A stretch of DNA of 64,000 nucleotides, taken from NCBI RefSeq assembly GCF_013414345.1, contig NZ_CP058670.1:2480001-2544000 (forward strand), in the 5' to 3' direction. Below the pieces are notes generated by a model. The model was not told the DNA's origin, did not search any database, and saw only the letters and a program-made list of their open reading frames with translations. Of this stretch, positions 1-64,000 are shown one piece after another; position 1 is the stretch's first letter, and every line of letters begins with the position of its first letter. Source of the DNA: Microcella indica (GTDB lineage Bacteria > Actinomycetota > Actinomycetes > Actinomycetales > Microbacteriaceae). The translations under genes were made by a program, and so were the position numbers.

Positions 1-113
1 CGAGGCCGAGCCGCATCTCCTGAATTGTGGAGATGGGCGGGGTGCTGGGCGCGGTGCGGCCCGCGCGGCCCGGCACCCGGCCGACTCACGGTGTTGGCGC
101 CGACACTGTAAGC

Positions 114-554
114 GTGGGCCGACAGAGAGACCTCGAGAGTGGCGACTCGGCCGCGCGAGCGCCGAAGAACTGCGCCGCGTGCGGCCGGCGCATCGAGTGG
201 CGCGCACGGTGGGCGCGCGACTGGGAGAACGTGCGCTGGTGCAGCGACGCGTGCCGACGGCGGGGCGTGACCGCGGTGGATCGCGAGCTCGAGGCGAGCA
301 TCCGGAGCCTGCTGGCGAGCCGCGCGGCCGGCGCGACGATCTGCCCGAGCGAGGCGGCGCGCGCCGTCGCCGCCTCCCGCCCGGATGCGCCCACCGCCGA
401 GCCGGGAACCGAGCCCTGGCGCGCGCTCATGGAGCCGGCACGCCGTGCCGCGCGACGCCTCGTCGCCGCGGGCGAGGTCGAGATCACGCAGGGCGGCCGG
501 GTCGTCGACCCGTCGACGGCGAAGGGACCGATCAGGGTGCGTCCCGTGCGCTGA
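114..554 (+). CDS. DUF2256 and DUF3253 domain-containing protein
   Basis: A 146-aa protein with two recognisable small domains. The N-terminal part has the DUF2256 pattern CAACGRRIEWR...WCSDACR, with four cysteines (C20, C23, C43, C47) that look like a zinc site. The C-terminal half has the DUF3253 pattern TICPSEAAR ... AARRLVAAGEVEITQGG ... KGPIR, which resembles a winged-helix fold. Biochemical function is unknown. An in-frame ATG at 27 would add 29 low-complexity Arg/Pro/Gly residues; I prefer the GTG at 114 because conservation starts just after it, but this start is uncertain. Confidence 0.8.
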   Translation: MGRQRDLESGDSAARAPKNCAACGRRIEWRARWARDWENVRWCSDACRRRGVTAVDRELEASIRSLLASRAAGATICPSEAARAVAASRPDAPTAEPGTEPWRALMEPARRAARRLVAAGEVEITQGGRVVDPSTAKGPIRVRPVR

Positions 555-575
555 GGCGCTGGCGGTGCCGGGCCG

Positions 576-944
576 CTACACGACAGGCGTCTGCTGGTGC
601 GCCGCCGTGCGCCAGCGACCCTCCTGGTACACGTATGTCGTGCTCATGCGTCGGTCCACGACATCGTCGCCCCGCACCGCGCGCGCCCGGTAGACGAGGA
701 TCGCCGCGCGGTCGCCGAGGCGCACGACGCGCTGCTCGCTCAGCTCGTAGGAGTCCCACGGGGAGCCTTCGAGCGCCGCGAGCACGGCACCGCGCTCGAT
801 GACGCCCGTATCGACGAGCATGACCGCGTCCTCGGTCATCGCGTGGTGGTAGTGGGTGCCGCCTTCGCCGCGGCACAGCGCCTCCCACCCGTCGTGCTCC
901 TGGCGGATGAGCTGGGCGGGCAGATCGTCGGTGATCGCAGTCAT
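576..944 (-). CDS. DUF4440 / SnoaL-like (NTF2-fold) protein
   Basis: A 122-aa protein beginning MTAITDDLPAQL. The pattern of an N-terminal helix, an acidic 'MTEDAVMLVDTGVIERGAVLAAL' type segment and C-terminal strands ending in 'STTYVYQEGRWRTAAHQQTPV' matches the DUF4440/SnoaL-like family of cone-shaped NTF2-fold proteins. Members are small-molecule binding proteins or enzymes, and the substrate cannot be deduced. A longer reading frame runs upstream but it overlaps the SpoU gene antisense to conservation, so the ATG at 944 is chosen. It lies 31 nt downstream of the SpoU-family gene on the same strand and may be co-transcribed. Confidence 0.75.
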   Translation of the reverse strand: MTAITDDLPAQLIRQEHDGWEALCRGEGGTHYHHAMTEDAVMLVDTGVIERGAVLAALEGSPWDSYELSEQRVVRLGDRAAILVYRARAVRGDDVVDRRMSTTYVYQEGRWRTAAHQQTPVV

Positions 945-975
945 GGGCTCAGTCCACCGGTTGCGGCGGGCGCCG

Positions 976-1662
976 TCAAGAACCGTTCGTCTCGGGATGC
1001 TCCGCTCCCGCCGCGTGCACCCGCACCCACTCGTGCATGACGACGGCGGCCGCGGCGCTCGCGTTGATCGAGCGCGTCGACCCGTACTGCCGGATCTCGA
1101 TGACCTGATCGGCCGCGGCGAGCGCCGCCTCGCTGAGCCCCGGCCCCTCCTGCCCGAACAGCAGGATGCACGCGCGCGGCAGGGGCGCAGCATCCACGGG
1201 AACGGAGCCGGGCACATTGTCGACCGCGACGATCGGCAGGTCGTGCGCACGCGCGAAGGCGATGAGCTCGGCGATGTCGGAGTGGTGGCGCACGTGCTGG
1301 TAGCGGTCGGTGACCATCGCGCCGCGCTTGTTCCAGCGACGGCGGCCGACGATGTGCACCTCGCTCGCGAGGAACGCGTTGGCGCTGCGCACGATCGAGC
1401 CGATGTTCATGTCGTGCTGCCAGTTCTCGATGGCCACGTGGAAGGGGTGACGACGTTCGTCGAGGTGGGCGACGATCGCAGCCATGCTCCAGTAGCGGTA
1501 CTCGTCGAGCACGTTGCGGGTGTCGCCGTGCTCGAGCAGCTCGGGGTCGAGTCGGGGGTCGTCGGGCCACGGTCGAGGGTGCGGACCGAGGCCGTGGGTA
1601 GTCCACTCTGGCGTGGGCTCGGGGGTGCGCTCGAGCCCCCGCGACTCTCCTCCGTCAGTCAT
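976..1662 (-). CDS. SpoU (TrmH) family RNA 2'-O-methyltransferase
   Basis: A 228-aa SPOUT-class methyltransferase. The three family motifs are visible: motif 1 with NIGSIVRSANAF at residues 86-97, motif 2 with LLFGQEGPGLS at 168-178 and motif 3 with STRSINASAAAAV at 195-207. These form the trefoil knot that binds S-adenosylmethionine. The target (tRNA or rRNA ribose) cannot be assigned from sequence. The N-terminal 45 residues are proline- and acid-rich and not part of the fold. A TACGCT box ends 6 nt before the ATG, which suggests a leaderless mRNA. Confidence 0.88.
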   Translation of the reverse strand: MTDGGESRGLERTPEPTPEWTTHGLGPHPRPWPDDPRLDPELLEHGDTRNVLDEYRYWSMAAIVAHLDERRHPFHVAIENWQHDMNIGSIVRSANAFLASEVHIVGRRRWNKRGAMVTDRYQHVRHHSDIAELIAFARAHDLPIVAVDNVPGSVPVDAAPLPRACILLFGQEGPGLSEAALAAADQVIEIRQYGSTRSINASAAAAVVMHEWVRVHAAGAEHPETNGS

Positions 1663-1668
1663 TTCTCG

Positions 1669-1674
1669 AGCGTA
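1669..1674 (-). promoter_or_regulatory. -10 box of a leaderless SpoU-family gene
   Basis: On the minus strand TACGCT is followed by 6 nt (CGAGAA) and then the ATG at 1662. No ribosome binding site fits in that gap. Confidence 0.55.
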
Positions 1675-1754
1675 GCCCCGGCGTGACGTAGCCTCGAAGC
1701 AGCCGGCGCACGTCGGCGGATGCCGAGCGCCGACGATCGCGAAGGGACGACCGC

Positions 1755-3143
1755 GTGGCCACGACCGAAGCGAGCTCGCCCGCCGCCCCGCCTCCCGTGC
1801 CCAGCACAGGGCGCGACACCGCGGTCGACTTCGTGAAGGCCGCGTGCCTCATCGTCGTCGTCGGGCTGCACGCGATGATGGCGGGCTTCACGGTGGGGCC
1901 TGAGGGCCTCACGATCACGAACGCTCTGGACGGGCATCCCAACTTCGCGTGGTCGACGTGGGCCGTGCAGGTCATGCCGCTGTTCTTCCTGCTGGGCGGG
2001 TTCTCGAGCCTCACGCAGTGGCGGCGGCTGCGGGCCGCGGGCGTCTCGGCCTCCGACTACGTGCGCATGCGCATCACGCGGCTCGTGCGACCGGCGGTGC
2101 TGTTGTTCGCGCTCGTCGGGCTCACGCTCGCCATCCTCGCTCTCACCGGGCTGCCCGCCGACATTCTGCGCGAGGTCGGCTTCCGCATCGGGCAGCCGCT
2201 GTGGTTCTTGGCGGTGTACATCGGATGCGCGGGGCTGGTTCCCGGGATGACCGCCCTGCACGAGCGGGCCCCGCGCCTGACCCTCGGCGCGCTGCTGCTC
2301 GCGGCGGTCACGGTCGACTCCGTCGTGGCCGCGACGGGCCTCGAGCTGCTCGGAGCCCTCAACCTGTTCTTCGTGTGGGTGCTCATCCAGCAGCTCGGGT
2401 TCGCGTATGCCGACGGCATCATCGGCGTCCTACCGCGCTGGGCGCTGTTCCTGCTGGCCGTGGCTGCGTTCGCGCTGCTCCTGTTCCTCACGACCGTGTT
2501 CGGGTATTCGACCGACATGTACGAGAACCTCAACCCGCCAACCGTGTGCATCCTCGTGCTCGGGGTGGGCCAGCTGATGCTGTTCGCGACGGCGCACCCG
2601 TGGCTGCGGGCACTCGCCGACAAGCCGCGCGTCGCCCGCGTCGGCCTGTGGGTGAACGCGAACTCGATGACGATCTACCTGTGGCACGTGCCCGTGATCG
2701 TGCTCGTCGTGGTCGTCATGCTCATCTCGAACCTGCCGTTCCCCGAACCGCTGAGCCTGCAGTGGTGGCAGACGCGGCAGCTCTTCCTCGTCGCGATCGC
2801 GGTCGCGCTCGTGCCCATCGTCATGCTCGTGCGGCAGTTCGACCGCAGTCGGCACGACGACCGCGAGGTGACGATGTCACCCCTGCTCGCGGCGACGAAG
2901 GTGCTGCTCGGAGTCGCGGGGGTCACGGTGATCCTGCTCGTCGGGTTCTCGCCGGCGGCGGGTGCGGCACTCGGCGTGCTGCTGCTCGCGCTTGCCGTGC
3001 AGTTGCGCGGGCGGCGGCGCAGGGTGCCGGAGCCGGTGGGTGAGGCGGGCGGTGCGCCGGAGCCTGCGGCCGCACACCCGCCCGCACCCGCACCCGCAAT
3101 CGCACCCCGTGACGATCCCGCCGCTCCTTCACAGAAGCCCTGA
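1755..3143 (+). CDS. Acyltransferase 3 family integral membrane protein
   Basis: A 462-aa polytopic membrane protein of the acyltransferase 3 / OafA-type family. It starts at a GTG preceded by AAGGGA. The motif DFVKAACLIVVVGLHAMMAG near residues 26-45 matches the first helix of the family with its conserved histidine, and about ten hydrophobic segments follow to about residue 430. The last 45 residues are Pro/Ala/Arg-rich and probably cytosolic. Relatives transfer acyl groups to sugars or other envelope molecules; the acceptor here is unknown. It stands alone between divergent or unrelated genes. Confidence 0.82.
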   Translation: MATTEASSPAAPPPVPSTGRDTAVDFVKAACLIVVVGLHAMMAGFTVGPEGLTITNALDGHPNFAWSTWAVQVMPLFFLLGGFSSLTQWRRLRAAGVSASDYVRMRITRLVRPAVLLFALVGLTLAILALTGLPADILREVGFRIGQPLWFLAVYIGCAGLVPGMTALHERAPRLTLGALLLAAVTVDSVVAATGLELLGALNLFFVWVLIQQLGFAYADGIIGVLPRWALFLLAVAAFALLLFLTTVFGYSTDMYENLNPPTVCILVLGVGQLMLFATAHPWLRALADKPRVARVGLWVNANSMTIYLWHVPVIVLVVVVMLISNLPFPEPLSLQWWQTRQLFLVAIAVALVPIVMLVRQFDRSRHDDREVTMSPLLAATKVLLGVAGVTVILLVGFSPAAGAALGVLLLALAVQLRGRRRRVPEPVGEAGGAPEPAAAHPPAPAPAIAPRDDPAAPSQKP

Positions 3144-3221
3144 TCAGAAGGCTTTTCCACCGGGCACACGCCTCCACGTCTCCCCCTCTCGAATGTCGGT
3201 GGTCCCTGCTCGACTAGACCC

Positions 3222-4496
3222 ATGACCACCTCCGAGCTCCCCCGGACGGCGACAGCCGCCGTCGACGGCGGCGTCTCGGCGATCCTCGACGCGATCATCG
3301 CGCTCGAGCGGCTGACCGCCTCCCTCGCGGCGTCGCGCGCGGTCGCGATCGACGAGCTGCGGCGCCTCATCCTGACGGCTGCCGAGCGGGATGCGCAGGG
3401 TGGGCGCTCGGGCGGCTGGGATACCGCGGTGACCGCCCGCCGCGTGGCCGCGACCGAACTCGCCGCGGCCCTGCGCGTCTCCGAGTCAGCCGCGCAGTCC
3501 CTCCTGGACGAGAGCGCGGCCCTCACCACGACTCTCCCGGGCACGCACGCGGCCCTGCGGGAGGGTGCACTGAGCTACGCCCACACCGTGGCGATCGTCG
3601 ATGAAGCCCGCAACCTGCCGCCGTCGTCGCACGACGAGTTCGAGAAGACCCTCCTGCCGGAGTCCACGACGCGCACGGCTGCCGGCCTCCGCCAACGCGC
3701 CCGCATCGTGCGCGAGCGCCTGCACCCCGACTCGATCGATGAGCGGTGTCGCGACGCTCGCGAACGCCGCGATGTTCGCCTCGAGCCTGCCCGCGACGGC
3801 ATGGCCTGGCTCACCGCCTATCTGCCGGCCGAGAACGCGATCGCGGCCTATCGGCGTGTGAGCGAGATTGCCTCGAGCCTCGGCGGCTCCGGTGACGCAG
3901 AGCAGCGCGACGACCGCACTCTCGCCCAGCGCCGCGCCGACGTCATGACCGACCTCCTGCACGACGGCATCGTGTCCGGCTCGGGTGCGGGTCGCGGCGT
4001 GCGGGCGCAGGTGCTCGTGACCGTGCCCGCCCTCACCCTCCTCGACCGCGGCGCCGCACCCGTCTCCCCTGTGCCGCCAGCGACGCTCGAGGGCTACGGA
4101 CCCATCTCGGCCGACGTCGCCCGGCGCCTCGCCGCTCACGCCCCCAGCTTCACCCGCCTCCTCACCCACCCCGAGACCGGCGCGGTGCTCTCCGTCGGGC
4201 GCGACCGCTACGCGGTGCCCCGCGACCTGCGGCTGTGGTTGCGCATTCGCGACGAGACCTGCCGGTTCCCGGGCTGCGGTCGCAGTGCGGCGAGCGCCGA
4301 CGTCGACCACACGGTCGACTGGCAGCACTCCGGGGCCACGCGACATGACAACCTCGCCCACCTGTGCGAGGCCCACCACCGACTCAAGCATCAGACCGCC
4401 TGGCTCGTGCACCAGGCAGGCGGCGGCGTGCTCGAGTGGACGGCACCCAGCGGGCGGCAGTACCGCACCGACCCAGCGACCCGCCTCGCCTGTTAA
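3222..4496 (+). CDS. DUF222 and HNH endonuclease domain protein
   Basis: A 424-aa protein with an N-terminal DUF222 domain (roughly residues 20-300) and a C-terminal HNH nuclease domain. The HNH core reads CRFPGCGRSAASADVDH ... NLAHLCEAHHRLKH, with the expected two cysteine pairs and the D-H catalytic pair. This family is often present in many copies in actinobacterial genomes and may be mobile-element related; its biological role is not settled. It ends 9 nt before a DNA methyltransferase gene on the same strand, although that gene has its own promoter-like box across the stop codon here. Confidence 0.85.
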   Translation: MTTSELPRTATAAVDGGVSAILDAIIALERLTASLAASRAVAIDELRRLILTAAERDAQGGRSGGWDTAVTARRVAATELAAALRVSESAAQSLLDESAALTTTLPGTHAALREGALSYAHTVAIVDEARNLPPSSHDEFEKTLLPESTTRTAAGLRQRARIVRERLHPDSIDERCRDARERRDVRLEPARDGMAWLTAYLPAENAIAAYRRVSEIASSLGGSGDAEQRDDRTLAQRRADVMTDLLHDGIVSGSGAGRGVRAQVLVTVPALTLLDRGAAPVSPVPPATLEGYGPISADVARRLAAHAPSFTRLLTHPETGAVLSVGRDRYAVPRDLRLWLRIRDETCRFPGCGRSAASADVDHTVDWQHSGATRHDNLAHLCEAHHRLKHQTAWLVHQAGGGVLEWTAPSGRQYRTDPATRLAC

Positions 4497-4499
4497 CCT
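4494..4499 (+). promoter_or_regulatory. -10 box of a leaderless DNA methyltransferase gene
   Basis: TAACCT overlaps the stop codon of the upstream HNH gene and ends 6 nt before the methyltransferase ATG, the same geometry seen at about ten other genes in this window. Confidence 0.5.
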
Positions 4500-4505
4500 C
4501 AGCCC

Positions 4506-5435
4506 ATGAGCGCGCCGCGAAAGACACCCGCGCGCTCGATCCCGCCGTCGGCCCCTCCGCAGATCTGGACTCCCGACGGCGCCGACCTGCTCCTCCACGG
4601 CGACAACCTCGCCGCCATGGCGCACCTGCCTGACGCGAGCATGCAGCTCGTCTACCTCGACCCGCCCTTCAACACAGGTCGCACGCAGCAGCGCCGTAGC
4701 ACCACGAGCACGCGCGACCCCGACGGCGCCTACCTCGGGTTCCAGGGCACGAGCTACCGCCGCACCGTCGAGACGCTCGGCCGCTACGACGACACGTTCC
4801 TCGACTACTGGGGCTTCCTCGCCCCGCGCCTCGAGCAGGTCCACCGCGTGCTGCGCGACGACGGCACCCTCTACCTGCACCTCGACTGGCGCGAAGCGCA
4901 CTACGCGAAGGTCGCCCTCGACGCCCTCTTCGGCCGCGCATGCTTCCTCAACGAGCTCATCTGGGCCTACGACTACGGAGCCAAGTCCCGCCGACGCTGG
5001 CCGACGAAGCACGACACGATCCTCGTCTACGTCAAGAACCCCGACGCCTACTACTTCGACTCCGACGCCGTCGACCGCGAGCCGTACATGGCGCCGGGCC
5101 TCGTCACTCCCGAGAAGGCGGCGCGCGGCAAGCTGCCCACCGACGTGTGGTGGCACACGATCGTCACCACCAACGGCCGCGAGAAGACCGGCTACCCGAC
5201 CCAGAAACCCCTCGGCGTCCTGCGGCGCATCGTCGCCGCCTCGAGCCGCGAGGGCGACTGGGTGCTCGACCCCTTTGCCGGCAGCGGCACGACAGCCGCC
5301 GCCGCCCACGAGCTCGGCCGCCGCAGCGTGAGCATCGACGCGAACCCCGAGGCCGTGCAGGTCATGAGCGACCGGCTCGGGATGCCCGTCACGGAGCTGA
5401 ACGGCGAGCACAGCATCCCTCACCCGCCTCGCTAG
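4506..5435 (+). CDS. Site-specific DNA methyltransferase (beta-type order)
   Basis: A 309-aa SAM-dependent DNA amino-methyltransferase. The catalytic motif IV is LDPPFNTG (DPPF at residues 52-55) and the SAM-binding motif I is DPFAGSGTT at 255-263, so the catalytic motif precedes the cofactor motif as in beta-class and type III-like enzymes. Such enzymes methylate N6-adenine or N4-cytosine; the recognition sequence is unknown. No classical restriction partner follows. The only nuclease next to it is the upstream DUF222-HNH protein, so it is either a solitary (regulatory or protective) methylase or an unusual pair. Confidence 0.85.
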   Translation: MSAPRKTPARSIPPSAPPQIWTPDGADLLLHGDNLAAMAHLPDASMQLVYLDPPFNTGRTQQRRSTTSTRDPDGAYLGFQGTSYRRTVETLGRYDDTFLDYWGFLAPRLEQVHRVLRDDGTLYLHLDWREAHYAKVALDALFGRACFLNELIWAYDYGAKSRRRWPTKHDTILVYVKNPDAYYFDSDAVDREPYMAPGLVTPEKAARGKLPTDVWWHTIVTTNGREKTGYPTQKPLGVLRRIVAASSREGDWVLDPFAGSGTTAAAAHELGRRSVSIDANPEAVQVMSDRLGMPVTELNGEHSIPHPPR

Positions 5436-5438
5436 GCT
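5433..5438 (+). promoter_or_regulatory. -10 box of a leaderless HAD-IIA gene
   Basis: TAGGCT overlaps the last codons/stop of the methyltransferase gene and ends 7 nt before the ATG at 5446; no Shine-Dalgarno sequence fits between them. Confidence 0.55.
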
Positions 5439-5445
5439 GAGCGGC

Positions 5446-6270
5446 ATGAGCGACCGCCGCGAGATCGAGTGCTGGCTGACCGACATGGACGGCGTGCTCG
5501 TGCACGAGAACGCCGCCCTCCCCGGCGCCGCCGCGCTCATCCAGCAGTGGCGCGACACCGGCACGCCCTTCCTCGTGCTCACCAACAACTCCATCTACAC
5601 GCCGCGGGATCTCGCCGCCCGCCTGCGCGCGAGCGGCCTCGACGTGCCCGAGGAGTCGATCTGGACCTCCGCGATGGCCACCGCAGACTTCTGCGCCAGT
5701 CAGATGCCGAACGGCACCGCCTACGTCATCGGCGAAGCCGGCATCACGACCGCCCTGCACGAGGCGGGCTTCATCATGACCGAGACGAACCCCGACTACG
5801 TCGTCGTCGGGGAGACCCGCAACTACTCCTTCGACGCGATCACGAAGGCGATCCGCCTCATCGGCAACGGCTCGCGCTTCATCGCCACCAACCCCGACGC
5901 GACCGGGCCGAGCGCCGACGGCCCCATGCCCGCCACGGGTGCGATCAGCGCCCTCATCACGAAGGCCACCGGCAAGGAGCCGTACGTCGTCGGCAAGCCC
6001 AACCCGATGATGTTCCGCTCCGCCATGAACCGCATCGGCGCGCACAGCGAGAACACGGCGATGATCGGCGACCGCATGGACACCGACATCGTCGCCGGCA
6101 TCGAAGCGGGGCTCCACACCGTGCTCGTCCTCACGGGCATCAGCGACGAGACCGAGATCGCCAAGTACCCGTTCCGCCCGAGCGAGATTCTCACGGGAGT
6201 GCACGAGCTCGTCACCGCCGAGCCGCTCGAGACCGAGCTCTACGAGCCCGATCTGTCCGTCGAGCCATGA
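5446..6270 (+). CDS. HAD-IIA family phosphatase (NagD-like)
   Basis: A 274-aa member of the HAD superfamily, subfamily IIA. Motif I is LTDMDGVL with the nucleophile D13 and acid D15, motif II is VLTNNS, and motif IV is MIGDRMDTDI near residue 205. Between them lies the large C2-type cap typical of NagD, pyridoxal phosphatase and phosphoglycolate phosphatase relatives. The substrate is probably a small phosphorylated metabolite and cannot be narrowed further. The gene appears leaderless. Confidence 0.88.
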   Translation: MSDRREIECWLTDMDGVLVHENAALPGAAALIQQWRDTGTPFLVLTNNSIYTPRDLAARLRASGLDVPEESIWTSAMATADFCASQMPNGTAYVIGEAGITTALHEAGFIMTETNPDYVVVGETRNYSFDAITKAIRLIGNGSRFIATNPDATGPSADGPMPATGAISALITKATGKEPYVVGKPNPMMFRSAMNRIGAHSENTAMIGDRMDTDIVAGIEAGLHTVLVLTGISDETEIAKYPFRPSEILTGVHELVTAEPLETELYEPDLSVEP

Positions 6271-6274
6271 GCGA

Positions 6275-6907
6275 CTACTGATCGACGGGCGGCACCGCGA
6301 GGCTGCCCGTGAGAGGCTCACCCGACGTGCGGCTCACGAAGCACGAGTACTCCCGATGCCCCTCGTCCCACTGCTCCTCGGTGACGGGGTACGAGCTCTG
6401 CACGGCGAGGTCGTCGTAGGCACCTGCCGCCGAGGGGTCGAGCACGGCCGGGTCGGTGCACGCCAGGTAGAGCGGCGCGCTCAGCGCCTCCCGGCCGGGG
6501 TACGGCGCGTCGTCCTCCGCTCCGAGGTCGTAGGTCACCCGCGCGATTAGCTGCCCGCCGTGCGGCTCGGCGCAGTCGACGACCGTGTACTCGTCCTGCC
6601 ACGCATCCACGTAGGGGTCGAGGCACTCGCCGCCGAGCAGGTCGTCCCACCGGTACTCATCGGGCTCGACGGGCCCCACCGGCTCGACCGTCTCGGTCGG
6701 CGTGGGGGTGGGGGTGGGCGTCGGCGTCACGACCGGCGCCGGTGCGAGCAGGTCGGGCAGGCGCGTGCCGAGCAGGAAGAGGCCGGCGAGGGCGAGCACG
6801 GCCACGATCGCGCCCGCGATCCAGAGAAGGATGCGCGGACGCTTCCCTAGCGGGCCCGGCGAGCCGCCCGCGGGCGCCCCCGTCTCGTGCGCGCGCTCGT
6901 CGCTCAC
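6275..6907 (-). CDS. Septum-formation-like membrane-anchored protein
   Basis: A 210-aa protein that starts at a GTG overlapping the pyrE stop by 4 nt (GTGA). Residues about 25-47 form one transmembrane helix after a short basic cytosolic tail. A Thr-Pro repeat linker (residues about 58-75) follows, and then an extracytoplasmic domain with paired cysteines: GGECLDPY, VVDCAEPHGGQLIA, LACTDP and YSCFVSR. The C-x-VDC-x-x-PH pattern is that of the actinobacterial 'septum formation' family, of unproven function. The linker is encoded by a short G-rich tandem repeat and may vary in length between strains. Confidence 0.75.
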   Translation of the reverse strand: MSDERAHETGAPAGGSPGPLGKRPRILLWIAGAIVAVLALAGLFLLGTRLPDLLAPAPVVTPTPTPTPTPTETVEPVGPVEPDEYRWDDLLGGECLDPYVDAWQDEYTVVDCAEPHGGQLIARVTYDLGAEDDAPYPGREALSAPLYLACTDPAVLDPSAAGAYDDLAVQSSYPVTEEQWDEGHREYSCFVSRTSGEPLTGSLAVPPVDQ

Positions 6908-7452
6908 GCGAGCCCGAGGTCGGCCAGCCCGATCGCCGCGCGGTACTCGTAGCCGGCCTCCTCGATCACGCGCCGAGCATCCGTCGCCCTGTCGACGACG
7001 ACCGCGACGGCGACGACCGTCGCCCCGGCGGCCTCGAGGGCGCGCGCCGCAGTGAGGGGCGACCCGCCCGTCGTCGAGGTGTCTTCGAGCACGACGACGC
7101 GCTTGCCGTCGACGTCGGGCCCCTCGACCTGCCGGCCGCGACCGTGATCCTTGGGAGCCTTGCGCACGACGACGGCGTCGTACGTGAGTCCGCGGGCGAC
7201 CCCCTGGTGCAGCACAGCGGCGGCGATGGGGTCGGCGCCCATGGTGAGCCCGCCGACCGCGGCGACGTCGGGGATGTCGGCGATGAGGTCGCACATGACC
7301 TGGCCGATGAGCGGGGCCGCACGGTGGTCGAGGCTGAGTCGGCGCAGGTCGATGTAGTAGCTCGCCGTCGCTCCGCTCGAGAGCGTGAACTCGCCGTGGA
7401 AGACGGCCTCGTCGCGGATGAACTGGATGAGCTTCTCGCGCGCGTCGGTCAC
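6904..7452 (-). CDS. pyrE: Orotate phosphoribosyltransferase
   Basis: A 182-aa enzyme of pyrimidine biosynthesis that joins orotate and PRPP to give orotidine 5'-phosphate. The PRPP-binding motif VVVLEDTSTTGGS is in the C-terminal half, and the family segments FTLSSGATASYYIDLR and GGLTMGADPIAAAV are near the N-terminus. An upstream in-frame GTG at 7461 would overlap the -10 box, so I choose the GTG at 7452 (VTDAREKL), 7 nt after TAGAGT. It is divergent from xthA and overlaps the downstream septum-like gene by 4 nt. Confidence 0.93.
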   Translation of the reverse strand: MTDAREKLIQFIRDEAVFHGEFTLSSGATASYYIDLRRLSLDHRAAPLIGQVMCDLIADIPDVAAVGGLTMGADPIAAAVLHQGVARGLTYDAVVVRKAPKDHGRGRQVEGPDVDGKRVVVLEDTSTTGGSPLTAARALEAAGATVVAVAVVVDRATDARRVIEEAGYEYRAAIGLADLGLA

Positions 7453-7459
7453 GCACGCC

Positions 7460-7465
7460 ACTCTA
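7460..7465 (-). promoter_or_regulatory. -10 box of leaderless pyrE
   Basis: TAGAGT on the minus strand, 7 nt before the GTG at 7452. It lies back to back with the xthA -10 box about 28 bp away, so the divergent pair shares a very short promoter region. Confidence 0.55.
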
Positions 7466-7492
7466 CTGCGGGGCGATCGGCCGCTCCGTGCC

Positions 7493-7498
7493 TAGGCT
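7493..7498 (+). promoter_or_regulatory. -10 box of leaderless xthA
   Basis: TAGGCT ends 6 nt before the ATG at 7505. Confidence 0.55.
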
Positions 7499-7504
7499 GG
7501 TGCC

Positions 7505-8341
7505 ATGCGCATCGCCACCTGGAACGTCAACTCGATCCGCACCCGTCACGCTCGCGTCGTCGACTTCCTCGTGCAGTCCGACGTCGACGTGCTCGCAATG
7601 CAGGAGATCAAGTGCAAGCCCGAGCAGTTCCCCATGGCACCGTTCGAGGAGGCCGGCTACGAGGTCATCGCGCACGGACTGAACCAGTGGAACGGCGTCG
7701 CGATCGCGAGCCGCCTTCCGCTCACCGACGTCGCGACCGAGCTGACCGACCAGCCCGGTTTCGCGAAGGCGCACGAGGGACCGGATGCTCCCCTCGAAGC
7801 CCGCGCGCTCGGCGCCACGATCGACGGCGTGCGGGTGTGGAGCCTCTACGTTCCCAACGGCCGCGCCCTCGACGACCCGCACCTCGACTACAAACTGCGC
7901 TTCCTGCGTGCAGCGGCCGAGGAGGCGCGCACGTGGCTGAGCGAGAATCCGGATGCTCCGCTCGCGCTCACCGGCGACTTCAACGTGGCTCCCACCGACG
8001 CCGACATGGGCGACCCGAGCTTCGTGCCCGGTGTCTCCACCCACATCTCCCCCGCCGAGCGCGAGGCCTTCGCGGGGCTCGAGGCCGCGGGGCTCTCCGA
8101 CGTCGTGCGCCCGCTCGTTCCGGAGGGCTTCACCTTCTGGGACTACAAGCAGCTGCGGTTCCCCCGCAACGAGGGCATGCGCATCGACTTCATCCTCGGC
8201 TCGCGCGGCTTCGCCGACCTCGTGGCGGGTGCGAGCATCGAGCGGGAGCAGCGCAAGGGTGACAGCCCGAGTGACCACGTGCCCGTCGTGGTCGAGCTCG
8301 CGCTCGAGCAGGAGGACGACGACCGCCCGATGATCTTCTAG
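7505..8341 (+). CDS. xthA: Exodeoxyribonuclease III (AP endonuclease)
   Basis: A 278-aa exonuclease III of the endonuclease/exonuclease/phosphatase fold, acting in base excision repair on abasic sites and damaged 3' ends. Visible family motifs are MRIATWNVNSIR at the N-terminus, LAMQEIKC with the metal-binding glutamate, YVPNGR, LTGDFNVAPTDAD, and the C-terminal SDHVPVVVEL with the catalytic Asp-His pair. Length is normal for the family. Confidence 0.92.
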   Translation: MRIATWNVNSIRTRHARVVDFLVQSDVDVLAMQEIKCKPEQFPMAPFEEAGYEVIAHGLNQWNGVAIASRLPLTDVATELTDQPGFAKAHEGPDAPLEARALGATIDGVRVWSLYVPNGRALDDPHLDYKLRFLRAAAEEARTWLSENPDAPLALTGDFNVAPTDADMGDPSFVPGVSTHISPAEREAFAGLEAAGLSDVVRPLVPEGFTFWDYKQLRFPRNEGMRIDFILGSRGFADLVAGASIEREQRKGDSPSDHVPVVVELALEQEDDDRPMIF

Positions 8342-8387
8342 CGAGGGGTCGGGCCGAGGCCTCGGGCTGATTCCGTGAGCAGGGTCG

Positions 8388-9302
8388 CTACGGTGCCAGG
8401 AGCGCCGCGATGACGACGAGGATCGGCACGGCGAGCGCCGTCGAGATGAGACCGGAGTCTCGCGCGAGCGGCATGGCCGTCTGGTAGCGGGCCGCGTAGG
8501 TGTAGACGTTCTGCGCCGTCGGCAGGGCCGCGAGCACGACGACGGTGAAGAGCGCGACGCCCTCGAGCCCGAACACGAGTGCGCCGAGGCCCCACGCGAC
8601 GAGCGGCATGACGATGCTCTTGAGGATGACGGCGAGCAGAACATCCCGTCGCCCGCTCCCCGGCTCCAGGATGCGGCGACCGTGCAAAGACAACCCGAAG
8701 ACGACGAGGACGGCCGGCACCGCGGCGGCGCCGAGCAGACGGAACGGCTCGACGACCGGGTCGGGGAGGTCGACGCCGAGCAGGGCGACGACGAGCCCGA
8801 GCACCGAGGCGATGATGAGCGGGTTGCGCACCGGCTGCGTGAGCACCCGGCCGATCGAGAGCCGGCCGCTCGTCGTGACATCGAGGATCGTGAGGGCGAT
8901 GGGCGCGAACACGACCAGCTGCAGGAGGATCACCGGGGCGACGAGGGTGGGGTCGCCGATCACGTACGCGGCGACGGGCAGGCCGATGTTGTTCGCGTTG
9001 ACGTAGCCGGAGGCCAGAGCGCCGATCGTGAGCGCTGGAGGCCCTCGACGCCAGAGGAGGCGCGCGAGCAGCACGAACGCGAGCATGCACGAGAGCGCCG
9101 CGATCGCGGAGACGGGCAGCAGCGCCGAGAACAGTTCTGCGAGGTCGGCCTCGGCCATGACGCTGAACAGGAGCGCGGGGAGGAACACGAAGAAGGCGGC
9201 CCGCCCGAGCACGACGGCGGCGGTCGGGCCGAGCACTCCGACGCGCCCGACGAAGTAGCCGACGGCGATCACCGACCCGATGATCGCGAAGCCGATGAGC
9301 AC
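8388..9302 (-). CDS. AEC (auxin efflux carrier) family transporter
   Basis: A 304-aa membrane protein with about ten hydrophobic helices in two halves separated by a hydrophilic loop near residue 155. It fits the AEC/permease family (PF03547-type), whose bacterial members export or exchange small organic acids such as malate. The GTG at 9302 is chosen because GGGGAG lies just upstream and the first helix begins at once; 26 upstream in-frame residues are not membrane-like. Substrate unknown. An inverted repeat sits about 25 bp upstream of the start. Confidence 0.85.
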   Translation of the reverse strand: MLIGFAIIGSVIAVGYFVGRVGVLGPTAAVVLGRAAFFVFLPALLFSVMAEADLAELFSALLPVSAIAALSCMLAFVLLARLLWRRGPPALTIGALASGYVNANNIGLPVAAYVIGDPTLVAPVILLQLVVFAPIALTILDVTTSGRLSIGRVLTQPVRNPLIIASVLGLVVALLGVDLPDPVVEPFRLLGAAAVPAVLVVFGLSLHGRRILEPGSGRRDVLLAVILKSIVMPLVAWGLGALVFGLEGVALFTVVVLAALPTAQNVYTYAARYQTAMPLARDSGLISTALAVPILVVIAALLAP

Positions 9303-9326
9303 GCCCGCCGTCTCCCCAGTCTGGTC

Positions 9327-9343
9327 TAGGTAGTGCCTACCTA
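9327..9343. promoter_or_regulatory. Perfect inverted repeat upstream of the AEC transporter
   Basis: TAGGTAG-TGC-CTACCTA, two 7-bp arms with a 3-bp centre, located 25 bp before the AEC transporter start and about 120 bp before the divergent lipoprotein gene. Its size and position suit a repressor operator for a dimeric regulator, but no regulator gene is adjacent. Confidence 0.4.
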
Positions 9344-9463
9344 TGGCATATCGCCCGCGACCTCGGCACACTGGAGGCACAGCACGACGCCCCCGGCGCT
9401 CCCGGGCGGCGACGTACCCCGATCGCCTCGCCTCGTGCGGGCAGCCCCGAATCAGGAGAAGTC

Positions 9464-9940
9464 ATGCGACGCACTGCACCCGCCGTGGGCGCCCTCGCCC
9501 TCGCCGTCACCCTGGGCCTGACCGGATGCTTCGGCAACCCGCTCGAGCAGCTCACCGAGAATCTCGTTGAGGGCGGTGTCGAGAACCTCATCGAGGACCA
9601 GACCGGCGTCAACATCGACGTCGACGGAGGCGGCGGGGCGAGCCTGCCCGACAGCTGGCCCTCCGACGTGCCCACCCCTGATGGCTCCGTGCTGTTCTCG
9701 GCGGGAGTCGACGGCAACTTCACGGCGAGCTTCGAGATCTCCGGGCCCGAGGTGGTCGACCAGCTGCGCGGCGACCTCGAAGACTCCGGCTACGCGCTCA
9801 CGCAGGAGGCCGACTACGGCGGGCTGCTCAACTACCTGTACGAGAACGACACGTACACCGTCACCGCGGTCTACATCGCGGGGGAGGGCGAGAACGCCGA
9901 CACGCTGCAGTACAGCATCGTCCTCAAGGAGCAGCAGTAG
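9464..9940 (+). CDS. Putative lipoprotein of unknown function
   Basis: A 158-aa protein with a classic lipoprotein signal: basic start, hydrophobic core and the lipobox LTGC with the lipidated cysteine C22. The mature part begins with a polar segment rich in Glu, Asn and Gly, followed by a compact domain of about 90 residues (LPDSWPSDVPTPDG ... QYSIVLKEQ) with the look of a small beta-rich domain. I do not recognise a characterised family. It is divergent from the AEC transporter and convergent with the LuxR regulator. Confidence 0.75.
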   Translation: MRRTAPAVGALALAVTLGLTGCFGNPLEQLTENLVEGGVENLIEDQTGVNIDVDGGGGASLPDSWPSDVPTPDGSVLFSAGVDGNFTASFEISGPEVVDQLRGDLEDSGYALTQEADYGGLLNYLYENDTYTVTAVYIAGEGENADTLQYSIVLKEQQ

Positions 9941-9970
9941 GGGTTCCCCCAGCGGCGCAGGCTGCGCGAG

Positions 9971-12670
9971 TTATAGGAACTCGCGCAGCTCGCGCTCGAG
10001 CTCGGTACGACCGCGCACGCCGAGCTTGCGATAGATGTTCGACAGGTGGTTGTCGACCGTGCGCACCGAAACCCCGAGTCGCTCGGCGATCTCACGGCTG
10101 CGCTCGCGGCGAGCCGCCGCGGTCGCGACCGTCCACTCCCGTTCGGTGAGGCCGGCATCGTCGCGCGCGTGCCTGGGGCGGGAGGGCGACACCACGGTGC
10201 GGGAGAGCTCGCTCGCGGTCACGCGGGCACGGCGCACGAGCATCCGGTCGTCCGGTTCCCACCCGGGCGCCGCTGACACGAGGCCGAACGCGAGCGCTCC
10301 GAGGCCGGCCGTCGTGAGCGCGGGGGCGAGCTCCACGGCCGCGGCCGCGTCGTGGTGCTCTCGGGCCTCTGCCGCCCTCCTCACAAGCTCGAGGAACGGG
10401 GCGCCCGAGGAGGCTGCGGCGCTCGACACGAGGTCGAGCACCTCGCCGCCGGAGGAGAGCCGCAGCGCCACGGTGGCCGTCAGAGCGGCGAGGAGGAGGT
10501 GGCCAGCCTCGACGCCGACGCGCACCGCCGAGGTGAGCGCGGCGCTCGCCGACTCAGGGTCTCCCTCGGCCGCGGCGAGCCAGGCCTGCGCCTCCGCCGC
10601 CTGCAGGCGAACCTTGACGTCGTCGTGGTGGGCCGGCTCGAGCGCGTCGAGGAACGCGCGGGCACTGGCCTGATCACCGCGCTGAGCGTGCACGGTCGAC
10701 GCGAGGGCGAGCGCCGGGCCGAGGAGGCCCGTGAAGTCGCGCCACCGCAGCTGATCGACGGCGAGCACCGCGAGGGGAGCGGCATCGTGCAGTCGCCCGC
10801 CGTGGAGGTGGATGAGCGCGAGAGCGTACGACCACACTCCCGATGACTCCGCGAAGGGCTCGAGCCTGCGCGCCTCCGCGAATGCGCGCGCATCATCGAT
10901 GCGGCCCCGCGCCACATCGACGAGGAACGCACTGAGGTCGAGCAGGCTCTCGCCGTACGGCACCACCTCGGCGAAGCGCGCGGCGAGCGGCCGACCCGAG
11001 GCGATGGCGGCGCTCGCGTCGTCGATGCGGCCGGCCATCGTCGCGATCATGGCTGTGCCGAGAGCGGCCGTGAGCTCGGCGGCATGCCCGGCTGCATGCT
11101 CGGCGGCATCCCCTGGGCCGGCGCCCGGGGCAGGGTCGGCGCCGCGGGCACGGTCGAGCGTTGCCGGCGGTATGACGTGCGAAGCGAGAACCTCGCGATC
11201 ACCGGCCATGAGGCGCCACTTGGCGAGATCGGGCTCGAGCAGGGCGCGCCCGGTCGCATCCAGGTCGTCGAGGATGCTCACGATGCGGTCCGCCGCAGCC
11301 CGGGGCTCGTGCCGCCGCAGCGCCGTGTGCTGCCCCCACCGCAGGTGCACGATGGCCAGAGTCTCCGCGGCCGCGCCTGCCCGCGCACTCGCCTCCGCCC
11401 GTGCGAAGGCCTCGTCAGCCTCCTCCACCCGTCCGAGAGCGGAGAGCGCGGCGGCGCGCGTCACGTGGGCCGTGGCGAGCGCGGGCGCATCCTCCTCGGT
11501 CGCGGTGGCGAGCACGCGGTCGGCTGCCGCGATCGCGCGCTCGTGATCGCCCACGGCATGCGCGTAGCGGGCCGCCCACAGCGTGTCGTCTCGCGCGACT
11601 GTCGCGCCAGCGTCGAGCAGAAGGCACACGGCCGTGAAGCGCACCGGCGGTGACGGGAGGGCGAGCAGACGGCGCGCCGCGGACTCCCGCAGACGGTTCC
11701 GCGCGGCGGGCTCGAGGTCGGCGAGAAGGGCCTCCGCGAAGATCGGGTGCGCCAGTCGAAGGTGCGCGCGGTCGCCCTCACCGCTCGCACCCTCACCGCC
11801 CGCACCCTCCCCGCTCGCCACGACGAAGCCCCCGGCGACGAGATCGTCCACCGTGTCGAGGTCCTCGGCACGCGTGGCGGTCGCCGGCCACGGCTGGGCG
11901 ACGGCGAGCAGCTCGGCGAAGCGTCGCTGATCATCGCGAAGAGTGTCGAGGCGGCTCGCGACGGTGCCGATGATGTGCGGCGGCACGCGGCTGGGGTCGA
12001 GCTCGACGCCGTAGGGACCCGAGCGCACGCGGCCCGTGCGCTCGGCCGAGAGCACGAGCTCGCGCAGGAAGAGCGGGTTGCCACGGGTGACGTCGAACAG
12101 CGTGCGGAGCGTCTCGGGTCGCGGCTCGGCGCCGAGGCGGCGGCGCAGCAGCTCACGCGTCTGGTCAAGCCCGAGACCGGGCACCTCGGTCACCGTCACG
12201 AGGTCCTCGTGCAGAAGGCGCGCGAGCGCTCCCGTCATGGGGTGCTCGTCTCGGGCGGTGAGCAGAGCGGGCACGGCGAAGACGCGCACGAGCTGGTACA
12301 GCGCTGCAGCCGAGGTGGCGTCGAGCAGCGGCGCGTCGTCGACGACGAGCAGATAGGTGTCGGCGTGCGCTCCGACGAGCGCGATGAGCTGCTGCAGCCG
12401 GTCGGCGACGTCGTCGTGCGGCGCGAAGCGCTCAGCGCCGAGCAGGGGAGACAGGGCACCCAGCGGAACGTCGCGCAGCTCGTCGAGAGCGACGACGGGC
12501 ACGATCGTGCGGCCCTTCGCGGCGAGTGCTGACGCGGCCGTCGCGGCCACGGTCGTCTTGCCCACCCCGCTGGGCCCGCGCAACATTTGTGCGCGTGCAG
12601 GGCGGGCCGCGAGCGCATCCACGAGCCGGTCGACGTGATCGGGGCGCGCGACGATCGGCCAAGACCCCAT
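9971..12670 (-). CDS. Large LuxR-family (LAL/MalT-like) regulator with AAA ATPase
   Basis: An 899-aa regulator. A P-loop, GPSGVGKTT, lies at residues 32-40, followed by a Walker B-like LLVVDDAPLL region, a long alanine-rich helical (TPR-like) middle, and a C-terminal LuxR helix-turn-helix from about 840 (LTEREWTVATAAARRE ... VSVRTVDNHLSNIYRKLGV). This is the LAL architecture, in which ATP and a ligand switch the HTH. The ligand and regulon are unknown. The ATG at 12670 is chosen as the P-loop domain starts immediately after. It is divergent from the DUF6421 gene and may control it. Confidence 0.87.
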   Translation of the reverse strand: MGSWPIVARPDHVDRLVDALAARPARAQMLRGPSGVGKTTVAATAASALAAKGRTIVPVVALDELRDVPLGALSPLLGAERFAPHDDVADRLQQLIALVGAHADTYLLVVDDAPLLDATSAAALYQLVRVFAVPALLTARDEHPMTGALARLLHEDLVTVTEVPGLGLDQTRELLRRRLGAEPRPETLRTLFDVTRGNPLFLRELVLSAERTGRVRSGPYGVELDPSRVPPHIIGTVASRLDTLRDDQRRFAELLAVAQPWPATATRAEDLDTVDDLVAGGFVVASGEGAGGEGASGEGDRAHLRLAHPIFAEALLADLEPAARNRLRESAARRLLALPSPPVRFTAVCLLLDAGATVARDDTLWAARYAHAVGDHERAIAAADRVLATATEEDAPALATAHVTRAAALSALGRVEEADEAFARAEASARAGAAAETLAIVHLRWGQHTALRRHEPRAAADRIVSILDDLDATGRALLEPDLAKWRLMAGDREVLASHVIPPATLDRARGADPAPGAGPGDAAEHAAGHAAELTAALGTAMIATMAGRIDDASAAIASGRPLAARFAEVVPYGESLLDLSAFLVDVARGRIDDARAFAEARRLEPFAESSGVWSYALALIHLHGGRLHDAAPLAVLAVDQLRWRDFTGLLGPALALASTVHAQRGDQASARAFLDALEPAHHDDVKVRLQAAEAQAWLAAAEGDPESASAALTSAVRVGVEAGHLLLAALTATVALRLSSGGEVLDLVSSAAASSGAPFLELVRRAAEAREHHDAAAAVELAPALTTAGLGALAFGLVSAAPGWEPDDRMLVRRARVTASELSRTVVSPSRPRHARDDAGLTEREWTVATAAARRERSREIAERLGVSVRTVDNHLSNIYRKLGVRGRTELERELREFL

Positions 12671-12838
12671 TCGTGTCAGCCTCTCGCTCAGATCACCGCG
12701 ATTGCCCTGCCCGGCGCACCCCCAGGAAGACCGGTGACCGACTGTCGACGCTAGCAGTCGTGGGCGCGCTGGTCGCGGGCCTTTCCTGCGGATCCGGCAC
12801 GAATCGCCATTCCGCGCGCGCGACGACGGCAGCATCCT

Positions 12839-12871
12839 GCGTCGACGCAACTTTCCCGCGTCGATCGCAAC
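12839..12871. repeat. Direct repeat in a divergent promoter region
   Basis: GCGTCGACGCAAC (12839-12851) and GCGTCGATCGCAAC (12858-12871) differ by one inserted base. They lie in the 292-bp gap between the LuxR-type regulator and the DUF6421 gene, the only sizeable structured element there, and could be a tandem binding site for that regulator. Confidence 0.35.
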
Positions 12872-12962
12872 CACCGCTCGCGGCTCCGTCCCTAGGCTCG
12901 TCAGCAGCAGGGAGCCCGCACGGCGCGGGCACCGAACACGGCGATCGACGAAGGAGGGACCC

Positions 12963-14468
12963 ATGACGCACGCAGAAGCGACGCACGCAGACGCAGCGCA
13001 CGCAGAAGCACCGACGAGCGCGCGCACCATCATCGGAGAGCCCGAGGTCGTCGAGGACGGCGGTGCCCAGACGGATGCTGCGCTCACCGCCGCCGCGATC
13101 GTCGCCGACCCGGCATGGTCGCGCCTGAAGCAGGCCGCCGAGGCCATCCGCCCGCTGCAGGTGCACGACGGGAGCATCGTCGAGACGCGCTACCACGCTG
13201 AAGCGGCTCGGCAGGTCGCCGTGATCGTCGACGCGCTCGAGCACTTCGCCCCGGGCATCCCGTATGACGAGGCGTACTTGAGGGCCTGCGCACGGGACTT
13301 CCGCGCGTGGGTCGCGGGAGGGTTCGGGGTACCCGACTTCTACGACTCGCTCGATGCGTTCCGGCCGGCGGCCGAGCGACGCGACGGTGTGGCGCACCTC
13401 GTGGTGTTCCCCATGTACACCCAGAACGGCTCGCCAGACCGGCTCGTCGAGGCGGTCGTGTGCGAGGTCATCTGGCCCGAGTTCGTCGCGCAGCTCGAGG
13501 CCGGCGAGTACGGCAACGCCCTGTACCTCGGGTTGCGGTTCGCCGACTTCACCTCCGGCTACGACACGAACTCGGCCGTGCTGTTCCCCGAGTCGGTCGC
13601 GGTGACCCCGCGCGTGCCCGCAGGGAGCGGGCCGGGAGCGGCACCCGCACTGCCCCCGTTCACGTGGGGGGCGATCTTCGCCGACCGCGAGGCCGCCCGC
13701 TACCGCCGAGTCGTGAGGGCGGCGGCCGAGACCACTCGGCTCGAACTGCCCGCCGACGCCGCACGGCTGCTCGACGACCAGCAGCTCACCGAGCGCACCT
13801 TCGTGATGTGGGACATGATTCACGACCGCACCCACATGCGCGGCGACCTGCCCTTCGACCCGTTCATGATCAAGCAGCGCATGCCGTTCTTCCTGTACTC
13901 CTTGGAGGAGCTGCGGTGCGACCTCACGGCCTTCCGCGAGGCCGTGGCCCTGTGGCGGGCCAAGGACACGGATGACGTCACGCGCGAGCATGCGCGCCTC
14001 GTGCAGTACGCCGTCATCTTCGACCGCATCTTCCGCTTCGCCCTCACCGGCACGCGCGTGCGCAACTACGACGGTCTCGGCGGGCAGCTACTGTTCGCCT
14101 GGATGCACCAGCGCGGGGTGCTGCACTGGACGGATACGCGACTGACGATCGAGTGGGAGGCGGTGCCCGACGTCGTCGTCGCGCTCTCCGACGCGATCAA
14201 CGAGCTGTACTGGCGCTCGATCGACCGGCCGAAGGCGGCGCACTGGCTCGCCGCGTACGCCTTCCTCACGACGACGCTCACGCCGCATCCTGCGTCGACG
14301 TGGGCGCGCGGCCTGCCCGACGACGTGCTCGCCGGTCCGCTCAAGGGGTACACCGACCTCGTGCTCGACGACGAGTTTCCCCTCTCGATGTTCTACGAGG
14401 CGCTGCAGAAGAAGATCGCGCCGGTGATCGAGTCGACCTCGGGCATCACGGGCACCGGTAGCGCGTGA
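12963..14468 (+). CDS. DUF6421 family protein
   Basis: A 501-aa soluble protein that I associate with the uncharacterised actinobacterial DUF6421 family. The first 40 residues contain an Ala/His/Glu repeat (HAEATHADAAHAEA), encoded by near-tandem repeats, and are probably disordered. The rest is globular, without transmembrane segments, and contains conserved-looking blocks such as FPMYTQNGSPDR, FVMWDMIHDRTHMRGDLPFD and LLFAWMHQRGVLHWTD; the H-D-x-x-H cluster could bind metal. A good ribosome site, GAAGGAGGG, precedes the ATG. It overlaps the following SDR gene by 4 nt, so the two are translationally coupled. Confidence 0.7.
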   Translation: MTHAEATHADAAHAEAPTSARTIIGEPEVVEDGGAQTDAALTAAAIVADPAWSRLKQAAEAIRPLQVHDGSIVETRYHAEAARQVAVIVDALEHFAPGIPYDEAYLRACARDFRAWVAGGFGVPDFYDSLDAFRPAAERRDGVAHLVVFPMYTQNGSPDRLVEAVVCEVIWPEFVAQLEAGEYGNALYLGLRFADFTSGYDTNSAVLFPESVAVTPRVPAGSGPGAAPALPPFTWGAIFADREAARYRRVVRAAAETTRLELPADAARLLDDQQLTERTFVMWDMIHDRTHMRGDLPFDPFMIKQRMPFFLYSLEELRCDLTAFREAVALWRAKDTDDVTREHARLVQYAVIFDRIFRFALTGTRVRNYDGLGGQLLFAWMHQRGVLHWTDTRLTIEWEAVPDVVVALSDAINELYWRSIDRPKAAHWLAAYAFLTTTLTPHPASTWARGLPDDVLAGPLKGYTDLVLDDEFPLSMFYEALQKKIAPVIESTSGITGTGSA

Positions 14469-15112
14469 CGGGCCAGCAGAGCATCCAGGACCGCACGATC
14501 GTCGTCGCGGGCGCGGGCGGCGCTGCCGGCCGCGCGGTGTGCTTGGCGCTTACGGAGGCGGGAGCGCACGTCGTCGCGGTTGGGTCTCGAGGCGAATCGC
14601 TGACCGAGGTGGATGCGGCCGAGACCGCGGTCGTCGACCTCGCCGAGCCGGGTGCGGTGAGCGAGTGGGCGGCCGAGCTGCGGACGCGCAGGCCGAGCAT
14701 CGACGGCCTGCTCCACCTCGTCGGCGGGTGGCGAGCGGGATCGTCCGAAGAAGACTGGGACTGGCTCGAGCGCCGCGTGCTCACGACCCTGCGGGTGCTG
14801 AGCCGCGAGCTGCGGGACGACCTGAGCGCGTCCAGCGCGGGGCGGCTCGCGATCGTGAGCTCGACCGCCGTCGCGCAGCCACGATGGGGCATGGCCAACT
14901 ACGTCACGCTCAAGGCGGCCGCGGAAGCGTGGACTCAAGCGCTCGCGACCGGCTGGCGAGTGAAGGGCACGCCGACCGCGGCCGTGACCTTCGTGGCGGG
15001 CGCACTCGACGAGGGCGACACGACCGCGCAGCTCGCCGCGGCGTGCGCGGGGCTGTGGGAGCTCGGGCACGAGCAGCTCAACGGCGCGGTCGTGCACCTG
15101 GCTCCGTCGTGA
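14465..15112 (+). CDS. Short-chain dehydrogenase/reductase (SDR)
   Basis: A 215-aa SDR. The Rossmann glycine motif reads VVAGAGGAAGRAVCLAL near residues 12-28 rather than the usual TGxxxGxG. The catalytic tyrosine-lysine pair is in WGMANYVTLKAAAEAW (Y-x-x-x-K), and an SSTAV serine precedes it. NAD(P)-dependent oxidoreduction is likely, substrate unknown. Its GTG start overlaps the DUF6421 stop, so the two proteins probably act together. Confidence 0.82.
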   Translation: MTGQQSIQDRTIVVAGAGGAAGRAVCLALTEAGAHVVAVGSRGESLTEVDAAETAVVDLAEPGAVSEWAAELRTRRPSIDGLLHLVGGWRAGSSEEDWDWLERRVLTTLRVLSRELRDDLSASSAGRLAIVSSTAVAQPRWGMANYVTLKAAAEAWTQALATGWRVKGTPTAAVTFVAGALDEGDTTAQLAAACAGLWELGHEQLNGAVVHLAPS

Positions 15113-15141
15113 GACGGATGCGCGGTCCGGTGCACGCGGGT

Positions 15142-15147
15142 TAGCGT
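15142..15147 (+). promoter_or_regulatory. -10 box of a leaderless histidine kinase gene
   Basis: TAGCGT ends 6 nt before the GTG at 15154. Confidence 0.5.
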
Positions 15148-15153
15148 TCTGGG

Positions 15154-16476
15154 GTGACTGCCGAGACCCGCCCGCCCTCCACCGTCGACGCCGACGGCAA
15201 CTGGGTGCGCCCGACGCCCGGCGTCGCCGGCATGCGCACCGACGGGCTGCTGGCGCTCGGCATTGCTGTGGGCGCCTCGCTCGCGATCCTGCTCTACGTC
15301 TCGGCCGAGTTCTTCGACGAGCCTCCCGTGCTGTGGCAAGCGGCACTCGTCGTGCTCGGCATCTCGGGCCCGCTCGTGTGGCGCAGGGTCGCGCCCATCA
15401 CCGTCACCGCCGTCATCTCGATCGTCTACATCTGCGCCCTCTACAACAAGGTGCCCGAAGTGCTGTTCAGCAACATCGCGCTGTTCATGGCGATGTACTC
15501 GATCGGCGCGTGGTCATCTTCACGCCGGCACGCGCTCGTGGCGCGCATCGTCGTCGTGGTCGCCATGTTCGGCTGGCTGTTCTGGGAGATCACCCGGGCC
15601 GCCTTCGATACCTCGCTCGCGCCGGAGGACTCGGGCATCGGCCTCATCGCGCCCGGCGTCGCCATCGGGCTCATCAGCATCGTCACCAACATCCTCTACT
15701 TCGCAGGAGCGTGGGCCTTCGGTGATCGGGCATGGAGTGCCGCGCGCGAGAGGGCCGAGCTCAAGGCTCGCACGCACGAGCTCGAGGCGGAGCGCGAGCT
15801 CACCGCGGCGCAGGCCGTGACCCTCGACCGCGTGCGCATCGCCCGCGAACTGCACGACGTCGTCGCCCACCACGTCTCCGTCATGGGAATCCAGGCGGGT
15901 GCGGCACGCCGGGCACTCGGTGCCGACGCCCCCGCCCCGGCGATCAGCGCACTCGGCTCGGTGGAGACCTCGGCGCGCGACGCCGTCGACGAGCTGCACC
16001 GCCTCGTGACGACCCTGCGCGGTATCGGCGGCGAAGGCGACGCGACGGACGGACCGAGCACGCGCGGCACGGCCCAGCTCGAGGCACTCCTCGACGACGT
16101 GCGCGCCGCGGGCCGAACAGCAGACTTCACGATCGTCGGCGATCGGCAGCCGCTCTCCCCCGTCATCGACACGACGCTCTACCGCGTCGCACAGGAGGCG
16201 GTCACCAACAGCCTCAAGCACGCGGGGGCGACCGCGACGATGGATGTTCGGCTCAGGTTCAGCCCCGAGCGGGTCGAGCTCGAAGTGGCCGACACGGGCC
16301 ACGGCGCCCGTAGCTCGCAGACCACGACGAGCGCGTCCGGCGGCCTCGGGCAGATCGGCATGCGCGAGCGACTTGCCGCGATCGGAGGAGCGCTCGAGGC
16401 GGGGCCGCGCAAGCGCGGCGGGTATCTCGTGCGCGCGACCGTGCCGCTCCTCGTGACCGAGCAGGTCGGCTCATGA
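15154..16476 (+). CDS. Sensor histidine kinase (HisKA_3 type)
   Basis: A 440-aa membrane sensor kinase. About five to six hydrophobic segments occupy residues 30-200, with no large extracytoplasmic domain, so it probably senses a membrane signal. The phosphoacceptor box is ARELHDVVAHHVSVMG with H234, typical of NarL-partner kinases, and the HATPase_c region contains EAVTNSLKHA and ADTGHGA ... GLGQIGMRERL. Its stop overlaps the start of a response regulator by 4 nt. An ABC exporter follows, a layout typical of a membrane-stress or antimicrobial-efflux system. Confidence 0.9.
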   Translation: MTAETRPPSTVDADGNWVRPTPGVAGMRTDGLLALGIAVGASLAILLYVSAEFFDEPPVLWQAALVVLGISGPLVWRRVAPITVTAVISIVYICALYNKVPEVLFSNIALFMAMYSIGAWSSSRRHALVARIVVVVAMFGWLFWEITRAAFDTSLAPEDSGIGLIAPGVAIGLISIVTNILYFAGAWAFGDRAWSAARERAELKARTHELEAERELTAAQAVTLDRVRIARELHDVVAHHVSVMGIQAGAARRALGADAPAPAISALGSVETSARDAVDELHRLVTTLRGIGGEGDATDGPSTRGTAQLEALLDDVRAAGRTADFTIVGDRQPLSPVIDTTLYRVAQEAVTNSLKHAGATATMDVRLRFSPERVELEVADTGHGARSSQTTTSASGGLGQIGMRERLAAIGGALEAGPRKRGGYLVRATVPLLVTEQVGS

Positions 16477-17162
16477 GCGAGCCCGTGATCCGCGTGCTCC
16501 TGGTCGACGACCAAGATCTGGTGCGCGCGGGCTTCCGCGTCATCCTCGAGAGCGAGCCGGGCATCGAGGTCGTCGGGGAGGCCGCCGACGGTGCTCGCGC
16601 GCTCGAGGCCGCGCGCGAGCTGCGCCCCGACGTCATCTGCATGGACGTGCAGATGCCGGGGGTCGACGGGCTCGAGGCGACCAGGCGAATCCGGTCCGAG
16701 GGGCTCGAGCCGAGCATCCTCGTTCTCACGACCTTCGACCGCGACGACTACCTGTTCGCCGCCCTCGAGGCGGGCGCGAGCGGGTTCCTGCTCAAGAACG
16801 CGAGCCCCGAGAAGCTGCTCGAAGCCGTGCGCGTCGTCGCGGGAGGTGAGGCGCTCCTCGCCTCCGACGTCACACGCCGCGTCATCGAGCGCGTCACCGC
16901 GAGCCGGGAGCGGCCCGCCCCCGACGCGCGTCTCGACGAGCTCACCGAGCGGGAAGCCGAAGTGCTGCGGTTGCTCGCGCGGGGGTTGAGCAACGGCGAG
17001 ATCGCCCGCGAGCTGTACCTCGGCGAGGCGACCGTCAAGACCCACGTCTCCAAGATCCTCCTCAAGCTCGGGCTGCGCGACCGCGTGCACGCCGTCGTCT
17101 TCGCCTACGAGAACGGCGTCGCCGTGCCGGGCGAGAGCGGGCCAGGCGGGTCATCCAACTGA
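16473..17162 (+). CDS. NarL/FixJ family response regulator
   Basis: A 229-aa regulator with an N-terminal receiver domain (acidic pair D12-D13, phosphoacceptor D58 in CMDVQMPG, K in FLLKNA) and a C-terminal LuxR-type helix-turn-helix (LTEREAEVLRLLARGLSN ... TVKTHVSKILLKLGLRDR). It overlaps the kinase gene by ATGA and is its obvious partner. The ABC exporter genes begin 98 bp downstream and are the likely targets. Confidence 0.92.
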   Translation: MSEPVIRVLLVDDQDLVRAGFRVILESEPGIEVVGEAADGARALEAARELRPDVICMDVQMPGVDGLEATRRIRSEGLEPSILVLTTFDRDDYLFAALEAGASGFLLKNASPEKLLEAVRVVAGGEALLASDVTRRVIERVTASRERPAPDARLDELTEREAEVLRLLARGLSNGEIARELYLGEATVKTHVSKILLKLGLRDRVHAVVFAYENGVAVPGESGPGGSSN

Positions 17163-17259
17163 CGGACCCCGCGCCCGCCTCACGGCGGATGCGGCGCACC
17201 CCCTCGCACGCCTAGCGTCGAGATACCGGGATCGCCGAGCACCCCGGGAAGGGAGCACC

Positions 17260-18141
17260 ATGCTGCAGATCGAGAACGTCACCAAGTCGTTCGGCGACCG
17301 CACCGCGCTCGACGACGTGAGCTTCGGGGTCGGCGCCGGGCGCCTCACCGGCTTCGTCGGCGGCAACGGGGCGGGCAAGACCACGGCGATGCGCATCATC
17401 CTCGGTGTGCTCGCGAGCGACAGCGGCCGCATCACGCTGCACGGTGAGCCGCTCACCGCCGACGACCGCCGGCGCTTCGGCTACATGCCCGAAGAGCGCG
17501 GGCTGTACCCCAAGATGCGCGTGCACGAGCAGCTCGTCTACCTCGCGCGTCTGCGCGGAGTGCGGGCGCGAGACGCTGCCGTGCGGGCCGACGAGCTCAT
17601 CGACCGCCTCGAGTTGACCGAGCGCCGCGACGAGCCCATCGAGAAGCTCTCCCTCGGCAACCAGCAGCGCGCCCAGATCGCCGCGGCCCTCGTCCACGAC
17701 CCCGACGTGCTCGTGCTCGACGAGCCCTTCTCGGGCCTCGACCCGATGGCCGTCGAGACGGTTCTCGGCGTGCTCGGCGAGTTCGCCGCCCGGGGAGCCC
17801 CCGTACTGTTCTCCAGTCACCAGCTCGACCTCGTCGAGCGCCTGTGCGACGACCTCGTCATCATCGCCGGCGGGGCCATCCGCGCCGCGGGGCCACGGGA
17901 CGAGCTCCGCGCCGCCAACACCGGCTCCCAGTGGGAGCTCCTGAGCGGGGAGGACGCCGGCTGGGTGCGCGACATCCCCGGCGCGACCGTGCTCGAGTTC
18001 GACGGCGGCTACGTGCTCTTCGAGGCCGACGCCGACGCCGCCCAGGTCGTGCTGCAGCGCGCCGCCGCCCTCGGCGCCGTGCACAGCTTCACCCCCCGCC
18101 GACCCACCCTGACCGAGATCTTCCGAGAGGTCGTGAAGTGA
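17260..18141 (+). CDS. ABC transporter ATP-binding protein
   Basis: A 293-aa NatA-like ATPase. Walker A is GGNGAGKTT (residues 34-42), the signature is LSLGNQQR, Walker B is VLVLDEPFSGLDP and the switch histidine is in SSHQL. The LSLGNQQR signature and a C-terminal extension of about 80 residues are typical of the NatA/YhaQ group that pairs with one permease. A ribosome site GAAGGGAG precedes the ATG. Its stop overlaps the permease start by one base. Confidence 0.9.
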   Translation: MLQIENVTKSFGDRTALDDVSFGVGAGRLTGFVGGNGAGKTTAMRIILGVLASDSGRITLHGEPLTADDRRRFGYMPEERGLYPKMRVHEQLVYLARLRGVRARDAAVRADELIDRLELTERRDEPIEKLSLGNQQRAQIAAALVHDPDVLVLDEPFSGLDPMAVETVLGVLGEFAARGAPVLFSSHQLDLVERLCDDLVIIAGGAIRAAGPRDELRAANTGSQWELLSGEDAGWVRDIPGATVLEFDGGYVLFEADADAAQVVLQRAAALGAVHSFTPRRPTLTEIFREVVK

Positions 18142-19283
18142 TGAGCACCACCCCCGCCACCAGCACCGCCGCCACCCGCGGCCCCGCCACCTCGCCTGCC
18201 CCGCGCTTCCGCGAGTCCGTCACCCTCGTCGCCGGCCGCGAAGTCACCCAGAAGCTGCGCTCCAAAGCCTTCGTCATCTCGACGATCATCCTCATGCTCG
18301 TCGTGCTCGCCTCCATCGTCATCGGCGGGCTCGTCTCCCGCAACCAGGGAGACACCCCCGTCGCGGCCGTCGGCGTCGTCGCCGAGCAGCTCGAGGGCCT
18401 TCCCGGCATCGAGGTCACCGAGGTGCCCACGCGCGCAGAAGCCGAGACCCTCGTGCGCGACGGGGAGGTCGACGGCGCCGCCGTGCCGCTCGACGACCCC
18501 GCCGAAGGCGGCCCCGCGATCGAGGTCATCGGGCTCGAAGGGGCGCCGGGCATCCTCATTCAGGCCCTCTCGATCGCCCCCGAGGTGACCCTCCTCGACG
18601 AGCCGGAGGTCGACGGCTTCATCGTCTACTTCGTGGCCCTCGGCTTCGGCATCGTCTTCTTCATCTCCGCCGTCACCTTCGGCGGCACGATCGCGCAGAG
18701 CGTCGTGGAGGAGAAGCAGACGCGCGTCGTCGAGATCCTGCTGTCGTCGATCTCCTCGCGCGCCTTGCTCGCCGGCAAGGTGGTCGGCAACTCGATCCTC
18801 GCCTTCGGCCAGATCATCGCGATCGCCGTGCTGGCCGGCATCGGGCTCATGGTGATCGGGCAAGACATCCTCATCAGCGACCTCGGGGTCTCGGTGGCCT
18901 GGTTCCTCGGCTTCTTCGCCATCGGCTTCGTGCTGCTCGCCGCCATGTACGCGGCGTCGGCGGCACTCGTCTCCCGCATGGAGGACGTCGGCTCGGTGCT
19001 GACCCCGGTCACCTACCTCGTGATGATCCCGTACTTCCTCGTCATCTTCTTCAACGACAACGAGCTCGTGCTGGGCATCATGTCGTACGTGCCGTTCTCC
19101 GCCCCGGTCGGGATGCCCATGCGCATCTTCCTCGAGACCGCCCAGTGGTGGGAGCCCCTGGTCTCCCTCGCGATCCTCGTCGCCACGACCGTCGTCGTGG
19201 TCGCGCTCGGGGCCCGGATCTACGGCAACTCGCTCCTGCGCACCGGGTCGCGCGTCAAGCTCGGTGAGGCCCTGCGCGGCTGA
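18141..19283 (+). CDS. ABC transporter permease (NatB-like)
   Basis: A 380-aa permease. After a Thr/Ala/Pro-rich start, one helix lies at about residues 48-70, followed by an extracytoplasmic domain to about residue 160 and then about five C-terminal helices with the conserved IAQSVVEEKQTRVVEILLSS junction characteristic of the ABC-2/NatB type. With the preceding ATPase it should form an exporter, perhaps for sodium, a peptide or a drug. The gene is translationally coupled to the ATPase (TGATG). Confidence 0.88.
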   Translation: MSTTPATSTAATRGPATSPAPRFRESVTLVAGREVTQKLRSKAFVISTIILMLVVLASIVIGGLVSRNQGDTPVAAVGVVAEQLEGLPGIEVTEVPTRAEAETLVRDGEVDGAAVPLDDPAEGGPAIEVIGLEGAPGILIQALSIAPEVTLLDEPEVDGFIVYFVALGFGIVFFISAVTFGGTIAQSVVEEKQTRVVEILLSSISSRALLAGKVVGNSILAFGQIIAIAVLAGIGLMVIGQDILISDLGVSVAWFLGFFAIGFVLLAAMYAASAALVSRMEDVGSVLTPVTYLVMIPYFLVIFFNDNELVLGIMSYVPFSAPVGMPMRIFLETAQWWEPLVSLAILVATTVVVVALGARIYGNSLLRTGSRVKLGEALRG

Positions 19284-19340
19284 CCGGCGGCGCTCACGAC
19301 GGTCGCCGCGAAACCGCGGCGGGTGCGGGAGAATGGGCTC

Positions 19341-20414
19341 GTGACGAGACTCCACGACTCCACCCGCCGCGGTTTCGCGAGCGACAACTACGCCGGTGTG
19401 CACCCCGAGGTGCTGACGGCTCTGGCCGAGGCCAACGAGGGCCACCAGGTCGCCTACGGCGAAGACCAGTACACCGAGCGCCTCGGTGAGGTGATGCGGC
19501 AGGAGTTCGGCGAGCATGCCGAGGTGTACCCCGTCTTCAACGGCACGGGCGCCAACGTGCTCGCGCTCACCGCGCTCATGCCGCGCTGGGGCGCCGTGAT
19601 CTGCAGCGCGACCGCGCACATCCACACCGACGAGGGCGGCGCCCCCGAGCGGGTGAGCGGGCTGAAGCTGCTGCCCGTGCCGACTCCAGACGGCAAGCTC
19701 ACCCCGGAGCTCATCGCGACTGAGGCCTTCGGCTGGGGCGACGAGCACCGCGCCCAGCCGCTCGTCGTGAGCATCACGCAGACGACTGAGCTCGGCACGC
19801 TCTACACGGCCGACGAGATTCGCGCGATCGCCGACTACGCGCACGCGCACGGCATGGCCCTGCACCTCGACGGCGCCCGCATCTGGAATGCCGCCGCCGC
19901 GCTCGGCACGTCGTTGCGCGCGTTCACCGCCGACGTGGGAGTGGACATCCTCTCTCTCGGCGGCACCAAGAACGGGCTCCTCGGCGCCGAGGCGATCGTC
20001 GTGATCGACCCCTCCCGCGCCCCGGGCCTCACCTACCTGCGCAAGATGTCGATGCAGCTCGCGAGCAAGATGCGCTTCGTGAGCGCGCAGCTGCTCACGC
20101 TCTTCGAGGGCGGCCTCGGCGTGCGCTCCGCGGGCCACGCCAATGCCATGGCAGCGCGCCTGCGCACCGGGCTCGAGACGATGATCGCGCGGGGAGAGGT
20201 TCTCGAGGGATCGCTGTCGTTCAGCCAGCCGACCCAGGCCAACGCCGTCTTCGCGGTGCTCGAGAACGATGCGGCCGACCGCATTCGCGAGAAGGTGCGC
20301 TTCTACGACTGGGACCGCGCGCGCGGCGAAGTGCGCTGGATGTGCGCCTTCGACACGAGCGCCGACGACATCGACGCCTTCCTGCGCATCGTGCACCACG
20401 AGCTCGGCAGGTAG
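19341..20414 (+). CDS. ltaE: Low-specificity L-threonine aldolase-like PLP enzyme
   Basis: A 357-aa fold type I PLP enzyme of the beta-eliminating lyase/threonine aldolase family, which cleaves L-threonine (and allo-threonine) to glycine and acetaldehyde. The PLP lysine is K210 in LSLGGTKNGLLG, and LHLDGARIWNAAAALG carries the aspartate that contacts the cofactor nitrogen. The GTG at 19341 is chosen as CGGGAG lies 10 nt upstream; a GTG 18 nt earlier is possible. Confidence 0.87.
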   Translation: MTRLHDSTRRGFASDNYAGVHPEVLTALAEANEGHQVAYGEDQYTERLGEVMRQEFGEHAEVYPVFNGTGANVLALTALMPRWGAVICSATAHIHTDEGGAPERVSGLKLLPVPTPDGKLTPELIATEAFGWGDEHRAQPLVVSITQTTELGTLYTADEIRAIADYAHAHGMALHLDGARIWNAAAALGTSLRAFTADVGVDILSLGGTKNGLLGAEAIVVIDPSRAPGLTYLRKMSMQLASKMRFVSAQLLTLFEGGLGVRSAGHANAMAARLRTGLETMIARGEVLEGSLSFSQPTQANAVFAVLENDAADRIREKVRFYDWDRARGEVRWMCAFDTSADDIDAFLRIVHHELGR

Positions 20415-20428
20415 GGCGCAGCCGGGCG

Positions 20429-20434
20429 TACGCT
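20429..20434 (+). promoter_or_regulatory. -10 box of a leaderless LLM oxidoreductase gene
   Basis: TACGCT ends 7 nt before the ATG at 20442, without room for a ribosome site. Confidence 0.5.
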
Positions 20435-20441
20435 GAGCCTC

Positions 20442-21431
20442 ATGCGCTTCGGACTCTTCATTCCCCAAGGCTGGCGGCACGACCTGGTCGACATCGACCC
20501 CGACGAGCAGTGGGCGGTGATGAAGCGCCTCGCGCAGCACGCCGACGCGGGCCCGTGGGAGTCGATCTGGGTCTACGACCACTTCCACACCGTCCCCGTG
20601 CCGAGCGAGGAGGCGACGCACGAGGCGTGGACCCTCATGTCGGCGTTCGGCGCCGTCACCGAGCGCGTGCGCCTCGGGCAGATGTGCACGTGCATGGGCT
20701 ACCGCAACCCCGCGTACCTCGCCAAGGTCGCCGCGACGGTCGACCACGTCTCGCACGGGCGCGTCGAGATGGGCATCGGCGGCGGCTGGTACGAGCACGA
20801 GTGGAACGCCTACGGGTACGGGTTCCCGGAGATCGGAGACCGCCTGCGGATGCTCGACGAGGGCGTGCAGATCATGCGGCAGGCCTGGTCGGAGGGGACC
20901 GCGACGCTGAACGGCCGCTACTACAAGGTCGAGGGCGCGATCGTTCGGCCCCTGCCGGTGCAGAAGCAGGGCATCCCGTTCTGGATCGCCGGAGGCGGTG
21001 AGAAGGTCACGTTGCGCATCGCCGCGCAGTACGGGCAGTACACGAACTTCGCCGGCACCCCCGAGGAGTTCACCCACAAGAGCGAGGTGCTGCGCGGGCA
21101 CTGCGAGCGGCTCGGCACGAGCTTCGACGCCATCACGCGGTCGTCGAACTACAACACCGTCGTCGGGCGCGACGAGGCCGAGGTCGCCGAGCGCATCGCC
21201 ACCATCGAGGCGCGGCTCACGCGGTACCTCGGGGCCGAGCGTGCGGAGAAGGCCGTCGCCGATCTGCGCAACGGTCGCGGGCTTGCGGGAACCCCTGAGC
21301 AGATCATCGAGCAGTTGCAGGGCATGCAGCAGCTCGGCATGACCTACGCGATCACCTACTTCGCCGAGGCGGCCTACGACACGAGCGGCATCGAGCTGTT
21401 CGAGCGCGAGGTCGTGCCCGCGCTCGTCTAG
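20442..21431 (+). CDS. LLM class F420-dependent oxidoreductase
   Basis: A 329-aa luciferase-like monooxygenase-fold enzyme. Family features include the N-terminal MRFGLFIPQGW strand, LGQMCTCMGYRNPAYLAKVAAT, the GIGGGWYEHEWNAYG segment and the C-terminal GTPEQIIEQLQ. The protein resembles actinobacterial F420-dependent members (TIGR03560-like), so F420H2 is a more likely cofactor than FMN, though this is inference. Substrate unknown. Confidence 0.87.
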   Translation: MRFGLFIPQGWRHDLVDIDPDEQWAVMKRLAQHADAGPWESIWVYDHFHTVPVPSEEATHEAWTLMSAFGAVTERVRLGQMCTCMGYRNPAYLAKVAATVDHVSHGRVEMGIGGGWYEHEWNAYGYGFPEIGDRLRMLDEGVQIMRQAWSEGTATLNGRYYKVEGAIVRPLPVQKQGIPFWIAGGGEKVTLRIAAQYGQYTNFAGTPEEFTHKSEVLRGHCERLGTSFDAITRSSNYNTVVGRDEAEVAERIATIEARLTRYLGAERAEKAVADLRNGRGLAGTPEQIIEQLQGMQQLGMTYAITYFAEAAYDTSGIELFEREVVPALV

Positions 21432-21597
21432 GCCCTGCCGCCCGAGCCCCTGCCGCCCAAGCCCCTCCCGCCCCGAGCCCTCACCGCCTGCGCCGTCGAC
21501 ACTGTGCCGCTACGCGGCAACTGTGCTGTCGCGAACGAGCACACTGGCGATTCTGAAGCACAGTCGTCGGGGCGACGGGCGACGGGGCGCGTCCGCA
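21432..21597. other. Intergenic stretch with a small hairpin
   Basis: No gene seen. A short imperfect repeat of 'CCGCCC(G/A)AGCCCCTGCC' type opens it, and TGCCGC-TAC-GCGGCA forms a 6-bp hairpin that could end transcription of the LLM gene. Confidence 0.4.
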
Positions 21598-21640
21598 TTG
21601 ACAGACATCGATATAGCTGAGTACATTGATGTTCATCGAT
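21598..21640 (+). promoter_or_regulatory. Sigma70-type promoter overlapped by ArsR-like operator
   Basis: TTGACA (21598-21603) is followed after 18 bp by TACATT (21622-21627). Three ATYGAT half-sites occur: ATCGAT at 21607-21612, ATTGAT at 21625-21630 and ATCGAT at 21635-21640; the last two, with CATCGATG being palindromic, cover the -10 and start region. This resembles operators of ArsR/SmtB metal-sensing repressors. No ArsR gene is adjacent. Confidence 0.55.
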
Positions 21641-21659
21641 GTTTACAGGAGGTGACGAC

Positions 21660-21707
21660 ATGACCATGTTCACTGAGGACGGCTGCTGCGGCGGCGTCTG
21701 CTGCTGA
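21660..21707 (+). CDS. 15-codon Cys-rich leader peptide
   Basis: A tiny open reading frame reading MTMFTEDGCCGGVCC, directly behind a very strong ribosome site, AGGAGGTGA at 21647-21655. Four of its last seven codons are TGC and the stop follows at once. It has its own promoter with an ArsR-like operator, is followed 13 bp later by a strong hairpin and then by a LysE-family exporter. Cysteine-rich upstream frames acting in cysteine-responsive attenuation are known in mycobacteria; this could be an analogue, or a metal-binding micropeptide. Translation is inferred, not shown. Confidence 0.6.
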   Translation: MTMFTEDGCCGGVCC

Positions 21708-21720
21708 CACGACACCGGTT

Positions 21721-21761
21721 GCGCACCGCGCACATCGGCCCTGCCGGCCAGCGCGGTGCGC
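21721..21761 (+). terminator. Strong hairpin between leader peptide and LysE gene
   Basis: GCGCACCGCGC (21721-21731) and GCGCGGTGCGC (21751-21761) are perfect 11-bp arms around a 19-nt loop that itself contains a small GGCC...GGCC pair. No U-run follows, so it may be an attenuator or a structure that hides the region before the LysE ribosome site rather than a simple terminator. Confidence 0.55.
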
Positions 21762-21808
21762 GACCCCTCTCACTCACGTCAGCACGACCCTCCAGAAAGG
21801 AACCGAGC

Positions 21809-22549
21809 GTGAGCGATGCGCTCTTCTCCAGCCTCACCGCAGGCCTGCTCGCCGGGTACGCGATCGCGATCCCGGTCGGGGCGATCGCGGCGCTCCTCAT
21901 CACGCATGGCGCGCGCCACGGCGCACGCGTCGCCGCGGGCGGCGCACTCGGTGCCGCGACGGTTGACGGCCTCTACGCGACGATCGCCGTCGTGGCAGGA
22001 GCAGCCATCGCGCCGGTCATCGTGCTCATCGAAGAACCTCTCCGCTGGCTCTCCGTCATCGTGCTCGTCGCGCTCGGCATCATGATCGCGCTGCCCGGGC
22101 TGCGCGCAGCGCCGAGGCACGTGCCGCCGATCAGCGCGGATGCTCCCACCGACGCAGCCCCGGCCGACGCACCCCTGGCCGACGCAGCCTTGAGCGACAC
22201 GACCCCGGCGCCCGCCCCGTCCGGCAGCACGGCGACGGCCTCGCGCACGACCACCGCGCGCCGGCTCTTCCTCACCGTCGGCGCCCTCACGCTCGTGAAC
22301 CCCGTGACGGTCGTCTACTTCGCCGCGCTCATCGGCAGCTCGACGCTCGCCCTCGACGCCTCGCCGCTCGAGCGCATCGTCTTCGTCGCGGCGGCGTTCG
22401 CCGCCTCGCTCAGCTGGCAGCTGCTGCTCACGACCGCGGGCGCCCTCGCCGGCCGGGCCCTCGTCGGGCCGATCGGCGCGCGCATCACGGCCCTCGTGGG
22501 GGGCGGCATCATCATCCTCCTCGCCGTGCGCGCGGCGTGGGACGGCTGA
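21809..22549 (+). CDS. LysE family exporter
   Basis: A 246-aa membrane protein starting at a GTG preceded by GAAAGGAACC. Two hydrophobic halves of three helices each flank a long hydrophilic Ala/Asp/Pro-rich loop (residues about 105-150) containing the repeat ADAPTDAAPADAPLADAA. The first half, AGYAIAIPVGAIAALLITHGARHG, and VNPVTVVYFAAL in the second half match the LysE/RhtB family of amino-acid and metal exporters. Given the Cys-rich leader and ArsR-like operator upstream, cysteine, a thiol conjugate or a metal(loid) is the plausible cargo, by inference. Confidence 0.82.
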   Translation: MSDALFSSLTAGLLAGYAIAIPVGAIAALLITHGARHGARVAAGGALGAATVDGLYATIAVVAGAAIAPVIVLIEEPLRWLSVIVLVALGIMIALPGLRAAPRHVPPISADAPTDAAPADAPLADAALSDTTPAPAPSGSTATASRTTTARRLFLTVGALTLVNPVTVVYFAALIGSSTLALDASPLERIVFVAAAFAASLSWQLLLTTAGALAGRALVGPIGARITALVGGGIIILLAVRAAWDG

Positions 22550-22563
22550 GCGGACCTGCGACC

Positions 22564-24717
<2,154 letters not shown>

Positions 24718-24752
24718 CGTGTTCTCCTGCGGGGCAGAGGGTGCGCGGCAAT

Positions 24753-24773
24753 GTTGAGTCGCGGTGACTCAAG
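24753..24773. promoter_or_regulatory. HAIR operator (HspR site) of clpB
   Basis: GTTGAGT-N7-ACTCAAG matches the HAIR consensus CTTGAGT-N7-ACTCAAG in 13 of 14 positions. It sits upstream of clpB. The hspR gene is at 26727-27143, so direct repression by HspR is expected. Confidence 0.85.
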
Positions 24774-24893
24774 TTTACGCCGCGGTGCTCGACTCCGCTA
24801 GCGGATGCCCGTTCCGAGGCTCTGCTCACGGCGAACACGCAGGCCGCTCACAAGCGGGAAATACTCCGCCGGGGCAATCGCTTGAAGCCCACC

Positions 24894-25553
24894 ATGACGA
24901 CTCTCGGCATCATCGGTTCCGGCAACATCGGCTCGCAGCTCGCCCGCGCATTCGCGAGGCTCGGGCACGACATCGTGATCGCGAACTCGCGCGGCCCCGC
25001 CTCGCTCGAGGAGTTCGCCGCCGAGGTCACGGCGGGCGGTGGCGGCACCGTGACCCCCGGCACCGTCGAGGAGGCCTCCCGTGCGGGCGAACTCGTCGTG
25101 CTCACGGTTCCGCTCGGCGTCGTGCCGAGCATCCCGAGCGAATCGCTCGCGGGGCGCATCGTGATCGACACCAACAACTACTACCCGGGCCGAGACGGCA
25201 GCATCGCCGAGCTCGACGAGGAGCGCCTCACGACCGCAGAGTGGGTGGCGCAGCACCTGCCCGAGTCGACGGTCGTGAAGGCCTTCAACCACATCCCCGC
25301 CGCCGACATCTCGGCCCACGCCGAGCCCTCCGGCAGCTCCACGCGTCGTGCCCTCATGGTGTACGGCGACGATGACGCGGCGGTGCGGCGCGTGACCGAG
25401 CTCGTCGAGGCGATCGGATTCGACGCGATCGTCGGCGGGCCGCTCAGCGACAGCTGGCGCATTCAGCGGGATACCCCCGGCTACGGGCCGCGCTTCGCCG
25501 CGGCCGAGCTGCGGGAACAGCTCGCGGCCGTGCGCAGCTACGGCGAGCGGTAG
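24894..25553 (+). CDS. NADPH-dependent F420 reductase-like (NAD(P)-binding) protein
   Basis: A 219-aa Rossmann protein of the F420_oxidored/NADP-coenzyme F420 type. The dinucleotide motif is LGIIGSGNIGSQLARAFA, followed by IVIANSRGP, where the Ser-Arg suggests NADP(H) preference. The block VIDTNNYYPGRDG and VVKAFNHIPA are typical of the family. It may supply reduced F420 to the LLM enzyme nearby, or act on another substrate. The ATG at 24894 is chosen; a TTG 12 nt earlier is possible. Confidence 0.8.
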   Translation: MTTLGIIGSGNIGSQLARAFARLGHDIVIANSRGPASLEEFAAEVTAGGGGTVTPGTVEEASRAGELVVLTVPLGVVPSIPSESLAGRIVIDTNNYYPGRDGSIAELDEERLTTAEWVAQHLPESTVVKAFNHIPAADISAHAEPSGSSTRRALMVYGDDDAAVRRVTELVEAIGFDAIVGGPLSDSWRIQRDTPGYGPRFAAAELREQLAAVRSYGER

Positions 25554-25568
25554 CTCACCCGGCGCTCG

Positions 25569-26684
25569 TCAGCGCCGCCGCGAGACGGTCACCGTGAACT
25601 TCGGCCCGCGGGAAGCCTGCCGCGTCGGGCCCACCGCGCGCTCGAGGGCGGGCGCATAGTCCAGGTGGCTGTTCCACACGCTCCACAGCTGCCCGCCAGG
25701 GCGCAGCACGCGCCCCGCCTCGGCAAAGAGCCTCAGCGCGACGCCGGTGTGCACGGCCGCCCCGACGTGGAACGGCGGGTTGAGCACGATGAGGTCGGCG
25801 CTGTCGGTCGGCTGCGTCGACAGGCCGTCGTCCTGCACCGTGTCGACCTCGACGCCGTTGGCATCGGCCGTGAGACGTGCGCTCTCGACGGCGACGGCAG
25901 AGACATCGGTCGCGATGACCCTTGCTGTGGGAGCGCGGCGCGCGAGCGCGACGGCGAGCGCGCCGGACCCGCACGCCAGGTCGATCGCGGTCTCGTAGGC
26001 GGGCCACTGCTCGGCGACCTCCAGGAGGGCGCGCGTTCCGATATCGAGGGATGCCCCGCCGAACACACCCGCCCGCGCGACGATGCGCAGGCCGTGCTCG
26101 GGCGCCTCGCCGACAGCGGGTTCGAGCGGCGCGACGTCGCGCGGCCCTCGCGCGGTCAGCAGCCGCGCCTTCCCCCGCGCGAGCGAGACGTCGACCCGCT
26201 CCCAGCTGCGGCGCAGCACGTCGTTCTGGGTCGGCGTCATGTGCTTGACCATATTGCCCGCGAGCAGGACGGCATCGGGGTGGGCGGAGCGAGCGACCTC
26301 GCGCGCGATCGCGTCGAGTCGGTCGAGCGAGCGCGGCAGGCGCAGAAGGATGAGCCGGGCATCCCTCGAGACGACGTCGGCGAGCGCATGGTGGCTGATC
26401 GCTGTGACGCCGGCGTCGCCCGCGTTGGCGTCGAGAGCCCGACGCGCCACGAGCGAGTCCTGGTGCACGCGCACGTGCTGCGCACCGAGGGCGAGAGCGC
26501 CGAGGGTCAGCGCCCCGTGGGTGTCCTCGATGACGGCGACCTCGGCGGGCCGGTCCCGCAGCCAGGGCTCGGCCGTGTCGAGCAGGTAGCGGTCGGCGGC
26601 GTCCCAGGCCCGCAGCTCGGGCGTCTCGACGTCGGGGCGGCGGCGCAGGAGTTCGAGCACGCGGTCGAGCGGAGCATCGGTCAC
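25569..26684 (-). CDS. RsmC-like class I SAM methyltransferase
   Basis: A 371-aa two-domain methyltransferase of the RsmC/RlmG type, which makes m2G in rRNA. The C-terminal catalytic domain has ETAIDLACGSGALAVALARR (SAM motif I, near residue 240) and the catalytic motif VLNPPFHVGAAVHTG near residue 300. The N-terminal half is a degenerate copy of the fold, as usual in this family. GTG start, with TAGGGT 7 nt before it, so it has its own leaderless promoter behind hspR. Confidence 0.83.
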   Translation of the reverse strand: MTDAPLDRVLELLRRRPDVETPELRAWDAADRYLLDTAEPWLRDRPAEVAVIEDTHGALTLGALALGAQHVRVHQDSLVARRALDANAGDAGVTAISHHALADVVSRDARLILLRLPRSLDRLDAIAREVARSAHPDAVLLAGNMVKHMTPTQNDVLRRSWERVDVSLARGKARLLTARGPRDVAPLEPAVGEAPEHGLRIVARAGVFGGASLDIGTRALLEVAEQWPAYETAIDLACGSGALAVALARRAPTARVIATDVSAVAVESARLTADANGVEVDTVQDDGLSTQPTDSADLIVLNPPFHVGAAVHTGVALRLFAEAGRVLRPGGQLWSVWNSHLDYAPALERAVGPTRQASRGPKFTVTVSRRR

Positions 26685-26691
26685 TCGCGCA

Positions 26692-26697
26692 ACCCTA
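26692..26697 (-). promoter_or_regulatory. -10 box of a leaderless methyltransferase gene
   Basis: TAGGGT on the minus strand ends 7 nt before the GTG at 26684. Confidence 0.5.
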
Positions 26698-26726
26698 GGC
26701 CCTCGCGCCGGACTGCGTGGCCGCGA

Positions 26727-27143
26727 CTAGCCCCGGCGGAAGGGTCGCCAGACGACGACCTGGTTCGACTTCTGCGCGCGCGTTCCCGCTTTGAGCGAGA
26801 TGACCTCGCCCTCCGAGCCGGCGGCGAAGACGCGGCGACCAGGCTTGGAGAGCATCTCGTCGGCGAGCGCCGTCTCGAGCTCGCGCACGCGGCGACGCAG
26901 CTCGGTGACCTCGTTCTCGAGCTCGAGGATGCGGCGGATGCCCTCGAGGTTGAGACCCTCACCGCTGAGCCGGGCGATCTCGCGCAACTGCACGACGTTG
27001 CGCATCGAGTAGCGGCGGCTCTGCCCCGCCGTGCGCGTCGGCGACACGAGCCCGAGGCGGTCGTATTGCCGCAGGGTCTGGGGGTGCATCCCGGCCAGTT
27101 CCGCCGCGATCGCGATGGCGAACATGGGGGTGTCCTCGTCCAC
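26727..27143 (-). CDS. hspR: Heat-shock repressor HspR (MerR family)
   Basis: A 138-aa MerR-type repressor. The winged helix reads IAAELAGMHPQTLRQYDRLGL ... GQSRRYSMRNVVQLREI, followed by a leucine-rich dimerisation helix (residues about 70-100) and a C-terminal tail ending in VVVWRPFRRG. In actinobacteria HspR represses the dnaK operon and clpB with DnaK as co-repressor, by binding HAIR sites. Such sites are seen before dnaK and clpB here. The GTG at 27143 is chosen since GGAGGAGA lies 6 nt upstream; a GTG 15 nt earlier overlaps that ribosome site. Confidence 0.92.
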   Translation of the reverse strand: MDEDTPMFAIAIAAELAGMHPQTLRQYDRLGLVSPTRTAGQSRRYSMRNVVQLREIARLSGEGLNLEGIRRILELENEVTELRRRVRELETALADEMLSKPGRRVFAAGSEGEVISLKAGTRAQKSNQVVVWRPFRRG

Positions 27144-27190
27144 CTGGTCTCCTCCCACGTCGCTCCCGCCTCAGCTCATTGTGTCGCGCG

Positions 27191-28174
27191 CTACCCGCGT
27201 GCGCGAGCGATGAGGTCGTCGCGCGGGTTCTCAGCCGGCAGGGACTCCGCGAACTCGCGCAGCTTCTTCGTGCTCTCGGCGCTCACGTGCGCGGGCACCG
27301 CGACCTGCACGGTCGCGAGCAGGTCGCCCGTGCCCTTCGGCGTCGTCACGCCGCGGCCCTTGACGCGCAGCACGCGGCCGCTCGGTGTTCCCGGAGCGAC
27401 CTTGAGCTTGACCGGGTCGCCCCCGAGGGTCGGCACCTCGATCGTCGCGCCGAGGGTCGCCTCGACGAAGGTCACGGGCACGTCGACGCGCAGGTTGAGA
27501 CCGTCCCGCTCGAAGACGGGATGCTTGCGCACCGAGACCGTGAGCACGAGGTCACCGGCGGGACCGCCGTCGATGCTGCGCTCGCCCTTGCCCTTGAGGC
27601 GGATCTTCTGACCGTCCGAGACCCCCGCGGGAATCTTGACCGTGAGCGGCTTGCCGCCCTGGCGCTCGAGGGTGACCGTGTCCCCCTGGATCGCGGTGAG
27701 GAACTCCAGGGACACCGAGGCGGTCTGGTCGCGACCCTTGGTCGGGCCGCCGTAGCCGCGGAAACCGCCCGTCGTCTGGCCGAACCGGCCGTCGCCGAAC
27801 ATGCCGCCGAAGATGTCCTCGAAACCGCCGGCGCCGCCTTGCTGGGCGCGGCGACCACCGGCGCCGCCGCCGAACATGCCGCCGAAGACGTCCTCGAATC
27901 CGCCCTGCCCGCCGCCGCCGGCGGTGAAACGGGCTCCCGAGCCCATCGCGCGCAACTGGTCGTACTCGGCGCGCTGGGCCGGGTCGGCGAGGACGGCGTG
28001 CGCCTCGCTGATCTCCTTGAAGCGTGCCTCCGCAGTCGCGTCGTCGGGGTTCGAGTCAGGGTGGTACTTGCGAGCGAGGGCACGGTAGGCCTTCTTGAGG
28101 TCTGCCGCCGAGACGTCCTTCGGCACGCCGAGAACGGCGTAGAAGTCCTTCTCGAACCAGTCGTTGCTGGCCAT
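27191..28174 (-). CDS. dnaJ: DnaJ-type co-chaperone lacking the zinc domain
   Basis: A 327-aa J-domain protein. The J domain (about residues 8-75) contains the HPD motif in RKYHPDSNP. A Gly/Phe region with two related copies of GGFED(V/I)FGGMFG follows, then the C-terminal peptide-binding domains. No CxxCxGxG zinc repeats are present, so it is a class B (CbpA-like) J-protein. It is the third gene of the dnaK operon, 9 nt after grpE, with ribosome site GGAGGG. Confidence 0.9.
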   Translation of the reverse strand: MASNDWFEKDFYAVLGVPKDVSAADLKKAYRALARKYHPDSNPDDATAEARFKEISEAHAVLADPAQRAEYDQLRAMGSGARFTAGGGGQGGFEDVFGGMFGGGAGGRRAQQGGAGGFEDIFGGMFGDGRFGQTTGGFRGYGGPTKGRDQTASVSLEFLTAIQGDTVTLERQGGKPLTVKIPAGVSDGQKIRLKGKGERSIDGGPAGDLVLTVSVRKHPVFERDGLNLRVDVPVTFVEATLGATIEVPTLGGDPVKLKVAPGTPSGRVLRVKGRGVTTPKGTGDLLATVQVAVPAHVSAESTKKLREFAESLPAENPRDDLIARARG

Positions 28175-28183
28175 GTCGCCCTC

Positions 28184-28867
28184 CTAGTTCTCGGGAACCG
28201 AGACGGCCACCTTCGCCGGGCGCACGAGCTTCTCCCCGAGGGCGTAGCCGACCTCGATCACATCGGCGACGGTGTTCGACGTCGCCTCCGCGCTCGGCAG
28301 CTGCACGAGGGCCTCGTGCAGGGCCGGGTCGAAAGGCTCGCCGATCTCGCCCACGCGTCGCAGGCCGTACCGCTCGAAGCTGCTGCGCATCTTCTGCGCC
28401 ACGAGTTCGAGCGGGCTGCCCTCGAGGTCGCCGTGCGAGGCCGCACGATCCAGGTCGTCGATCGCCGGCAGAAGGGAGCGGATCACCTCGGCGACGACCG
28501 CTTCGCGGTTCGCCGCGCGATCGCGCTCGACGCGCGTGCGGAAGTTCGCGAGCTCGGCCTCCGCGCGCGCAGCGCGGTCCCGGTACTCCTCGATCTCCTT
28601 CGCCCCAGCCTCCGAGAGGATGTGGTCGATGTCGGCATCGAGCGAGTTGCCCGACTCCGAGACCTCCACGTCGGCATCCTCGACGGCGAAGAGCTCGTCG
28701 AGCTCCTCGGCATCCGTCGTCGCGCCGTCCTCGGCGAGAGGGGCGTCGTCGTCGCGAGCAGCCTGATCACTGTGCTCGTCACCGTGTTCGTCGGCCGCGG
28801 CCGGGGTGGGGGTGCCCTCCTCGGGCACCTCCGCCCCGTCCTCGTTCTTGCGCTTCTTGGCCGCCAT
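28184..28867 (-). CDS. grpE: Nucleotide exchange factor GrpE
   Basis: A 227-aa GrpE, longer than usual at the N-terminus because of about 85 acidic, probably disordered residues (runs of E, D, A and T). The long dimer helix and the C-terminal beta domain are clear: LANFRTRVERDRAANRE, LLPAIDDLDRAASHGD, GEPFDPALHEALVQ and ADVIEVGYALGEKLVRPAKV. It releases ADP from DnaK. It starts 4 nt after the dnaK stop. Confidence 0.93.
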   Translation of the reverse strand: MAAKKRKNEDGAEVPEEGTPTPAAADEHGDEHSDQAARDDDAPLAEDGATTDAEELDELFAVEDADVEVSESGNSLDADIDHILSEAGAKEIEEYRDRAARAEAELANFRTRVERDRAANREAVVAEVIRSLLPAIDDLDRAASHGDLEGSPLELVAQKMRSSFERYGLRRVGEIGEPFDPALHEALVQLPSAEATSNTVADVIEVGYALGEKLVRPAKVAVSVPEN

Positions 28868-28871
28868 CGGC

Positions 28872-30752
28872 TTACTTCTTGTCCTTGTCGGCGTCCGAGT
28901 CAGACTTCTCGTCCTCGTCGTCGACGATCTCGGCGTCGACGACGTCCTCATCGTCGTCCTCGGCCGGCGCCTCGGGCTGCTCGCCCGCGGCGGCTTCCGC
29001 CTGCGAGGCCGCGTAGATGGCCTCGCCGAGCTTCGTCTGCGACTGGTTGAGGGTGTCGAACGCCGACTTCACGGCGTCGTCGTCGTCACCGGCGAGCGCC
29101 GTCTTGAGAGCATCCACATCGGCCTGCACCTCGCTCTTGACGTCGTCGGGGAGGTTCTCCTCGTTCTCCTTGATGAGCTTCTCGATCGAGTAGGCGAGCT
29201 GCTCGGAGTTGTTGCGCAACTCGGCCTTCTCGCGACGCTCCTTGTCCTCGGCGGCGTGCTCCTCGGCCTCGCGGATCATGCGCTCGATGTCGTCCTTCTC
29301 GAGCGAGGATCCGCCCGTGATGGTCATCGACTGCTCCTTGCCAGTGCCCTTGTCCTTCGCGCTCACGTGCACGATGCCGTTGGCATCGATGTCGAAGGTC
29401 ACCTCGACCTGAGGGATGCCCCGAGGCGCGGGCGCGATGCCGGTGAGCTCGAACGTGCCGAGGTTCTTGTTGTCCCGCGTGAACTCGCGCTCGCCCTGGA
29501 AGACCTGGATCGCCACGGAGGGCTGGTTGTCGTCCGCCGTCGTGAAGGTCTCACTGCGCTTGGTCGGGATGGCCGTGTTGCGCTCGATGAGCTTGGTCAT
29601 GATGCCGCCCTTGGTCTCGATGCCGAGGCTGAGGGGCGTGACGTCGATGAGCAGGACGTCCTTGCGCTCGCCCTTGAGGACGCCCGCCTGGAGGGCCGCG
29701 CCCACGGCGACGACCTCGTCGGGGTTGACGCCCTTGTTGGGCTCCTTGCCGCCTGTCATCTTCTTGACGAGCTCGTTGACCGCGGGCATGCGGGTCGAGC
29801 CGCCGACGAGCACCACATGGGCGATGTCGTCGACCTTGACCCCGGCCTCCTTGATGACATCTTCGAAGGGCTTCTTGGTGCGGTCGAGCAGGTCGCTCGT
29901 GAGCTCTTCGAACTTGGCGCGGCTCAGCGACTCGTCGAGGTTGGCTGGGCCGTTCTCGGTGAGCGAGAGGTACGGCAGCTGGATGTTGGTGCTCGTGGAG
30001 CTCGAGAGCTCCTTCTTCGCCTGCTCGGCGGCCTCCTTGAGGCGCTGCTTGGCGATCTTGTCCTTCGTGACGTCGACGCCCGTCGAGTCCTTGAAGCGCT
30101 TGACGAGGTAGTCGACCACGCGCTCATCCCAGTCGTCGCCGCCGAGCCGGTTGTCACCGGAGGTCGCCTTGACCTGGATGGTGCTGAAGTCGTCGTCCTT
30201 GCCCACCTCGAGCAGGCTCACGTCGAAGGTTCCGCCACCGAGGTCGAAGACCAGGATGAGCTCGTCCTCCTTGCCCTTGTCGAGCCCGTAGGCGAGGGCC
30301 GCCGCGGTCGGCTCGTTGATGATGCGCAGCACGTTCAGCCCCGCGATCTCGCCGGCCTCCTTCGTGGCCTGGCGCTCAGCGTCGTTGAAGTAGGCGGGCA
30401 CGGTGATGACGGCGTCGGTGACGCTCTCGCCCAGGTACTGTTCGGCGTCGCGCTTGAGCTTGGCGAGAATGCGCGCGCTGATCTCCTGCGGCGTGTACTT
30501 CTTGTCGTCGATCGCCTGGGTCCAGTCGGTGCCCATGTGGCGCTTGACGCTCGCGATGGTGCGGTCGACGTTGGTGACGGCCTGGCGCTTGGCGGTCTCG
30601 CCGACGAGCACCTCGCCGTCCTTGGTGAAGGCCACGACGGAGGGCGTGGTGCGGAAGCCCTCTGCGTTGGCGATGACGGTGGGTTCTCCACCTTCGAGGA
30701 CGGAGACGACGGAGTTCGTGGTTCCGAGGTCGATGCCGACGGCACGTGCCAT
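28872..30752 (-). CDS. dnaK: Molecular chaperone DnaK (Hsp70)
   Basis: A 626-aa Hsp70. The ATPase domain opens with [14 protein letters not shown] and contains [13 protein letters not shown] and [12 protein letters not shown]; the substrate domain (from about 385) contains [14 protein letters not shown]; the C-terminal lid ends in a strongly acidic tail ([16 protein letters not shown]). It is the first gene of dnaK-grpE-dnaJ-hspR. A ribosome site AAGGAG precedes the ATG. Two HAIR-like sites lie upstream at 30806-30826 and 30869-30889. Confidence 0.97.
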
Positions 30753-30805
30753 GGTGGTGCTCCTTCTGGTGTTGGGGTGACGCTCTGAAGTCGGGGGCGC
30801 GAAAG

Positions 30806-30826
30806 GTTGAGTCGCGCGATATCAAG
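30806..30826. promoter_or_regulatory. HAIR-like operator 1 of the dnaK operon
   Basis: GTTGAGT-N7-TATCAAG on the plus strand, an imperfect match to CTTGAGT-N7-ACTCAAG, 54 bp upstream of dnaK. Confidence 0.7.
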
Positions 30827-30868
30827 TTTGAGAGACCGGATGCTCGGTGTCAAGTCGAGGGGTGAAAA

Positions 30869-30889
30869 CTTGAGCTGCCCTGGCTCAAC
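30869..30889. promoter_or_regulatory. HAIR-like operator 2 of the dnaK operon
   Basis: CTTGAGC-N7-GCTCAAC, a nearly symmetrical HAIR variant 63 bp (about six helical turns) centre to centre from operator 1, which would place two HspR dimers on the same DNA face. Confidence 0.7.
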
Positions 30890-30958
30890 TCTCAGGGTTC
30901 TGGCGCTTGGTCTTGCGAATGTGCGCGCGATCGCTACCGGCTGTTCACCGGCTCGCAG

Positions 30959-30964
30959 TAGCGT
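30959..30964 (+). promoter_or_regulatory. -10 box of a leaderless MFS gene
   Basis: TAGCGT ends 6 nt before the ATG at 30971. Confidence 0.5.
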
Positions 30965-30970
30965 GAGCGC

Positions 30971-32428
30971 ATGACTGAGAAGCCCGGCGACAACGACGTC
31001 GACACGCCCTCCTCTTCCATCGAGCCGCCGACGGTCGCCCGCACGGGTGCCGTCGCCGCCGCGGGTGGCCCGTTCAGCGAGAAGCCCGTTCCCCGCCGGC
31101 AGGTGTGGTCATGGGCACTGTGGGATTGGGCGACGCAGCCCTTCAACACGGTCATCCTCACCTTCGTCTTCGCCGCCCTCTACTTGACATCCGATGCCTT
31201 CATCGATCCGGCGGTGGTCGCGCTCGGTACGGAAGACCCGGAGTACCGGCGCGCGATCGACGGGCTCTCCGCGAACTACGGCGTCGCGACTCTCATCGCG
31301 GGCCTTCTCATCGCCCTCGTCGCCCCCGTGCTCGGCCAGCGCGCCGACGCCGCGGGCAATCGCAAGCTCTGGCTCGGCATCGGCACGGGTCTCCTCATCG
31401 TCTGTACCGCTGGCCTGTTCTTCGTCGAGGCCATGCCGGAGTTCTTCTGGCTCGGCGCGATGCTCATCGCCGCCGGCTCGGTCTTCGGCGAGATCGCGGG
31501 CGTCAACTACAACGCCATGCTCAAGCAGGTCTCGACCCGCGCGACGATCGGCCGCGTGAGCGGACTCGGCTGGGGCTTCGGCTACCTCGGCGGGATCGTG
31601 GCGATGATCATCGTCGTCGTCGCGCAGACCTTCGACTTCTTCGGCCTGCCGCTCGACAACGGCATGCCCTTCCGCATCATCGCCCTCGGCTGCGCGGTGT
31701 GGACGCTCATCTTCGCCATCCCGATCTTCCTCAACGTTCCCGAGTCGGAGCCCGCCGCCGACCGCCCGCGCGTCAACTTCTTCCGCTCCTACGTGGTGCT
31801 GTGGCACGACATCGTCGATCTGTTCCGCACGGCCCGTCAGACCTTCTGGTTCCTGCTCGCCGCCGCCGTCTACCGCGACGGGCTTGCGGGTGTCTTCACG
31901 TTCGGCGCGATCCTCGCCTCCGTCGCCTTCGGCTTCAGCGCCAACGAGGTCATCATCTTCGGCATCGCCGCGAACCTCATCGCGGGAGTCTCCACGATCT
32001 TCGCCGGTCGCCTCGACGACAAGTTCGGCGCACGCCGCGTCATCCTCTTCGCTCTCGCCGGGCTCAGTGTCTCGGGCGTTCTGGTCTTCCTGCTCGAGCC
32101 CGCGGGCGTCGTCGTGTTCTGGATCTTCGGCCTTGCCCTCACCGCCTTTGTCGGTCCCGTGCAGGCCGCGAGTCGTTCGCTCCTTGCGCGCGTCACCCCC
32201 GCCGGACGCGAGGGTGAGATCTTCGGCCTCTATGCCACGACGGGTCGCGCCGTCAGCTTCCTCGCCCCTGCCGCATGGGCCGGGTTCATTTCGACGGCGT
32301 CGGCTCTCGGTTCCCCCAACGCAACCCTGTGGGGCGTGCTCGGCATCGTCGTGATCCTCGCCATCGGCTTCGTGCTCATGCTCTTCGTGAAGCCCGGCGA
32401 GCACGCTTCCCTCGCCTCCCGCAGCTAG
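30971..32428 (+). CDS. UMF1/Atg22-like MFS transporter
   Basis: A 485-aa protein with about twelve transmembrane helices after a polar N-terminus of some 45 residues. WSWALWDWATQPFNTVILTF at the first helix is the hallmark of the UMF1 / vacuole-effluxer Atg22-like branch of the major facilitator superfamily. Substrates of bacterial members are not established; amino-acid efflux is suggested by the fungal relatives. It ends 4 nt from the convergent GNAT-AAA+ gene. Confidence 0.85.
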   Translation: MTEKPGDNDVDTPSSSIEPPTVARTGAVAAAGGPFSEKPVPRRQVWSWALWDWATQPFNTVILTFVFAALYLTSDAFIDPAVVALGTEDPEYRRAIDGLSANYGVATLIAGLLIALVAPVLGQRADAAGNRKLWLGIGTGLLIVCTAGLFFVEAMPEFFWLGAMLIAAGSVFGEIAGVNYNAMLKQVSTRATIGRVSGLGWGFGYLGGIVAMIIVVVAQTFDFFGLPLDNGMPFRIIALGCAVWTLIFAIPIFLNVPESEPAADRPRVNFFRSYVVLWHDIVDLFRTARQTFWFLLAAAVYRDGLAGVFTFGAILASVAFGFSANEVIIFGIAANLIAGVSTIFAGRLDDKFGARRVILFALAGLSVSGVLVFLLEPAGVVVFWIFGLALTAFVGPVQAASRSLLARVTPAGREGEIFGLYATTGRAVSFLAPAAWAGFISTASALGSPNATLWGVLGIVVILAIGFVLMLFVKPGEHASLASRS

Positions 32429-32432
32429 AGGG

Positions 32433-33716
32433 CTACGTGCGCGCGAGCGCCTCGATGTCCTCCTCGAACTGCGTGGAGACGACCGACGAGACCGTCGCGC
32501 GGGTCTTCGCGATCGCCTCGAGGTAGTCCTCGGTGGAGGGTCCGAGCTTGTGCTCCCCGCCCTCGCCAAACACCGACTGCTCGAGCGCGGCCTGGGCGGC
32601 CGACCGCGCCGCGAACTCGATGTCGGCCGGCGAGTAGCCGTCGGTGCTCGCGACGATCTGCGCGACGTCGAGGCTGCCCTGCACCGATTCGGGGATGTAC
32701 CGCGACCAGATCGCCTCCCGAGCCGCGGCGTCCGGCAGCCCGATCGGGATCACGTAGTCGAATCGACCGTGGCGGAGGAACGCCGCGTCGAGTGCGCGGA
32801 TGAAGTTCGTCGCGCATATCAGCAGCCGCCCCGGGGAGTCGCGGAAGGCCGGGATGATCTTGAGCAGCTCGTTGGTGACGCCCTGCATGGCCGACGGCGG
32901 CTCCCCGCCGCGCTGCGCCGCGATCTCCTCGACCTCGTCGATGAAGACGATGACGTGGTCGAGCTCCGCGATGTTGAGGAACGTCTCCCGCAGCCCCCCG
33001 GCGAGACCCTGGGGGCTGTGCGCGAGACGCGAGGGGAAGACCTCGACGAAGGGCCACTGCAGGCGCGACGCCACCGCCTTCGCGAAGGTCGTCTTGCCGG
33101 TGCCGGGAGGGCCGAAGAGCACGATCGACCGTGGCGGCTCCACACCGAACTGCTCCGCGAGAGCCGGGTCGGCGAGCGGGAGGACGAGTCGTCGCTCGAG
33201 CAGCTCCTTCTCCGCGTGCATGCCCGCGATCGATCCCCACAGATCGCGAGGCAGGATGCGCCCACCGAGGTCGCGCAGCACCGACAGCTCACGCTGCTTG
33301 ACGGGAATCTCGCGCTCGAAGTAGCTCAAGTGAGCTCGATCCTCGAACCCGGCCTTCGTGAGCGCCCCGAACTGCTGCTGCTGATCCGGCACGAGGATCG
33401 ACAGCCGCGTGAGACCCTGCGGCGCCATGCGCTGCTCGAGGGCTGCCAGCAGAGAGCCGGCGATGCCCGATCCGCGCGCCGAGGACGTCACGGCGAGGAA
33501 GACGATCCACCCCTGATCGTGGGCGGCCCGCGCGACGGCGACGCCGAGCACCTCCTCGCCGCGCACGGCGATGACGGCATGATCCTTCTCGCACGAGGCG
33601 AGCACCTCGGCGAGCGCGTACACGGGCTCGACGCCCTCCTCGCGCACTTCGTCCCAGAGGCGCAGGATCGCATCCATGTCGGCGGGCTGGTAGTCGCGAA
33701 GGCGCACGGCGGTCAT
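32433..33716 (-). CDS. GNAT acetyltransferase fused to AAA+ ATPase
   Basis: A 427-aa fusion. Residues 1-135 form a GNAT domain with the acetyl-CoA motif R81-G-S-G-I-A in SSARGSGIAGSLLAALE. Residues about 165-420 form an AAA+ module of the classical (FtsH/spastin-like) type: Walker A GPPGTGKTT (202-210), Walker B VIVFIDEVEE (255-264), sensor 1 LLICATN (298-304) and a candidate arginine finger in RHGRFD (315-320). No protease or substrate-recognition domain is attached. The combination suggests ATP-driven remodelling coupled to acetylation; the target is unknown. Confidence 0.85.
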   Translation of the reverse strand: MTAVRLRDYQPADMDAILRLWDEVREEGVEPVYALAEVLASCEKDHAVIAVRGEEVLGVAVARAAHDQGWIVFLAVTSSARGSGIAGSLLAALEQRMAPQGLTRLSILVPDQQQQFGALTKAGFEDRAHLSYFEREIPVKQRELSVLRDLGGRILPRDLWGSIAGMHAEKELLERRLVLPLADPALAEQFGVEPPRSIVLFGPPGTGKTTFAKAVASRLQWPFVEVFPSRLAHSPQGLAGGLRETFLNIAELDHVIVFIDEVEEIAAQRGGEPPSAMQGVTNELLKIIPAFRDSPGRLLICATNFIRALDAAFLRHGRFDYVIPIGLPDAAAREAIWSRYIPESVQGSLDVAQIVASTDGYSPADIEFAARSAAQAALEQSVFGEGGEHKLGPSTEDYLEAIAKTRATVSSVVSTQFEEDIEALART

Positions 33717-33776
33717 GTCTCATGGTCGCAGGAGCTTCCCGGGAATTCGACCCCGATCACCTGGCAGAGTGAACCC

Positions 33777-34586
33777 ATGACCCCTGGCTCCCCCACGACC
33801 GCGCAGAAGGCCGAAGCGCTCAGCGCCCTCCACGTGCCCGGCGACCCGCTCATCGTGACGAACGTGTGGGACTCCATGACGGCCCGCATCGTCGCCCGCA
33901 CACCGGGGGTGCGCGCGCTCGCGACCGCGAGCCACTCGGTCGCCTTCGCGCTCGGGGTTCCCGACGGCGAGGGCATGACCGTCGAGCAGGCCCTCGACGC
34001 TGCGCGGCGCATCACCGGCTCGACCGAGCTGCCCGTGAGCGTCGACTTCGAGCGCGGGTACGCGAGCGATGCCGCGGGCGTGCGGGACAACGTCGCGCGG
34101 CTCATCGACGCGGGTGCCGCCGGTCTCAACATCGAGGACTCGCTCGACGGCGCGACGAGCGACCGCCGCCCCCTCGAGGAAGCCGCCGCACGCGTCGCCG
34201 CGGCGCGAGCGGCCGCCGACACCGCGGGCGTGCCCCTCGCGATCAACGCGCGCACCGACACCCTCGCAGGCTCTCCCGACAACTGGGACGAAGCGATCGA
34301 CCGCGCTAACGCCTACGTAGACGCGGGGGCGACGAGCATCTTCATGCTCGGCCTCAGCACCGAGCAGAAGGTCGCCGACGCCGTCGCCGCGGTGCGCGCG
34401 CCGATCGCCGTCTTCGCCCACCCGGGCTACCTGTCGCTGCAGCGGCTCGCCGAGCTCGGCGTCGGCCGCGTCTCGTTCGGTCCGCAATCCCTCGGCCTCA
34501 CGCTGCACCACCTCGCGGCGGCCGCGGCGCAGCTCACCGCGCGCGGCGAGTACCCGTCCGAGCTCGCCTACCGCTACGAGTTGTGA
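33777..34586 (+). CDS. Isocitrate lyase/PEP mutase family enzyme
   Basis: A 269-aa TIM-barrel enzyme of the isocitrate lyase/phosphoenolpyruvate mutase superfamily. Family landmarks are NVWDSMTARIV near the N-terminus, ATASHSVAFALG, the metal-binding SVDFERGY, GLNIEDS and INARTDT. It lacks the KKCGH-type catalytic loop of true isocitrate lyase, so a carboxy-PEP mutase, oxaloacetate hydrolase or methylisocitrate-lyase-like role is more likely; the substrate is open. It is divergent from the GNAT-AAA+ gene. Confidence 0.83.
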   Translation: MTPGSPTTAQKAEALSALHVPGDPLIVTNVWDSMTARIVARTPGVRALATASHSVAFALGVPDGEGMTVEQALDAARRITGSTELPVSVDFERGYASDAAGVRDNVARLIDAGAAGLNIEDSLDGATSDRRPLEEAAARVAAARAAADTAGVPLAINARTDTLAGSPDNWDEAIDRANAYVDAGATSIFMLGLSTEQKVADAVAAVRAPIAVFAHPGYLSLQRLAELGVGRVSFGPQSLGLTLHHLAAAAAQLTARGEYPSELAYRYEL

Positions 34587-34596
34587 GGGCTCTCCG

Positions 34597-35085
34597 GTGA
34601 GTGACGACGATCTCGACGCCGTCGGGCCCGGCTGGCAGCCCGACCCCGAGCGCGCAGGCTACGAGCGCTGGTTCGACGGCACCGCCTTCACCGGGCGCGC
34701 CCACCGCGAGCCCGACCTCTTCTCGGCGTTCAGTCCCGCCGTCGCGCGCTCGCTGCGGCCGGGCCCCAATCGGGATGCCCGGCTCGCGCGCCTCGGCATC
34801 GCCCTCACGATTCTCGGCTTCGTCACGCAGCTGCTCGCCTCCTCCGGCCTCGTGAGCGTGCGGGGCGTCGACGACACGGCCCTCGTGCTGCTCGCGCTCG
34901 CGTTCGCGGCCGCCGTCGCCGCGCTCACCGCCGTGCTCGCGCTGCGCGCGCTGCACCGCGCGCCCCGCCTCGGCGGCAAGGGCATCGCGACGCTCGCGCT
35001 CGGCGTGAGCATCATCCTGGGGCTCGCCCCCGTGCTGCTGCTCGTCGCGATCGGCTTGGCGGGGGGCGCGGGGCTGCCTTCCTAG
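34597..35085 (+). CDS. DUF2510 domain membrane protein
   Basis: A 162-aa protein with an N-terminal DUF2510 motif (GPGWQPDPERAGYERWFDGTAFTGR), a small Trp-rich domain found in many actinobacterial membrane proteins, followed by three hydrophobic segments (about 68-85, 93-116, 132-155). Function unknown. GTG start 10 nt after the preceding gene, so probably in its operon. Confidence 0.72.
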   Translation: MSDDDLDAVGPGWQPDPERAGYERWFDGTAFTGRAHREPDLFSAFSPAVARSLRPGPNRDARLARLGIALTILGFVTQLLASSGLVSVRGVDDTALVLLALAFAAAVAALTAVLALRALHRAPRLGGKGIATLALGVSIILGLAPVLLLVAIGLAGGAGLPS

Positions 35086-35103
35086 CGCGACGAACCGCCC
35101 GGC

Positions 35104-36933
35104 TCAGCGGACACGCACGACCGCGGCCGACCAGGCCGGCAACGAGAGTTCGGCGCCGTCGGAGCGGTCGAGGTGCTCGAAGCGAGCATCCGGCGTCGTC
35201 GCGAGAAGAATGTGCGCTGACCGCTCGCCGCGTCCATCGGCCGCCTCCATCGGGAAGGTCGCCGGCTCGCCGAAGGCGACGCACACGCTCACGAGTCCCG
35301 CAGCGGGATCGTCGAGACCGGCCCCGCGGTCCATGCGGAAACGGCTCGGCGCGGTGTCGGGCGCCGGGCCGCTCGACTCGGCGCCCGTGTGGGCGAAGCG
35401 CGGGTCGGTCAGCTCGGGCGTCGCGCGGCGCAGCGCGAGGAGGGCGCGGTGCAGGTGGAGCAGCCGAGCGTGGCGGTCGTCATCGAGCTCCTCCCAGTGC
35501 AGTCGCGCACTCGCGAACGTCGCCGGGTCCTGCGGGTCGGGCACGACCGACTCGTCCCAGCCCATCTTCACGAACTCGGCGAGGCGCCCCTCGGCGGTCG
35601 CCCGGCCCAGCTCGGGCTCGAGGTGCGAGGTGAAGAACGGCCACGGCGTCGACGCGCCCCATTCCTCACCCATGAAGAGCATGGGCGTGTAGGGGGTGGT
35701 GAGGTTCAGCACCGCCGTGACCGCGAGCTGGTCCTCGGTGAGCGACTGCGAGAGCCGGTCACCCGCGGCACGATTGCCGATCTGGTCGTGGTTCTGCGCG
35801 TAGGAGATCAGTCGCCAGGTGGGCACCTCGGCCGGTACGGGATGCCCGTGCTCCCGCTCGCGGAAGCTCGAGTAGCTCCCATCGTGGAAGAAGCCGTGCG
35901 CGCTCGTCTTCGCCAGGGCGCCCTCGCTCGCGAAGTCGGCGTAGTAGCCGTTCGCCTCGCCCGTGACCGCCGTGTGGATCGCGTGGTGGTGGTCGTCACT
36001 CCACTGCGCATGCAGGCCGTAGCCGCCGGCCTCGCGAGGAAGGATCAGCCTGGGGTCGTTGAGGTCGCTCTCGGCGATGAGGGTAAGCGGGCGGCCGAGG
36101 TGCGCGGAGCGCGCATCCGTCTCCTCCGCCATCGCCTGCAGGATGTGGTTCTCCGGATCGTCGACGAGCGCGTGCACGGCGTCGAGCCGCAGGCCGTCGA
36201 CATGGAAGTCGTCGAACCACATCGCGAGGTTGTCGAGCACGTAGCGGCGCACCTCGGGGTGACCGACGTTGACCGAGTCGCCCCACGTGTTCGCACTCGC
36301 CTCGAGCAGGTACGGGCCGAAGCGCGGCAGGTAGTTGCCGCTCGGGCCGAGGTGGTTGTAGACGACGTCCTGCACGACGGCGAGTCCGCGGGCGTGGCAC
36401 GCGTCGACGAAGCGCCGGTAGCCCTCGGGCCCGCCGTACAGCTCGTGCACCGCGTACCAGGCGACGCCGTCGTAGCCCCAGTTGTGCGTGCCGTTGAACC
36501 CGTTGACCGGCAGCAGCTCGATCGTGTCGATGCCGAGGTCGACGAGGTGGTCGAGTCGCGCGATCGCCCCGTCGAAGGTTCCTTCGGGGGAATACGTGCC
36601 GATGTGCAGCTCGTAGAGCACGCTGCCGGCGAGCTGTCGGCCCGTCCACCCGGCGTCCGTCCAGTCGAACGCGGTCGGGTCGTCGAAGGCGCTGAGCCCG
36701 TGCACGCCATCGGGCAGGCGGCGGGAGCGCGGGTCGGGCAAGGGGTGCTCATCGCTGGAGTTCTCATCAGGGTCCAGCAGGAATCCGTAGCGGTCGCCCA
36801 GCTCGAGAGCACCGGGCGCGACCCACCACTCGCCGTCGGGGTGCATCTCGACCCGCGCGGTCTCGGAGCCCCGTACGCGGTGCAGGGCGACCTGCGCGGC
36901 GAGGGGGGCCCAGACCCGGGCATCCGTCGTCAT
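35104..36933 (-). CDS. treZ: Malto-oligosyltrehalose trehalohydrolase
   Basis: A 609-aa GH13 enzyme that releases trehalose from maltooligosyl-trehalose. An N-terminal carbohydrate-binding beta domain is followed by the barrel with [14 protein letters not shown], the nucleophile region [11 protein letters not shown] (about residue 248) and the acid/base LIAESDLND (about 284). It is the last gene of treX-treY-treZ and starts with ATG overlapping the treY stop by 4 nt. Confidence 0.95.
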
Positions 36934-39311
36934 GACGTGCCGTCCTCGGCGAGCGCCTCCTCGACGAGGAGCGCCACGGGGTAGCGCTCGAGCACGCGCG
37001 CGAGCAGCAGCTCGCCACCGTCATATGCCGCACCGGTGATGAGATCGCGGTACGGGCGGTGGGGCAGAACGATCGCAGTCTCGCCCCAGCCGCCGAGCGA
37101 GGCGAGGCTCACGGGCAGCCGCGTACCGATCGTCACCGCTCCCCCGCGGTCGAACGCGATCGCGTGGCGCTCCGCGGAACCCACGACGGGCAGGGGTGCG
37201 TAGCGCGTGAAGAGCTCCGGGCGGTCACGACGGGCGCGCAGCGCCGTTGCCGTCACGAGCAGTTTCGCCGCCCCCGACTCGTCGATGGGCGGTAGCTCGC
37301 CCGCGTCGATGCTCTCGAGCAGCTCGCGCCGCACCGCGTAGTCGACGGGGCGACGATTGTCGGGGTCCACGAGGCTCGTCTCCCACAGCTCGCTGCCCTG
37401 GTACACGTCCGGTACGCCCGGCGCCGTGAGCTGCACGAGCTTCGCGGTGAGCGAGTTCGACCAGCCGGCCGGCGCGATAGTCGAGACGAAGGCCTCGATG
37501 AGGGTCGAGACGTCGCGGTCGTCGAAGGCCGTGTCGACGGCGGCGTGCAGGCGCGCCTCGAACTGCTCATCCGGGTCGGCCCAGCCCGTCGACGTGCCCG
37601 CCTCGCGGGAGGCCTTCTCGGCGTAGGCGTGCGCTCGCTCGCGGCTCAGCGGCCAGGCGCCGATGAGCGACTCCCACAGGATGTTCTCGAAGACCCCGTC
37701 GCCCACGGAGACGCGCTCGCGCAGCTCGCCGAGCAGCGACTCCCAGCGTTGCGGGTCCTCCGCGATGACGTGGATGCGCGCGCGGGTGTCCTCCCCGCGC
37801 TTCGTGTCGTGCGTCGAGAGCGTCGTGAGCGAGGCCGGGAAGGCCGCCTGGCGCACGGCCTGCCGGCGGTGGAACTCGTCGAGCGTGATCGAGAACTCGC
37901 CGGGGTCGGCTCCTACCTCGGTGAGCGAGGCGAGGCGCGAGTACCGGTAGAAAGCGGTGTCCTCCACGCCCTTGGCCATGACCATGCCGCTCGTCTGCTG
38001 GAAGCGGATCGCCGCCGGCTGACCGGGGTCGGAGAGGACGAGCTCGAGGGCGCGCAGCGCCGGCTCAAGCTCGGGTCGAGCATCCCGTGCCGCCTCGAAA
38101 GCCTCCTGCAGGTGCTCGTGACCGGCCGGCAGGTACGAGCGGTAGACGGGGAAGGCCGCGAGCAGCTCGGCGAGCGCATCGGCGGCGTTCTCGATCGACT
38201 CCGGCAGCTCGCGCTCAAGGCGCAGCACCTCACTGCGCAGGATCGTGTCCGCGATGCGGCGCTTCGTGCGCCGGATGAGCGCGTGCCAATCGAGGCGCCG
38301 CGGGGCAGCCGCGGTGTCCTCGGCGCGCAGCCCGGCGTCGAGGTCGCTCAGCGGGAGGCGCCCCGCGGGGTCGACGAGCACGCGGTCGATCGTCGCGAGC
38401 GCGTCGTACCCGGTCGTGCCGACGGTCTGCCAGAACGCGGGAAGCGGCTCCTCACCCTCGAGGATCTTCTCTACCCACACGGGCGCACCCTGGGCGACTT
38501 CGGCGAGGCGGTCGAGGTAGCGCCCCGGGTCGGCGAGGCCGTCCGGGTGATCGACGCGGATGCCCTGCACGAGCCCCTCGCGCACCCAGCGCACGATCTC
38601 GGCGTGGGACTCGTCGAACACCCAGGGCTCCTCGACGCGGATCGCGGCGAGAGTGTTGACGGCGAAGAAGCGGCGATAGTTGAGCTCAGCGTCGGCGCGC
38701 TGCCAGTGCATGAGCTCGTAGTGCTGGTGCGCGAGCACCTCGGCGATCGTCTCCGTCGCCGTGAGATCGGTGCCGGGGCGGGGCAGGCTGCCCTCGGCGA
38801 GCGGGTACTCCGTCTCGTAGACGCGCACGGCGGGCCCGCCGACGGCGTGCGGCAGGAGCGTGACCTGCCCGGCCTCGATCGCGGTCGGCAGGTCGTCGCC
38901 GAGCACGGGGAGGCGCACGCGGCCGCCACCGAACTCCCAATCCACGTCGAAGGCCTCGGCGTACCGGGAGTCGCGCCCATCGCGCAGCAGCTGCCACCAC
39001 CACGAGTTCTGACGAGGGTCGGCGACACCGACGTGGTTCGGCACGATGTCGACGAGCAGCCCTAAGTCGTGGTCGCGCGCCGATCCGATCGCGTGCGTGA
39101 GACCGACGAGGCCGCCGCGCTCCTCGTCGACGTGGCCGTGGTCGACGACGTCGTAGCCGTGCGTGGACCCGCGCGTCGCCTGCAGGAGCGGCGAGAGGTA
39201 GAGCCAGTCGGCGCCGAGACGGCTCACGTAGTCGGCGAGCCCCGCGACGTCGTCGAGCGGGAACTCGGCCGACACCTGCAGGCGGTACGTGGAGCGGGGC
39301 AGCTCGCTCAC
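36930..39311 (-). CDS. treY: Malto-oligosyltrehalose synthase
   Basis: A 793-aa GH13 enzyme that converts the reducing-end alpha-1,4 bond of maltodextrin into the alpha,alpha-1,1 bond of trehalose. Signs are the start [35 protein letters not shown], the catalytic [13 protein letters not shown] (about 255) and [11 protein letters not shown] (about 280), and [12 protein letters not shown] near the C-terminus. The GTG at 39311 overlaps the treX stop by 4 nt. Confidence 0.95.
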
Positions 39312-41500
39312 GGCGTCACCACGGGGGAGGCGACGGGGTCGAGCTGCGCGGGCAGCGAGAGCGAGGCGGCGACGGAGTCGTCGAGGGTCGGCTCGGTGAC
39401 GACCCACTCGCGCAGCACGACCATGCTGATCGCCTCGAGAGTCATCGTGCCGCCCGCGTCGAGCACGGGCTCACCCTCGATGCCGCTCGTGTCGACGAGG
39501 CGCTCCCAGCGCTGGCCGTACTCGCTCGAGGGCAGCGTGACCGAGACCGGCTCGGTGTGGGCCGAGAAGTAGACGAGGAACGAGCGGTCGACGATGGGCT
39601 CGCCCCGAGCATCCCGCCCCTGGATGCCGTGGCCGTTGAGGTAGACACCGATCGAGCGACCGAAGCCCGACTCCCAGTCCTCCGGCTCCATGGCCGAGCC
39701 GTCCGGCTGGAACCACGCGACGTCGGGCACGGGGTCGCCTTCGTCGCGCCGCACCGGCCGGCCGTCGAAGAAGCGGGTGCGACGGAACGTGGGATGCTCG
39801 CGCCGCAGCCGCACGAGGGAGCCGACGAATTCGAGCAGGGCGCCGTCGGCGTGCTCCCAGTCGATCCACGAGAGCTCGCTGTCGTGCGCGTACACGTTGT
39901 TGTTGCCCTGCTGCGTGCGGCCGAGCTCGTCGCCGTGGGCGATCATCGGCACGCCCTGGCTGAGCAGGAGGGTCGCGAGGAAGTTGCGCACCTGGCGCGC
40001 ACGGAGCGCCTGGATGACCGGATTGTCGGTCGGTCCCTCCTCGCCGAGGTTGTAGGAGCGGTTGTGGCTCTCTCCGTCCTGGTTGTTCTCGCCGTTCGCC
40101 TCGTTGTGCTTCTCGTTGTAGGAGACGAGGTCGCGCAGCGTGAAGCCGTCGTGCGCGGTCACGAAGTTGATGCTCGCGACGGGGCGACGGCCGGAGGACT
40201 CGTAGAGATCGGCCGAGCCCGTGAGACGGCTCGCGAACTCGCCGAGCGTCTCGCCCTCGCCGCGCCAGAAGTCGCGCACGGTGTCGCGGTACTTGCCGTT
40301 CCACTCCGTCCACTGCGGGGGGAAGTTGCCGACCTGGTAGCCGCCCGGGCCGATATCCCAGGGCTCGGCGATGAGCTTCACCTGCGACACGACCGGGTCT
40401 TGGTGCACGAGGTCGAAGAAGGTCGAGAGGCGGTCGACGTCGTAGAACTCGCGCGCGAGCGCGGCGGCGAGGTCGAAGCGGAACCCGTCGACGTGCATCT
40501 CGGTGACCCAGTAGCGCAACGAGTCCATGATGAGCTGCAGCGAGTGCGGGTGGCGCACGTTGAGACTGTTGCCGGTGCCCGTGTAGTCGCGGTAGTACTG
40601 CGGCTCCTCCTCCATGAGGCGGTAGTACGCCGCGTTGTCGATGCCCTTGAACGAGAGCAGGGGGCCCATGTGGTTGCCCTCGGCCGTGTGGTTGTAGACG
40701 ACGTCGAGGATGACCTCGATGCCCGCGGCGTGCAGCTCGCGCACCATGCTCTTGAACTCCTGCACCTGCTGGCCGCGGTCGCCACTCGAGGAGTAGGCGT
40801 TGTGCGGCGCGAGGAAGCCGATGGTGTTGTAGCCCCAGTAGTTGCGCAGGCCCTGGTCGACCAGGTGCTTGTCGTGCACGAACTGGTGTGTGGGCATGAG
40901 CTCGAGCGCGGTGACCCCGAGCTTGCGCAGGTGCTCGATGATCGCGGGGTGCGCGATGGCCGCGTAGGTCCCGCGGATCTCCTCGGGAATGTCGGGGTGC
41001 GTCATCGTGAGGCCCTTCACGTGGGCCTCGTAGATGACGCTCGAGCTGTAGGCGGTGCGCGGCGCGCGGTCGCCCTGCCAGTCGAAGTAGGGGTTGATGA
41101 CGACGCCGAGCATGGCGTGCGGCGCCGAGTCGAGGTCGTTCTTCGTGGAGGGCTTGCCGAACCGGTAGGGAAAGAGCGATTCATCCCAGTCGATCTCGCC
41201 GCTCACGGCCTTCGCGTAGGGGTCGAGCAGCAGCTTCTTCGGGTTGGCCCGCTGCCCGGTCGAGGGGTCGTGCGTGCCGTGGACGCGGTAGCCGTACAGC
41301 TGACCCGGCTGCACCTGCGGCAGGTAGGCGTGCCAGACGTGGGCATCGACCTCGATGAGGTCGATCTGCGTCTCGACCCGGTCGTCGTCGAAGAGGCACA
41401 GCACGACACGGTCGGCCGCCTCGCTGAACAGGGCGAAGTTCGTGCCGTTGCCGTCGAACGTCGCGCCGAGCGGATACGCGGAGCCTGGCCAGGTCTGCAT
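39308..41500 (-). CDS. treX: Glycogen debranching enzyme GlgX/TreX
   Basis: A 730-aa isoamylase-type GH13 protein that removes branches of glycogen and feeds the TreY/TreZ pair. It has an N-terminal CBM48-like domain (YPLGATFDGNGTNFALFSEAA), then ILDVVYNHTAEGN, the nucleophile segment DGFRFDLAAAL (about 340), LIAEPWDIGPGGYQ (about 378) and NFVTAHDGFTL. It is the first gene of a tightly coupled treXYZ operon. Confidence 0.95.
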   Translation of the reverse strand: MQTWPGSAYPLGATFDGNGTNFALFSEAADRVVLCLFDDDRVETQIDLIEVDAHVWHAYLPQVQPGQLYGYRVHGTHDPSTGQRANPKKLLLDPYAKAVSGEIDWDESLFPYRFGKPSTKNDLDSAPHAMLGVVINPYFDWQGDRAPRTAYSSSVIYEAHVKGLTMTHPDIPEEIRGTYAAIAHPAIIEHLRKLGVTALELMPTHQFVHDKHLVDQGLRNYWGYNTIGFLAPHNAYSSSGDRGQQVQEFKSMVRELHAAGIEVILDVVYNHTAEGNHMGPLLSFKGIDNAAYYRLMEEEPQYYRDYTGTGNSLNVRHPHSLQLIMDSLRYWVTEMHVDGFRFDLAAALAREFYDVDRLSTFFDLVHQDPVVSQVKLIAEPWDIGPGGYQVGNFPPQWTEWNGKYRDTVRDFWRGEGETLGEFASRLTGSADLYESSGRRPVASINFVTAHDGFTLRDLVSYNEKHNEANGENNQDGESHNRSYNLGEEGPTDNPVIQALRARQVRNFLATLLLSQGVPMIAHGDELGRTQQGNNNVYAHDSELSWIDWEHADGALLEFVGSLVRLRREHPTFRRTRFFDGRPVRRDEGDPVPDVAWFQPDGSAMEPEDWESGFGRSIGVYLNGHGIQGRDARGEPIVDRSFLVYFSAHTEPVSVTLPSSEYGQRWERLVDTSGIEGEPVLDAGGTMTLEAISMVVLREWVVTEPTLDDSVAASLSLPAQLDPVASPVVTP

Positions 41501-41567
41501 GCGGACACCCCACTTCTGTAGTTCTCCAGAGTAGGCGCTCGCCCGCGGGCCAGCCTCCGAACGGCGT

Positions 41568-42434
41568 CTATACGGCCGTGAGCGTCCAGCCGATCATCAG
41601 CATGGTCACGATCGCGCCCGCGACGAAGTTGAGCAGCAGGAAGCGCTTCCAGCCCCTGTTCGCGTCCTCCGCCGTCTCGTCGGTGACGTTCCACCACTGC
41701 GCCGTGCTCACGACGTACGGCAGGGCGGCGAAGGCCGCGAGCGGGCCGGGCCACTCGGTGCCGAGCAGCAGGAGGCCCGAGGCGAGGTAGACGACGACCG
41801 CGAGGCGCGTCGTGGCCCGTGCGCCGATGATGGTCGCGATCGAGGAGAGCCCGCCCTCGCGATCGGCGAGCACGTCCTGCACCGCTCCAAAGGCGTGGCT
41901 CGCGATGCCCCACAGGAAGAACGAGCCGAGGATGAGCCAGAGGGCGGGCGTGACAACGGCGTCGGCGAGCACGAGGCCGTAAACAGCGGGACTCACGAAG
42001 TGGGTGCTCGAGGTGAGCGAATCGAGGAAGGGCTTCTCCTTGAAACGCAGACCCTTCATCGAGTACGCGATGACGGCGAACACGCTGATCGCGAGCACGA
42101 GCCACGACAGGGGGTCGCCCACGATCACGAGGTAGACGAGGAACGGCACGTTCGCGACGAGGGCCGCCACGAGCGTCGTGCGATGGATGCTCGGGTCGAG
42201 CAGCGCGCCCTCCACACCGCCCTTGCGCGGGTTGCGGAGGTCGCTCTCGTAGTCGAAGACGTCGTTGATGCCGTACATCGCGAGGTTGTAGGGGATGAGG
42301 AAGTAGAGCGTGCCCACGATGAGCGTGAGGTCGATCTCGCGCGCGGTGAGCAGGTAGGCGGCCGCGAAGGGGAAGGCCGTGTTGATCCAGCTGAGCGGGC
42401 GCGAGCTCAGCGTCAGCTGCGCGAGGGTGCTCAT
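41568..42434 (-). CDS. crtEb: UbiA-type lycopene elongase (C50 carotenoid)
   Basis: A 288-aa membrane prenyltransferase with about eight to nine helices and the two metal-binding Asp motifs of the UbiA family: NDVFDYESD (residues 57-65) and DVLADREGG. Its position at the end of a crt operon beside split cyclase genes identifies it as lycopene elongase/hydratase-type CrtEb, which adds two C5 units to lycopene to give flavuxanthin-like C50 carotenoids. It overlaps the crtYf gene by 4 nt. Confidence 0.88.
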   Translation of the reverse strand: MSTLAQLTLSSRPLSWINTAFPFAAAYLLTAREIDLTLIVGTLYFLIPYNLAMYGINDVFDYESDLRNPRKGGVEGALLDPSIHRTTLVAALVANVPFLVYLVIVGDPLSWLVLAISVFAVIAYSMKGLRFKEKPFLDSLTSSTHFVSPAVYGLVLADAVVTPALWLILGSFFLWGIASHAFGAVQDVLADREGGLSSIATIIGARATTRLAVVVYLASGLLLLGTEWPGPLAAFAALPYVVSTAQWWNVTDETAEDANRGWKRFLLLNFVAGAIVTMLMIGWTLTAV

Positions 42435-42778
42435 GAGCGCCCACCCCTCTCCTGGGTGCCGTCGTCGGCGGCGCGGGTCGCGCTACCGCGTCGCGGAAGC
42501 AGCTCCCAGACCGCGGGCAGCAGCACGAGAGCCGCGACCGTGTAGGCGAAGTCCTCGATCGGAGCGACGCCGATGCGCACTCCGCTGATGAGGGCGTCGT
42601 CGTAGGCGACGAGCCCGGTGCCGATGATGACGTTGTCGAACACGGCGGTGAGCGTGAGCATGAGGATCGCGGCGAGGCCCACCGCACGCCACTCGGGCGA
42701 GCGTCGTGTCAGGACTGCTGCGACACCGACGATTGCGACCGCGGCGAGGAACACCGCATTGAGAAGCGTGTAGGTCAC
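42431..42778 (-). CDS. crtYf: C50 carotenoid epsilon-cyclase subunit CrtYf
   Basis: A 115-aa three-helix membrane protein with the lycopene-cyclase-domain pattern (TLTAVFDNVIIGTGLVAYDD ... GVRIGVAPIEDFAYTVAALV). The PxEDF/PIEDFAY element is the conserved acidic motif of heterodimeric carotenoid cyclases. It works with CrtYe to close epsilon-type rings on the C50 chain. GTG start overlaps the crtYe stop by 4 nt. The last 18 residues are polar. Confidence 0.87.
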   Translation of the reverse strand: MTYTLLNAVFLAAVAIVGVAAVLTRRSPEWRAVGLAAILMLTLTAVFDNVIIGTGLVAYDDALISGVRIGVAPIEDFAYTVAALVLLPAVWELLPRRGSATRAADDGTQERGGRS

Positions 42779-43125
42779 GAGCCGGCCTCCACCGTGCGCG
42801 TGCGGCGCCGCCGCCCGGCGAGCAGATCTTTCGCCGCCGCGTAGGCGTTCATCGTGTTGTAGCTCAGCAGGGTCAAGAAGAAGACCTCCTCGAGCGGCAG
42901 CTCGGGGGCCACGAGCATCCCCGTCATGAAGTCCGTCTGCCCGCGGAAGAAGATGCCGAGGGCGATGCCCGCGACGTCCCAGATCAGGAAGAAAACCACG
43001 CCGAGCGGCAGCACGATCGCCGCCCGCCGCCAGTCGCGCCAGAAGAAGAGGCGAAACCGTCGGTCGAGGAGCACCATGCCCGTGAGGGCGATGGCGAGTG
43101 CGCCGAGGTAGGCGAAGCCGATCAC
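42775..43125 (-). CDS. crtYe: C50 carotenoid epsilon-cyclase subunit CrtYe
   Basis: A 116-aa three-helix partner of CrtYf. It contains FFLIWDVAGIALGIFFRGQTDFMTG and the acidic cyclase motif PELPLEEVFFLTLLSYNT. GTG start overlaps crtI by 4 nt. The e/f assignment follows the gene order known from Corynebacterium (crtI-crtYe-crtYf-crtEb). Confidence 0.87.
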   Translation of the reverse strand: MIGFAYLGALAIALTGMVLLDRRFRLFFWRDWRRAAIVLPLGVVFFLIWDVAGIALGIFFRGQTDFMTGMLVAPELPLEEVFFLTLLSYNTMNAYAAAKDLLAGRRRRTRTVEAGS

Positions 43126-44717
43126 GCCGCCGACGGCTCCTCGGCCCGCGGACCGGTCGACTCGAGGGGCTCGGGCAGCGGACCCGTCGAGGTGTCGCCG
43201 CGCAGGCGCTTGACGATGAGCTCGGCGCTGATGAGGCACATCGGCAGTCCGATGCCGGGCATCGTCGAGCCGCCCGCGAAGTACAGGCCGCGCACCTTCT
43301 TCGAGACGTTGCCTGCACGGAAGAACGCGCTCTGCTTGAGGATGTGGGCGGGCCCGAGCGCGGTGCCGCGCCACGCACCCAGGTCTTCGTGGAAGTTGCC
43401 GGGGCCGTAGGTGCGGCGCACGACGATGCGATCGGCGAGGTCGGGAATGTGCGCCCACGTGGCGATCTGGTCGATGATGCGGTCGGCGTAGGCCTCGAGG
43501 GGCGTGTCACCGTCGCCATCGACGTCGCCGCGCCCGAAGGAGAGATCGGCGGGAGCCGGCACCAGCACGAAGACGTTCTCGTGCCCTTCCGGGGCGACCG
43601 AGGGGTCGACGCCGCTCGGCTTGCAGATGTAGAGCGAGGCCGGGTCGGGCAGGCTCGGCGTCGGCCCGAAGATGGCCTCGAAGTTCTCGCGCCAGTCCGC
43701 CGTGAAGAGCAGGGTGTGGTGCTCGAGCTGGGGCAGCTCGCCCTTCACGCCCAGGTACAGCAGCAGCGCGCTCGGGCCCGCCGTCGCCTTGTCCCAGTAC
43801 GACTGCGGGTAGGTCTGTAGCTCCTCCGGAAGGAGGGTGGTCTCGGTGTGGTGCAGGTCGGCGGCCGAGACGACGATGTCGGCCTCGATGATCTCCCCCG
43901 GTTCCTCTCCACGACCGGCGAGCTCGACGCCGCGCACCTGCTTCGATGTCTCGTCCACGACGATCCGCACGACCGGTGATGAGGTGCGGATGCTCACGCC
44001 CTGGTCGCGCGTGACGGCGGCGATGCGGTCGATGAGGCGCGTGAAGCCGCCCATCGGATAGAGCACTCCGTCGGCCAGGTCGAGGTGGCTCATCAGGTGG
44101 TACATGCTCGGCGTGAGGAAGGGCGAGGAGCCGAGGAAGACGGCGGGGTACCCCAGGATCTGCCGCAGCCGGAGGTCGCCGAAGCGCCGGGCGACGTAGG
44201 CGTCGAGGCTCTGCAGGAGCATGCGCACAAGCTTCGCGCTGCGCTTGAGCACGTCGCGCGTGAGCAGCGGGCCGAAGGAGGCGAAGCTCGTGTACAGGAA
44301 CGACTTCTTCGCCATCTCGTACGTGTCTCGCGCCGACTCGAGATACGTCTCGAGCGCGCGACCGGCACCGGGCTCGATCGACTCGAACAGCGCGATGTTC
44401 TCCTCCCGAGACGCCGCGACGTCCACGGCACCCTCAAAGCCCTGGGTGATGACGCGGTAGCCGGGGTCGAGCTGGATGAGCTCGAGCTGCTCGGCGGAGG
44501 ACGTGCCGCACAGCCGGAAGAAGTGGTCGAAGACCTCGGGCATGAGGTACCAGCTCGGCCCCGTGTCGAAGCGGAACCCGTCGACCTCCCAGGAGCCCGC
44601 GCGGCCGCCGAGAGCGTCGCGCTGCTCCACGAGCGTCACCTCGTGTCCGTCCCGCGCGAGCAGGGCTGCGGTGGAGAGGCCCGCGATGCCTCCGCCGATG
44701 ACGACCGCGCGGCTCAC
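43122..44717 (-). CDS. crtI: Phytoene desaturase
   Basis: A 531-aa FAD enzyme that makes lycopene from phytoene by four desaturations. The N-terminal dinucleotide fold is AVVIGGGIAGLSTAALLARDGHEVTLVEQ (glycines at 8-14), followed by ALGGRAG and the substrate region FDTGPSWYLMPEVFDHFF; the C-terminal motif reads LYFAGGSTMPGIGLPMCL. It overlaps crtB upstream by 4 nt. Confidence 0.95.
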   Translation of the reverse strand: MSRAVVIGGGIAGLSTAALLARDGHEVTLVEQRDALGGRAGSWEVDGFRFDTGPSWYLMPEVFDHFFRLCGTSSAEQLELIQLDPGYRVITQGFEGAVDVAASREENIALFESIEPGAGRALETYLESARDTYEMAKKSFLYTSFASFGPLLTRDVLKRSAKLVRMLLQSLDAYVARRFGDLRLRQILGYPAVFLGSSPFLTPSMYHLMSHLDLADGVLYPMGGFTRLIDRIAAVTRDQGVSIRTSSPVVRIVVDETSKQVRGVELAGRGEEPGEIIEADIVVSAADLHHTETTLLPEELQTYPQSYWDKATAGPSALLLYLGVKGELPQLEHHTLLFTADWRENFEAIFGPTPSLPDPASLYICKPSGVDPSVAPEGHENVFVLVPAPADLSFGRGDVDGDGDTPLEAYADRIIDQIATWAHIPDLADRIVVRRTYGPGNFHEDLGAWRGTALGPAHILKQSAFFRAGNVSKKVRGLYFAGGSTMPGIGLPMCLISAELIVKRLRGDTSTGPLPEPLESTGPRAEEPSAA

Positions 44718-45613
44718 GCGGTCACCTCCGCGGGCACGGCGGTGCGGCGCGGTTGCGGGATGCGCCCCGCGAGCACCGCGAGAGCAATGCGCGCCTTCAC
44801 CGGGTCGGGCACGCGCACGCGCGCCTGCACGAGCTGCGAGGCGGGCGTCGTGCGCAGTCGACGGGAGAGCTCGAAGAAGAGGCCCTGCGCGAGCGCGACG
44901 GCCTTCCGACTGCCGGCCGGCAGCTCGGGAATCACGGCTGCGGAGACGCTCAGGTCGTGGTCGATGTCGTCGAGCAAGCGGTGCTTCTCCTCTTCCGTGA
45001 ACGAGTCCACCCTGATGCCGGGAAAGTAGCTGCGCCCGAGGGTCTCGAAGTCTGCGGCGAGATCGCGGAGGAAGTTGACCTTCTGGAACGCTGCGCCGAG
45101 GGCGCGCGCACCGCGCACCATGCGATCATTCTGCTCCTCGTCCGTGGGCGCATCCTGAAGGAACGCCCGCAGGCACATGAGGCCGACCACCTCCGCCGAG
45201 CCGTACACGTAGGTGTCGAAGCTCGCGTCGTCGTGCTCGGTGTCGGTGAGGTCCACGCGCATCGAGTGGAAGAACGGTCGAGTGAGCTCGGTGCCGAAGC
45301 CCACCTCGCGCGCCGTGCGAGCGAAGGCGTGGACGATGAGGTTCGCGCTGTAGCCGTGCTGCATCGCCTGCTCGGTGTCGGCCTCGAGCTCGTCGAGATA
45401 CCGGCCCGCGGCGGCGATGTCGAGCCCAGCATCCGTCACCCCGCCGTCGACGATCTCGTCGGCGAGGCGCACGAGTGCGTAGACGTTCTCGACGTGCTGG
45501 CGCACGCGCGGGGCGAGCAGGCGCGACGCGAGACCGAAGGAGGTCGAGTAGCGGCGGATGACGACGCCGGCAGTCTCCTCGGCGACACGGTCGTACAGAG
45601 TGAGGCGGTTCAT
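44714..45613 (-). CDS. crtB: Phytoene synthase
   Basis: A 299-aa squalene/phytoene synthase joining two GGPP to phytoene. The two Asp-rich motifs are DEIVDG (residues 52-57) and FLRDLAADFETLGRSYFPG (181-199). The ATG at 45613 overlaps the crtE stop by 4 nt; a longer upstream frame is discarded because it runs into crtE. Confidence 0.94.
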   Translation of the reverse strand: MNRLTLYDRVAEETAGVVIRRYSTSFGLASRLLAPRVRQHVENVYALVRLADEIVDGGVTDAGLDIAAAGRYLDELEADTEQAMQHGYSANLIVHAFARTAREVGFGTELTRPFFHSMRVDLTDTEHDDASFDTYVYGSAEVVGLMCLRAFLQDAPTDEEQNDRMVRGARALGAAFQKVNFLRDLAADFETLGRSYFPGIRVDSFTEEEKHRLLDDIDHDLSVSAAVIPELPAGSRKAVALAQGLFFELSRRLRTTPASQLVQARVRVPDPVKARIALAVLAGRIPQPRRTAVPAEVTA

Positions 45614-46680
45614 CGCATCCGTTCCAGAACCGTGGCGGCCACGGGGTGCAGCTCCGCGCGCAGGGCCTCGGGCATGTGCGGCTCGGCGAGCAGGTCGAGG
45701 GCGCGCTGCGCGCACCCGCGCACGAGGTCGTCGGCGAAGTTGCGGGCGCCGCACTCCTCGAGCATGGCGCGCGCGGTCTGGGCCTCCGCCTCCGTGAGGT
45801 CGTGCTTGCCGATGAGGTGCCGCAGCTCCTCCCACTGGGGCGTCGCGCACGCGAAGGCGATGAGCACGGTGCGCTTGCCCTCGCGCAGATCGCCGATCGT
45901 CGTCTTGCCCGTGAACGACTCCTCGCCGAACACGCCCAGCACGTCGTCGACGATCTGGTACGCGATGCCGATCTCGCGACCGAAGTCGCCCAGCGTCGCC
46001 ACGATCTGCTCGCTCGCCCCGGCCAGGATCCCGCCAGCCTGGAGCGGCGCCTCGAATGAGTACACCGCCGTCTTGAGCCGCTCCATCTGCAGGATGTCGT
46101 CCACGACCGGCGTGTGCGGGTCGATCGAGAAGTCCACGTCGATGAGCTCGCCGGCCGCGCTCGCGAACATGGCCTCGTCGAGCACCTCGAGCAGGCGGTC
46201 GCGCATCGTATCGGCCACGCCGCTGCGCTCCATGAGCCGGTAGCTGTTGAAGAGGGCGAGATCGCCGGCGATGACCGCGGCCGACACGCCCCGGTGCTCC
46301 GCGATCTCGACGCTCGCACCCCGGTCGACGGCGTGGTCGCGGTAGGTACCGGAGATGTTCGGGATGCCCCGCCTCACGAAATCCCGATCGATCACGTCGT
46401 CGTGCACGATGAGCGCCGTGTGCAGCAGCTCGAAGGAGGCGCCCACGTGGGCGGCTACTTCGAGGTCGGTGCCGCCGAGCCCGCTGTAGGCGGCCATGAC
46501 CATGCGGGGGCGGAATCGCTTGCCGCCCTGGGTGTTGCGCTCGAGCAGTCCCCAGAGGTGCTCGTAGTGCTCGCCCAGGGGCTCCGCGCGCTTCTTGGCT
46601 AGGCTGAAGAAGCGCTCCAGCACAGCGTCGACCACAGCGCCTCGCTCTTCAGCGATGGTGACCGGGTCGTTCCTCTTCAC
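45610..46680 (-). CDS. crtE: Geranylgeranyl diphosphate synthase
   Basis: A 356-aa trans-prenyltransferase that supplies GGPP for carotenoids. GGKRFRPRM, the first Asp-rich motif HDDVIDRD (DDVID 94-98) and the second VDDVLGVFGEE (245-255) are all present. The second motif reads DDVLG with no third aspartate at the usual place, a common variant. First gene of crtE-crtB-crtI-crtYe-crtYf-crtEb. GTG start with TAGTCT 6 nt upstream, hence probably leaderless, and only 21 bp from the divergent idi start. Confidence 0.92.
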   Translation of the reverse strand: MKRNDPVTIAEERGAVVDAVLERFFSLAKKRAEPLGEHYEHLWGLLERNTQGGKRFRPRMVMAAYSGLGGTDLEVAAHVGASFELLHTALIVHDDVIDRDFVRRGIPNISGTYRDHAVDRGASVEIAEHRGVSAAVIAGDLALFNSYRLMERSGVADTMRDRLLEVLDEAMFASAAGELIDVDFSIDPHTPVVDDILQMERLKTAVYSFEAPLQAGGILAGASEQIVATLGDFGREIGIAYQIVDDVLGVFGEESFTGKTTIGDLREGKRTVLIAFACATPQWEELRHLIGKHDLTEAEAQTARAMLEECGARNFADDLVRGCAQRALDLLAEPHMPEALRAELHPVAATVLERMR

Positions 46681-46686
46681 CCGAGC

Positions 46687-46696
46687 AGACTACCGC
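46687..46696. promoter_or_regulatory. Overlapping divergent -10 boxes of crtE and idi
   Basis: In the 21-bp gap, TAGTCT (minus, 46692 to 46687) ends 6 nt before crtE. On the plus strand TACCGC (46691-46696) ends 5 nt before idi. The two elements overlap at 46691-46692, so only one polymerase could occupy the site at a time. Confidence 0.5.
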
Positions 46697-46701
46697 CGCA
46701 C

Positions 46702-47241
46702 ATGACCGACATTCCTGAAACCGTCGTGCTCGTCGCCGACGACGGCACTCCCGTCGGAACCGCGCCGAAGGCGACCGTCCACAGCACCGAGACGCCCCTG
46801 CACCTCGCCTTCTCCTGCCACGTCTTCGACGACCGCGGCCGGGTGCTCGTCACGCGTCGCGCGCTCGCCAAGAAGACCTGGCCGGGCGTATGGACGAATG
46901 CCTTCTGCGGCCACCCCGCCCCCGAGGAGCCGATGGAGGACGCACTCGTCCGCCGTGCCGAGCGCGAGCTCGGCCTGACGCTGACCGACGTGCGGGTGAG
47001 CCTGCCCGACTTCCGCTACCGGGCCGTCGACGCCTCGGGCGTCGTCGAGAACGAGATCTGCCCCGTGTTCACGGCGCGCGCGGTGGGGGAGCCCTCGCCC
47101 GCCGCCGACGAGGTCGCGGAGTGGGCGTGGGTCGAGCCCGAGCAGCTGCGCTCCGCCGTCGCCTCGACGCCCTTCGCGTTCAGCCCGTGGCTGGGCTGGC
47201 AGCTCGCGGCGTGGGAAGGCTCCTACTCGGCGCCCTCCTGA
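46702..47241 (+). CDS. idi: Isopentenyl-diphosphate delta-isomerase (type I)
   Basis: A 179-aa Nudix-fold isomerase that equilibrates IPP and DMAPP, the starter for CrtE. The catalytic cysteine C69 is in TNAFCGHPAPEE, the metal-binding histidine H34 region in TPLHLAFSCHVF, and the catalytic glutamate in VVENEICPVF. It is divergent from the carotenoid operon and overlaps the convergent kinase gene by 19 bp at the 3' end. Confidence 0.94.
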   Translation: MTDIPETVVLVADDGTPVGTAPKATVHSTETPLHLAFSCHVFDDRGRVLVTRRALAKKTWPGVWTNAFCGHPAPEEPMEDALVRRAERELGLTLTDVRVSLPDFRYRAVDASGVVENEICPVFTARAVGEPSPAADEVAEWAWVEPEQLRSAVASTPFAFSPWLGWQLAAWEGSYSAPS

Positions 47242-49304
47242 GCCTCGGCACGAGCATCCTGACCCGTTTCTGACGGTGTCCGCATCGCGGTCGTGGCGAC
47301 GTGCACCGAGACCGCCCGTTCTCGCGGAATGCGCAGGATGACCGTCGTGCCCGTGAGGCCGTCCGATTCGATGTCGATCGTGCCGCCGATGCGGGTCTCG
47401 ACGAGGCCCTTGACGATCGGCAGTCCGAGGCCCGTGCCGGGTACCTCGCGGTGCCGCTCGGTCTGCACGCGGTAGAAGCGCTCCCAGACGTGCGGCAGGT
47501 CGGCGGCCGGGATGCCCGGGCCCTCGTCGACGACGCGAATCTCCACGGTCTCGTCCCCCTCGTCGATCACGTCCAGGCGCACGGTGCCGCCGTCGGGGCT
47601 GAACTTGACCGCGTTCGAGAGCAGGTTCGCGCACACGCGCGCGATGTCTTGGGTCACGCCCACGATCATGACGGGATGCTCGGGCACCGTGAGAGCGATC
47701 TGAACCTGCCGCGCGGGGCTCAGCCCCGAGGCGTCCTCGGCGCAGTGCCGCACGACTTCGAGAACGTCGAGCTGCGCGGCGGCGCGGGGGGCCGCACCGA
47801 CGGAGCTGAGCTTGCTGAGCTCGAGCACGTCTTGGATGACGTCGGCCAGGCGACGGGCGTTGCGCGCGATGATCGTCGATGCCTGCTGGTCCCGCTCCTG
47901 CAGCAGTGATTCCTCGAGCTGCTCGGCGAAGCCGAGGATGCTCGTCACGGGCGTGCGCAGCTCGTGGCTCACCGAGGCGATGAAGTCGTCCTTCTGCTCG
48001 TTGAGGCGTCGAAGGTCGTCGGCGACGGCGAGAGCCAGCTGCTCGCGCGCGTCGCGCGCGGTCACGTCGGTGAAGACGAGGGTCACGACCGGCTGGCCTC
48101 CGGCCTCCGCGTAGAAGGCGATGTCGACATCGAATCGGCGGTCGCCGCGCGTGATCTCAACGCGCCCGGGATCCCGCCCTCGGATGCGGTCGTCGAGCTC
48201 GCTCACGCCGAAGACGACGCGGTCGCGCTGCATCCAGATGCCCGCCGTGCCCCACGAGCTCGGCATCTCGCTGCGCCCGATCGCCTCCAGGGCCGTGGCG
48301 TTGACGCCGACGACGCGCAGACGCTCTCCGTCGAGCACCTCGGCGACGAGGATGCCGGTCTCGGAGCTGATGATGCCTCCGCGCAGGAGCGCCTCGCGGG
48401 CGCCGAGCTGGGTGACGACGTTGGCCCACTCGTTGCGCGCGGCCGAGACGTAGAGGACGGCGACCGCGTAGACGATGAGGAAGGCCTGGATCAGCTCGAC
48501 CGTCGTGCGCGTGCCGTCTCCGGCGAATACGGCGAACGGGCCGCCGCCCACCGCTGTGAGGATCGTGACGGCCATGGCAGTGAGGATGAGCTGGACGGCG
48601 ACAACGATGGTGGGAGCGCGGAATGCCGCCCAGAGCAGCGCGATGAACGGCAGGAAGGCCAGAGGCAGAATGTTTCCCGGCCAGAACGTCCAGGCGAGGA
48701 TGCCGACGAGCGTGAGGGCCTGCAGCAATGCCTCCCACGGGTTCACCCGCTGCAATCGGCGTGGGCTCACGAGCGCCACCGGAGTGATGACGAGGAGAGC
48801 CGAGGCGTGCGAGAAGAAGAGGCCGAGGGCGGTCGGGATGAAATCCCGACCGAGAAGCGCCCATGCGGTCAGGCCCGCCAGCAGGCCGATCGACACGGCG
48901 CCGACGACGGAGGCGAGGAGAAGCCGGTTCATGTCTCGCAAGCGCTCGAGACGTGCAACCGGTTCGCCTCGCGTGAGGACCCACGCGACGAGCCACGCTT
49001 CGACGGCGTTCGCGAGGCCGAAGAGGACGGCGACGAGAAGCTCGCGGCCACCGATGACGTTTCCGGCAGCGGTGACGGCCGCGATCGCGAGGGCGGCGGC
49101 GACGCGGTTGCCGCGCGAGGCGAGTACCGCTACCACGCTGATCCCGGCCGCGGGCCACCACGCTGCGATCGCGGCACCGACGGGGCTGAGGAGCACCGAG
49201 GTGACACTCACTGCTCCCGCCAGGAGGACAAGTGCCGCGATGCCGACGCGGCGCACGATGGCATCAGCGAAGAACAAGCGCCCGACGAGACCTCCCTGTC
49301 CCAC
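47223..49304 (-). CDS. MASE1-domain sensor histidine kinase
   Basis: A 693-aa hybrid-free kinase. Eight or so membrane helices of MASE1 type (about residues 10-290, with AAWWPAAGISV) are followed by a PAS-like domain, then the kinase core with SVSHELRTPVTSILGF (H447), NLLSNAVKFSPDGG, VVDEGPGIP and GTGLGLPIVKGL. The GTG at 49304 is chosen because GGAGG lies 7 nt upstream; longer frames are not supported. It is divergent from a receiver-only regulator 81 bp away, its likely partner. Confidence 0.88.
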   Translation of the reverse strand: MGQGGLVGRLFFADAIVRRVGIAALVLLAGAVSVTSVLLSPVGAAIAAWWPAAGISVVAVLASRGNRVAAALAIAAVTAAGNVIGGRELLVAVLFGLANAVEAWLVAWVLTRGEPVARLERLRDMNRLLLASVVGAVSIGLLAGLTAWALLGRDFIPTALGLFFSHASALLVITPVALVSPRRLQRVNPWEALLQALTLVGILAWTFWPGNILPLAFLPFIALLWAAFRAPTIVVAVQLILTAMAVTILTAVGGGPFAVFAGDGTRTTVELIQAFLIVYAVAVLYVSAARNEWANVVTQLGAREALLRGGIISSETGILVAEVLDGERLRVVGVNATALEAIGRSEMPSSWGTAGIWMQRDRVVFGVSELDDRIRGRDPGRVEITRGDRRFDVDIAFYAEAGGQPVVTLVFTDVTARDAREQLALAVADDLRRLNEQKDDFIASVSHELRTPVTSILGFAEQLEESLLQERDQQASTIIARNARRLADVIQDVLELSKLSSVGAAPRAAAQLDVLEVVRHCAEDASGLSPARQVQIALTVPEHPVMIVGVTQDIARVCANLLSNAVKFSPDGGTVRLDVIDEGDETVEIRVVDEGPGIPAADLPHVWERFYRVQTERHREVPGTGLGLPIVKGLVETRIGGTIDIESDGLTGTTVILRIPRERAVSVHVATTAMRTPSETGQDARAEAQEGAE

Positions 49305-49385
49305 TGGCGCACCTCCCGCGTATCGCCGCACTCGCGCGGTCGTTACATGAGAGGATACGGAAGAACGGGGAGGGGAGGGCCGCGT

Positions 49386-49760
49386 ATGTCGACAATACTG
49401 ATCGTGGAGGACGAGCCCGACGTGCTCCTCCTGCTCGAGAACCGTGTGCGGGGTGCCGGTCACGAGGTGCTCAGCGCGATCGACGGCGAGCAGGGTCTCG
49501 AGCTCGCCGCGACTCAGAAGCCCGACCTCATCATCCTCGACTGGATGATGCCCAAGCGTGACGGCATCGAGGTGTGCGAAGAGCTGCGACGGCACGACCC
49601 CGACCACCGACTCAAGGTGCTCATGCTCACCGCGCGGTCGCAGCGCAGCGACGTCGACCGGGCGTTCGAGGCGGGCGCGGACGACTACATCGTGAAGCCG
49701 TTCAGCTCGCGCGAGCTCATCGAGCGCATCGGCGCACTGCTCTCGCCCGCGACCGACTGA
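49386..49760 (+). CDS. Single-domain response regulator (CheY-like)
   Basis: A 124-aa receiver domain with no output domain. Acidic pocket E8-D9, phosphoacceptor D52 in LIILDWMMPKRDG, T in MLTARS and K in DDYIVKPF are present. It probably relays or competes for phosphate from the divergent MASE1 kinase and must act by protein contact. A ribosome site GGGGAGGGG precedes the ATG. Confidence 0.9.
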   Translation: MSTILIVEDEPDVLLLLENRVRGAGHEVLSAIDGEQGLELAATQKPDLIILDWMMPKRDGIEVCEELRRHDPDHRLKVLMLTARSQRSDVDRAFEAGADDYIVKPFSSRELIERIGALLSPATD

Positions 49761-49793
49761 GCGGGTGCTGCGCCGCGCTGCCCCCGGGCGTCG

Positions 49794-50381
49794 CTAGTGC
49801 TGCGCGTCGAGTTCGGTGCGGTGGAAGTTCTGGAACGAGCGCGAGGCGGTCGGGCCGCGCTGCCCCTGATACCGGTTGAGATAGCCGCCCGTGCCGTACG
49901 GGTTCTCGGCGGGGGAGCTGAGGCGGAAGAAGCACAGCTGCCCGATCTTCATGCCCGGCCAGAGCTTGATGGGCAGCGTGGCGACGTTGCTGAGCTCTAG
50001 CGTCACGTGGCCGCTGAAGCCGGGGTCGATGAAGCCCGCCGTGGAGTGGGTGAGCAAGCCCAGTCGACCGAGCGAGCTCTTGCCCTCCAGTCGCGCGGCG
50101 ACGTCGTCGGGCAGCGTCACGAGCTCGTAGGTCGAGCCGAGCACGAACTCACCAGGGTGCAGAATGAACGGCTCACCCGGCTTCGCCTCCACTAAGCGCG
50201 TCAGTTCGGGCTGCTCTTCCGCGGGGTCGATGAACGGGTACTTGTGGTTGTCGAACAGCCGGAAGAGACCGTCGATGCGCACGTCGACGCTCGACGGCTG
50301 CACCATCGACAGGTCTAGCGGATCGAGCCCGATGCGCCCGGAGTCGAGTTCGGCGCGGATATCTCGGTCGCTCAGTAGCAT
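49794..50381 (-). CDS. dcd: dCTP deaminase (probably bifunctional)
   Basis: A 195-aa trimeric dUTPase-fold enzyme converting dCTP to dUTP or, in actinobacteria, directly to dUMP. Motifs: MLLSDRDI at the start, [41 protein letters not shown] and the C-terminal lid region [23 protein letters not shown] lies 6 nt before the ATG, suggesting a leaderless mRNA. Confidence 0.94.
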
Positions 50382-50387
50382 GGCGTC

Positions 50388-50393
50388 AGCCTA
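50388..50393 (-). promoter_or_regulatory. -10 box of leaderless dcd
   Basis: TAGGCT on the minus strand ends 6 nt before the ATG at 50381. Confidence 0.55.
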
Positions 50394-50463
50394 TCGAGCG
50401 GGATGCCCGGCGCGGGTTGCGCGGAGCATCCTCGCCCCCACCCGTCCCGAAAGGTTCCCGCCC

Positions 50464-50847
50464 GTGACGACCGTCGCTCTCATCATCCTCCTCGTGCTCC
50501 TCGGCGCGCTCGCCGTGTTCCAGCTCGCGCTCGCCGCCGGCGCGCCCCTCGGGCGCTACGCCTGGGGCGGCCAGCACGATGGCGCGCTGCCCGCGCGCCT
50601 GCGGATCGGGAGCGCCGTGTCGATCGTCATCTACGCGCTCATCGCCGTCGTCGCCCTCGAGCGGGCGGGCGTCATCGACCTCATCCCGGGCGAGGTCGTC
50701 GAGACCGTCGCCATGTGGGTCATCGCCGTGTACTTCGCGCTCGGCATCGTCATGAACGGCATCTCGCGCAGCAAGCCGGAGCGGTACACGATGACGCCGG
50801 TCGTGATCGTGCTCACGGCTGCGAGCGTCATCCTCGCGCTCTCGTAG
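50464..50847 (+). CDS. Small integral membrane protein, unknown
   Basis: A 127-aa protein with about four hydrophobic helices (residues 3-25, 45-64, 75-95, 105-125) and a short polar loop, GRYAWGGQHDGALPARLRIG, after the first. I do not recognise a named family, although similar four-helix proteins are common in actinobacteria. The GTG start follows a CCCGAAAGGTTCCCGCCC stretch with a possible AAAGG ribosome site. Confidence 0.7.
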   Translation: MTTVALIILLVLLGALAVFQLALAAGAPLGRYAWGGQHDGALPARLRIGSAVSIVIYALIAVVALERAGVIDLIPGEVVETVAMWVIAVYFALGIVMNGISRSKPERYTMTPVVIVLTAASVILALS

Positions 50848-50894
50848 CCGACGCGCATGCGTCTCGGCACGATTCGCTAGACTGCTCGCGCGAC

Positions 50895-50917
50895 CTGGTG
50901 CCCGAGACGGGCACCAG
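50895..50917 (+). terminator. 10-bp perfect hairpin downstream of the membrane protein gene
   Basis: CTGGTGCCCG-AGA-CGGGCACCAG, a very stable stem with a 3-nt loop, 48 bp after the stop codon. It lacks a T-run but is a plausible terminator. Confidence 0.5.
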
Positions 50918-50930
50918 CGCTGGCGTCGCG

Positions 50931-50954
50931 GCGAAGGCCAGAAATGGCCTTCGC
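50931..50954 (+). repeat. Second perfect hairpin before the tRNA remnant
   Basis: GCGAAGGCC-AGAAAT-GGCCTTCGC, 9-bp arms and a 6-nt loop, 13 bp upstream of the tRNA-Gly 5' end. It could be a terminator or a processing structure. Confidence 0.45.
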
Positions 50955-50967
50955 TTCAAGCTCCAGC

Positions 50968-51020
50968 GCGGGGATGTAGTTCAATGGTAGAACTTCAGCT
51001 TCCCAAGCTGATGTCGGTTC
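50968..51020 (+). tRNA. tRNA-Gly(CCC), 3' part missing
   Basis: The first 53 nt fit tRNA-Gly: acceptor strand GCGGGGA, a D-arm with TTCAATGGTAGAA, anticodon stem TCAGC/GCTGA and loop TTCCCAA (anticodon CCC). After GTCGGTTC the sequence leaves the tRNA pattern: no T-stem closes and no TCCCCGC acceptor complement follows. This is where the integrative element starts, so the gene is truncated, apparently without restoration of its 3' end. Glycine GGG codons could still be read by a tRNA-Gly(UCC). Confidence 0.65.
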
Positions 51021-51232
51021 CGCCCATCGTCTCTGTCACTCCCGAATTGGTGCGGTCTGACCAGGCCTTTTCTTGTTCTTCGTGCCTCTTGCCGGAGAAG
51101 GTCCATTCGTGCGTGCCTCAGTGTGCCTCGCCGTCGGTTCGATGACGAGTACAAGTAGGTGTGTTGATTCGTCGAGCTTCTCCGTATCAAGCAGTACGCG
51201 CAACAACTCGCGCGATGATGACGGAGGTCGCT

Positions 51233-51838
51233 ATGAGCAACAAGAAGTTCGGAAACATCCGCCCGCTCAAGAGTGGGCGGTTTCAGGCGCGCTACCGACT
51301 TCCAAACGGGGAGCAAGTAAGCGCCGGGGTGTTCGACTCGAGACCTCTTGCCCAAGAGCGCCTTGCCGAAATCGAGGTCGACCTTCGGCGCGGGGACCAC
51401 TGGGACGCGCGAAAGGGAAAAACCAAGTTTCGAGACTTCATGGCGGAGTTCATGCGTCACCGAGGGCGGACCGTGTCGTCAGGAGAGCTTGCCAACAATC
51501 GCTCCTACCTGAAGGTTCATCTGCTGCCGGCATTTGGCAATCTTCGAATGGAGGATGTGGACGAAGAACTCGTCGACAAGTGGTTCGCCACTCAAGCGGC
51601 GACCGAGACGCGGCGCAATGTCTACGCGTTCCTCCGCCGCGCGATGAGGCACGCAGTTAAGTGGAAGTACATTCGGGTCACCCCGTGCAACGTGTTCGAG
51701 CCGAACAAGGGGGTGAGCGTACCTCGGCCCACGTGGTCGTACTCAGACTTCAATCACGTGCTCCAGTTCGTCCCCGACTCGATTCGCCTCAATAGGGCTG
51801 CGCTCCCATCGCCGGTCTACTACCGAGAGGCATTGCAG
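51233..51838 (+). pseudogene. Tyrosine integrase, N-terminal part (cut by IS256)
   Basis: The first 202 codons of a phage/ICE-type tyrosine recombinase: AP2-like arm-binding region (MSNKKFGNIRPLKSGRFQAR), SAM-like core-binding domain (FRDFMAEFMRHRGRT ... LHLLPAFGNLRM-type), ending at EALQ. The ATG has GGAGGTCGCT directly before it. It breaks exactly at the 8-bp target duplication of the IS256 element; the C-terminal part resumes at 53256 in the same frame (reconstructed length 362 aa). As it stands the gene is inactive. Confidence 0.9.
51831..51838 (+). repeat. IS256 copy 1, left target duplication
   Basis: CATTGCAG, repeated at 53248-53255 on the other side of the element. Confidence 0.9.
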
Positions 51839-53247
51839 AGTGGAGTCCCACATAGTGGTGTAACGCACGGTGGTCGCGCACGTCGTTGCTGACGTGGACG
51901 CGGTCACCGTGTGATCCTTCGAGAAGTCTCTTACCTCCACTCGAAAGGCATCAACACGATGACCGCTCCACACATTGTCGACCCTGCGACCGTTCTGGGT
52001 GAAGCCCTCTCGGAGGCGTCGCCGGATTTGATGAGGCATTTGCTGCAGACCATGATCAACGCCCTGCTGTCCGCTGATGCCGACGCTGTGGTCGGCGCCG
52101 AGTGGGGCAAGCCCAGCCCTGATCGGGTGACGCACCGCAACGGCTACCGGCACCGTGACCTGGACACTCGCATCGGCACGATCGATGTCGCGATCCCGAA
52201 ACTACGATCGGGCACCTACTTTCCGGAGTGGCTGCTGGAGCGCAGGAAACGCTCCGAGGCGGCTCTGATCACCGTGATTGCCGACTGCTACCTCGCCGGG
52301 GTGAGCACCCGGCGGATGGACAAGCTGGTGAAGACTCTCGGCATCAACGCTCTATCGAAGTCGCAGGTCTCGCGGATGGCTGCCGAGCTCGACGAGCAGG
52401 TTGCCGACTTCCGGCACCGGTCTTTGGTCGAGGCGGGCCCGTTCACGTTCGTGGCTGCCGACGCTCTCACGATGAAGGTTCGCGAGGGCGGCCGGGTGGT
52501 GAACACGGTCGTGCTGATCGCCACCGGGGTCAACGGCGACGGCCGCCGGGAAGTCCTCGGCCTGCAGACGGCCACGAGCGAGACCGGGTCGGCGTGGAAT
52601 GCGTTCTTCGCCGACCTCGTCGCCCGCGGGCTCACCGGCGTGCAGCTCGTCACCAGTGACGCGCACGCCGGCCTGAAAGACGCGATCGCAGCGAACCTGC
52701 CCGGCGCCACCTGGCAACGCTGCCGCACCCACTACGCGGCGAACCTGATGAGCGTGACCCCGAAGAGCATGTGGCCGGCGGTGAAGGCGATGCTGCACTC
52801 CGTCTATGACCAGCCCACCGCCTCCGACGTCCACGCCCAGTTCGATCGGACCCTGGATTACGTCGCCGAGAAGCTCCCCGCGGTCGCCGAGCACCTCGAT
52901 ACCGCTCGGGCCGACATTCTCGCCTTCACCGAGTTCCCCAAAGATGTCTGGTCGCAGATCTGGTCGAACAATCCCAACGAGCGCCTCAACCGCGAGATCC
53001 GCCGCCGCACCGACTCCGTGGGCATCTTCCCCAACCGCGACAGCGTCATCCGCCTGGTCGGCGGCGTTCTGGCCGAGCAGACCGACGAGTGGGCAGAGGG
53101 GCGCCGCTACTTGGGCCTGGAGGTCCTGGCACGCTCCCGCATGCGGGTGCTGCCCAACAACGGAGACGAGGTGGTCGCCGACACCTTCATCGCTCTCAGC
53201 GCCTAAAGCGAAGGATCAGCCGTTACACCACTTCCAGGGACTTGACC
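51839..53247 (+). mobile_element. IS256-family insertion sequence, copy 1 (1409 bp)
   Basis: The element carries one transposase gene. Its ends are imperfect 27-bp inverted repeats: left begins AGTGGAGTCCCACATAGTGG, right (reverse complement) begins GGTCAAGTCCCTGGAAGTGG, and both go on TGTAACG. It is flanked by CATTGCAG duplications. Copy 2 at 61967-63375 has the same length and opposite orientation and differs by at least two synonymous bases close to the transposase stop. Confidence 0.93.
51959..53206 (+). CDS. IS256-family transposase (copy 1)
   Basis: A 415-aa mutator-type DDE transposase. Catalytic acids are D168 (FVAADALTMKV), D234 (LVTSDAHAGLK) and the glutamate in NPNERLNREIRRRT (E341 or E346). 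The C-H motif is in WQRCRTHYAANL. The ATG at 51959 is chosen (MTAPHIVDP); an in-frame GTG at 51911 would add 16 residues. Intact, so the element may still be active. Confidence 0.93.
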   Translation: MTAPHIVDPATVLGEALSEASPDLMRHLLQTMINALLSADADAVVGAEWGKPSPDRVTHRNGYRHRDLDTRIGTIDVAIPKLRSGTYFPEWLLERRKRSEAALITVIADCYLAGVSTRRMDKLVKTLGINALSKSQVSRMAAELDEQVADFRHRSLVEAGPFTFVAADALTMKVREGGRVVNTVVLIATGVNGDGRREVLGLQTATSETGSAWNAFFADLVARGLTGVQLVTSDAHAGLKDAIAANLPGATWQRCRTHYAANLMSVTPKSMWPAVKAMLHSVYDQPTASDVHAQFDRTLDYVAEKLPAVAEHLDTARADILAFTEFPKDVWSQIWSNNPNERLNREIRRRTDSVGIFPNRDSVIRLVGGVLAEQTDEWAEGRRYLGLEVLARSRMRVLPNNGDEVVADTFIALSA

Positions 53248-53255
53248 CATTGCAG

Positions 53256-53738
53256 ATCATGTTCGCCGCCCACCTGCGCTTGGGTGAACTCGTCGGTCTG
53301 AACGCGGGCGACTATGACAGGAAGGCGGCTCGGCTCACTGTGGAGCGCCAGTTGACCGCGCGCGGCGAGATCACCGATACCAAGACCGGGAGCCGCAAGA
53401 CAATTCAGCCGCTCTCCGTTGGTGTGTCTGCGCTCGAACGCCTCCCCAAGGGCATCGGATCAGCTCCATTGATCCCCGGCGCAAGGGTTCAACGGCTGCC
53501 ACGCTGCTCGCTCCAACGGACGTGGAGCCGAGCTGTCTACGAGGCCGGCCTCGAGAACTTCCATATTCACGACATCAGGCACATTGGCCTCACACTCGTT
53601 GCCGCTTCGGGCGCGCCAATGAAAGACGTGATGGCTCGGGGAGGCCACGCGTCCCTGCAAGCGGCAGCAAGATATCAACACACGGACGCAGACCGGGATC
53701 GCAAGGTCGCGGAAGATGTGGATCGGCTCTTGGGATAG
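53256..53738 (+). pseudogene. Tyrosine integrase, C-terminal catalytic part
   Basis: Codons 203-362 of the interrupted integrase plus stop. With the numbering of the rejoined protein the catalytic residues are R210 (HLRLGEL), H307 and R310 (HIHDIRHIGL), H333 (GGHASLQ) and the nucleophile Y342 (RYQHTD), so the full catalytic set is preserved. Removing the IS and one CATTGCAG gives an uninterrupted frame across EALQ-IMFAAHLRLGEL. The damage is therefore recent. Confidence 0.92.
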
Positions 53739-53765
53739 TGCTCGGCGGCGAGACAGTTAACCTCG

Positions 53766-54035
53766 CTAAGCCCTGGCGAACGTCAACCGTCGCCAGATCC
53801 TGACGACGTTGAGGACCCGAAACTCCGGGCGCTCCCGTACATCGTGGACCTGTTCGAAGCCGTTGGCGGAGACGTGAACGTCCGGTCCCGCAAGATCAGC
53901 GCGTCGTGACCAATGATTCCACGCCTCTTCGCGGGACTTCCAAGAGCGCTCTGTGCGCAGCTCATCGGCGAGAGTGACGGTCTGGCCTGCGAGCGTGACG
54001 TAGCCCTCTTGATACCGCACGAACCAGTCGGCCAT
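53766..54035 (-). CDS. Small protein next to the integrase, unknown
   Basis: An 89-aa protein beginning MADWFVRYQEGYVTLAGQ, preceded by a perfect GGAGGTGTCC ribosome site. It is rich in Trp, Arg and Val (EEAWNHWSRRADLAG; VLNVVRIWRRLTFARA) and soluble. I do not recognise a family. Position beside the integrase in convergent orientation suggests a directionality factor or an element-encoded helper, but no helix-turn-helix is obvious. Confidence 0.6.
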   Translation of the reverse strand: MADWFVRYQEGYVTLAGQTVTLADELRTERSWKSREEAWNHWSRRADLAGPDVHVSANGFEQVHDVRERPEFRVLNVVRIWRRLTFARA

Positions 54036-54219
54036 GGACACCTCCACCGCGATGGTGGCTCACTCGGCGAGCGCCTCGACTCGAAGTGAGCGACTCTGTG
54101 GTCAGTGTCGATCGGGCTGTCGATTCGGGAGGAGTGATCACCGACCCGTATGGGGTAGCCGAGTTGTCCTTCCTGACCCATACCTTGGCGGTACGAGCAA
54201 ACTTCGAAAGAGGAACTAC

Positions 54220-55401
54220 ATGGCTGCGAGCATCCACGACATCCTTCGTGAGTTTCGATCCGTCTCCTTTGACGAGCGGGACAAGGGCGATCGTTTCGAG
54301 CGGCTCATGCACGCGTACCTCACGGTCGAGCCGCAGTACGCGCAGCTCTACAGCGATGTGTGGATGTGGACGGATTATCCGCAGCGCGGCAACCGACGCG
54401 ACACCGGAATCGATCTCGTCGCCCGCGCTCGTGACACGGGAGAGCTGACGGCAATCCAGTGCAAGTTCTTCGACCCCTCAACGACGGTCACGAAGCCAAT
54501 GCTCGACTCGTTCCTCGCGGCCTCTAGCAAGAACCTCGACGGAAAGCCCGAGTTCGCCGCCCGACTCGTCATCTCGACCAGCGACTCTTGGGGAAGCAAC
54601 GCAGAGGACGCTGTTGAGAATCAGAATCCTCCCGTACAACGGTTGCGCGTGCAGGATCTCGACGAATCCTCCATCGACTGGGAACAGTTCTCCATCAACA
54701 CCCCTGGAGAGCTAACGAAGAAGGAAGCCAAGCAGCTCTTCCCCCATCAGGAGTTGGCGATCTCGAATGTCGTCAACGGCTTCGAGTCTGCCGACCGGGG
54801 CAAGCTCATCATGGCTTGCGGAACCGGGAAGACTTTCACGAGCCTCAAGCTCGTTGAGCAAGTCGTGCCCCGCGGCGGCACAGTGCTGTTTCTCGTTCCC
54901 TCGATTTCTCTGCTCTCGCAGACGCTCAAGGAGTGGATTATCGAGTCCGCCGTGCCGATGCGCTCCTTCGCGGTCTGCTCGGATGTAAGTGTCGGAAAGC
55001 GCAAGACCGACGAAGACATCCCGGTCACCGACCTGGCGTACCCCGCGACGACGAACACCACGAAGCTGGTGCAGAAATTCTCGGAGATCCCCGCCGACTT
55101 CGACGGCATCACCGTCGTGTTTTCCACCTACCAATCCATCGATGTGGTCGCGCAAGCGCAGGGCACAGGCCTCCCCGATTTCGACCTCATCGTTTGCGAC
55201 GAAGCGCACCGCACAACGGGGGTAACGCTCGCAGGCGAGGAGGAGTCGGCGTTCGTTCGAGTTCACAACCAGAACTACATCAAGGGCAAGAGGCGGCTCT
55301 ACATGACCGCCACGCCGCGCATCTACGCGGATGCCAGTCGGTCTAAGGCTGAAGAAGAAGGGGCAGTACTCACCGACATGGACTGTGACTTCGTCTGCTG
55401 A
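54220..55401 (+). pseudogene. Type ISP-like restriction helicase, truncated by a transposon
   Basis: 393 codons remain, 388 of them native. Residues 1-150 form an Mrr-like nuclease domain (GDRFERLM with E28, TGIDLVAR with D65, TAIQCKFF with Q80 and K82). A superfamily 2 helicase domain follows with Walker A CGTGKT (200-205), DEAH at 327-330 and motif III MTATPR. This is the N-terminal layout of single-chain type I (ISP) restriction-modification proteins of some 1500 aa. The methylase and target-recognition parts are missing because the Tn402-like element begins at 55384; they do not resume after it. Start has GAGGA before ATG. Confidence 0.8.
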
Positions 55402-55434
55402 ATGGCGGGGTTCTTCGGTCGCTTCGTGGCGGGG

Positions 55435-56253
55435 TCAGGTGACACCGATGACCAGGGTGCTCTGTGCGGCTTCGATGACGTCGTTGGTGATGGTGTCGAG
55501 TTCGTTGATCTTCAGGACCCGCTGGATCTGGGGGAAGAGGCGTTCGAGGAGCCGGAAGTTGCCGCGGGTGATCCGTGCGATGGCTGCGATGGCTTGGGCG
55601 TCGGTGAAGTCGTCGGGGTCGAGGGTCTTGCCGAGGGATCGCCAGTGTCGCTCGAGGACGAACAGCAGTTCGTCTTGTCCCAGGGGCCGGTACTGCTGGG
55701 CGAAGCCGACTCGGCTGTAGAACTGGGGGTAGTGGCTGAACTGCTTCTCCAGGCCGGGCATGCCGATCAGGATCAGGGCGATGTCGTCGCGGTCGTAGCG
55801 ATCGCGCAGCAGTTCCAGAGCGGCGGGACGCAGTCGTTCGGCCTCGTCGACGATGATCAGCTCCACGTAGTTCCTGCCGTGTCGCCATCCCCAGGCCTCG
55901 GGAGTGGCCGTGCCGGGAGGTACGAGGTGCTGCTCGATGCACATGTTGGTGCGGGTGATGGCTTGGGTCAGCTCGTCCTTCAGGGTCCGCGGGGTGGTCA
56001 GCACGCTGGGGGTGTAGAGCACGGTGCGGCTCCGGTTCAAGGCGGCGTAGATCTTGGCGTCGTTGTCGGAGCGCGGCCCCCAGTAGGTCAGCAGGTCATG
56101 AGCCTTCTCGTAGTGTGCGTAGCGGCGCGCGGAGAGTGTCTTTCCTACGCCGGCTGATCCGAAGCACAAACCGATGGTGTGCCCGCGGCGCACGGCGTCG
56201 GCGAACTCGGTGAAGCGGCGGTGCTCCTTGGTGACGATGAAGCGCTGGCTCAC
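55435..56253 (-). CDS. tniB: Transposition ATPase TniB
   Basis: A 272-aa AAA ATPase of the TniB/TnsC/IstB group that selects the target and activates the transposase. Walker A is GSAGVGKTLS (32-41) and Walker B VELIIVDEAERL; LILIGMPGLEKQF carries the sensor region. The GTG start overlaps the tniA stop by 4 nt. Confidence 0.88.
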   Translation of the reverse strand: MSQRFIVTKEHRRFTEFADAVRRGHTIGLCFGSAGVGKTLSARRYAHYEKAHDLLTYWGPRSDNDAKIYAALNRSRTVLYTPSVLTTPRTLKDELTQAITRTNMCIEQHLVPPGTATPEAWGWRHGRNYVELIIVDEAERLRPAALELLRDRYDRDDIALILIGMPGLEKQFSHYPQFYSRVGFAQQYRPLGQDELLFVLERHWRSLGKTLDPDDFTDAQAIAAIARITRGNFRLLERLFPQIQRVLKINELDTITNDVIEAAQSTLVIGVT

Positions 56254-57647
56254 CTGAGGTCCTCCTTGTAGATCTTCAACGCCGACCTCGGCGCCGGAGC
56301 CGGTGCTTCGGTGATCCGTGGCGTCTCGGTAGGTGCGGCCACGAGGGCGATGCGTTCGTTGATGCCGGCTCGCAGCGCCCGGCGGCGGGCGTTGCGCGCG
56401 GCCTGGATCTCCTTGAGGCTGACCTTCTGGTCGTGGTGCTCTTGGTTGACGGCCTTGCAGACGAATTCGTCGTGATCGAAGACGCGGATCTCGGTGATGT
56501 CGCGGGGGTCGTAGCGGATCACGACCGAGCGTCCGACGTAGCCGGCCAGAGTTGGCGAGACGTAGCGCAGGCCCTGGAAGCGGATGCCATCGCGGCGCAC
56601 GACGCGGGTCTTGGCGACGGTCAACAGCAGTCTGTCGAGGTCTTCCAGGCTCTCGGGCATTCGGGGCAGCCAGCCATCGGCGATCCACGCGCTGCGCGGG
56701 GAGGTTCCGAGCTCGCTGTGCGTGCGGTCGTTGTAGGTGGCCACGAACGCCTCCAGGGCGCTATCGAGGGCGGCCAGGGACAGTTTCGGTGTCGGCCAGG
56801 GGTGCCCTTCGGTGATGTGTCCGGGCAGGGTGGCGAGTAGCTCGGTGTTGATGGTGCCGAAGAACCGCTCGATCTTGCCCCGTCCCTGGGGTCGGGCGAC
56901 GGTGGAGTGGATCAGTCGGATGTGGAGGTCGACGGCGGTGTGGGCGAGCTGGTCACTGGTGAAGTCGCTGCCGTGGTCGACGTAGAGCACGTCGGGCAGG
57001 CCGCACATCGGCCAGGCCGGGTCGGTCTTGTGCCAGATCGCTTGGCGCAGCGCCAGGGCGGTGTTCATCGCCGACGGTGCGCCCAGGAAGACTGTGTAGC
57101 CGCAGACCGCCCGGGAGCAGTCGTCGAGGATCGTTGTCAGCCATGGCCGTGCGGGCTTGCCGTCGGTGCCCACCACCAGGATGTCGAGCATGGTGTGATC
57201 GGATTGCCACATCGCGTTGGGCAGCTTTGCTTGCCGGCGTAGCACCAGCTCGTGCTTGTCGCGGTAGGACGCTGCGCCCTCCAGGGCGAGGGTGACCATG
57301 CCGGGATCCAGGGTCCGCACGATGTCCCACACCACCGAGTAGGAGGGGACCGGCCACCTCCGGGCGGCGCAGATGCCCGTGACTTTGCGATGGATCGTGG
57401 CGATGGCCGGCCGCGGCTTGCTCAGTGCCAGGCCCTCGATCAGGTCGACGAGGTCGGGCGGAAGGCGGCGGGAGCCGGCGTCCGCCCGTGAGGCTGTCTC
57501 CAGTCCGGCGTAGCCGTCGGCGCGGTAGCGGGCGTGCCAGCGCTCCAGGGTCCGCAGCCCTACATCGGTCTCGCGAGCTAAGCGCGCGAGGGGCACCTGG
57601 TCCTCGACGTGGAGCCTGAGGATTCGCCACCGCGCTCGAGCGTCCAC
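56250..57647 (-). CDS. tniA: Mu-type DDE transposase TniA
   Basis: A 465-aa transposase with N-terminal helix-turn-helix domains (LARETDVGLRTLERWHARY), an integrase core with D150 (MWQSDHTMLD), D224 (LYVDHGSDF) and E260 (GRGKIERFF), and a C-terminal beta-barrel (GYVGRSVVIRYDPRDITEI). The GTG at 57647 is chosen because it begins just after the resolvase stop; a longer upstream frame overlaps the resolvase and is not protein-like. Confidence 0.88.
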   Translation of the reverse strand: MDARARWRILRLHVEDQVPLARLARETDVGLRTLERWHARYRADGYAGLETASRADAGSRRLPPDLVDLIEGLALSKPRPAIATIHRKVTGICAARRWPVPSYSVVWDIVRTLDPGMVTLALEGAASYRDKHELVLRRQAKLPNAMWQSDHTMLDILVVGTDGKPARPWLTTILDDCSRAVCGYTVFLGAPSAMNTALALRQAIWHKTDPAWPMCGLPDVLYVDHGSDFTSDQLAHTAVDLHIRLIHSTVARPQGRGKIERFFGTINTELLATLPGHITEGHPWPTPKLSLAALDSALEAFVATYNDRTHSELGTSPRSAWIADGWLPRMPESLEDLDRLLLTVAKTRVVRRDGIRFQGLRYVSPTLAGYVGRSVVIRYDPRDITEIRVFDHDEFVCKAVNQEHHDQKVSLKEIQAARNARRRALRAGINERIALVAAPTETPRITEAPAPAPRSALKIYKEDLR

Positions 57648-57654
57648 GACGCAC

Positions 57655-58251
57655 CTACTGCAAGGCGTTCTCGCGCCCGCGCTCGGCGCGCTGAAGGGCG
57701 CGGTAGACCGTGGAGCGGCCCACGCTGAACAGCTCGGCCAGCTCGCCCACGGTGTGCTCGTCGGCAGCATGTAGCTGGACGAGGTGAGCTTCTTGCCGGG
57801 GGGTGAGTTTCGGTGACTTCCCGCGCAGCCGGCCCTTGGCCTTGGCGACCTTCATCCCCTCGCGCGTGCGGGCACGGATGAGGTCGGCTTCGAACTCGGC
57901 GACCATCGCCAGCACGTTGAACAACAGTTTCCCCATCGGGTCGGTCGGGTCGTACACCGATCCGGCGATGCTCAGCTTCACTTCCCGCGCCGCGAGGTCG
58001 TCGGCGATCTGGTGGGCATCACGGACTGAACGCGCCAGCCGATCGAGCTTGGTGACCACGAACGTATCGCCGTCCCGACAGGCAGCCAGCGCCTGCCGCA
58101 GGCCCTCACGGTCGGCGTTGCGGCCCGTGAGCCCGTGATCGACGTAGATGCGCTTGGGATCGACGCCGAACGCCGCGAGTCCGTCACGCTGCGCGGTCAG
58201 GTCCTGCTCGTCGGTGGAGACTCGGGCATAGCCGACCTTCAAGGGGGACAT
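57655..58251 (-). CDS. tniR: Serine resolvase (TniR-like)
   Basis: A 198-aa small serine recombinase with the catalytic S12 in GYARVSTDEQ, the arginine-rich VVTKLDRLARSVRD, the long E helix MGKLLFNVLAMVAEFEADLI and a C-terminal HTH (VGELAELFSVGRSTVYRAL). It resolves cointegrates at the res region upstream (58262-58385). Confidence 0.9.
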   Translation of the reverse strand: MSPLKVGYARVSTDEQDLTAQRDGLAAFGVDPKRIYVDHGLTGRNADREGLRQALAACRDGDTFVVTKLDRLARSVRDAHQIADDLAAREVKLSIAGSVYDPTDPMGKLLFNVLAMVAEFEADLIRARTREGMKVAKAKGRLRGKSPKLTPRQEAHLVQLHAADEHTVGELAELFSVGRSTVYRALQRAERGRENALQ

Positions 58252-58261
58252 GCTCCCCAGT

Positions 58262-58385
58262 GTGTCATATAGCCTCCCTTCACCGGACAGTTCACCGGAC
58301 GGGTCTTACGGGACAGCCCGCCAGGCGTGCCGTCGTTCCTCTCGATAAGTAGCGGTGGTGTCCGGTGAGGGTTCCCCTTACGGGC
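58262..58385. other. Probable res site of the transposon
   Basis: Between the resolvase and cmtR. TTCACCGGAC occurs twice in tandem (58279-58288, 58291-58300) and in inverted form as GTCCGGTGA at 58360-58368; TTACGGG also occurs twice. Repeated and inverted short motifs next to a serine resolvase gene are what a res site looks like, but subsites cannot be fixed by eye. Confidence 0.45.
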
Positions 58386-58416
58386 ATGCAATCTGGGCTG
58401 ACGCCTGTGACCGAGT

Positions 58417-58442
58417 GTTCAGTGCGCGCTGTATAGTTCAGT
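58417..58442 (+). promoter_or_regulatory. cmtR promoter with direct repeats
   Basis: TATAGT (58432-58437) ends 7 nt before the cmtR ATG, so the mRNA is probably leaderless. GTTCAGT occurs at 58417-58423 and at 58436-58442, on both sides of the -10 box, a possible CmtR operator. Confidence 0.5.
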
Positions 58443-58444
58443 CC

Positions 58445-58804
58445 ATGCTGACTATTGCTTCGCGTCTCGACGTGATGAACCGCCTGGGTCGTGCACTGGC
58501 CGACCCCACTCGATCCCGGATCATCTTGACCCTGCTCGACCATCCCGCTTACCCGGCGGAACTGGCCCGAGATCTGGACCTGACACGCCCGAACGTGTCC
58601 AACCACCTGGCATGCCTGCGCGATTGCGGGATCGTCGTCTCCGAGCCCGAGGGTCGTCGGACACGATATGAGATCGCCGATTCGCACCTGGCGCAGGCGC
58701 TGACGGCACTGGTCGATGCCACCCTGGCAGTGGACGAAGACGCCCCGTGCATCGATCCCGCCTGCTCGCTTCCCGGATGCGACGCAGCTGGGGAGGGCGC
58801 ATGA
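58445..58804 (+). CDS. cmtR: Cadmium/lead-responsive repressor CmtR
   Basis: A 119-aa ArsR/SmtB-family winged-helix repressor. Cysteines fall at C57 and C61 (HLACLRDCG) in the recognition helix and at C102 near the C-terminus (APCIDPACSLPGC). These are the same positions as the metal ligands of the mycobacterial CmtR. C107 and a further cysteine follow. It should repress its own operon with cadD until Cd(II) or Pb(II) binds. Overlaps cadD by ATGA. Confidence 0.9.
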   Translation: MLTIASRLDVMNRLGRALADPTRSRIILTLLDHPAYPAELARDLDLTRPNVSNHLACLRDCGIVVSEPEGRRTRYEIADSHLAQALTALVDATLAVDEDAPCIDPACSLPGCDAAGEGA

Positions 58805-59403
58805 TCCTCACCTCGGTCTTGCAGGCGATGGGCCTGTTCGCAGCGACCAACATCGACGACATCATCGTGCTCTCCCTCTTCTTCGCGCGAGGGGCAGGCC
58901 AGCGCGGCACTACCGCCCGCATTCTGGCTGGCCAGTACCTCGGATTCGCCGGCATCCTCGGTGCCGCGGTCCTGGTGACCATCGGTGCCGGAGCATTCCT
59001 GCCCTCGGCAGCCATCCCGTACTTCGGTCTCATCCCTCTGGGCCTCGGCCTCTGGGCCGCATGGCAGGCCTGGCGCGGAGACGATGACGACGATGACGAC
59101 GAGGCCAAGGTTGCCGGCAAGAAGGTCGGCGTGTGGACAGTCGCAGGCGTCACCCTTGCCAACGGCGGCGACAACATCGGCGTCTACACCCCTGTCTTCC
59201 TCAGCGTGGAACCTCTCGCAGTAGTCACCTACTGCATCGTCTTCCTCGCGCTCGTCGCGGTCCTGGTGGCCCTGGCAAAGTTCGTCGCCACCCGCCCCCC
59301 GATCGCCAAAGTGCTCGAACGCTGGGAGCACATCCTCTTCCCCATCGTTCTCATCGGCCTCGGCATCGTGATCCTCGTCAGCGGCGGAGCCTTCGGACTC
59401 TGA
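58801..59403 (+). CDS. cadD: Cadmium resistance transporter CadD
   Basis: A 200-aa membrane protein of the CadD family (LysE superfamily) with about six helices and the start LQAMGLFAATNIDDIIVLSLFF, where the NIDD motif is characteristic. GGDNIGVYTPVF in the second half is the matching repeat. The central cytosolic loop contains a run of seven aspartates (RGDDDDDDDEAK), possibly a metal-collecting loop. It exports Cd(II). Confidence 0.9.
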   Translation: MILTSVLQAMGLFAATNIDDIIVLSLFFARGAGQRGTTARILAGQYLGFAGILGAAVLVTIGAGAFLPSAAIPYFGLIPLGLGLWAAWQAWRGDDDDDDDEAKVAGKKVGVWTVAGVTLANGGDNIGVYTPVFLSVEPLAVVTYCIVFLALVAVLVALAKFVATRPPIAKVLERWEHILFPIVLIGLGIVILVSGGAFGL

Positions 59404-59553
59404 CGTAGCGGCAGCGATCCAAACGGCCCCGACCGGGCGCACCCCTCTCGGTTCAGACCGCGACACCTACCTGCAGCCAGTCCTGCGTGATCGCGGCAAC
59501 AAGACCGCCACGGAGCGCTGCAAAAACCCCGCCACCAAGCGAACGAAGCCACA

Positions 59554-59742
59554 CCGAGCCCTCTACAGTTCGCTGCGCTTCACAATCTTGCGGTTTGGGA
59601 GTGGCGCACGGCCAACGAACAGGAACTCAATCGAACCCTGCAAAGCCTGAGTGCCCTAGGGAGATACGGCCCCCTTGCGCCGTCCTCCGAGGCCCTCGTC
59701 AATGAAATCCATGCAATCGCAGGCACGGCTCGCGCCACCTGA
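59554..59742 (+). pseudogene. C-terminal remnant of an unknown protein
   Basis: Immediately outside the transposon, 62 codons in one frame read as protein-like sequence, including HNLAVWEWRTANEQELNRTL and SLSALGRYGPLAPSSEALVN, and end in TGA. There is no start. It may be the tail of the gene into which the transposon inserted or of a gene fused by deletion; no family recognised. It does not look like a type ISP C-terminus that I can identify. Confidence 0.4.
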
Positions 59743-60183
59743 TTGCCGACCTCCTGAACGTCGCGATGCGCCGCACGAGTCCGCCTGCCGTGATGTCGGC
59801 CGGCTGAGACTGTTCAGGGTTCGAGTCGAAGGCGTGATGCTCCGCGGAGCGTTCCGCGAGGGGCGTGAGAAACGAACCAGCGACAAGGCACCCCGGCATT
59901 TCGCGGGAACGGATTGCTAGTCTCCGCCCTGGAACTCAAGGCTCGGTCGTGTCGTCTGCTCGACCCGGAGCCTCAATAGAGAACTGTTTTGGGGAACGAC
60001 AATCTTGGTGCGGGCGCGATGAGGATTGAGAGTGAAAGATCCAGCTTGGATACGCTGTGAACTAACTGACCCCAGCTCGAAAGGTCGCCTGGCACAGTCT
60101 GCGCCCGGCCAAGGTGGGCATTCGTTCGCGTCGACCAAACATGAATAGCGGGGGAAGCCCAAGCACCTTCTGCTCAACGCAAT
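59743..60183. other. Gene-free stretch in the island
   Basis: No convincing gene on either strand. One imperfect hairpin, AGGCTCGGTCG ... CGACCCGGAGCCT (59939-59973), with a 2-nt bulge is present. Lower GC and many stop codons suggest decayed DNA. Confidence 0.4.
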
Positions 60184-60351
60184 TCAGAACGATCGATGAC
60201 CCCGCTTGTAGTCGTCGTAGGCCTCTCTGCGCTCGACTGAGTCTGCTGTCAACATGTCTGCACGTATCTTTTCGAAGTCGAGCCGCTCCTCGTGACCCTG
60301 GTTCGGGCCTGCCGAGTCGGCGCGATCACTGTTTCGGGTGAAGCCGATCAC
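60184..60351 (-). CDS. 55-aa charged small protein behind the GAF protein
   Basis: A short frame beginning VIGFTRNSDRADSAG and ending DDYKRGHRSF. A good ribosome site, AAGGTGG, lies 6 nt before the GTG. The second half is strongly charged and helix-like (EERLDFEKIRAD ... SVERREAYDDYK). It begins 46 nt after the GAF-protein stop on the same strand, so it is probably its operon partner. No family recognised; a small antitoxin-, adaptor- or regulator-like protein is conceivable. Confidence 0.5.
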   Translation of the reverse strand: MIGFTRNSDRADSAGPNQGHEERLDFEKIRADMLTADSVERREAYDDYKRGHRSF

Positions 60352-60397
60352 GTTGATCCACCTTCCCTTTCTTTCGTGAGCATATCTTTGACCAACG

Positions 60398-61279
60398 TCA
60401 CTTCGAGATGTTCTCGACGGCGAGTTGATCGGCTTGGAACGCTACCGCCAGAAACCAGGCGTACACCTCGAGAATGTGGCGGTCTGACTCATGGATCACA
60501 TCTCGGTGCGTGACGTTGACCGAGAACATCCCGATCACGCGGTCGTCGCCTTCACTCTTCCGATCGCGGAAAACCGGAACGCTCAGGAAGGTTCGATAGT
60601 TGCGCGAGCTGCCGTCCTTGATCCCCAGCGCACCTGCGACTTCTGGGTCCGCTACGTCACCACAGTAGGCGTAGCCGCCGGTCGAGATCTTGTCCACCGC
60701 GATTCGACCCTCCCCCGGACTCCTGTTGGAGAAGTTCGCGCGCATTCGGGAACGATCTGTATTTGTAAAGAGCTTGCGTTCGAGCAGCTTGCTTTGCCTG
60801 TTCACTGTCAAGCCGTAGAACGAAGCCTCGACCTGAAAGTCGTGAGGGCGTTCCCGACCATCGGGCATCGGTCTGGACTTGAAGTAGCTCTGACAATCGT
60901 GGAGCAGGTGGTTTTGGTACTGGTTCGTGACAGTGCCGTCAAAAGACTCTCGAAGCTTCCCAACCAAGTTCGCTGCGCGAGATGCAAGCCCTCGGTAGGC
61001 GGCAAAGGCCTCAACGTTCCTAAGAAGTGCCGCCTCGCGGTCCCTGAGGCTGCTGATGCCCCTGGCTATGGGGGGCGGCAGCACTACTAGGCAGACCAAC
61101 AAGACGATCACGAAGACGCTGTAGTCCTTGATGAACGAGGCGAGCGGCCAATTTTCGGGGACTAGATCGAGCTCGAGTGCCGCCAGGCCCGCCGTACCGA
61201 TAACAACAGGGGCCACATCTAGTGAGACGAAAAAGCGAAGGTCACCGACTCCTTCAAACTTGAGCTTCGCTTTGGCCAT
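60398..61279 (-). CDS. Two-helix membrane protein with cytosolic GAF-like domain
   Basis: A 293-aa protein. Hydrophobic segments at residues about 15-37 and 51-68, an amphipathic helix 75-112, and a GAF-like domain from about 125 to 285 (ISTGGYAYCGDVADPEVAG, NYRTFLSVPVFRD, VIGMFSVNVTHRDVI, DRHILEVYAWFLAVAF). No kinase, cyclase or HTH is attached, so a ligand sensor acting through the membrane or a partner is likely. It lies in the island near a restriction gene remnant and is followed by a 55-aa gene. The ATG at 61279 with GAGGG just before is chosen; ATGs 24 and 33 nt upstream are possible. Confidence 0.75.
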   Translation of the reverse strand: MAKAKLKFEGVGDLRFFVSLDVAPVVIGTAGLAALELDLVPENWPLASFIKDYSVFVIVLLVCLVVLPPPIARGISSLRDREAALLRNVEAFAAYRGLASRAANLVGKLRESFDGTVTNQYQNHLLHDCQSYFKSRPMPDGRERPHDFQVEASFYGLTVNRQSKLLERKLFTNTDRSRMRANFSNRSPGEGRIAVDKISTGGYAYCGDVADPEVAGALGIKDGSSRNYRTFLSVPVFRDRKSEGDDRVIGMFSVNVTHRDVIHESDRHILEVYAWFLAVAFQADQLAVENISK

Positions 61280-61607
61280 CCCTCGATCGTATCTATGAAT
61301 CATCCGGAACATGAGTCGCACGCACCAAACGGGGTGGCTTGTAGACAACACGGCCAGCGAGATGCCCCCGCCAACCGGTGGCGCTACGTGTCGCGATGGA
61401 GTCTGGCTTGCCGAGTTCCTAATCCTCTGCGGGGGCTGTCGGACCTTCTAGTTGAAATGGGTCTGGTGCTGCGCGTGGCCGGTGGGTTTTTCACAAGCCG
61501 AGAAATGTGTTCCGCGCTTTGCACACTTCTGTACTGCCCGCGCTGTCTATAGATCTCGATCTGTGTTGGCATCCGAAGTCAAGAATCTCGAATCATCGGC
61601 AGACGCG
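61280..61607. other. Gap between GAF gene and Rep remnant
   Basis: No convincing gene. It should contain the GAF-gene promoter. A 62-codon minus-strand frame at 61384-61572 (MPTQIEIYRQRGQYRS) has no clear ribosome site and is Arg/Ser/Thr-rich, so I do not call it. Confidence 0.4.
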
Positions 61608-61966
61608 CTAAAGGCTCCAGAAGCTACGTGATGCGGAGATCTTCTGCTTCCCGGCTACCGCTTCGTGGAACCCCAGGAGTGCATTGAGGTCATCGGCATC
61701 GCCGGTTGCCGCAACGTTGTGAAGCAGGTCCCCTGGAGTCCTCCCCTTACCGCCCCGCGACTGCCGTATTGCCGTCTGCTCACACAGGTAGAACGCCACC
61801 TTCGACCTGTCCGTCGCTGACCCCGCGTAACGGCCTCTCTGCGCCTCGTAAGCCGCCTTGTGGCCGCAACGCCCTGCCGCATAGAGCCAACGCTGGATGA
61901 GCGCTGCCTTGCGCTCCTCAAGAGGTTTGGAGTTGAACAGGAACACCGCGTGGATGTGGGGGTGAA
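61608..61966 (-). pseudogene. Rolling-circle Rep protein, C-terminal fragment
   Basis: About 118 codons of a plasmid-type replication initiator: from the second half of the HUH motif (HIHAVFLF) through FYLCEQTAIRQ, GGKGRTPGDLLHNVAATGDA and ALLGFHEAVAGKQKIS to the stop. The matching upstream piece is at 63376-63453. Removing the IS256 copy and one GGGGTGAA joins them in frame across PEQGFHP-HIHAVFLF. It shows that the island contains a former rolling-circle plasmid or a Rep-bearing element. Confidence 0.82.
61959..61966 (+). repeat. IS256 copy 2, left target duplication
   Basis: GGGGTGAA, repeated at 63376-63383. Confidence 0.9.
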
Positions 61967-63375
61967 GGTCAAGTCCCTGGAAGTGGTGTAACGGCTGATC
62001 CTTCGCTTTATGCGCTGAGCGCGATGAAGGTGTCGGCGACCACCTCGTCTCCGTTGTTGGGCAGCACCCGCATGCGGGAGCGTGCCAGGACCTCCAGGCC
62101 CAAGTAGCGGCGCCCCTCTGCCCACTCGTCGGTCTGCTCGGCCAGAACGCCGCCGACCAGGCGGATGACGCTGTCGCGGTTGGGGAAGATGCCCACGGAG
62201 TCGGTGCGGCGGCGGATCTCGCGGTTGAGGCGCTCGTTGGGATTGTTCGACCAGATCTGCGACCAGACATCTTTGGGGAACTCGGTGAAGGCGAGAATGT
62301 CGGCCCGAGCGGTATCGAGGTGCTCGGCGACCGCGGGGAGCTTCTCGGCGACGTAATCCAGGGTCCGATCGAACTGGGCGTGGACGTCGGAGGCGGTGGG
62401 CTGGTCATAGACGGAGTGCAGCATCGCCTTCACCGCCGGCCACATGCTCTTCGGGGTCACGCTCATCAGGTTCGCCGCGTAGTGGGTGCGGCAGCGTTGC
62501 CAGGTGGCGCCGGGCAGGTTCGCTGCGATCGCGTCTTTCAGGCCGGCGTGCGCGTCACTGGTGACGAGCTGCACGCCGGTGAGCCCGCGGGCGACGAGGT
62601 CGGCGAAGAACGCATTCCACGCCGACCCGGTCTCGCTCGTGGCCGTCTGCAGGCCGAGGACTTCCCGGCGGCCGTCGCCGTTGACCCCGGTGGCGATCAG
62701 CACGACCGTGTTCACCACCCGGCCGCCCTCGCGAACCTTCATCGTGAGAGCGTCGGCAGCCACGAACGTGAACGGGCCCGCCTCGACCAAAGACCGGTGC
62801 CGGAAGTCGGCAACCTGCTCGTCGAGCTCGGCAGCCATCCGCGAGACCTGCGACTTCGATAGAGCGTTGATGCCGAGAGTCTTCACCAGCTTGTCCATCC
62901 GCCGGGTGCTCACCCCGGCGAGGTAGCAGTCGGCAATCACGGTGATCAGAGCCGCCTCGGAGCGTTTCCTGCGCTCCAGCAGCCACTCCGGAAAGTAGGT
63001 GCCCGATCGTAGTTTCGGGATCGCGACATCGATCGTGCCGATGCGAGTGTCCAGGTCACGGTGCCGGTAGCCGTTGCGGTGCGTCACCCGATCAGGGCTG
63101 GGCTTGCCCCACTCGGCGCCGACCACAGCGTCGGCATCAGCGGACAGCAGGGCGTTGATCATGGTCTGCAGCAAATGCCTCATCAAATCCGGCGACGCCT
63201 CCGAGAGGGCTTCACCCAGAACGGTCGCAGGGTCGACAATGTGTGGAGCGGTCATCGTGTTGATGCCTTTCGAGTGGAGGTAAGAGACTTCTCGAAGGAT
63301 CACACGGTGACCGCGTCCACGTCAGCAACGACGTGCGCGACCACCGTGCGTTACACCACTATGTGGGACTCCACT
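61967..63375 (-). mobile_element. IS256-family insertion sequence, copy 2 (1409 bp)
   Basis: Same length, ends and transposase as the copy at 51839-53247, but inverted. Flanked by GGGGTGAA duplications, so it arrived by its own transposition. Two base differences from copy 1 are visible, in the last alanine codons of the transposase (GCT/GCG and GCC/GCA). It cut the rep gene inside its HUH motif. Confidence 0.93.
62008..63255 (-). CDS. IS256-family transposase (copy 2)
   Basis: A 415-aa transposase with the same amino-acid sequence as copy 1, including D168, D234 and the NERLNRE glutamate. Start chosen as in copy 1. Confidence 0.93.
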   Translation of the reverse strand: MTAPHIVDPATVLGEALSEASPDLMRHLLQTMINALLSADADAVVGAEWGKPSPDRVTHRNGYRHRDLDTRIGTIDVAIPKLRSGTYFPEWLLERRKRSEAALITVIADCYLAGVSTRRMDKLVKTLGINALSKSQVSRMAAELDEQVADFRHRSLVEAGPFTFVAADALTMKVREGGRVVNTVVLIATGVNGDGRREVLGLQTATSETGSAWNAFFADLVARGLTGVQLVTSDAHAGLKDAIAANLPGATWQRCRTHYAANLMSVTPKSMWPAVKAMLHSVYDQPTASDVHAQFDRTLDYVAEKLPAVAEHLDTARADILAFTEFPKDVWSQIWSNNPNERLNREIRRRTDSVGIFPNRDSVIRLVGGVLAEQTDEWAEGRRYLGLEVLARSRMRVLPNNGDEVVADTFIALSA

Positions 63376-63453
63376 GGGGTGAAAGCCCTGCTCCGGGAAT
63401 GTAACTTCAATGCTCCTCACTCGCCCTATCAGCCCAGTGCGGTCACGAAAGGT
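63376..63453 (-). pseudogene. Rolling-circle Rep protein, middle fragment
   Basis: 26 codons reading TFRDRTGLIGRVRSIEVT and FPEQGFHP, the strand just before and the first half of the HUH metal motif. Bounded on one side by IS256 copy 2 and on the other by the left end of an IS3-family element; the Rep N-terminus must lie beyond the window, on the far side of the IS3 element. Confidence 0.72.
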
Positions 63454-63504
63454 TGAATCCCCCCGGCGTGTTCGGAGACTCGATTCCTTGGAAGGATCAG
63501 TCTC

Positions 63505-63828
63505 ATGGCACGACCCAACAAGTATCCGCGCGAGCTTCGTGAGCGCGCAGTCCGCATGGTCGCCGAGGTGCGGCCTGACTATCCCAGCGAGCACGCCGCG
63601 ATCACCGCGGTCGCCGGCATGCTCGGCATCGGCTCGCCCGAAACGGTCCGAACCTGGATTCGGCGGCAGCAGGTCGATGTCGGCCAACGGCCGGGGGTGA
63701 CCACCGAGGCGCAGGCGGAGATCAAGAAGCTCAAACGAGAGAACGCCGAGTTGCGGCGGGCGAACGAGATATTGAAGGCGGCTTCGGCTTTCTTCGCGGC
63801 CGAACTCGACCGGCCAGCGAAGCGATAG
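63505..63828 (+). CDS. IS3-family transposase OrfA
   Basis: A 107-aa helix-turn-helix protein (YPRELRERAVRMVAEV ... GIGSPETVRTWIRRQQ) followed by a leucine zipper (EIKKLKRENAELRRANEILK). OrfA binds the IS ends and, by -1 frameshifting, is fused to OrfB. Confidence 0.92.
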   Translation: MARPNKYPRELRERAVRMVAEVRPDYPSEHAAITAVAGMLGIGSPETVRTWIRRQQVDVGQRPGVTTEAQAEIKKLKRENAELRRANEILKAASAFFAAELDRPAKR

Positions 63829-64000
63829 TCGCGTTCATCACCGACCACAAGGACCGCAATGATGGTGGCCTGCGATGGGGTGTCGAGTCGATCTGCGCCG
63901 TGCTCACCCAGCATGAGGTGAAGATCGCCCCATCGACCTACTATGACGCCCGCAAGCGTCGACCCTCAGCGCGGCAGGTGTCCGATGAGCGGTGGAAGCC
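63813..64000 (+). CDS. IS3-family transposase OrfB, partial
   Basis: The frame is -1 relative to OrfA and overlaps its end. It reads ASEAIVAFITDHKDRNDGG, GVESICAVLTQHEVKIAPS and TYYDARKRRPSARQVSDERW, the HTH_21-like N-terminus of the rve-type transposase. The catalytic DDE core is outside the window. The exact frameshift site is not obvious; no A-rich slippery run is seen in the overlap. Confidence 0.85.

Follow-up and report, generated by a model that had tools for sequence, protein, structure and literature searches.

A 15-codon frame in the window, meaning the whole 64,000-nucleotide stretch of the Microcella indica genome under analysis, is probably a gene for a 15-residue thiol peptide that belongs to an ArsR (arsenite) regulon and would bind As(III), a reading that draws on sequence comparison and that we hold with somewhat better than even confidence. 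That the frame is a peptide gene is argued by operator pairs that, genome-wide, are confined to the arsR-arsC gap and this promoter, by the recurrence of such frames at ArsR loci in varied position, including a Chloroflexota locus with the order ArsR, ArsM and peptide gene, and by an excess of silent over replacement changes together with a shared Cys-rich, Lys-free and acidic composition.

Frame, promoter and operators in the window

The frame (21660-21707, plus strand; ATG at 21660, TGA at 21705-21707) encodes MTMFTEDGCCGGVCC, with 4 Cys in 15 residues, and its two TGCTGC pairs lie at 21684 and 21699. A Shine-Dalgarno sequence, AGGAGG (21647-21652, plus strand), stands 7 nt 5' of the ATG, and a predicted sigma-70-type promoter, TTGACA-18-TACATT (21598-21627, plus strand), agrees with the consensus at 10 of 12 positions; shuffled sequences gave a mean of 0.0 (sd 0.1). 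The window has a single CC-GG-x-CC codon pattern, which none of 100 shuffles reproduced, and an exact 21-mer of the frame has a single occurrence in the genome. A search of 20500-22600 against Rfam returned nothing at E <= 1, and neither the window peptide (padded) nor its Chloroflexota counterpart described below (L029) matched an NCBIfam model, hidden Markov models being weak on sequences this short.

The sequence-only reading of this DNA had reported a 15-codon frame with a ribosome site, two TGC-TGC pairs, a hairpin 13 nt on and a LysE gene, all of which were confirmed in position. It had also placed three ATYGAT motifs over the promoter; they are present, and are better read together with an ATTGAC at 21597 as two palindromic operators of the form ATYGAY-N4-RTCRAT. 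Operator 1 (ATTGACAGACATCGAT, 21597-21612, plus strand) covers the -35 box, and operator 2 (ATTGATGTTCATCGAT, 21625-21640, plus strand) overlies the last part of the -10 box together with the probable start site. The first of these is one base apart from ATTGACAGCCATCGAT, which lies in the divergent arsR/arsC gap of a Rhodoglobus MAG (L048).

The one-contig genome (2.585 Mb) contains five matches to the pattern ATYGAYNNNNRTCRAT and 0 to a reversed-pattern control, two of the five lying in the arsR-arsC gap, two at the tiny frame and one inside long open frames. A looser pattern, ATYGATGTTCATCGAT with up to 3 mismatches, is less striking, its two window matches being both strands of one site and at least 2 matches arising in 8 of 100 shuffles. 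The operator form at the tiny frame is that of the genome's own arsR promoter and is rare elsewhere in the genome; the earlier proposal of an ArsR-type operator therefore gains weight, and the assignment of the putative window operators to the ArsR type, tied to the genome's own arsenic repressor locus, is supported.

At that locus (L073:6468-8160, about 509.5-511.2 kb of C1), arsR and arsC are divergent, a MIP channel gene lies behind arsR, and two operators of the same form occupy the gap; the match of arsC to TIGR02689 (7.4e-30) is below that model's cut-off. The repressor carries Cys at 15 and 16, plus CVC, and the CgArsR type is described in PMC11868830 as having Cys15-Cys16-Cys55. Along the contig, arsR is approximately 2.0 Mb from the tiny frame, or approximately 0.6 Mb the other way if the contig is circular. 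Strict and relaxed scans of the arsR-arsC locus gave no tiny frame. Acr3 had no match in the window genome and, with a MIP channel gene behind arsR, arsenite may exit through the channel.

Recurrence of tiny frames at ArsR loci

The genome's ArsR was used as a query against 249 Microbacteriaceae genomes, of which 160 match at 1e-15, and 101 loci were examined, comprising 100 from the upper part of the ArsR-similarity list (a few having been passed over) and the genome's own. Some genomes are represented by two loci, and identical frames occur at two of the loci; the L167 frame equals that of L166, and L167 was excluded from the hairpin and ArsR-paired counts. A strict rule (8-40 aa, at least 4 Cys, at least 20% Cys, a Shine-Dalgarno sequence) returned 24 frames in 1.03 Mb, compared with 1, 1 and 0 in three Markov-1 controls. 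An operator adjoins 23 of the 24, with the ATG 8-47 nt past the nearest operator in 18 frames and 436-473 nt past it in 5. L124 (basic, 4.7 kb from an operator) was dropped, and a basic, CC-ending frame at L205 was likewise put aside. A relaxed scan contributed four further frames chosen by eye, the others, including a CC-ending non-acidic frame in L137, being set aside as chance.

A tiny frame is thereby present in 27 of the 101 Microbacteriaceae ArsR loci (23 strict and 4 relaxed) and none was found in 74, a proportion that should not be read as the frequency in ars operons at large, because the loci were ranked by ArsR similarity. The 27 frames encode acidic peptides of 12-28 aa with 4-10 Cys and a Cys-Cys end, an ending that was not part of the strict rule and is carried by 23 of 23 strict frames. 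With its Shine-Dalgarno sequence, at least two CC pairs, CC end and adjoining ArsR operator, the window frame fits this group. As regards gene order, the frame precedes arsC in 16 of the 27 loci and follows it in 5, and in 6 there is no arsC motif close by on the strand; in one of these six, L132, a MIP gene is next. At another of the six, L113:4167-4484 (minus strand), the gene 3' of the tiny frame is a PF02583 metal-sensitive repressor gene, not arsC.

Elsewhere in the class, 40 loci chosen from other families yielded 3 with a frame (L248, L251 and L257), L228 and L260 having been dropped from this set for lack of a Shine-Dalgarno sequence by the rule. At L248 and L251 the frame stands beside a divergent ArsR, and at L257 the order on a single strand is arsR, MIP, frame, FAD-type oxidoreductase and arsC. 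The L251 frame itself points away from ArsR and contains the end of a convergent gene, so that no gene lies directly downstream to be regulated. In the Rhodoglobus MAG, with divergent arsR/arsC and ATTGACAGCCATCGAT in the gap, a frame for MNDGCCGGPCC lies 3' of arsC. A Chloroflexota MAG (L029:340-1663) has ArsR, ArsM (NF008823, 1.3e-90) and then a gene for a 24-aa Cys peptide, MTDLPVLSSCDCDCSDGCCGGGCC; by eye, a T-rich terminator-like hairpin lies past that gene. Two Gemmatimonadota MAGs (L030 and L034) encode MSKEMGACCDCDCCSDGCCGGDCC and MMDDTEPCCDCECCKDGCCGGDCC, with the same ending, away from recognised ars genes; past the stop of each a hairpin was seen by eye, with a T-run in L034, and these frames possibly belong to a wider soft-metal peptide family.

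The frequent proximity to arsC (which the frame adjoins at 21 of 27 loci, as well as at the Rhodoglobus locus) is what a small thiol partner of arsenate reductase would lead one to expect, the peptide donating or relaying electrons or taking arsenite from ArsC. We consider such a role quite unlikely, as the frame in Microcella lies at a distance from arsC, that in Chloroflexota adjoins ArsM, and redox partners usually carry a CxxC motif within a fold.

Several wider searches were less productive. A related codon pattern gave 13 matches in 394 genomes of the class, none of which, except the window, was by eye a short frame preceded by a Shine-Dalgarno sequence; among 24 matches in genome collections, 5 were by eye tiny frames with a start and a Shine-Dalgarno sequence and 19 were not; and the sole viral-contig match had no in-frame start codon past the last stop. 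A plasmid tblastn with one 23-aa relative returned nothing at E <= 1. ArsR matches occur in 139 plasmid records, and four of these ArsR regions, when scanned for CC-ending frames, had none.

LysE and the Microcella relatives

The frame is flanked on its 5' side by an LLM-class oxidoreductase gene (20442-21431, plus strand) and on its 3' side by a LysE-family translocator gene with a GTG start (21809-22549, plus strand; PF01810, 4e-11, 43.2 bits against a gathering threshold of 25.6). A LysE match is found in 16 of 26 Microcella genomes, the window genome counted. In most of the congener loci read, LysE is close behind the LLM gene, and in the printed upstream stretches it mostly starts some tens of nt past it. 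The Cys-pair pattern is absent near LysE from the stretches fetched for the other 15 congeners, two matches falling on the clpB side.

The exact codon pattern of the tiny frame is limited to 2 of the 26 Microcella genomes, the second being M. pacifica, where the frame lies past the same LLM gene with operator-like sites and where the 60-contig draft yields no LysE match at 1e-15. Directly past that frame, at the contig end (L045), the DNA resembles by eye the end of an insertion sequence. The two Microcella frames differ by 1 silent and 2 replacement changes, too little for showing selection. No such frame turned up less than about 1.5 kb from any of the 12 ArsR matches in 11 Microcella genomes, and two of these genomes carry one elsewhere. 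Lack of conservation of the mini-ORF and its Cys codons in close relatives, which had been named as grounds for doubt, is accordingly seen in part within the genus, yet the family recurs in the ars loci of other genera.

Taken together, the adjacency of LLM and LysE genes in congeners and the arrangement in M. pacifica lead us to a picture in which a cassette of operator, frame and hairpin seems to sit between LLM and LysE. LysE as a constant partner of the frame was rejected, 15 congeners having LysE with no adjoining frame and M. pacifica having the frame with no detected LysE; it is probably a bystander, one that in the window genome may gain some arsenic-inducible read-through. The same distribution weighs on the idea that the frame encodes a modified or exported precursor peptide with LysE as its exporter. 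LysE does lie directly 3' of the frame in the window, but in those congeners it has no adjoining frame, in the M. pacifica draft the frame comes with no LysE match, and no maturation gene was recognised among the frames read beside the tiny frame, so that we give this idea almost no weight.

Composition and constraint of the peptides

The 29 distinct peptides are strongly alike in composition, with 31% Cys (start Met not counted), no Lys, almost no Arg or aromatic residues and a net charge of -1 to -6, the Cys content being partly a selection rule of the scans. Of 31 pairs whose peptides are at least 60% identical, 30 show a higher silent than replacement rate, as illustrated by L166/L181 (5 silent and 0 replacement changes), L153/L154 (6 and 1) and L154/L180 (9 and 3); the exception is L177/L189, with 0 silent changes and 1 replacement. 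Since a choice of pairs by peptide identity favours few replacements, the comparison was repeated with pairs chosen by ArsR similarity alone, covering 20 loci with a script-found ArsR and leaving out eight in which none was found as well as the window, which stands outside the locus set. Silent changes again exceeded replacements, in 15 of 15 pairs (pooled pS 0.59, pN 0.28), a constraint that partly reflects the Cys content demanded by the scans.

These comparisons, together with the Cys-Cys end kept in all strict frames, speak against the transcript itself being the product, as an arsenic-induced small RNA with a 3' hairpin in which the frame is incidental. A strong hairpin near the promoter would suit such an RNA; given the silent excess in relatives, we regard this as very improbable.

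The hairpin and the question of attenuation

A hairpin with 15-nt arms and no T-run follows the stop (21717-21765, plus strand; arms 21717-21731 and 21751-21765, 93% complementary), its perfect 11-bp stem (21721-21731/21751-21761) starting 13 nt past the stop codon. The 70 nt past the window stop have a predicted fold of -40.2 kcal/mol (z -5.2 against 100 shuffles). The sequence-only reading had proposed that Cys-codon attenuation controls LysE. In its general form, this reading makes the frame a cysteine-responsive leader, in which a shortage of Cys-tRNA, for example when arsenite ties up thiols, slows ribosomes at the terminal Cys codons and alters the hairpin and thereby read-through into arsC or LysE. 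The Cys codons directly 5' of the stop are what such a leader needs, 16 of 27 loci have arsC 3' of the frame, 19 of 29 frames have a fold with z < -2 in the 70 nt past the stop as against 10 of 150 windows drawn at random from those loci, and poly-Cys attenuators have been reported in mycobacteria (cited in PMC9094748).

The features examined, namely position, structure and selection, nevertheless match such a leader poorly, and we take it to be unlikely. The frame comes after arsC in 5 of 27 loci and in L048, stands mid-operon in L257 and alone in L251, and 4 of the 6 frames that follow arsC keep a fold with z < -2, so that the hairpin accompanies the frame in both gene orders. In the window, the hairpin is predicted for ribosome positions at the start, over the first Cys codons and, with the hairpin shortened, at the stop; fold predictions there gave no competing structure, and there is no T-run terminator. 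The excess of silent over replacement changes likewise points away from a leader. For LysE in particular, a gene that accompanies the frame inconstantly, the proposed Cys-codon attenuation is not supported; the alternative that the sequence-only reading also offered, in which the peptide itself would bind metal or arsenite, is the better one. Past the stop, z is above 0 in L140, L148, L190, L135 and L184, and in L045 the fold is broken by foreign sequence (z -1.0). The predicted hairpin is most simply taken as a 3'-end or stability element, with partial attenuation of the next gene as a possible addition, and a frame that may also be last, mid-operon or alone is best read as a peptide gene.

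Proposed mechanism and significance

In the mechanism that we propose for the peptide gene, chromosomal ArsR would occupy both operators when arsenite is absent and block the promoter. Arsenite would free ArsR and allow a short transcript to be made, the 3' end of which the hairpin would shield or terminate. Once the peptide is translated, its two vicinal Cys pairs would bind As(III), or Sb(III) and soft metals, and the bound As(III) would be buffered or passed on, in a cell with an arsenate reductase and an aquaporin-type channel and with no detected Acr3 pump. We infer As(III) binding because of the vicinal Cys pairs and of a measured model: in PMC11212059, a 10-residue CC...C peptide takes up As(III) via three thiolates with a log K of 6.35 at pH 7.5.

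Counted against the peptide-gene reading are the 74 loci without a frame, the Gemmatimonadota frames away from recognised ars genes, the rapid degradation to which peptides of 11-28 aa may be subject, and the hairpin between frame and arsC, which is also expected of an attenuator. More tentatively, and with somewhat less than even confidence, we suggest that at least two phyla harbour an overlooked ars-operon gene family, whose 11-28-residue dithiol peptides would catch As(III) near arsenate reductase and deliver it for efflux or methylation. The Microcella member would have moved, and arsenic would thereby have gained control of an amino-acid-type LysE exporter.

Few bacterial resistance systems have been studied as closely as arsenic operons, yet about one in four of the Microbacteriaceae ArsR loci analysed (27 of 101) carries a frame that is short enough to escape routine gene finding. 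No title or abstract opening listed in searches of the open-access PMC library describes such peptides in ars operons. Should the peptides bind arsenite, they would provide a minimal genetically encoded metalloid ligand, useful for sensors and clean-up, as well as a test of the lower size limit for a functional metal-binding gene; if the carrier reading is true, they would be among the smallest gene-encoded metalloid carriers.

Comparison with known systems

The loci described here resemble CgArsR-type (type 3) ars operons in their divergent ArsR, paired palindromic operators, arsC and a repressor with CC and CVC, and differ from them in the added gene for an 11-28-aa Cys peptide and, in Microcella, in its location at a separate locus. 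With bacterial metallothioneins such as SmtA and MymT and with phytochelatin-type thiol peptides they share a Cys-rich, acidic composition with almost no aromatic or basic residues, and a metal-type repressor site. SmtA and MymT are about 50 aa long, whereas the peptides here are much smaller, have no family match in the two cases scanned, and are candidate metal binders.

Work by Canestrari in 2020 reportedly described poly-Cys attenuators in mycobacteria. Such cysteine-responsive attenuators likewise combine a short frame with adjacent Cys codons, often 5' of an operon gene, and, by the title of a reference cited in PMC9094748, the mycobacterial attenuator is a leaderless short frame. The window frame, in contrast, is not leaderless, with AGGAGG 7 nt 5' of its ATG, and it has ArsR operators and a position that is not fixed 5' of a gene: it stands ahead of a gene that it might control in the window and in most relatives, but not in the 5 of 27 loci in which the frame follows arsC, nor in L251, where it is alone. 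A further likeness is to the model peptide of the AfArsR As(III) site, NCCHGTRDCA, which is a short, disordered As(III)-binding peptide with a vicinal CC and a further Cys; it is part of a repressor, whereas the candidate peptides described here would each be the product of a separate gene.
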